From: a bacterium | GTDB lineage: Bacteria > Vulcanimicrobiota > Vulcanimicrobiia > Vulcanimicrobiales > Vulcanimicrobiaceae | DNA: 34,085 nucleotides | Assembly: GCA_021786705.1 (NCBI GenBank) | Contig: JAJYMV010000048.1 | Coordinates: 1 to 34,085, forward strand | Reading direction: 5' to 3' | Shown here: one piece after another, positions 1 to 34,085 of the stretch | Layout: each line of letters begins with the position of its first letter | How positions within the stretch are numbered: position 1 is the stretch's first letter | Made by a program: the position numbers and the translations under genes | The notes under the pieces: generated by a model | What the model saw: only the letters and a program-made list of their open reading frames with translations | The model's database searches: none | What the model was told of the DNA's origin: nothing

Positions 1-1
1 A

Positions 2-2332
2 CGAACCAGCGCGCGCACCTCCTCGGCCCTCTTCGCTTCTTTCGTCGCGAGCGCGATGTTGGTCGCCTGCGGCGGAGGTGGCGGTTCGAACCCCGTACCG
101 ACGCCGATGCCGACGCCGACGCCGATTCCGACGCCGACAACGGTGCCGACGCCGGGGCTCTGCACGGCCGGGGTCGGCATCGTTCCGACCGGTTCGGCGA
201 CCCCGACTCCGGGGCCGACGCCGGTCCCCGACACGCGCCCGTCGCCGACGCCCGCAGCGCTCTCATTCGTCTCGGTGCCGACGGGAATTCCGGTCAACGT
301 GAACGGCGCGTCGATCGGCGTCACGCCGACGGCGACGACGCCGCCCTACGGCGGCAGCGCGAATCCATTCCCGAATAGTCAGACGCTTACGACGGTTTCG
401 TTCGCCGGAGGCGGCGCGAACGGTTCCTACGCGCTCTGCGTGCAGAGCAATGCGAATCCGGTCACGATTCTCTACAACCAAAACGCCGATACGGCGGGAA
501 GCATCGCTTCGGTCGCCGCGGCCTCGCGCGGCCCGGCCTCGATTCCGTTCGTGCGCATGCCGGTCCGCCGCACGCCCGCGGTTGCACCGGCGACGCCGAT
601 CGCTCGACAGGCGACGCTTCTGGAAGTTCGGTACGCAGCCGCGGCGGTCGCCGTCGGGCGGGTGCACCCCTTCGCGCTCGCAGCGCGGAGCGGCGCGCTG
701 CTGGCGCGCACGATCACCCCGATCGATGCGCCGGTTCGCAGCGATATCGTGCGCGTCCCGGCCGGAAGCGCAGCGGTGGTTGCGGCACGGCTCCGTGCGA
801 GCGCGGGGGTTCTCAGCGTGCAATCGGTGCAGCAACGCTACCCGCTTAATGCAGCGCTGACGCCGGCTCCGAACGACAGGCTCTTCGATCCGCTCGATCA
901 ATGGGATATGTATCAGATCGGCATGATGCACGCGTGGAACTACGGCAGCACGTCGCCCGTGCCGGTTGGGTTCGGATTGCCCGCGACGAAGATCGCGGTG
1001 CTCGATACCGGCATCGATACCTCACCGAGCAATGCGTGGGCGCAGGCCGATCTCATCTCGCACGTCGGGATCATGGAAGAAGACGTCACGCCGGTCGGCG
1101 GCAGCGGCACGGTCACCACGCCGTGCCCGACGCCGTATCTCGGCGTCTCGTGCCCTGCGGTGCAAGATAACGACGGCCACGGAACCAATGTCGCGGGGAT
1201 CGCGACCGCCGCCGATAATAACGGCGTCGGTTTCGCCGGTGTCGCCGGCGGCGTCACGCTCGATTTCTATAAAATCTTCTCGGGTTCGGGAGCGAACGAG
1301 AGCGCGTCGACCTCCGACGAAGCAACGGCGATCTATCGCGCCGTCGCACACGGCGATCGCGCGATCAATCTCAGCCTCGGTTCGCAGCCGAATAGCGGCC
1401 CGGATTTCACGGAAGAAGATGCGGTGGAATATGCATTGGCTCATAACGTCCTCGTCGTGGCGGCCGCCGGAAACGAACGCAACCAAGGCGTTCAAGGGCT
1501 GGATTATCCCGCTGCCTATCCCGGGGTGATGGCGGTCGGCGCGACCGCACTCAACGACAACAATGCCTGTGCGGGAGCGATCTGGCCGAACGTGAGCGCC
1601 GCGTGCAGTGCCGCATTACCGACCGCCGATACGCCCGCGCCGGGTGAATTTGTCGCCTCCTACTCCAACAGCGGCCCGGGTCTCGGCGTCGTCGCACCGG
1701 GTGGCGACCCAAGCGGAAGCAGCGATAGCGACGATTTGCATTGGATCTCCAATCTCTACTCGACGACCGGAAGCCCGCCGTGTTCGACGCCTGCGACCTG
1801 CTATACGTTGATCGCCGGCACGTCGATGGCGACGCCGCACGTCACCGGCGCGGCCGCGCTCTTGCTCTCCGCCGATCCAAACCTGACGGTGCCGCAACTC
1901 GAAGGGCTCATCGACGGCACCGCCGATAATCTCAACGATCCCAACCAAGGGCATGGACGGCTCGACGTGTACCGCGCGATGGCGCAGCTCGAAAACGACA
2001 CGACGATCTCTCCGACGATTCCAGCGAAGGCGCAGTTCGTGGCGTTTGCGTACAGCAACAGCGGAGCGATGAACGCCGCCCCGACAATCGTCGATGCGAA
2101 CTTTACCGCCGGCGTCCCCGTAGCGGCGAACGGTACCTTCCGTATCGCCGATATTCCGACGAGCGCCACGGGCTATCGCATCGCGGTCTGGTTCGATGCA
2201 AATGGCGATGGAAAAGTCGACGCCGGAGATTATTTCGCCGCCTCGGCGCCTTGCAGCCCGAGTGCGACATGCGCGAGTGCGAGCGGGTTGGTCCCGACGC
2301 TGATTACGGCGTCGCCTTTCGCGCTGCCGTAG
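2..2332 (+). CDS. S8 (subtilisin-like) serine protease, predicted lipoprotein; 5' end truncated by the window edge
   Basis: Subtilase triad motifs IAVLDTGID, DNDGHGTNVAG and GTSMATPHVTG. Lipobox-like AMLVAC followed by poly-Gly and a PTP-rich linker. The frame stays open upstream of the ORF-track Met at 56 to the window edge. Confidence 0.9.
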   Translation, partial: RTSARTSSALFASFVASAMLVACGGGGGSNPVPTPMPTPTPIPTPTTVPTPGLCTAGVGIVPTGSATPTPGPTPVPDTRPSPTPAALSFVSVPTGIPVNVNGASIGVTPTATTPPYGGSANPFPNSQTLTTVSFAGGGANGSYALCVQSNANPVTILYNQNADTAGSIASVAAASRGPASIPFVRMPVRRTPAVAPATPIARQATLLEVRYAAAAVAVGRVHPFALAARSGALLARTITPIDAPVRSDIVRVPAGSAAVVAARLRASAGVLSVQSVQQRYPLNAALTPAPNDRLFDPLDQWDMYQIGMMHAWNYGSTSPVPVGFGLPATKIAVLDTGIDTSPSNAWAQADLISHVGIMEEDVTPVGGSGTVTTPCPTPYLGVSCPAVQDNDGHGTNVAGIATAADNNGVGFAGVAGGVTLDFYKIFSGSGANESASTSDEATAIYRAVAHGDRAINLSLGSQPNSGPDFTEEDAVEYALAHNVLVVAAAGNERNQGVQGLDYPAAYPGVMAVGATALNDNNACAGAIWPNVSAACSAALPTADTPAPGEFVASYSNSGPGLGVVAPGGDPSGSSDSDDLHWISNLYSTTGSPPCSTPATCYTLIAGTSMATPHVTGAAALLLSADPNLTVPQLEGLIDGTADNLNDPNQGHGRLDVYRAMAQLENDTTISPTIPAKAQFVAFAYSNSGAMNAAPTIVDANFTAGVPVAANGTFRIADIPTSATGYRIAVWFDANGDGKVDAGDYFAASAPCSPSATCASASGLVPTLITASPFALP
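98..155 (+). repeat. Low-complexity CCGACG-type tandem repeat encoding a Pro-Thr-rich linker
   Basis: Repeated ccgacgccgatgccgacgccgacgccg encoding PTPMPTPTPIPTPTTVPTP. Confidence 0.7.
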
Positions 2333-2335
2333 GTT

Positions 2336-2358
2336 TTCGGAGCGTGCTACGCTCCGAA
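2336..2358. terminator. Hairpin between convergent genes, possible terminator
   Basis: TTCGGAGCG-TGCTA-CGCTCCGAA, 9-bp perfect stem spanning the intergenic gap and the 3' end of the minus-strand oxidoreductase. No clear T-tract on the exit side. Confidence 0.4.
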
Positions 2359-3396
2359 GCCCACGGCGGCGAGGACGCGCTGCGTGGCGAGGCCGTCGGC
2401 GAAGGTCGGCAGCGCCTGCCCGATCGCCGGGGCGGCGTGGCTGCCGTCGATCTTGGCGACCCATGCGTCGTAGAGCTCCATCATCGGGGGCACGTTGCCG
2501 TTGATCGCGGCGAAGCGCGCATAGCGTGACGGCGCACATTCGAGTTCGTTGGTCTCTTCGTCGTCAACGCTGAACAGGCGTTGATCGGCGAACGCCTTTC
2601 CGCTGCTCACCGCCGTCCGGTTCTCGCCGTGAACGGCAAACGTGAACGAATTGACGGCGGCGGTGCCGTCGACACTCAAGCGCGCGACGACGCCGTTGGT
2701 ATAGCGGAGCAGAGCGAACGCACCGTCGTCGACCTCGCTCGTAAAGAGTCCATCGGCGTCGTACCGCTGCGGGTTGGCCGTCCGCATGCTCCCGACGACG
2801 GAGTCGGGCTGCATGCCGAGGAGCGCGTTCGACGCATCGATTGCATGGGAGAGCATCGCGCCGGCGATGCCGCCGCCGCGTGCGCGTTGAAACCACCATC
2901 CGCGTGGACGCATCTCTTTGGCGCGCAGGAAACCCATGAGTTGCGTGTACTCGATCTCGCGGATCGGATCGAGGTGCGCGTTGGCAACGAGTTCGGCGAG
3001 CGCGATTCGTTCGGGGCGAAAGCGAAACTCATGCGCGACCGCGCATGCCGTTCCCGCCGAGCGCTCGGCGGCGAGCATCGCTTCTGCTTCGGCGACGCTC
3101 AGGGCGAACGGCTTCTCGCAGAGCACGTGTTTTCCGGCACGGAGCGTGGCGAGGACGTCGTTATGATGGGCGAAGGGCGGCGAAGCGACGACCACGGCAT
3201 CGAGCGCGCATCCGGCGAGCATCTCCGCACACGATGGGAAGCTCTGCGCGATCCCTTGCTCCGAACCGATTCGCGCCGCATTGCGCGGCGAGGCGAGAGC
3301 GACCACTTCGAAACGCGCGTGCGCGCGTAATGCCGGGAGGTGCGTGCTCGCACCGAAGCCGCTGCCGACGATGCCGACGCGAAGCGGGGCGCTCAT
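2347..3396 (-). CDS. Gfo/Idh/MocA-family NAD(P)-dependent oxidoreductase
   Basis: N-terminal RVGIVGSGFGASTHLPAL Rossmann motif and GKHVLCEKPFAL motif. Start set at ATG 3396, inside the longer ORF, which overlaps the upstream gene's stop by ATGA. Confidence 0.88.
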   Translation of the reverse strand: MSAPLRVGIVGSGFGASTHLPALRAHARFEVVALASPRNAARIGSEQGIAQSFPSCAEMLAGCALDAVVVASPPFAHHNDVLATLRAGKHVLCEKPFALSVAEAEAMLAAERSAGTACAVAHEFRFRPERIALAELVANAHLDPIREIEYTQLMGFLRAKEMRPRGWWFQRARGGGIAGAMLSHAIDASNALLGMQPDSVVGSMRTANPQRYDADGLFTSEVDDGAFALLRYTNGVVARLSVDGTAAVNSFTFAVHGENRTAVSSGKAFADQRLFSVDDEETNELECAPSRYARFAAINGNVPPMMELYDAWVAKIDGSHAAPAIGQALPTFADGLATQRVLAAVGFGA

Positions 3397-4694
3397 CGCA
3401 GGCCCAACGCACGATCGAGCAGATCGATCGCGCGAAAGAGTTGGCGCTCGCTCATCACGAGTGGCGGTGTTATCGAGATCACGTTTCCCTCCGGTCCGGC
3501 TTGCAATAAAAGTACTCCGAGCGAGAGTCCGCGTACCACCGCGGCATGCGCGCTCGCCGCGCTGTCGAGTTCGATGCCCCACATCATGCCGCGCCCGCGA
3601 ATATCGATCACGCTCTTGTGGCGGTGCAGGCTTCCCAGCCGCGAGACCATCGTGACGCCGAGCTGTTTCGCGCGCGTGACCAGATCGTGCCGTTCGATCT
3701 CGCCGATCGTCGCTAATGCGGCGGCGCAGGCGAGGGGGTTTCCTAAAAACGTCGACGTGTGGAGCGCTTCGCCCTCGGAGAGCGGCCACGCGTTCATCGC
3801 CGCCTCGGTTCCGACGAGCGCGGCGATCGGCAGACCGCCGCCCATCGCCTTGCCGATGCAGAGCAGATCGGGAACGACCGCTTCGCGCTCGCAGGCGAAC
3901 ATCGTTCCCGTCCGCCCGAAGCCGGTCCAGATTTCGTCGACGACGAGCATTATCCCAAGTTCGTCGCAGATCTCGCGAAGGCCGCGCAGAAACCCCGTCG
4001 GCGGAAGAATCACGCCGCCGCGCCCCTGAATCGGTTCGACGACGAGCGCGCCGATGTCACCGCGCGAACGCAGCGAGCTGCGGATGCTCTCGAGCGCCGC
4101 CGAGGGATCGTCGTCGGCGGCATTTCGGGCGCGCGGGTACTCGAGAAAAAGCGCGTTCGCGGCGATCGCTCCGGCGAAGGGCGCGCGGAAGCGTTCGATC
4201 CCGGTGACCTCCAGCGCTCCGAGGCTCAACCCGTGGTACCCGTTGCGAAAACTTGCGTGGGCGGGCTTTCCGGTGGCGAGGATCGCCGTTTTGAGTGCAA
4301 CTTCGACGGCTTCGGAGCCGGAGGTCGCCAAATAGGTGCGCGTCAGGCCCTTGGGAACGATCGACGCAATGCGCTCGAGGAGTTCGATTCGCACCTCGCT
4401 CGGATGAACGTCGCCCATGCCGTGGGCGAGCCGCACTACTTGGTCGGCGACCGCCGATGCAACGTAGGGATTGCTATGCCCGATTGCGGCGACGCCGAAT
4501 GCCGAGGTGAGATCGAGATACGCATTCCCGTCGACATCGGTGACGACCGAACCGAGCGCCGACTCCCAAACGATGGGGAACTGCTCCTCGATCGCGGTCA
4601 CGTTTTGCGACTCGTGGAGGCGCAGCCGCGCGAGCAATTCGGTGCTGCGTTTTCCGGGGACGGGGCCACGCACGTTTTCGAGGGGCTCGTTCAC
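3393..4694 (-). CDS. Class III PLP-dependent aminotransferase
   Basis: SGSEAVEVALK, VVDEIWTGFGRTGTMFA and LLCIGKAMGGGLP (PLP-lysine region) are typical of class III aminotransferases. GTG start overlapping the upstream stop. Confidence 0.92.
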   Translation of the reverse strand: MNEPLENVRGPVPGKRSTELLARLRLHESQNVTAIEEQFPIVWESALGSVVTDVDGNAYLDLTSAFGVAAIGHSNPYVASAVADQVVRLAHGMGDVHPSEVRIELLERIASIVPKGLTRTYLATSGSEAVEVALKTAILATGKPAHASFRNGYHGLSLGALEVTGIERFRAPFAGAIAANALFLEYPRARNAADDDPSAALESIRSSLRSRGDIGALVVEPIQGRGGVILPPTGFLRGLREICDELGIMLVVDEIWTGFGRTGTMFACEREAVVPDLLCIGKAMGGGLPIAALVGTEAAMNAWPLSEGEALHTSTFLGNPLACAAALATIGEIERHDLVTRAKQLGVTMVSRLGSLHRHKSVIDIRGRGMMWGIELDSAASAHAAVVRGLSLGVLLLQAGPEGNVISITPPLVMSERQLFRAIDLLDRALGLR

Positions 4695-5902
4695 TTCGTC
4701 TCTCCGTCACGGTCGAGAAAGCGAACGTATTCGGCGATCCGAGGGCGTCCGCCATGATGTGTTAGGAGCGGCGGCCGCTGCATCTCGCCAAGAGCGGCGA
4801 TACGGGCGGCGCCGATTCGCGATGCTCGTTCCGTATCGATGTGGCCGGTTCCGGTAACCCCGAGCGCTTCGATCGGCAGTGCAAACCGTTCGATGTACCG
4901 GGCGACCTCCTCGAAGGACTCCACTGGGACGAGTGCGACGGTTCGCGGCAGGAAGGGCGGAGGCTCGCGATCGGGCGGATCGAGGAGCAACAGGTAGCTC
5001 AGCGCGTCGTCGCACAACGCTCCCCCTCGCCCGGTCGCGGCGCGAAAGGCGGCGAGATTGCGCGCTTGGAGCATCGCCGCCCGGCTCGCCGCCGACCGCT
5101 GCCCGACCGGGAATTCGGTCGCGGCGCTCTCCATCGCCCGCGCGAAGCGCTCGGCGACCTCGCGCGGCGTCCGCGCGGCGGTGCGTTCGATGAAGAGCGC
5201 GTGCAAGCTCAGGCAGCCCTCGCCTTCGTAGAGGCTCGCGTCGCGAGCCGCGCCCGCGAGCGCCGCGTCGATCGTACGATCGTCGCGCTGTGCGGCTTCG
5301 TCGAGAAAGGCGATACTCGTGCGCGAACCGAAGCCGATGGTGCGCGCGCGCCCGGCACGATCGGCGGTGACGCGAGCGATCGTCTCATCTTTTCCGAATA
5401 CGACGATCGCGTCGACGTCGTGCAACCGCGATCCATCGTGCTCTCCATCCCAGGTCGCGACTTCGATTGCTTCCGCGAATGCGTCGAGCTCCTCGGCGAG
5501 CGTTCGCGCGAACGCCGCAACGAGTGCATCTTCGCGATCTTTCACGAGCACGTCGTTCTTCGCTGCGAGCGCGAAGCACATCGCCGGAATCGCGACGCCG
5601 ATCGTCGTACGGCTTGAAAGAATCGCCACGCGCCCGACCGGATAGATCCGTGCAGTCGGCCCGTCGAATGCCTCGAGATCGCCGAGTTCGCGACGGATCG
5701 TTTCGAAGAGCGCGTCGCTGTGAATCGCGCCGAAGAGCGCATCGAGCGCGTACTCGACGACGGGAATCGTGTATCCCGTCCGTTCGACGATTTCGCTTGT
5801 CGCTCGGACGCGCGGAGGAAAATCTGCGTCGCTCCAACGAGCGGCGGCGTCGCCGATCGCCGAAACGATCGATCGGAGCGGCACCGCCGAGAGTGCGGTC
5901 AC
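4691..5902 (-). CDS. LuxC-like acyl-CoA/acyl-protein reductase (aldehyde dehydrogenase superfamily)
   Basis: Overall LuxC-like pattern: ARIYPVGRVAILSSRTTIGVAIPAMCFALAAKNDVLVKDRED and candidate nucleophile Cys in LYEGEGCLSLHALFIE. Start chosen as GTG 5902, overlapping the upstream stop by GTGA. Confidence 0.75.
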   Translation of the reverse strand: MTALSAVPLRSIVSAIGDAAARWSDADFPPRVRATSEIVERTGYTIPVVEYALDALFGAIHSDALFETIRRELGDLEAFDGPTARIYPVGRVAILSSRTTIGVAIPAMCFALAAKNDVLVKDREDALVAAFARTLAEELDAFAEAIEVATWDGEHDGSRLHDVDAIVVFGKDETIARVTADRAGRARTIGFGSRTSIAFLDEAAQRDDRTIDAALAGAARDASLYEGEGCLSLHALFIERTAARTPREVAERFARAMESAATEFPVGQRSAASRAAMLQARNLAAFRAATGRGGALCDDALSYLLLLDPPDREPPPFLPRTVALVPVESFEEVARYIERFALPIEALGVTGTGHIDTERASRIGAARIAALGEMQRPPLLTHHGGRPRIAEYVRFLDRDGETK

Positions 5903-7011
5903 GATCGGCGAAGATCCTCGGCATCGAGCGAGCAGCCGCGCATTTGCGTTCCGTTCTCGCGGCCGAGGAGCACGAGCCCGTTCTCGACGAGCGCGCCGAG
6001 ATCTTCGGTGAGCAGCGCGAGGCACGAACTCCGGTTGGCGAGATCGATGTGCGCGAGCGCTCCGACGCTCCCCGGCGAAACGTCGCGTTCGCGTTCGTCG
6101 AGCACGCGCGTGCGCAACCACGGCGGCGCGGATTTGACGCGGTACGTCGTGCCGCCGACGATTCGTTCGGGCCCCGGCCGGTCGTAATACTGCGAGCAGA
6201 GCTCGCTCATCCCGTATTCGGCGACGATCCGTTCGGAGGGCACGCCGAGCGCGCGCTCGGCGCGCGCGTAGAGTTCCTCGCGCGCAACGACGCGCGAACG
6301 CCCTTTAAAGCCGCCGGTCTCCATGATCCGAGAGCCCGTGGGAAGGTGCATCGTCGCGCCGCGCTCTTCGAGCGTCTCGACGAGATGGAAGAGCGAAAAC
6401 GCCGTTGCGGCGAGGCAGAGCGGCTGCCCGCGATCGCAGGCGTCACCGGCATCGGCCAAAAAAGCGTCGACCAGCAGACGATCTTCGTCGAGATACCAAC
6501 CGGTCTCGCCGTCGCCGAATGCGACGGCGACGCGGCCCATCATGTAGCCGAGCGAGGAGTGCGGGCGTTGCGCGGGATTAGGAACGAGCAACGCATAGCG
6601 CAGGCGCATGCCATCCTGCAGCATCGCTCGTTCGAAACTCGCGAGGAGCGAGGCATCGTAGAGCCGGGGATCTTCGATGTAGTGTCGGCTCGGTTCGCCG
6701 AGCGTCGTGCCGCTGCTCTCGAAGACGAGGTCGGCGCGCTCGATCGGGAATGCGGCGATCGCCGTTTCTTTGTATGCCCGTGCCGGAAGCGGAGGGATCG
6801 CGCTCCAGGTCGTCGGCAACGCGGTCGGCGAGAAGCCGTATCCCGCGCAATACGCGGCGTATGCGGCGTTATAGCGGAGTTGGTGCGCGAAGATTGCGAG
6901 TGCGAGATCGTCGAACTCGGCATCGCTCGGGCTCCGTCCGTGCCGATGCCAGGCATCGATCGTTCCGAGGATGCGTTCGTCGAGTTCGGCGGCGTCGCGC
7001 TCGCGACTCAT
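5899..7011 (-). CDS. LuxE-like acyl-protein synthetase (acyl-AMP-forming)
   Basis: LuxE-family features: PLPARAYKETAIAAFP, VFESSGTTLGEPSRHY, AEYGMSELCSQYYD, and C-terminal RGCSLDAEDL containing the likely acyl-accepting Cys. Confidence 0.8.
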   Translation of the reverse strand: MSRERDAAELDERILGTIDAWHRHGRSPSDAEFDDLALAIFAHQLRYNAAYAAYCAGYGFSPTALPTTWSAIPPLPARAYKETAIAAFPIERADLVFESSGTTLGEPSRHYIEDPRLYDASLLASFERAMLQDGMRLRYALLVPNPAQRPHSSLGYMMGRVAVAFGDGETGWYLDEDRLLVDAFLADAGDACDRGQPLCLAATAFSLFHLVETLEERGATMHLPTGSRIMETGGFKGRSRVVAREELYARAERALGVPSERIVAEYGMSELCSQYYDRPGPERIVGGTTYRVKSAPPWLRTRVLDERERDVSPGSVGALAHIDLANRSSCLALLTEDLGALVENGLVLLGRENGTQMRGCSLDAEDLRRS

Positions 7012-7490
7012 CGCGTGCCCGTGCGACGCGAGGAGATGATGCCGCTATTGAGCCCCGCCGTCGCGAGCCCTCCGGTAAAGCGCGCGATCTCGACCTTGAT
7101 GCAACGGTCGACGACGACCTCGAGCCCCGCGGCATCGGCGCGCGCGATCGCCGCTTCGTTCACGACGCCGTATTGAAACCAAATCGCCTTCGCTCCGACG
7201 GCGATGCTTTCGTCGACGATCGGGAGGAGCGAGGCGGGATTGCGAAAGACGTCGACGATATCGGGCGCGCCGTGCGCGCGCGCGTAGTCGGCGAGCGACG
7301 CAAACGCGCGAATACCGTCGATCTCGTCGAGCTTCGGATTGATCGGCGTAACGGTGAACGCACTCTCCGTGCGTAAGTAGGAGAAGACGGTGTAACTCGG
7401 GCGCAAGGGATCGCCCGAGGCGCCGACCATCGCGATGGTCGTGCTGCGAGCGAGCAACGCACGGCGCTCTGCGACTCCGGTGAGAATCAT
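7008..7490 (-). CDS. CoA-binding domain protein (YccU-like)
   Basis: STTIAMVGASGDPLRPSYTVFSYL nucleotide-binding motif; VFRNPASLLPIVDESIAVGAKAIWFQYGVVNEAA. Confidence 0.82.
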   Translation of the reverse strand: MILTGVAERRALLARSTTIAMVGASGDPLRPSYTVFSYLRTESAFTVTPINPKLDEIDGIRAFASLADYARAHGAPDIVDVFRNPASLLPIVDESIAVGAKAIWFQYGVVNEAAIARADAAGLEVVVDRCIKVEIARFTGGLATAGLNSGIISSRRTGTR

Positions 7491-8791
7491 GCGCTCACCC
7501 GACGACCGGCGTGAGCCTTTTCGAGTGCCTGGTCGATATCCCAAAGCAAATCGTCGCACTCCTCAAGGCCGACGGAGAGGCGAACGGTCTCGGGAGCGAC
7601 GCCTGCAGCGCGCATTTCGTCGTCGCTTAGTTGCGAGTGCGTCGTCGACGCCGGATGGATGACGAGCGATTTCGCATCGCCGACGTTGGCGAGGTGGCTC
7701 CAGAGTTCGAGCGCATCGATGAATCGGCGCCCCGCCTCGCGCCCTCCGCGAATGCCGAAGGTAAAAACCGATCCGGCTCCGCGCGGAAGATAGCGAGTCG
7801 CGAGTGCGAAGTCGGGGTGCGAGGGCAGCCCGGGGTAGCGGACCCATTCGATATCGGGATGCGCTTCGAGGTGGCGCGCGACGGTCATCGCGTTGGCGAC
7901 GTGTCGCTCCATTCGGAGCGGAAGCGTTTCGAGCCCCTGTAAGAGCAGCCACGCATCGTGCGCCCCGAGTTGCGAGCCGACATCGCGAAGGATCTCCGCG
8001 CGCAGCCGCATGAGGAATGCGTACTCGCCGAAGGTTTCGGTAAAGACTTTTCCGTGGTAGCCGCGGCTTGCTTCGGAGAGCAAGGGGAAGCGACCGCTGC
8101 CGTAATCGAAGCGGCCGGCATCGACGACGACGCCGCCGACGGTGGTTCCATGTCCGCAGATAAATTTCGTTGCCGATGCGACGACGATATCGGCGCCGAA
8201 TTCAATCGGACGGCAGCAGTAGGGCGAGGCGAAGGTATTATCGACAACGAGCGGGATGCCGCTTTCGTGGGCGAAGCGCGCGAGCGTCTCGAGATCGGCG
8301 ATCGCTCCCGCCGGGTTCCCGATCGTTTCGACGAAGAGCAGTTTCGTTTCGGAGCGCATGGCGGCGCGCATCGCCGCGAGATCGCCGATGGGGACGAAGG
8401 TGACGGCGATGCCCATGCGGTCGAGGGTGATGGAAAACTGCGTCACCGTCCCGCCGTAGACGTTCTGCGAGCAGAGAATGTGGTCGCCGTTGCGCGCGAG
8501 AGCGAGCACGACGGCGAGCTGCGCTGCGAGCCCGCTCGAAAATGCGACCGCGCCGAGCCCGCCTTCGAGGCTCGCCATGCGCTCTTCGAACGAAGCAACG
8601 GTCGGGTTGCTGATTCTGCTGTAGATATGGCCGTAGCCGCGCAGCGCGAAGAGTTCGGCGGCCTCTTCGGTGGAGCCGAAGACGAATGCCGAGCTCTGAT
8701 AGATCGGGGCCGCGCGCGCGCCCGTGACGGGGTCGGGCGGCGTTCCAGCGTGGATTGCGCGCGTTGCAAAACCGAAGCTGCGGTCGTTCAT
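7487..8791 (-). CDS. metY: O-acetylhomoserine aminocarboxypropyltransferase / Cys-Met metabolism PLP enzyme
   Basis: FATRAIHAGTPPDPVTGARAAPIYQSSAFVF, YSRISNPTVASFEERMASLEGG and VVASATKFICGHGTTVGGVVVD (PLP-lysine). Start at ATG 8791. Confidence 0.88.
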   Translation of the reverse strand: MNDRSFGFATRAIHAGTPPDPVTGARAAPIYQSSAFVFGSTEEAAELFALRGYGHIYSRISNPTVASFEERMASLEGGLGAVAFSSGLAAQLAVVLALARNGDHILCSQNVYGGTVTQFSITLDRMGIAVTFVPIGDLAAMRAAMRSETKLLFVETIGNPAGAIADLETLARFAHESGIPLVVDNTFASPYCCRPIEFGADIVVASATKFICGHGTTVGGVVVDAGRFDYGSGRFPLLSEASRGYHGKVFTETFGEYAFLMRLRAEILRDVGSQLGAHDAWLLLQGLETLPLRMERHVANAMTVARHLEAHPDIEWVRYPGLPSHPDFALATRYLPRGAGSVFTFGIRGGREAGRRFIDALELWSHLANVGDAKSLVIHPASTTHSQLSDDEMRAAGVAPETVRLSVGLEECDDLLWDIDQALEKAHAGRRVSA

Positions 8792-8810
8792 GATGGAGGT
8801 GTGCGCGCCC

Positions 8811-8883
8811 CGGCGAGGCTTTGCCTGCCGCACTGCGGGAGTCGCCTCGGAGGAGGCGAAAACATCAGGAGAGCCGTTAGTGC
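8811..8883. promoter_or_regulatory. Candidate structured leader in the divergent metY/leuC intergenic region
   Basis: Three nested or adjacent inverted repeats: CGGCGAGGC-TTT-GCCTGCCG (8811-8830), TCGCCTC-GGAG-GAGGCGA (8842-8859), and GCACT/AGTGC (8830-8834 / 8879-8883) enclosing the second hairpin. Confidence 0.4.
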
Positions 8884-8917
8884 TCGCCCCCCAACTCCGA
8901 CGAGGTAGCACAACATC

Positions 8918-10207
8918 GTGGGAATGACCCTCACCGAAAAGATTCTCGCGCGCCATGCCGGGCTCGACCGCGTCGAACCCGGACAGATCATCAACGCGAA
9001 GGTCGATCTCGTTCTAGCGAACGAACTCTCCGCCGCCGTTGCGATCGCCGTCATGCGCTCCATGAAGGGTGCGACGCGCGTCTTCGACCCGTCGAAAATC
9101 GCTCTCGTCGAAGACCATTTCGTTCCGGCGAAAGACGCGCAGTCGGCGAAGCTCGCACGGTTGATGAAAGAGTTTGCAGCGGAGCAAAAGATCGAACATT
9201 TCTTCGACGTCGGGCGCGGCGGCATCGAGCACGTCGTGCTCCCCGAAGAAGGGCTCGTCGCTCCGGGCGAACTGATCGTCGGCGGCGATTCTCACACCTG
9301 CACCTACGGCGCGCTCGGCGCATTCGCAACCGGTATGGGCTCGACCGATATCGCAGCGGCGTTCGTTCTCGGCGAAGTGTGGCTACGCGTTCCACCGACG
9401 ATTAAAGTCGTCTACGAAGGTGCGATGCAGGAGGGCGTCTACGCCAAAGACCTCATGCTGGCGACCGTCGGACGTCTCGGCATCGACGGCGCGACCTATC
9501 GCGCGCTCGAATATCACGGATCGACGATCGACGCGCTCTCGATCACCGGGCGCCTGACGATGGCGAACATGGCGATCGAAGCCGGCGCGAAGAACGGCAT
9601 CTTCCACGCCGATGAAAAGGCGCTGGCGTTCGTGCGCGAACGTACCGATCGCCCATTCGTCGTCGAACGCGCCGATGCCGACGCCGCCTACGAGCGCGTC
9701 GTGGCCATCGATGTCGCCGCGCTCGAGCCGCAGATCGCCTGCCCGCACACGCCCGATAACGTCCATCCAATCTCGGAGGTGCTCCGCGAGCGCGTGCAGC
9801 TCGACCAGATCTTTATCGGCAGCTGCACCAACGGCTACATCGAGGATTTGCGGATCGCTGCAAAGATTCTCCACGGCAAGAAAATTGCGCCGAGCCTGCG
9901 CGTTATCGTGAATCCCGGCTCGCAAAAAGTCTGGATGCAGGCAGCCGATGAAGGCATTCTCAAAACCTTGGCGAGCGCCGGATGCGTCGTCAACACGCCG
10001 GGCTGCGGGGCGTGCTTCGGCGGGCATATGGGGACGCTTGGAGACGGCGAGCGTTGCCTTTCGACGACCAACCGCAATTACGTCGGGCGCATGGGCTCGC
10101 CGAAAGCGGAGGTCTATCTCGCTTCACCGGCGACCTGTGCCGCATCGGCACTCACCGGGAGTATCACCGACCCGCGCGTCGTCGAACGCGCACCGGCCTA
10201 TTCATAA
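8918..10207 (+). CDS. leuC: 3-isopropylmalate dehydratase large subunit (aconitase family)
   Basis: GGDSHTCTYGALGAFATGMGSTD, FIGSCTNGYIEDL and GCGACFGGHMG (Fe-S cysteines). Adjacent to the small subunit. Confidence 0.93.
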   Translation: MGMTLTEKILARHAGLDRVEPGQIINAKVDLVLANELSAAVAIAVMRSMKGATRVFDPSKIALVEDHFVPAKDAQSAKLARLMKEFAAEQKIEHFFDVGRGGIEHVVLPEEGLVAPGELIVGGDSHTCTYGALGAFATGMGSTDIAAAFVLGEVWLRVPPTIKVVYEGAMQEGVYAKDLMLATVGRLGIDGATYRALEYHGSTIDALSITGRLTMANMAIEAGAKNGIFHADEKALAFVRERTDRPFVVERADADAAYERVVAIDVAALEPQIACPHTPDNVHPISEVLRERVQLDQIFIGSCTNGYIEDLRIAAKILHGKKIAPSLRVIVNPGSQKVWMQAADEGILKTLASAGCVVNTPGCGACFGGHMGTLGDGERCLSTTNRNYVGRMGSPKAEVYLASPATCAASALTGSITDPRVVERAPAYS

Positions 10208-10246
10208 CGACGATCGCGCACGATAAAGAACGAGGAACGAAAAAGA

Positions 10247-10753
10247 ATGGATACGATGCTGCGCGGACGCGCTCACACCTACGGGAAAAACGTCGATACC
10301 GACGTGATCATTCCGGGCAAGTACTGTAATCTCGTCGATCAAGCAGAGCTCGGCAAACATGCGATGGAAGGCATCGATCCCGAGTTTTCCGCGCGCGTAC
10401 GAGCGGGAGATATCATCGTCGCCGATACGAACTTCGGCTGCGGATCGAGCCGCGAAGTCGCTCCGATCGCCATTAAAGGCGCCGGCGTTTCGGCGGTGAT
10501 CGCGAAATCGTTCGCGCGAATTTTCTATCGGAACGCGATTAATATCGGGTTGCCGATTCTCGAATGCCCCGAGGCCGTCGATGCGATCGCCGCCGGGGAC
10601 GAGATCGAGATCGATCCCGCCGCCGGCGCTATTCGCAACCGCACGAAAGGGACGAGTTATAAGGCCACCGAGTTTCCGCCCTTCATGCGCTCGCTGATCG
10701 AGGCGGGCGGGCTGATTCCCTACGTCGAGCGTCGGCTCGCCGAGCGCGCATAG
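10247..10753 (+). CDS. leuD: 3-isopropylmalate dehydratase small subunit
   Basis: GKNVDTDVIIPGKYC, NFGCGSSREVAPIAIKGAGVSAVIAKSFARIFYRNAINIGLP. Confidence 0.94.
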   Translation: MDTMLRGRAHTYGKNVDTDVIIPGKYCNLVDQAELGKHAMEGIDPEFSARVRAGDIIVADTNFGCGSSREVAPIAIKGAGVSAVIAKSFARIFYRNAINIGLPILECPEAVDAIAAGDEIEIDPAAGAIRNRTKGTSYKATEFPPFMRSLIEAGGLIPYVERRLAERA

Positions 10754-10777
10754 CGCCGCCGAGCCCGGCCCTCCGCC

Positions 10778-11314
10778 CTACCGGGGCGGGTTATACCCGC
10801 CGGTTCCGGTGCCGATCCCGCCGTTGCCGAGGCCGCCGGGGACCGGACTGAGGGAATCGAAGAATTTCTCTTTCGGGCGATAGGAGGCCGTGAAGACCAC
10901 GCGCTTTCCGTTCGCTTTGGTGAGCATGCCCACCATGTCGGTCGTACCGTTCAATTGCGATTCGAAGCGCAGCACTTTCCCATCGGCAAGCGTGACCACC
11001 ACGACCATGTTCTCGCCGGAGAGACTCCCGGCGAGCCGCGATTTTTTACCGTCGGGGCTCAGATAGGTCCCCTCCAGCGCATCGCCGTGCTGGTGCATGC
11101 TGAAATGCGCGTAGATCGTTGTATTTGGATACTGAATCTGAATCTCCCAAACACCGGAGATCCCGACTCGCTGCGGCGGCGGCGGTTTCGGCGTCGCTTT
11201 GGGCGCGGGTTTCGGAGCGGGGGTCGCCGTCGCGGCCGGGTTCGCCCAGGCCGTGGCGGGCACAGCGAGGAGGGCTGCAAGCGCGCAGCCGAGAGCGATA
11301 CGTTGTGGCTTCAC
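10778..11314 (-). CDS. Secreted hypothetical protein with signal peptide and Ala/Pro/Lys-rich linker
   Basis: Signal peptide MKPQRIALGCALAALLAVPATAWA. GTG start overlaps the upstream stop by GTGA. No family recognised with certainty. Confidence 0.7.
   Translation of the reverse strand: MKPQRIALGCALAALLAVPATAWANPAATATPAPKPAPKATPKPPPPQRVGISGVWEIQIQYPNTTIYAHFSMHQHGDALEGTYLSPDGKKSRLAGSLSGENMVVVVTLADGKVLRFESQLNGTTDMVGMLTKANGKRVVFTASYRPKEKFFDSLSPVPGGLGNGGIGTGTGGYNPPR
10785..10801. terminator. Hairpin at the convergent leuD / hypothetical junction
   Basis: GGCGGGT-TAT-ACCCGCC, 7-bp perfect stem at the 3' end of the minus-strand CDS, just after the leuD stop. No T-tract. Confidence 0.35.
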
Positions 11315-11877
11315 GAGTGCGTGCTTCGCGGCTGCGCCGTCGGTGACCCTGCGGGCGACGGTTCGCTTGGCTGACGGCGAGGTTCGTTTCCGGGAAGGCC
11401 GATTCGGCGTCCGACCGTCGGAGCGGGCATTCCGGAAGCGGCGATGACGGCGTGGATACTCGCAGCGATCCTTTGCGGCAACGCACCATCGAGCGGGCAG
11501 GTGATGTCGGGCGAACGCCAGCCGTGCCAGAGCGCAAAAACGCTATGCCCGAAGGAGGCGGATTTCATGCACGGGACGCCGCGAACGCCGTTCGCGCGTC
11601 CCGCGCTCATCGCCGCGAGAAATCGGCGCGCGATGCCCTGAGCGATCGTAAAGGTATGGGCGGTGGTGAGGTTTTGGGAGCCTCGCGTCGTCGAACGCCA
11701 CCAACCGGTGCCGTCGGAACGCACCGCGATCGTATACCCGGGCGCGTTCGTGGAACCGGTATCGAAAATACGGGCGCCGTCGAGCCGGCACGGCGCGGCA
11801 GCGAGGGTGAGCAGCGCGAGGGCTGCGAGCGGAGCCTGGAATCGCATTCGACGTTTCATGTTCGAAAAACGCTTCAT
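11311..11877 (-). CDS. Secreted hypothetical protein
   Basis: Signal peptide MKRRMRFQAPLAALALLTLAAAP. Start at ATG 11877 (or 11859). The longer ORF to 12291 would overlap the divergent lipoprotein gene. Confidence 0.6.
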   Translation of the reverse strand: MKRFSNMKRRMRFQAPLAALALLTLAAAPCRLDGARIFDTGSTNAPGYTIAVRSDGTGWWRSTTRGSQNLTTAHTFTIAQGIARRFLAAMSAGRANGVRGVPCMKSASFGHSVFALWHGWRSPDITCPLDGALPQRIAASIHAVIAASGMPAPTVGRRIGLPGNEPRRQPSEPSPAGSPTAQPRSTHS

Positions 11878-11973
11878 AGGTGTAAAGTGTCGCAGGAACG
11901 GCAAATCCTTTGCAGATATCAAGAAACGAACGTACCCCATTTTGCTGCTCCTCTTGGAGAGGTTTGTGATTTC

Positions 11974-13347
11974 GTGAAAATACCAGCGATGCTTTTCGGA
12001 GCGGTCGCCGCAGCCGCACTTCTTGCCGCATGCGGTGGCGGCGGCGCCCCCGCCCTTCCAACGACCGCTCCGCCGGTCGGCGGCGCGGGGAATCCCGCCG
12101 TTTCGAGTTCCGCTCGACCCGCCGCCGTCGGCGACACCTTCGCGTTCTCGGGGAGTTCCCAGGAGAGCGACGTTTACACCTATCCGGTCGGAAGTCCGTT
12201 TCCCAGCACCGCTACGGCGGCGAAAATCTCCGAAAACGTCGTCGTTACCGCTAGTAGCGATCCGCTCGGCAGTGGTGGAACCGATTTCCATTCCACGACG
12301 ACGACCGTCGGCACGACGGCCACGCGCACCGCGACCGGCGATTCATACTATTCGACCGTGAGCGCGGGGAGCGGGACGAATTTCGTGCTGAACGCCCAGC
12401 AGAGCGTCGACGATAGCATGAACACCTACGCATGGACCTACACAACGCCGCAGATTCTCGACGTCCTCCCCGAGAGCGCGGGAGCGACGTGGACGAACTC
12501 CCCCGCCGGAACGTATAACGAAACCGACGCCGACGGAGCGACGATCGCGCGCACGACGAATGCCGACGGCAGTTACAACGAAACCGATACGTTCAGGACC
12601 GGCGGCGTTCCATCGATGAATTTCCTCGTGAACCCCGACGGCTCCGGCGCGTGGACCTTCAATTACTACGGGAATCCGTATCTCATCACGTACTCTGCGC
12701 CCTCGGCGGGAAGCATCACGGTCTCCATCCTCAACCCGACCCCTTCCCCGTCGCCGGGTGCGACCGGAACGCCCGCTCCGAATCCGCCGCTCGTCATTGC
12801 GACGCCGTCGGCGTGGTTCTCCCCATCGCCGAAACTCTATCAAGAGAGCGACACGGTGAGCACCGGGGTGAGCTTTCCGGCATCCTGTTCGGTTCCGAGC
12901 ACCTTCGGAACGAGCGGCGACTCCATCGCTCAGGCAGTGACGAAGATCGATCCGATCTTCGGACTCGACGAAGTCACGACGACGACGACCTACACCGCTC
13001 AAGGATTCGGTCCGGTCTGCGTGGCGATGAACGACGTTCAGACGTACTACTACGACTATCTCAACGACACGGCGGGTGCGGCGAATATCGCGGCCTACGT
13101 CGGTACCCCGCAGTTAACGAAGACGTACGTGCAGACGCTGACGCTGCAGAGTTCGGGAACCTCGATTCAGAGCGACGCGCGCTCGACGAAGAGCGCGGCG
13201 CCCGCTCCGATTTCGACGGCACTCTACGCCGCCGATCGCACGAGTTTCCGCATGCATATCGCGCGAGAACGGGCGCAAGCGCGCACGGCCTTCGCCAAGA
13301 TGCTCGTCCGCATCGTTCCCACGCTTCTCCCCGGAGGTAACCGCTAA
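11974..13347 (+). CDS. Novel predicted lipoprotein, Thr/Ser-rich, transcribed with an S53 protease
   Basis: GTG start with an upstream GGAGAGG ribosome-binding site; [24 protein letters not shown] lipobox. The stop overlaps the ATG of the next gene (TAATG). Confidence 0.78.
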   Translation: MKIPAMLFGAVAAAALLAACGGGGAPALPTTAPPVGGAGNPAVSSSARPAAVGDTFAFSGSSQESDVYTYPVGSPFPSTATAAKISENVVVTASSDPLGSGGTDFHSTTTTVGTTATRTATGDSYYSTVSAGSGTNFVLNAQQSVDDSMNTYAWTYTTPQILDVLPESAGATWTNSPAGTYNETDADGATIARTTNADGSYNETDTFRTGGVPSMNFLVNPDGSGAWTFNYYGNPYLITYSAPSAGSITVSILNPTPSPSPGATGTPAPNPPLVIATPSAWFSPSPKLYQESDTVSTGVSFPASCSVPSTFGTSGDSIAQAVTKIDPIFGLDEVTTTTTYTAQGFGPVCVAMNDVQTYYYDYLNDTAGAANIAAYVGTPQLTKTYVQTLTLQSSGTSIQSDARSTKSAAPAPISTALYAADRTSFRMHIARERAQARTAFAKMLVRIVPTLLPGGNR

Positions 13348-15455
13348 TGTTTCGCATGCAGCGCATTCGAACGGCCGCCGCAGCGCTCATTGCGGCATCT
13401 TTACTCGCCGCGTGCGGTGGAGGCGGCGGTGCCGGCTCGCCGCTTCCGACCTCGAATACCGGGGGGAATATCCCGCCGGTCGGTTCGACGGGGCCGTCGT
13501 CGTTTCGCTGGGGGCAGCGGATGTTGCAACAGGCGACCTACATCGGTCCGCTCACCAAACCCGTCGCGCTGGCGATGCTGGCGCAGCCGCAATTGCAGAA
13601 CGAGGCCGGGTTGCTGACGTACGCGCAACAAGCGAGCACGCCGGGAAATCCGAACTATCGCCACTTCCTCACGCCGCAGCAGATCGGGCAGCTCTACGGA
13701 GCCTCCCCGGTCAACCAAGCGAAGGTCGCGACGTACTTCCAGCAATACGGTATCGGCGTTGGGACGTGGCCGCAGAATCTCGTGCTCTCGCTCGTCGGCA
13801 GCAGCACGCAATTCACCGCGGCGTTAGGCGTGAAATTTGGATACTATCAGTACGGGAAGGAGCGTTTTATCGCTCCGATCGGAGCGCCGCATGTCGATGC
13901 GAGCATTCCGCTCGCCGCGCTCAACGCACTCGTCCCGATCGCTTCGCAAGTTCACAACTACTTGATTCGTCCGTCGACGGCGTCTTTCGGTCCCGGGCTC
14001 TCGCCGCAACAAGTCGCGCGGGCCTTCGATTTCACCGGCGCCTATAATGCCGGTCTCAACGGGAACGGCATCGGCCTCGGCATCATCGGCACCGGGCCGA
14101 TCGACCCGAACGATGTCCCGTATTACGGCGCGGCGTTTCACACCCGCGTCGCAACCGTCAGCCTGATCCCGACCTCGCCGCTCTTCGTGAATCCCACGGC
14201 GCTCAATGTTCCCGGAACCTTCCCGTATGGCCCGGGATTCCCGGCGACCGGATTCACGCTGCCGCCGCCCGATACGACGCCGCTGAGTCCGAATTTCCAA
14301 ACCTGTATTGCCAACGGCAGCGGGAATCCGAATTTTCAGAGCTGTAACCTCGAGGACGGCGAAGCGCAGCTCGATACCGAGACGACCGCGAGCCTCGCTC
14401 CCGGCGTCAACGAGAACTTCTATCTCGCCTACTACTCCTTTTGCTATAACTCGGGGACCGGCGCGGTAGACACCGCCAACGTCGGCGTGACGAGCTGTCC
14501 GACCGGTGAGACGCTCGGTGATGCCGAGGGCATTACGCTCGCAGACTTCGAAATTCAGCAGGCGATCGCCGACAATCGCTCCGACGTGCTCAGTTTGAGT
14601 TACGGCGGCGGCGAGACGGACTTCGGTGCGGCGTACGTCGGACCGGGTGGCACCGGTCTGGGGCCGAGTGAATTCGCCGCGCTCGCGGCGGAAGGTATCG
14701 CGGTTTTCGTAGCATCCGGCGATAACGGGAACGCCGATTGTGTCGATCCCATTACGGGCCTCTATCCGACGTCACCCTGCGTTTCCTATCCGGCGACCGA
14801 TGCCAACGTGGTCGCGGTCGGTGGCGTGAATCTCCCCGTCGATAGTGCGGGGAATCTCCTCGGCCTGATCACCGCCTGGGCCGACCAGACGACGCTGGGC
14901 GGAAACGGCACCTGGGGCAATAACATCGGTTCCGGCGGCGGCGTCTCGGTGCTGATTCCGGCACCCGCCTGGCAGGCCGGGCTCACCTTGACCGGCGGGA
15001 ACCCGCAACTCGGTGGATTCCGCGGCATTCCCGATGTCTCGATGGATGCCGATCCGCTCACCGGCCAGGGAATGGGTGAGTACATCGCCTACGGCGGGCA
15101 GATCGGCGCGGTTGGGGGTACGTCCATGGCTGCGCCGCAAGCGGCGGCACAGTGGGCGCTCGTCCTGCAGGCCTGCAAGCAGTCGGCGACCTGCGGAAAC
15201 GGCTCAACCGGGCCCTACAGCTACCGCCTCGGCAACCCGGCGCCGCTCTTCTACCAGATCGCCGCGGCGCGGGCGAACTACGCCTCGGTCTTCAAAGACG
15301 TGCAGTACGGCGAGAACCAGGCGAACCAGAACGGCAGCCTCGCCCCGATTACGGGCTGCTGCTTTTCGACCCCGGGATACGATCTGGTGACCGGCCTCGG
15401 CGTCCCGATGACGGGGCGACTGATCACCGCGGTCACCCAGACGCCGGTCAACTAA
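13347..15455 (+). CDS. S53 sedolisin/kumamolisin-like peptidase with pro-domain, predicted lipoprotein
   Basis: Lipobox [11 protein letters not shown]. Pro-kumamolisin-like region ([20 protein letters not shown]). Catalytic motifs GEAQLDTET (E-x3-D), VASGDNGN and GGTSMAAP. Confidence 0.9.
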
Positions 15456-15484
15456 GGGGCTTTCCCCTTCTGGGGGAGGGGACG

Positions 15485-15520
15485 GCAAGAGGCCTCGGGG
15501 ATACCCCCGAGGTCTCTTGC
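15485..15520 (+). terminator. Long hairpin downstream of the S53 protease
   Basis: GCAAGAGGCCTCGGGG-ATAC-CCCCGAGGTCTCTTGC, 16-bp stem with one G-U. No T-tract. A smaller AAGGGG-CTTT-CCCCTT hairpin lies at 15454-15469. Confidence 0.5.
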
Positions 15521-15529
15521 ATGGGCTGC

Positions 15530-15535
15530 TATACT
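15530..15535 (+). promoter_or_regulatory. Possible -10 element (TATACT) for rpmE
   Basis: TATACT about 10 nt upstream of the GTG at 15545. No convincing -35. Confidence 0.3.
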
Positions 15536-15544
15536 ACGAGGGCT

Positions 15545-15817
15545 GTGAAACCTAAGATTCATCCCACTTGGTATCCCGACGCGCTCGTCCATTGCGCCTG
15601 CGGGAGCACGTTTACCACCGGCTCGACGCATCAGAAGATCAGCGTCGAGATCTGCTCGGCTTGCCATCCGCTCTTTACGGGGCAGCAGAAGCTGATCGAT
15701 ACTGCCGGACGCGTCGATAAATTCAATCAGCGCGCCGCCGCCGCCGAACAGAAGAAAGCCGAAGCCGCCGCGCGCAAAGCCGCGCGCGAGTCGAAAAACT
15801 CGGCCCCCGCGCCGTAG
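15545..15817 (+). CDS. rpmE: 50S ribosomal protein L31 (zinc-binding type) with basic Ala/Lys C-terminal extension
   Basis: [27 protein letters not shown]...[35 protein letters not shown] start inside the longer ORF. Confidence 0.9.
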
Positions 15818-15834
15818 GGCTTTAAGGGACAGGC

Positions 15835-15868
15835 AAGCGGGCCGCCTCCACGGCTCGCTTTTGCTTTT
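15835..15868 (+). terminator. Rho-independent terminator downstream of rpmE
   Basis: AAGCGGGCCG-cctcca-CGGCTCGCTT stem (one G-U) followed by TTGCTTTT. Confidence 0.75.
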
Positions 15869-15871
15869 ACG

Positions 15872-16986
15872 ATGGCCGCACTGAATATCGCTATGGTCGA
15901 ACGCCTGCGCTCCGCATCGCGGCGTTTCGACGAGATCGACCGCGAACTCGGAAACCCGAGCGGGGCGTTCGATCAGGCGCGCTTCGCAGCGCTCTCGAAA
16001 GAGCGGGCGACCTTGGAACCGACCGTGGCGGCGTTCCGTCGCCACGAGCGACTGCAAAACGAACTCGTTGAAGCGGAGTCGCTCGCCCGCTCCGCCGGCG
16101 ATGCCGAGTTGCGCGCGCTTGCCGACGAAGAGATCGCCTCGCTCCGCGAGCAGATCGGCGAGCTCGAAGGCGAGTTGCAAGAATTGATGCTGCCGCGCGA
16201 TCCTGATGACGACCGCGACGTCTTTATCGAAATTCGCGGCGGTGCCGGGGGGGACGAGGCCGCGATCTTCGCCGGCGATCTCGCGCGCATGTACATGCGC
16301 TATGCCGAGTCGCATCGCATGAAGGTGGAGCTGCTCTCCGAGAGCCCCAGCGACGCAGGCGGATACAAAGAGATCGTGTTCTCGATCAAGGGAACCGGCG
16401 CGTACCGCCGCTTTAAATACGAATCGGGCGTGCATCGCGTGCAACGAGTTCCGCAGACCGAGAGCCAGGGGCGCGTCCATACCTCGACAGCGACGGTCGC
16501 GGTGCTTCCGCAGATCGACGACGATGTGACCGTCGAGATTCGCCCTTCGGATTTACAGATCGATACCTACAAGTCCAGCGGTGCCGGCGGCCAGTACGTC
16601 AACAAGACCGAGTCGGCGATTCGCATCACCCATCTTCCGACCGGCGTCGTCGTCGCGTCGCAGCAGGAACGTTCGCAGATTCAGAACCGCGAAAAGGCGA
16701 TGCAAATGCTCCGCTCCACGCTCTACGAACGCAAGCGGCGCGAACAAGAAGAAGAACTCGGCTCGATTCGGCGCAGCCAGGTCGGGACCGGCGATCGCTC
16801 GGAGAAGATTCGAACCTATAATTACCCGCAAGATCGCATTACCGATCACCGCGTCAATGAGAATTTCGGGAATCTCCGCGCCGTGCTCGACGGCGATATG
16901 GATCGCCTCGTCGACGCGCTGCTGCAAGACGAACGCGCCCGCCTCTTGGCGGGGAGCGATTCCGCGGTGCAGAATGGCTCGGGAAG

Positions 16987-16990
<4 letters not shown>
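15872..16990 (+). CDS. prfA: Peptide chain release factor 1
   Basis: GSGAGGQYVNKTESAIRITHLPTG (GGQ) and VQRVPQTESQGRVHTSTATVAVLP (RF1-type PxT motif). Confidence 0.95.
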
Positions 16991-19601
<2,611 letters not shown>

Positions 19602-19610
19602 CGTTCGGCG

Positions 19611-20354
19611 GTGAAGCTCGCGGACGTTACCGCCGTTATCCTTACCAGGTGCGAGGAGCGACGGCTCCCGCGCGCGCTCGCGTCGCTGCCGGCGACGATG
19701 CCGGTGCTCGTCCTCGACGCCGAATCGACCGACGCGACGCAGAGCATCGCACGCAACGCCGGAGCGACGGTGATCGTGCGACCGTGGAGCGATTTCGTCG
19801 ACGCGCGCCGTTTTGCACTCGCTCGAGTGCGCACGCCGTGGGCTTTGGTCCTCGATGCCGACGAAGCGCTCGACGACCGATTGCGCGCCGCTATCGCCGA
19901 TGCATCCGGGGAATTCGTCGCCTATACGCTTCGTCGCGACACCACGTTTGCCGGGCGCTCGCTGCGGATGTGGCGCGGGGAACGCTTGCTGCGGCTCTTT
20001 CGCGTCGATGCGGTCCGGATCGAAGCGTTTCCGAGCGCGGGCGGTCGTGCCGCTTTGCACGAGCGCTTTCTCTGCGAGGGACCGGTCGGCGAGCTCGCCG
20101 GAACGCTCCAACACGACTCGTACGCCGACGCAGCGGAGTATCGACGAAAGTTCGACCGGTATACCGAGATCGAGGCGCGCGGGCTGCCCCGTTCGTTCTC
20201 CCGCGTTCTCTGCGAATCGTTGCTCGTGCTCTGGCGCCTGGCGAAGTTTGGGATCGCGCGCGGCGCTTTGCTCGATGGGCCGCAGGGCTGGTACGTAATG
20301 TGGTGGTCGGCGCTCTATCCCGCTGCGGCGGCATGGCGAGCATGGCGCGCGTAG
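19611..20354 (+). CDS. Glycosyltransferase family 2 (WaaE/KdtX-like)
   Basis: VTAVILTRCEERRLPRALASLPA and WALVLDADEALDD motifs. Confidence 0.82.
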   Translation: MKLADVTAVILTRCEERRLPRALASLPATMPVLVLDAESTDATQSIARNAGATVIVRPWSDFVDARRFALARVRTPWALVLDADEALDDRLRAAIADASGEFVAYTLRRDTTFAGRSLRMWRGERLLRLFRVDAVRIEAFPSAGGRAALHERFLCEGPVGELAGTLQHDSYADAAEYRRKFDRYTEIEARGLPRSFSRVLCESLLVLWRLAKFGIARGALLDGPQGWYVMWWSALYPAAAAWRAWRA

Positions 20355-21352
20355 CGCTCGACGCGCGGCTGACGCGGCAGATGTCGGTCGGCATGAAGGC
20401 CTACACGCAGGCGTTGCTCGATCGGCGCGATCTCCTCGCGCCCGATATCGAGCTCGTTCCCTGCGGGCACGGAGAGAACTTCGGCGCTGCCGAACAGATC
20501 GCGCTCCCGCTGGAGATCGCACGATCGGGGGCACGGCTGGTGCATTATCCGACGCAATATCTCCCGCTCGTGCGCACGCTGCCCTACGTGCTGACGATTC
20601 ACGACCTCATTCATTGCCGCTTCGCGGAATTCTATGAAGCGAAGGTCGCCTGGTATTACCGAACCGTCGTCGCGCCCGCGGCGCGCCGTGCGCAGCGCAT
20701 CATCGTCGGCGACGAGCGCAGCATCGAGGATTGCGAGCGCTACCTCGGGGTCGATGCAGTCCGCGTGCGTGTCGTTCCGCTCGGGATCGATCCCGCGTAT
20801 CTCGAATCGATCGATGTTCCCGCACCCGAGCGGCCCTATCTCTTTTACGCCGGCAATCATCGCGAACATAAGGATCTGCCGACGCTCCTGGCGGCGTGGT
20901 CGGCATTACCGGAATGCGAGCGCTACGATCTCGTCGTCACCGGTGAGGACGATTTCGGGGAGCTTCACGCACGGTACGAACGGTTCGGGCGCCGGTTGAT
21001 CGCGCTCGGAGACATCGACGACCTCACGCTGCGCCGAAGCTACGCCGCCGCGAGCGCGCTGGTGCATCCCGCGCTCTGGGAGGGCTTCGGCCTCACGATG
21101 CTTGAGGCGATGGCGATCGGTACCCCGGTGATCGCCTGTCGCGATGCCGTTCCTGCCCCGCTCGCGGAGGCGGCGGTCGTCTTTGCGCCGCGCGATGTCG
21201 CCGCCGTGACGCACGCGATCGAGAGTCTGTCGAGCGAGCCCTCGGCGTGGGCGGCGCGCGTCGCGCTCGGGCGCCATACGGCGCGAGAACTCACCTGGGA
21301 TCGTTTCGCACGCCGGATTGCGGCGGTCTATGCCGAAGTCCTCGAACGATAA
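20342..21352 (+). CDS. Glycosyltransferase family 1/4 (GT-B)
   Basis: LTIHDLIHCRF, YLFYAGNHREHKDLPTLLAAW, and HPALWEGFGLTMLEAMAIGTPVIACRDAVPAPLAEAAVVF. Confidence 0.88.
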   Translation: MARVALDARLTRQMSVGMKAYTQALLDRRDLLAPDIELVPCGHGENFGAAEQIALPLEIARSGARLVHYPTQYLPLVRTLPYVLTIHDLIHCRFAEFYEAKVAWYYRTVVAPAARRAQRIIVGDERSIEDCERYLGVDAVRVRVVPLGIDPAYLESIDVPAPERPYLFYAGNHREHKDLPTLLAAWSALPECERYDLVVTGEDDFGELHARYERFGRRLIALGDIDDLTLRRSYAAASALVHPALWEGFGLTMLEAMAIGTPVIACRDAVPAPLAEAAVVFAPRDVAAVTHAIESLSSEPSAWAARVALGRHTARELTWDRFARRIAAVYAEVLER

Positions 21353-21354
21353 CG

Positions 21355-22854
21355 ATGCGTAGCCGACCGTTGCTCTCCGTCGCGATGCTCCTTGCGTTCC
21401 TGGGCGCGAGTGCTTCGCCGCTCCCGTCGCCGAGCCCGGCCCCGCCGACGCTCGTGGTCGACGGCGTGCGCGTGCTTGTACAACCTCCGCCGATTCTCGT
21501 CGGCGGGCGCGTCTACGTCCCGCTCCAGCGCACGCTCGATGCCTTAGGAATTCCGTTTCATATTCGGCACGGCGTGCTACGCGCGCGCTTCGGAGCGCAC
21601 CGAGTTCGCTTACAGCTCGGGCAAAGCACCGCGATGCTCGATGGCTCACCGGTCGGATTCGGCGCTCCGCCGCTGGTGCGCGATTTCACCACCTACGTCC
21701 CTCTGCGCTTCGTCGGCGCGGTGTTGGGTGCGCAGGCTGCATACGACGCGAAAGCACGCACCATTTCGATCTCGGGTTCGACGATCGGACAGACCGGGAG
21801 CGGTTTCGTTCTCTCGGCGAGCGGCGGCGTACGCGAGGGAAGCGTGAGCGAACTCGATACGCTTTCGAGCCCGAAAACGATCACCGTGCTCTTCGACGGC
21901 ACCGCACATACCATCGCGTTGCACGACGACGTGCGCGTCGAACTTCACGATGTTGCGACCAATGTCGTTCGTCCGGGAGTGCTCGCCGATCTCTTGCCGG
22001 GAGATTTCGTTCGCATCGACGTCGGGAAAAAGGGACGCGGACGCGTGGTTCACGATGATTTTGGCGTGCGAACGGGGCGCGTCGCTGCCGTCGCGGGCGG
22101 CGAGTTCGTGCTCGAAGACGGCCACGTGATCGTTCCCGATCGCACGACGCAGTGGTTGCTCAACGGGGCTCCGGCGACGCTCGCCGACGTGCGTCCCGGC
22201 GACCGAGCGACGATCCGTTATAACGTGGAGAGCAATGAGATCCTTCAGGTCGTGCTCGGCAATCGACGGGACCCCGTCGCCCCAAGCGGCGGCATATCCT
22301 CGATCTCGGTCGATCCGTCGACGCCGCTGCGCGCGGGGCAGACGCTTCGCGTAACGATGCACGGCGTGCCGGGTGGACTTGCGAGTTTCGATATCGGCGG
22401 TTTGGTGCGCGACGTCGGCATGCGCGAAGAACGTCCCGGTTTCTACGGCGGGTCGTTACGGATCGGCGATGCGGTAAGCATCGCGAGCTCGCCGGTCGTC
22501 GTCACGCTGATGGTCGGATCGCAGCGTTCGGTCGCACGCGCCGCGACTCCGGTGAGCGCCTCCTCGGTGCCGCCCGGAATCGGGCGCGTCGGTCCCCTTC
22601 CCGGCAGCATCGTGAGCAGCCGTACCCCGGCGATCTACGCGACCTTTCTTCCCGACGCCGTCGGCGTCGATCCGCGGAGCGCGACCTTGATCGTCAACGG
22701 CCGCGACGTGACCTCCGAGACGATCCGGAGCGCGCGTTTTATCCACTTCATTCCGGAGATCGACTATCTAGGCGTCGTCCACGTCACCGTTCGCGTCGCC
22801 GATTTTGCGGGGAATATCGCCACTCGCTCGTGGAGTTTTATCGTTCGACCATGA
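21355..22854 (+). CDS. Secreted protein with copper-amine-oxidase N-terminal-like domain and beta-rich C-terminal regions
   Basis: Signal peptide; VDGVRVLVQPPPILVGGRVYVPLQRTLDALGI...TTYVPLRFVGAVLGAQAAYDAKARTISI. Confidence 0.75.
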   Translation: MRSRPLLSVAMLLAFLGASASPLPSPSPAPPTLVVDGVRVLVQPPPILVGGRVYVPLQRTLDALGIPFHIRHGVLRARFGAHRVRLQLGQSTAMLDGSPVGFGAPPLVRDFTTYVPLRFVGAVLGAQAAYDAKARTISISGSTIGQTGSGFVLSASGGVREGSVSELDTLSSPKTITVLFDGTAHTIALHDDVRVELHDVATNVVRPGVLADLLPGDFVRIDVGKKGRGRVVHDDFGVRTGRVAAVAGGEFVLEDGHVIVPDRTTQWLLNGAPATLADVRPGDRATIRYNVESNEILQVVLGNRRDPVAPSGGISSISVDPSTPLRAGQTLRVTMHGVPGGLASFDIGGLVRDVGMREERPGFYGGSLRIGDAVSIASSPVVVTLMVGSQRSVARAATPVSASSVPPGIGRVGPLPGSIVSSRTPAIYATFLPDAVGVDPRSATLIVNGRDVTSETIRSARFIHFIPEIDYLGVVHVTVRVADFAGNIATRSWSFIVRP

Positions 22855-23183
22855 ATTGTATTTTCTGCAAGATCGTTGCCGGCGAGATTCCGGCCACGAT
22901 CGTCGGCGAAAACGATGAAGCGATCGCGATCGCCGATCTCAACCCGATGGCCCCGACCCACGTGCTCGTCCTGCCGCGGAGGCACGCGCCGAATCTCGCC
23001 GTCTATCGACGCGAACGCCCGGGTGGGCTCGACGCGATATTCGCGCTCGCCTCCGAGTTCGGCGAAGGTTGTGAGAACGGCTATCGGTTCGTCGTCAACA
23101 CCGGGCCGGATGGCGGACAGACCGTCGATCATCTGCACGTGCACGTGCTCGGCGGCCGAGCGATGCAATGGCCGCCCGGCTAA
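22851..23183 (+). CDS. HIT-family protein (histidine triad)
   Basis: CIFCKIVAGEIPATIVGE and [21 protein letters not shown] overlap with the upstream stop. Confidence 0.93.
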   Translation: MNCIFCKIVAGEIPATIVGENDEAIAIADLNPMAPTHVLVLPRRHAPNLAVYRRERPGGLDAIFALASEFGEGCENGYRFVVNTGPDGGQTVDHLHVHVLGGRAMQWPPG

Positions 23184-23599
23184 GCGCCGCGCTGCTGCTC
23201 TCGGTAGTTGCGACGCTCGCGCCGTTGCGGGCGAGCGCGCGCTGCGAAAATGTTTTTTTCGTACATCGGAATGCGCTCTCGTTGATTCCGGTTCGGGCGA
23301 CGTTGCAGCAGAAGCGACTCTGGGTGCGCTTTATGATCGCCGCGCCGAAGGGGCGAAAGGGCTGGAGCGGCTTCGTGATTGTCGCCGTCGACGGCGAGCG
23401 GCGTTTTGCGCTCTCGACGCGGGTCGCCGCCCTGAAACCGGTGACGCTGCTGATCGACGGTTTGCACGCCGGCGAGCGCCGAATCGACGTCTCGATGTCG
23501 ACCGCGGCTACGGCGGGGGCGGCGAGCGATGCCGCGTTCAGTACCTGCGTCCACGCCCCCGGCGCCGCCCGGATCACGCGCTGGGACCTCATTCCGTGA
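23168..23599 (+). CDS. Secreted hypothetical protein
   Basis: Signal peptide [24 protein letters not shown]; overlaps the HIT gene by 16 nt. Confidence 0.6.
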
Positions 23600-23621
23600 G
23601 GGCGTCGGCGACCGAAGGCAT

Positions 23622-23650
23622 TTGACGCACGTTCCATACCGTGCTAAGGT
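23622..23650 (+). promoter_or_regulatory. Sigma70-like promoter for rpsU
   Basis: TTGACG (23622-23627), 17-nt spacer, TAAGGT (23645-23650) with extended TGC. Confidence 0.55.
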
Positions 23651-23717
23651 CGCAGATGATTCTAGCCGGGCGGGCTTTCGTATGTCCGCACGAGCGCGAA
23701 AGGGGGTCGAATTAGCA

Positions 23718-23888
23718 ATGGAAGTACGTGTCTCAGCCGGTGAAACCATCGAGAGCGCGCTGCGCCGTTTCAAGAAAGCCACGCAAAAAGCGGGCATTCT
23801 CGCCGAAGCGCGCAAGCACGAACACTACGAAAAGCCGAGCGTCCGTAAAAAGAAGAAATCGGCCGCCGCGCGCAAGCGTCGGACCTAG
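23718..23888 (+). CDS. rpsU: 30S ribosomal protein S21
   Basis: [56 protein letters not shown]. Confidence 0.93.
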
Positions 23889-23893
23889 TCTTC

Positions 23894-24349
23894 ATGGCCG
23901 CTATGAAAGACCGCATCGCCGAAGATCTCAAGACGGCGATGAAGGCTCGCGATCAGTTGAGAGTCGACACGTTACGTGCGGCTCTCTCCGGCTTTACCTA
24001 CAAGCGTAGTGAGGCCGGCGTCGACCTGACCGAGAGCCAGGAGCTTGAGGTCATCGGTCGCCAGGTCAAGCAACGGATCGACGCAGCGAACGAGTTTCGC
24101 AAGGCCGGCCGCGAGGAGCTCGCCGCCAAAGAAGATGCCGAGCGCGCGATCCTTGTCGCCTACCTCCCCGCGCAAAAATCGCGCGACGAGGTCGTCGCCA
24201 TCGTCGCGGCGGCGATCGCCGCGATCCCCGAGAGCGAACGCAATCAGGGCGCGGTGATGAAGGCGGTCATGCCGCAACTCAAAGGGCTCGCCGACGGCAA
24301 TCTCGTCCGCGAAGTCGTGACCGAAACACTCGCTTCTTCGCACGCGTAA
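23894..24349 (+). CDS. yqeY: GatB/YqeY domain protein
   Basis: MKDRIAEDLKTAMKARDQLRVDTLRAALSGF...AYLPAQKSRDEVVAIV; directly downstream of rpsU. Confidence 0.92.
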   Translation: MAAMKDRIAEDLKTAMKARDQLRVDTLRAALSGFTYKRSEAGVDLTESQELEVIGRQVKQRIDAANEFRKAGREELAAKEDAERAILVAYLPAQKSRDEVVAIVAAAIAAIPESERNQGAVMKAVMPQLKGLADGNLVREVVTETLASSHA

Positions 24350-24379
24350 CTTCCGCCATATCGGCGGGTAGATACCGCC

Positions 24380-25573
24380 ATGTGGAGTCTTCGCCTCCGA
24401 ATCACCCTTGCCGCGACCCTCGTGGCCCTTGCTGCCTTCGGGGCGGCTCGAGCGAGTGGCTCGACTGCGCCCGTCGTCGTCGTTCCGATCACCGGTTCGA
24501 TCGATCGCGGGATGGAACACCTGGTTTTCCGAGCGCTCGCTCTCGCCCGCACCGACCGGGCCCAAGCGCTCGTGCTCGACGTCGATAGCTCCGGTGGGCT
24601 CGACGACGCGCTCGCCCCGATTCGCAATGCCATCCGCACGGCACCGCTCCCGACGATGGCCTACGTCTCCGGGCGCGCCCTCTCGGCGGCCGCCGTCGTG
24701 GCGCTTGCGGCGCGCCGCGTCGTTCTCGCCCCGGACGCAACGATCGCGACCCCGGCCGCGGCGAGCAGCACCGGCGCCTTGGTCCTCGACAGCGCCGAGG
24801 CGCTTCAGGCTCATCTCGCTTCAGGCGTAGCGCCGACGCTCCACGCCGCGCTCGTCGCGGCCGGACTGGGAGATGCACCCATCGTGCAGGTGCGCATGAC
24901 GCTCGCCGAGCGCATCGCGAGATTCGTCAGCGAGCCGCTCGTTGCCGGGCTGCTGATCGGGCTCGGGCTTCTCGGATTGCTGGTGGAGATGCAAACGATG
25001 CACGGGGTTGCGGGCTTCGTGGGAATCGCCGCGCTCGCACTCTATTTTAGCGTGCAACTCTATTCGGGCTTCGCGGATTGGGCGATCGTCCTGATCGCCG
25101 CAGTCGGTATCCTCGGGATTCTTTGGGAGCTGCACGTCGTACCCGGGCATACGCTTCCGGGTGCGCTTGGGGCGCTCGTGCTCCTGGGCGCGCTGCTCTT
25201 TTCGTTCGGTACGCCCTATCTCGTCGCGGGGGTCGAAGCACTCGCAACGGCAATCGTACTGGCGACGGTCGGATTTTCGATGGCACTCCGCGCCTACCCC
25301 GAGAACGCATGGAGCTCGCGGCTCGCGCTCGCAGCGGTGCAAGGCCCCGAATTCGTTACCGCCCCCAATCGCTTCGATTTGATGGGAAAGGGCGGCATGG
25401 CCGTCACCTATCTCCGCCCTGCCGGGCATGCGCTGATCGATGGCGAACGGATCGACGTGTTGACCGAGGGTGAGTTTATCGCCGCCGGTACGCCGATCCG
25501 GGTCGTGCGCGTGGAAGGCTCGCGGATCTTCGTCGAACCTCTTCCCTTCCCACTTGAAAGGATTACTTCATGA
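24380..25573 (+). CDS. NfeD-family membrane-bound ClpP-class serine protease-like protein
   Basis: [38 protein letters not shown]-terminal NfeD-type membrane segments and small beta domain; immediately upstream of floA. Confidence 0.87.
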
Positions 25574-26568
25574 TTGCGGTGAGCGCAGCGGTCCTTATTT
25601 TCGTCGCGATAATCGCGTTTTTTGTTTTTCTCTATTATTTTCCGCTAGGACTTTGGATTCGCACGATCGCCGCAGGCGTGCCGCTGGGAATCATTTCGCT
25701 GGTGCGCATGCGACTGATCGGCATTCCGCCGGGCGTTATCGTTACCAACTACGTGCGCGCGCGCAAAGCCGGGCTCGATCTCTACGTCGATCAAATGCAG
25801 TCACACTATCTTGCCGGCGGTAACGTCGAAAACGTCACGCTCGCCATGATCGCCGCGCAGCGCGCGCAGATTCCGCTGGAATGGCAACGTGCCGCCGCGA
25901 TCGATCTCGCGGGGCGCAACGTCGTCGAGGCGCTGCAAATGTCGGTGAATCCGAAAGTGATCGAGACGCCGACCTTTCAAGGCGTCGCGCAGAACGGCAT
26001 TCAGCTCAACGTCAAAGCGCGCGTGACGGTGCGCAGCAATCTCGACCGGTACGTCGGCGGTGCGGGAGAGCCGACGATCATCGCTCGCGTCGGCGAGGGT
26101 GTCGTCGCCGCCGTCGGTGCCGCCGTCGACCACAAAGAAGTGCTCGAATATCCCGACCGGATCAGTAAGGCCGTGTTGAGCAAAGGGCTCGATGCGGGCA
26201 CCGCATTCGAGATCGTCTCCATCGATATCGCCGATGTCGACGTCGGCAAAAACATCGGCGCCGAATTGCAGACGAGTCAGGCCGAGGCCGATCGCCGAAT
26301 CGCCCAAGCGAAGGCGGCGGAGCGGCAATACGCTGCGATGGCCTCCGAACAGGAGCAGAAGGCGGAGACGCAAGCGATGCGTGCGCGCGTCGTCGAGGCG
26401 GAGGCTTCGATTCCGGCCGCAATCGCGGCGGCGTTCAAGAGCGGGAATCTCGGGGTGATGGATTACTACCGCCTGAAGAATATTCAGGCCGATACCGAGA
26501 TGCGCGGTTCGATCGGCGGCGCGACCGGCGACCAAAGCAGCGCGCCTCCAACACCACCCCAGAAGTAA
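25570..26568 (+). CDS. floA: Flotillin-like protein FloA
   Basis: [43 protein letters not shown] and [41 protein letters not shown] overlap with nfeD. Confidence 0.94.
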
Positions 26569-26571
26569 CGC

Positions 26572-27045
26572 ATGAACTGGCGCGACTTCGGCTCCCTGCT
26601 CTGGGTGCTCGTCGTGATCGGCGGCGTCGTATCGAGCGTGCGCAAGGCGGCGAGCCGGTCGCAAACGCCGGCTTCGGCGCGTCTCGGGCAACCGACGGGG
26701 GCGGCGAAGGCCGTTACCCCGGCAGCCGCAGCGGCGAGGGGCCCTCGCCCAGCCACGATCGCGGCGCAGGCACTCGCGGATGCGGCCTATCGCCTGCAAC
26801 TCGCCGCAACGATCGCCTCGCCGATCCCTCCGCCGGCCCCGGAGCCGCTCGAGGCGATGCCGACGATGCCCGCTATGCCGACGATGCCGGCGATGGAATC
26901 CTTCGGCGAGCCCTCGCCTTCCCTTCGGGCAGCCTCGAGCGCCCCGCGTCTCCGCGGAGGCAACGACTGGGCGCGCGGGGTCGTCCTCTCCGAATTGCTC
27001 GCCCCGCCGCTGGCCATGCGGGAGAGCGGCCCTCCAACGTGGTAG
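26572..27045 (+). CDS. Hypothetical membrane-anchored Ala/Pro-rich protein
   Basis: N-terminal hydrophobic helix FGSLLWVLVVIGGVVSSV; 3 nt after the floA stop. Confidence 0.6.
   Translation: MNWRDFGSLLWVLVVIGGVVSSVRKAASRSQTPASARLGQPTGAAKAVTPAAAAARGPRPATIAAQALADAAYRLQLAATIASPIPPPAPEPLEAMPTMPAMPTMPAMESFGEPSPSLRAASSAPRLRGGNDWARGVVLSELLAPPLAMRESGPPTW
26857..26893 (+). repeat. Short coding tandem repeat (MPT/MPA units)
   Basis: atgccgacgatgcccgctatgccgacgatgccggcg encoding MPTMPAMPTMPA. Confidence 0.55.
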
Positions 27046-27070
27046 GGATGCGGTGGAGTGACCCCACGTT

Positions 27071-28021
27071 CTGAATAACCTCGACCGTCGTACTATCGCC
27101 CTCGATTCGCTCGGCGAACGGGTGCGGCTCTTTGGAGCGTTCGATGCAAACCTGGCGGCGATCGAAGAACGTTGCGGCGTCCGTTGCTTCGTGGACGGCG
27201 AATCTTTGGTGCTCGCAGGCGCCGCGGGGAAGACCGAGCGCGCCGAATCGGCGGTGCGGGCGCTCCTGGTTTCGGCGTTGCGCGGCGAGCAGATGACCCC
27301 CGAGGACGTCGCTTTGGCGGTCGCCGATGCCGACCTTCCCCCAGCCGTCGCGGCGGCGTTGCCGGCGACGCTCTTGCGCAGCAAGCGCGGCCGTGAGATT
27401 CGCGCGCGGACGGCGGGGCAACGCGCGTTTGTGGAAGCCATCGAACGCCACGCACTGACGATCGGTATCGGCCCGGCAGGCACCGGCAAAACCTTTCTCG
27501 CCATCGCGATGGCGTTACGCGCGCTGCGCGACCGCAACGTCTCGCGCATCGTGCTGACCCGCCCTGCGGTCGAAGCCGGCGAACGGCTCGGCTTTCTTCC
27601 CGGCGACCTCAAGGAAAAGATCGATCCCTACTTGCGTCCGTTGTACGATGCGATAGATGAATTACTCGACGATAGCATGGCGGCGAAATATATCGAGCGC
27701 GGCACGATCGAGGTCGCACCGATTGCCTACATGCGTGGCCGAACGTTAGCGAATGCATTCGTCATCGTCGACGAAGCGCAGAATGCCGGCCCCGAGCAAT
27801 TAAAGATGCTCCTCACGCGAATCGGCGCGGGCTCGCAGATGGTCGTTGTCGGCGATGCGACGCAGATCGATCTTCCCTCGGGCGCGCGCAGCGGTCTCCG
27901 CGACGCCGCGCGCCGCCTCCAAGGGGTCGAAGAGGTGGCGGTGGTCGACCTCGACGCATCCGACGTCGTGCGCCGCCCGCTCGTCGCACGGATCATTCGC
28001 GCCTACGAAATGTCGCAATGA
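27071..28021 (+). CDS. phoH: PhoH-family ATPase (start uncertain; GTG 27122 is the first ATG/GTG-type start)
   Basis: Walker [55 protein letters not shown]. Family-like residues [28 protein letters not shown] begin before GTG 27122. Confidence 0.9.
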
Positions 28022-28464
28022 TTCATTATCGCAATACCGTACGTAAGAGCGGCATCGATGCGCGCGCGGTGAAGCGCGTCGCTTCGCAGTTGCTCGCCGC
28101 AGTCGGTCGGCCCGATGCATCCCTCTCGATCAGCTTCGTGGGAGATGAGGAGATCGCGCGAATCAATGCCGAACATCGAAGAAAAGATCGACCGACCGAC
28201 GTCCTGAGTTTTCCGCTCGAACCCGATCCGACGATGCCCGGCGAGGAGCTGCTCGGCGATGTCGTGATCAGCGTGCCGACGGCGCTGCGCCAAGCCGCCG
28301 GCTACGACGCGCCGTTGCAGCGAGAGGTGGAGCGCCTGCTCATTCACGGATTGTTGCACGTCCTCGGGCACGATCACGAAGAGCTTGACGAACGTGCCGC
28401 GATGATTGCTGAAGAACGCCGGCTCGCCTCTGCGATCGGCATGCCGTGGCCCTACGACCCATGA
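28018..28464 (+). CDS. ybeY: Endoribonuclease YbeY
   Basis: [15 protein letters not shown] and [13 protein letters not shown] metal-binding motif; ATGA overlap with phoH. Confidence 0.95.
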
Positions 28465-29162
28465 GCGATCGAAACGCGCTGCATTCGTTCCGCCGCATCG
28501 CGCGCTCGTTCGGGCACGCGGTTGAGGGAATCGTTTACGCGGCGCGGACGCAACCGAATCTTCGTCTCCATCTCTTGGTCGCGGTCGCCGTTTTGACGGC
28601 GACGCTCTTCATGCACCTGCGCCGCTCGGAGACGATCGCCGTCGTCGTGTTGGTCGGCGTGGTGATCGCGATGGAGTTGATGAATACCGCGATCGAATCG
28701 GTCGTCGATCTGCTCACCGCAACGCACCATCCGCTTGCAAAAAGCGCGAAAGATGCGGCGGCGGCGGCGGTCTTCGTCGTCGCGATTGCGGCCTCGATCG
28801 TCGGCGCGTTGATCTTTCTGCCCGCATTTCGTTTTCCCGTCGATGTCGTCGTCGCGGTGCTCGCCGTCGTCGCGATCCTCACCATTTTCGGGAAGGCGCT
28901 CGCCCCCACCGGCGGATCGCTGCTCCACGGCGGCTATCTCTCCGGGCACGCCTCGATCGCGTTCGCTGCGGCGACGCTCCTCGCTCTGCTGGTACGGCAG
29001 CCGGTACCCGTGGTCTTGGGCTATCTCGTCGCGGCGCTGGTCGCGCAATCGCGCGTCGAGGGCGGCATTCACACCTGGCCCGAGGTGCTGCGTGGGGCGT
29101 TGCTCGGCACTGCGGTCACGCTCCTACTCGGAGGCGCCGTCCATGGACATCTCGTGTTATAA
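28461..29162 (+). CDS. dgkA: DgkA-type diacylglycerol/undecaprenol kinase fused to a C-terminal PAP2-like phosphatase domain
   Basis: DgkA motif AMELMNTAIESVVDL; PAP2-like motifs GGYLSGHAS and SRVEGGIHTWPE (SRx5Hx3E). ATGA overlap with ybeY. Confidence 0.85.
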   Translation: MSDRNALHSFRRIARSFGHAVEGIVYAARTQPNLRLHLLVAVAVLTATLFMHLRRSETIAVVVLVGVVIAMELMNTAIESVVDLLTATHHPLAKSAKDAAAAAVFVVAIAASIVGALIFLPAFRFPVDVVVAVLAVVAILTIFGKALAPTGGSLLHGGYLSGHASIAFAAATLLALLVRQPVPVVLGYLVAALVAQSRVEGGIHTWPEVLRGALLGTAVTLLLGGAVHGHLVL

Positions 29163-29163
29163 T
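29155..29163 (+). promoter_or_regulatory. Extended -10 promoter element TGTTATAAT
   Basis: Consensus TG-N-TATAAT upstream of the CorC-like gene, overlapping the dgkA stop codon. No good -35. Confidence 0.5.
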
Positions 29164-29207
29164 GGGCGCGCTTTGAACGACCCTTCCTCACGAAGTCGTA
29201 GCGCGCG

Positions 29208-30512
29208 ATGATGCTCGACGTCCAGAACGATTGGCTCTGGTTTGTAGCAATCGCCGTGCTCGTGCTTCTCGCCGCGTTTTTTGCCGCGTCGGAGGGGGCG
29301 CTGATCTCTATTTCGCGCCTCCGAGCGCTCTCGATGCAGGAGAAAGGCTTGCCGCGCGCTCGCGACGTTCTGGTTCTCGTCGAAGACCGGCAGCGCTTTC
29401 TCACCACGGTCCTGGTCGCCAACACCCTGGTCTTGCTCGGCGCGGAATCGCTCGCGACGTGGCTGGCGATCGAGCTCGGTGTCCCCCAGGCGGCGCTCGT
29501 CGCGACGCTGGTGATGGCGCTGCTCGTGCTGCTCTTCGGCGAGATCATTCCCAAAACGATCGCCGTCGCCGATAGCGAGCGTTGGGCGGTGCGCCTGGCG
29601 ATGCCGATGCGCGCCGTCGCGTGGCTGCTCTCGCCGTTCGTGCGGTTGATGCTCTGGGTAACCGTGTTTTTGCTCCGTCCGTTCGGCGTCGATCGTCGCA
29701 CCTCGCTCTTCGTGACCGAGGAGGATATTCGCACGCTCGTCGATGTCGGAGCCGAGCAACGCGTCATCGAAGAAGAAGAGCGCGAGATGATTCATTCGGT
29801 GATTGAATTCGGCGATACGATCGTGCGCGAGGTGATGACTCCTCGCCCCTCGATGATCGCGATTTCGGTCGAGGATTCGGCGCGTCGCGCGCTCGATGTC
29901 GTCATCGCCGAGGGTTACTCCAAGCTGCCGGTCTTCGAAGAATCGCGCGACGATATCGTCGGCGTCGTCCACGACCGCGAACTTCTAGTGGCGTTGGCGA
30001 ACGGAACGCTCGCCCAACAATCCCTTCGTGCCTTTATGCGCCCGGCGATTCACGTTCCCGAGACCAAAAAGATCGCCGAACTCCTGCGCGAGATGCAACG
30101 CGATAAATTCTCGATGGCGATCGTCGTCGACGAATACGGCGGTACTGCCGGTATCGTGACGATGGAAGATTTACTCGAAGAGATCGTCGGCGAGATTCGC
30201 GACGAACACGATGAGGACGAACAGGAACCGATTCACGTCGTTGGAGTCGGCGAAGCGGTCGTCGAGGCGGCAACGAATATCGAAGACGTCAACGCAAAAC
30301 TCGGCATCGATCTTCCGACCGAAGAATTCGAAACGATCGGCGGCTACACCGTCGGCCTCTTCGGCCGACTGCCCGGCGAGGGCGAGGAAGTGGTCGCCGA
30401 TGCCGAGACGCGTCTGCGCGTCGATCGGCTCCGCCGCCGTCGCATCCTCGCCGTCCGCGTCTTTTATAACGGGAGAGCCGAATCGGAGCGAACCGACGAT
30501 GCTCTCGTCTGA
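29208..30512 (+). CDS. HlyC/CorC-family protein (CNNM + CBS pair + CorC_HlyC domain)
   Basis: [67 protein letters not shown]. Confidence 0.94.
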
Positions 30513-30900
30513 GCGCGTCGCCGAACTCGTAGCGCGAGCAGCGCAGGCACGCGAACATGCGTATGCCCCATACTCGGCATTTCCCGTCGGCGCCGCGTTG
30601 TTGCTCGATTCCGGCGAGATCGTCACTGGGGGAAACGTCGAGAACGCGAGCTACGGGCTCTCGATCTGTGCCGAGCGTTCCGCCGTCGTCCGAGCGGTTG
30701 CCCGAGGGGCGAGACGCTATCTCGCCATCGCGGTGGTCGGGCCGAAAGAACTCGATCTCTCGCCGTGCGGCGCCTGTCGACAATTCCTCTCCGAATTCGG
30801 TCTCGACATAGAGGTCGTGACTCTGCGCGGCGGGCAACCGACGACGCGCGCCCTGCGCGAGCTGCTTCCCGATGCATTCGACGCTGAATCGCTGCCGTGA
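30499..30900 (+). CDS. cdd: Cytidine deaminase
   Basis: YAPYSAFPVGAALL, GGNVENASYGLSICAERSAV, SPCGACRQFLSEF. Confidence 0.95.
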   Translation: MLSSERVAELVARAAQAREHAYAPYSAFPVGAALLLDSGEIVTGGNVENASYGLSICAERSAVVRAVARGARRYLAIAVVGPKELDLSPCGACRQFLSEFGLDIEVVTLRGGQPTTRALRELLPDAFDAESLP

Positions 30901-31643
30901 GTGGTGAGGAGCGCAGCTATCGCGCTCAGGCGGTCGTGCTCGGCACGCGCCCGCTCGGAGAGGCCGATCGTATCGTCCGATTGCTCGCGCTCGAATGCGG
31001 AAAGCTCGATGCGGTCGCGAAGGGCGCACGCCGTCCGAAGAGCCGCATCGGCGGGCGTTTAGAGATCGGCGGAAGAGTGGAGCTGATGCTGCATCGCGGC
31101 CGATCGCTCGACGTGATCGTCTCGGTCGAAGAGCGCTCCCATCGTTGGTCTGCACTCGTCGAACCCGAACGCTTCGCGGTCGCCTCATTGGCGTTGGAGC
31201 GCGTCGATGTCTTATGCGAGCCGGGAGAACCGGTGCCCGAGATCTTCGAGCTCCTCGATTCGACGCTCGAAGCGATCGCCAAGAGCGATCGACCGCATCG
31301 GTACGTGCCGCGTTTTTCTCTGCGTTTGCTCGATCTACTCGGCTCGATGCCGCCGGCGGACCGGTGTTGTCTCTGCGGCGACACCCTCGAGGAGCGGGGT
31401 TGGCTCGACGCGAGTGAGGGCGGAATCCTCGATGCGAAATGTCGGCGACCGCACCGCGAAGAGATCTCCCTCGATCCCGAGGACCGCGCGAATTTCGCCG
31501 CGCTCGGGCGCGAACGTGGGGCCGGTGCCGCCGTGGAGGCGCGCCCGCACGCCGCCGCGGCGATCGAGGCGTTGATCGCTCACTACTGTGGGCGGCCGTT
31601 GCGCGTGAGCGCGCTTCCCGGCTACGCCTACGGACCGGTATGA
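30897..31643 (+). CDS. recO: DNA repair protein RecO
   Basis: YRAQAVVLGTRPLGEADRIVRLLALECGKLDAVAKGARRPKSRIGGRLE; GTGA overlap with cdd. Confidence 0.9.
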   Translation: MSGEERSYRAQAVVLGTRPLGEADRIVRLLALECGKLDAVAKGARRPKSRIGGRLEIGGRVELMLHRGRSLDVIVSVEERSHRWSALVEPERFAVASLALERVDVLCEPGEPVPEIFELLDSTLEAIAKSDRPHRYVPRFSLRLLDLLGSMPPADRCCLCGDTLEERGWLDASEGGILDAKCRRPHREEISLDPEDRANFAALGRERGAGAAVEARPHAAAAIEALIAHYCGRPLRVSALPGYAYGPV

Positions 31644-32071
31644 GCACGCTCGCACTCGACGTCGGCAGCAAGCGCATCGGCGTCGCGCTCGGCGACCCGT
31701 CGGAGACGTTCGCCTTTCCGTTACCGACGATCGAGCGGAGCAATCTGCGTGCCGACATCGCGCGGATTCGCGCCCTGGTGGAAGAGCACGGCATCCGCGA
31801 TCTCGTCGTCGGCGACCCGCTCGCGCTCGACGGAACGCGCAAACTCGCCGCTGAAAAAATCGACGCTTTCGTCGAGCAATTGCAGCGCGCGATCTCGATT
31901 CCGATCCATCGCGTCGACGAACGCATGACGAGCGCACAGGCAAACAAGGCGTTGCTCGCCGCCGATCTCTCGCGCGAGCGTCGCAAGCGCAGCGTCGATG
32001 CGTTCGCCGCCGTCCTCATCCTCGAAAGCTATCAGGCGCGACGGCGGCGCGAACGGGAACGTTCTTCGTAA
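31640..32071 (+). CDS. ruvX: Putative pre-16S rRNA nuclease / Holliday junction resolvase-like (YqgF/RuvX)
   Basis: LALDVGSKRIGVALGDP, LVVGDPLALDGT, VDERMTSAQA; ATGA overlap with recO. Confidence 0.94.
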   Translation: MSTLALDVGSKRIGVALGDPSETFAFPLPTIERSNLRADIARIRALVEEHGIRDLVVGDPLALDGTRKLAAEKIDAFVEQLQRAISIPIHRVDERMTSAQANKALLAADLSRERRKRSVDAFAAVLILESYQARRRRERERSS

Positions 32072-32072
32072 C

Positions 32073-33056
32073 ATGCGTTTCCGCACCGTCCTCTTCACGC
32101 TCGTAGCGATCGCGCTCTCGTGCATCGTCGCCGATGCCGCATACGGGCTCTTCTGGGATCGCGCGCTTCCGACGCATACGAGCGAGCTGCTCGTCGCTCC
32201 GGGCAGCAATTTCGACCGCATCGTCGCCTCGCTCGAATCCGAGCGCATCACCCGGCATCCGTGGTTACTACGCCTCCTCGCGCGTTTGCGCGGCGCGAGC
32301 GCGAAGATCGAGGCCGGGCGCTATCGGTTCCGGGCGCACGCGAGCACCGTCGACGTGCTCGATCGTCTGCTCGCCGGGGGGCGCAATTCGATCCGGGTCA
32401 CGATTCCTGAAGGATTTACCGATCGTCAGATCGCTCGCCGATTGGCGAGCGAGGGACTCGGCGACGCGCGCGTTTTCGAGAGCGCGTTCAAACACGATTC
32501 GGCGAACGTCGACGGCGCGCGCGTCGTCGGGCTCGAAGGCTTTCTCTTCCCCGATACCTATTTCGTACCGATCGGCGCGACGCCGGCGCAGATCGAAGCG
32601 CAGATGCTCGCGCGCTTTCGGCAAGAACTTCCGGCGCACGCACGGCGTCTCGCTCGCGCGTTGCACGTCTCGCTCGTCGGAGCGATCACTATTGCCTCCA
32701 TGATCGAACGCGAAGCGAAGATCGACCGCGACCGCCCGTTGATCGCCAGCGTCATCTACAATCGCCTGCGCCTGGGGATGCCGTTACAGATCGACGCGAC
32801 GGTGGAATACGCGCTGCCGCATCACCGCAGCACGCTCACCTTTGCCGACCTTCGCGTCAAGTCGCCGTATAATACCTACTTGCATGCAGGGCTACCGCCG
32901 GGGCCGATCGCGAACCCGGGGCGCGCCTCCATCGAGGCCGCTTTTCACCCCGCAAAGACTGATTTTCTGTACTACGTCGCGAAGGGGGACGGCAGCCACG
33001 TCTTCGCTGCAACGCTCGCCGAACAGACGGCGAACATCGCCCGCTACGAACGATAG
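32073..33056 (+). CDS. mltG: Endolytic murein transglycosylase MltG
   Basis: IPEGFTDRQIARRLA, LEGFLFPDTYFVP, IASMIEREAKIDRDRPLIASVIYNRLRLGMPLQIDATVEYA, SPYNTYLHAGLPPGPIANPG. Confidence 0.95.
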   Translation: MRFRTVLFTLVAIALSCIVADAAYGLFWDRALPTHTSELLVAPGSNFDRIVASLESERITRHPWLLRLLARLRGASAKIEAGRYRFRAHASTVDVLDRLLAGGRNSIRVTIPEGFTDRQIARRLASEGLGDARVFESAFKHDSANVDGARVVGLEGFLFPDTYFVPIGATPAQIEAQMLARFRQELPAHARRLARALHVSLVGAITIASMIEREAKIDRDRPLIASVIYNRLRLGMPLQIDATVEYALPHHRSTLTFADLRVKSPYNTYLHAGLPPGPIANPGRASIEAAFHPAKTDFLYYVAKGDGSHVFAATLAEQTANIARYER

Positions 33057-33064
33057 GAGAGGTT

Positions 33065-33376
33065 ATGTCCGACCGAAACGGCCCCGCCCCGAGCAAGCCG
33101 CTCGAACTCAAAGAACTGTTGACAATCGAGACCGACGACGGCCGATCTCTGGAGTTCGAGGTCGTCGGAACGATCGCCGACGAAGAGAGCGGCGAGAGCT
33201 ATGCCGTGCTCGTCCACGGTAGCGATGACGGCGAGGGCGACGAAGAAGCGGAGTTCATCGTCACCGATAGCGTGGGGAACCTCCTCGAGGACGACGATCT
33301 CGCGCAGGAGATCCTCGATGAGTTTCTGCTATTCGCCGAAGAATCCGACGAAGGCGAAGAGAGCGTGCACGAGTAG
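33065..33376 (+). CDS. DUF1292 family acidic protein
   Basis: Small acidic protein (LTIETDDGRSLEFEVVGTIADEESGESYAVLVHGSDDGE...ILDEF) next to mltG/ruvX. Confidence 0.75.
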   Translation: MSDRNGPAPSKPLELKELLTIETDDGRSLEFEVVGTIADEESGESYAVLVHGSDDGEGDEEAEFIVTDSVGNLLEDDDLAQEILDEFLLFAEESDEGEESVHE

Positions 33377-33387
33377 CGAGCGCCGCG

Positions 33388-33963
33388 GTGCTACCCAGTA
33401 ATCGACAGTACGCGCTCGTCCTCACCGCCCTCCGGCTCTATGCAGGGCTCTTCTGGCTCGCCTACGGCGTTGAAAAATTCACGCATCCGGCGAATTTCAT
33501 GCCGCCGACGGGCCTGATGGCGACTTATCTCGCACAGGCGGTAGGGCATACCACGGGCGCCTATCACGATTTTCTCGTCACGTTCGTGCTGCCGCACGAG
33601 CGCATCTTCGCCGAGCTCGTTCGCTCCGGCGAGGTGCTCGTCGGCTCCGCGTTGGTGCTCGGCATTTTTACCAGGTTCGCGGGGGGCGTCGGGATCGTGC
33701 TCGGCCTGAATTACCTCGCCTCGAAGGGGGGCATGACCTCGCTCGCCGACTGGACGGGGATCGACGGCTTCTCGATCGTCCTCAGCGCGCTCTGTGTGCT
33801 CTTGCCGCTGGGCCGCCCGCTCGGCGTCGACGCGCTGCTCTACGCGCTGCGCCCACGTCGCCCCGCCGCAGTCCCCGCACCCGATGCGGCGGAAGCCCCG
33901 CCCATCGAGGCGGAGTTCGTCGAGGAGCCGCCATTTGTCGAACCGAGCGCGCCGCGCGAGTGA
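33388..33963 (+). CDS. DoxX family membrane protein
   Basis: ALRLYAGLFWLAYGVEKFTHP...SGEVLVGSALVLGIFTRFAGGVGIVLGLNYLA. Confidence 0.8.
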   Translation: MLPSNRQYALVLTALRLYAGLFWLAYGVEKFTHPANFMPPTGLMATYLAQAVGHTTGAYHDFLVTFVLPHERIFAELVRSGEVLVGSALVLGIFTRFAGGVGIVLGLNYLASKGGMTSLADWTGIDGFSIVLSALCVLLPLGRPLGVDALLYALRPRRPAAVPAPDAAEAPPIEAEFVEEPPFVEPSAPRE

Positions 33964-34000
33964 GTTTCTTCTCCATCGATAGGTGAGCGATGCGATTTCG

Positions 34001-34009
34001 TGGTATAGT
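34001..34009 (+). promoter_or_regulatory. Extended -10 (TGGTATAGT) upstream of tRNA-Ser
   Basis: TGGTATAGT about 16 nt before the mature tRNA 5' end; -35 not convincing. Confidence 0.4.
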
Positions 34010-34024
34010 CTGCGGCGCCGCGAT

Positions 34025-34085
34025 GGAGAGATGGCCGAGCGGCTGAAGGCGGCGGTTTGCTAAACCGTTATACGATGTCAAGTCG
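34025..34085 (+). tRNA. tRNA-Ser (anticodon GCU), 3' end truncated by the window edge
   Basis: GGAGAGATGGCCGAGCGGCTGAAGGC is a class II tRNA-Ser 5' half; anticodon stem-loop GCGGT-TTGCTAA-ACCGT (GCT); long variable arm begins. Confidence 0.85.

Follow-up and report, generated by a model that had tools for sequence, protein, structure and literature searches.

A LuxE-LuxC-aminotransferase trio as a predicted preQ0-independent route to the queuosine precursor preQ1

What do relatives of bioluminescence enzymes do in an operon without luciferase genes? In this study we analysed a window of 34,085 nucleotides (the whole stretch of contig JAJYMV010000048.1, assembly GCA_021786705.1) in which a LuxE-like and a LuxC-like gene are followed by genes for a class III aminotransferase (AT3) and a Gfo/Idh/MocA oxidoreductase. 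An earlier note on this DNA had described six consecutive minus-strand genes, these four among them, with no luxA- or luxB-like gene in sight. Open frames and Pfam bear this out: all six genes (Table 1) are intact, lie on the minus strand and score above the Pfam gathering threshold, LuxC and LuxE clearly matching the two families that the note had named for a check. No luxAB-like genes were seen among the operon genes, and luxD is missing among them as well. Neighbouring genes overlap by four bases (ATGA or GTGA) at 7487-7490, 7008-7011, 5899-5902, 4691-4694 and 3393-3396, and from these five successive overlaps the operon genes look like a single, tightly coupled unit of transcription and translation. 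The Gfo/Idh gene likely starts at 3396, as a longer frame of 480 residues crosses AT3 out of frame.

Table 1. Genes, predicted catalytic residues and flanking genes of the operon in the window
Feature	Position	Strand	Evidence or remark
MetY (O-acetylhomoserine sulfhydrylase)	7487-8791	-	operon gene 1; TIGR01326 589 bits (cut-off 495); Cys_Met_Meta_PP 435 bits; methionine biosynthesis
CoA_binding_2 protein	7008-7490	-	PF13380, 123 bits; co-transcribed
LuxE-like acyl adenylating enzyme/acyl-protein synthetase (CDG proposed as acyl)	5899-7011	-	PF04443, 48.4 bits (cut-off 24.9)
LuxE Cys360, predicted acyl acceptor	5932-5934
LuxC-like acyl-thioester reductase	4691-5902	-	PF05893, 140.7 bits (cut-off 21)
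LuxC Cys230, predicted catalytic	5213-5215
AT3, class III PLP aminotransferase	3393-4694	-	PF00202 (Aminotran_3), 344 bits
AT3 K282, PLP lysine	3849-3851
Gfo/Idh/MocA oxidoreductase	2347-3396	-	last operon gene; PF01408/PF22725; GFO_IDH_MocA 91 bits
LeuC/LeuD-type pair	8918-10753	+	isopropylmalate or homoaconitate dehydratase
Secreted-looking protein, 178 residues	10778-11314	-	no Pfam match
Large proline/threonine-rich protein	56-2332	+	subtilisin-type protease likeness by eye

From LuxE, LuxC and AT3 the earlier note had drawn a path from acid to aldehyde to amine. This chemistry seems well supported by the domains, by catalytic residues and conservation and by a natural LuxC-AT3 fusion in one relative, a single protein of 892 residues (L044:7555-10233). 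In the alignments, Cys360 of LuxE, Cys230 of LuxC and both K282 and D253 of AT3 are invariant, and the SSGT and EYGM motifs of LuxE are invariant or almost so. Profiles of LuxE and LuxC match chains E and A of PDB entry 7xc6 (2.4e-31 and 2.3e-27), with GCS on GCS in the first case and the catalytic cysteines aligned in the second. With this LuxC-LuxE fatty acid reductase of luminous bacteria the trio thus has both families, the aligned cysteines, the gene pair and the conversion of acid to aldehyde in common. However, it is distant in sequence (29.8 of 750 bits for LuxC and 26.2 of 550 bits for LuxE against the NCBIfam bioluminescence models, far under the cut-offs), comes without luciferase genes in the operon, is linked to queuosine genes as well as to an aminotransferase, and has a heteroaromatic acid as its predicted substrate. 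Closest in fold to the AlphaFold model of LuxE (pLDDT 88) are PaaK arylacetyl adenylate ligases and further enzymes that adenylate small or aromatic acids, a fold that would fit an aromatic acid substrate but is not proof of one. The operon LuxC is the only PF05893 match in the genome, and PADLOC returned no match for the trio. AT3 scores against models of GABA, putrescine, ArgD, LysJ and PigE aminotransferases but passes none of the listed cut-offs.

Similar logic is known from other pathways. PigE of prodigiosin biosynthesis combines acyl reduction and class III transamination in one protein, as the LuxC-AT3 fusion would; however, AT3 reaches only 276 of the cut-off of 850, and reductase and substrate differ. 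ArgB-ArgC-ArgD and LysZ-LysY-LysJ likewise activate a carboxylate, reduce it to a semialdehyde and transaminate it with a class III enzyme, but activation there is by a kinase and here by an adenylating LuxE, and AT3 stays far under the ArgD and LysJ cut-offs. In other classes of Eremiobacterota we noted proteins in which LuxC is joined to a PaaK-like, AMP-binding half (L054:7912-11761 and L055:4331-6928, about 865 residues), in L054 after LuxE and a threonine synthase-like gene; these fusions look like one-chain acid reductases of another pathway.

Which of the six genes belong together? LuxC is present in 54 of 60 relatives, and the order LuxE-LuxC-AT3 is kept in all 38 loci of the same class, one class of Eremiobacterota, among the 40 loci read in total. 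This conservation of the trio is far beyond chance. Tree distances of the three proteins correlate (r 0.8-0.9), as would be expected of a unit inherited together but also of shared ancestry. The flanks vary: MetY, the CoA-binding protein and Gfo/Idh accompany the trio in the close family only, and loci of a third family show different neighbours. Gfo/Idh lies beside AT3 in a conserved manner in the same family only, weakly in the sister family (about 30% identity); at third-family (f3) loci and at the loci read from other phyla, no such gene was found next to the trio. Because of this narrow distribution we rejected it as a core component; it is probably an accessory or passenger gene outside the pathway, and the earlier note's idea that it acts as a pathway enzyme probably does not hold. 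In the neighbourhood comparison that the note had proposed, LuxE-LuxC-AT3 recurs across the class and in other phyla, and Gfo/Idh in close relatives only; none of the outcomes that the note had named as refuting its reading turned up. The CoA_binding_2 protein is limited to loci of its own family, where it and MetY are probably paired passengers in the operon. Around the operon, the divergent LeuC/LeuD-type pair is a conserved neighbour in most of the family, the secreted-looking protein adjoins LeuD or MetY across the family, and the proline/threonine-rich protein has similar copies nearby in relatives.

The acid itself was suggested by queuosine genes beside the trio in Verrucomicrobia. The base precursor of the tRNA modification queuosine is preQ1 (7-aminomethyl-7-deazaguanine). 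QueD and QueE yield 7-carboxy-7-deazaguanine (CDG), which is normally converted by QueC to preQ0 and by QueF to preQ1 (PMC13329287, PMC11130926). We searched the genome at hand and 54 relatives of its class (55 genomes, G000-G054) and found QueF in none of them, though it is present in two genomes from other classes of the same phylum. QueC-model matches in the class are mostly weak and canonical QueC was not found there; the only match in the genome at hand is MnmA, and the strongest of the class, in G012 and G047, reach 83 and 72 against the canonical cut-off of 150. QueA is present in 56 of 60 relatives (PF02547, 405 bits in the genome at hand) and PTPS/QueD in 53 of 60. In the genome at hand, QueD and QueE form an adjacent pair (G000:C177); QueD passes the TIGR03367 cut-off with 91.2 bits, and QueE has its best match to TIGR04508 (128 bits, under the cut-off of that model). 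In the relatives read, a QueE is likewise next to QueD or close by. With QueD, QueE and QueA kept and QueF and canonical QueC absent, the class has both ends of the preQ1 pathway without the known middle. In the window the trio is not adjacent to queuosine genes, so that the link there is the phyletic pattern, and no preQ1 riboswitch or any other Rfam match was found near 16 sources.

The step from CDG to preQ1 turns a carboxylate into an aminomethyl group on the same carbon, which matches the combined chemistry of LuxE, LuxC and AT3. Hence we propose, with a probability of roughly 0.87 on genomic grounds, that the trio is a non-orthologous replacement of QueC and QueF in queuosine biosynthesis. 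The phyletic pattern in the class and in other phyla, the mutual exclusion with QueF, the linkage to QueE and QueD, the LuxC-AT3 fusion, the correlated trees and the invariant catalytic residues point to it. CDG would be supplied by QueD and QueE. LuxE would activate its carboxylate with ATP and carry the acyl group as a thioester on its own Cys360, from where it would pass to Cys230 of LuxC; LuxC would reduce the thioester with NAD(P)H to 7-formyl-7-deazaguanine, and AT3 would transaminate this aldehyde with an amino donor to preQ1, bypassing preQ0. The product would then be used by Tgt and QueA. In this scheme we infer that CDG is the substrate and an aldehyde the intermediate, which cofactor is used, and that the enzymes act on the free base and not on tRNA. 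Compared with QueC and QueF, the predicted start and product are the same, as are QueD and QueE upstream and QueA downstream; however, the trio has no homology to QueC or QueF, would pass through no nitrile and would take its nitrogen from the amino donor of a transamination and not from ammonia.

In Verrucomicrobia, genomes with QueF and genomes with LuxE occur in one class. Among 141 genomes from the class of locus L093, 66 have QueF, 66 have LuxE, none has both and nine have neither (Fisher p 9e-31, a value that ignores relatedness and is not to be read as a probability). As the kinship of these genomes is not given, the exclusion could partly mirror a few deep clades. The AT3 subfamily (at least 442 bits) goes with LuxE, also where the two genes are unlinked: it was found in 39 of 40 LuxE genomes, G114 being the exception, and in none of 40 QueF genomes. 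Queuosine genes are direct neighbours here. Strings of QueE-AT3-LuxE-LuxC occur at five loci (L074, L174, L175, L178, L187), LuxE-LuxC is followed by QueD at 15 loci of one locus set and at further ones of a second, unlinked AT3 adjoins QueE at 7 of 20 loci, and L177 holds QueE-AT3 and LuxE-LuxC-QueD inside 8 kb.

The trio is not confined to Eremiobacterota. Contigs with the labels Deltaproteobacteria, Myxococcota, Verrucomicrobia and Omnitrophota carry it too, mostly in the order AT3-LuxE-LuxC, and in a Thermoleophilia contig LuxE is divergent from QueD- and QueE-like genes, called by similarity only. LuxE was not found in viral contigs. Among 48 genomes of other phyla that were picked solely for LuxE, 46 have QueA and none has a genuine QueF; three of the four weak QueF matches in such carriers were scanned and all are FolE. 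Three of the 48 have QueC-family matches above 90 bits, and the two that were scanned (G067, G068) fall under the canonical cut-off.

Could these bacteria simply take up what they need? Many bacteria with QueA-type enzymes take up queuosine precursors (PMC11130926), and salvage of preQ1 or queuine from outside, with the trio making an unrelated amine, could account for the missing QueC and QueF. Yet QueD and QueE would be useless to a salvager and are both kept, as a pair, and an unrelated pathway leaves the exclusion between trio and QueF and the adjacency to QueE and QueD unexplained; we regard this reading as improbable. It seems just as improbable that the trio acts on CDG that Tgt has already inserted into tRNA, or that it makes a 7-deazaguanine derivative other than preQ1. 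Free-base and tRNA-bound substrates cannot be separated by sequence data, and other 7-deazaguanine products are known, phage DNA being one place where they occur (PMC6884629). However, the LuxE fold is of the ordinary small-acid adenylating type near PaaK with no extra RNA-binding domain seen, and QueA, present in nearly all carriers, requires the aminomethyl group of the preQ1 type. The poorest odds fall to a general acid-to-amine pathway on a fatty acid, on aminoadipate to lysine, on N-acetylglutamate to ornithine or towards a polyamine: the AT3 scores noted above and the fatty acids as classical LuxC/LuxE substrates speak for it, but LuxC and LuxE are far under the cut-offs of the curated fatty acid enzymes, AT3 passes none of those listed, and neighbours and phyletic pattern favour queuosine, leaving it chemically feasible but without genomic support here. 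Lysine, arginine, polyamine and fatty-amine readings were considered first, and abandoned because of QueE and QueD beside the Verrucomicrobia trio and the clean phyletic test.

The preferred reading, a trio that makes preQ1 from CDG, changes what the operon would be for. The earlier note had thought of a small undescribed pathway; comparative genomics favours a core step of tRNA modification, so that the note's reading is supported in part: its chemistry fits, its setting does not, and its role for Gfo/Idh probably does not. What would be new is the middle section of a known pathway, apparently different from and unrelated to the familiar one. We found no earlier description of a LuxE-LuxC-AT3 route to preQ1 in the open-access literature, a scope that leaves subscription papers and preprints outside. 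According to a QueC paper of July 2026, preQ0 is the common central intermediate of 7-deazaguanine modifications of tRNA and DNA (PMC13329287). We consider it very probable, with slightly less confidence than for the replacement as such, that many bacterial phyla have a second queuosine route in which CDG is turned by LuxE, LuxC and a class III aminotransferase into an aldehyde and then into preQ1, independently of preQ0, which would then not be a universal 7-deazaguanine hub. If so, preQ0 would fail as the common hub for a large share of bacterial diversity, with Eremiobacterota, many Verrucomicrobiota and carriers labelled Gemmatimonadota, Myxococcota and other phyla. Genomes without QueC and QueF that are now counted as queuosine salvagers would be re-scored as makers, which bears on models of micronutrient sharing. 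Widespread proteins annotated solely by their likeness to luminescence enzymes would gain a function, their family having been recruited to RNA modification.

Some further observations might be of use. QueC-family proteins occur in four genomes with the LuxE trio (G012:C50, G047:C18, G067:C52, G068:C76; loci L239-L242); their matches of 80-123 bits all fell under the canonical cut-off on scanning, and they may have other roles. Bacteroidota loci, including L126, L131 and L140, hold LuxE relatives of 31-35% identity without AT3 or a recognised LuxC nearby, a point that counts against the proposed route. The three Bacteroidota LuxE genomes that were tested have QueA and neither QueF nor QueC, and these relatives may follow this route as well, with its genes scattered or with a different aminotransferase. 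GTP cyclohydrolase is common to pterin metabolism and queuosine. Directly upstream of AT3, and divergent from it, a FolK-like gene is found at several Deltaproteobacteria/Myxococcota loci (L068, L079, L081, L084).
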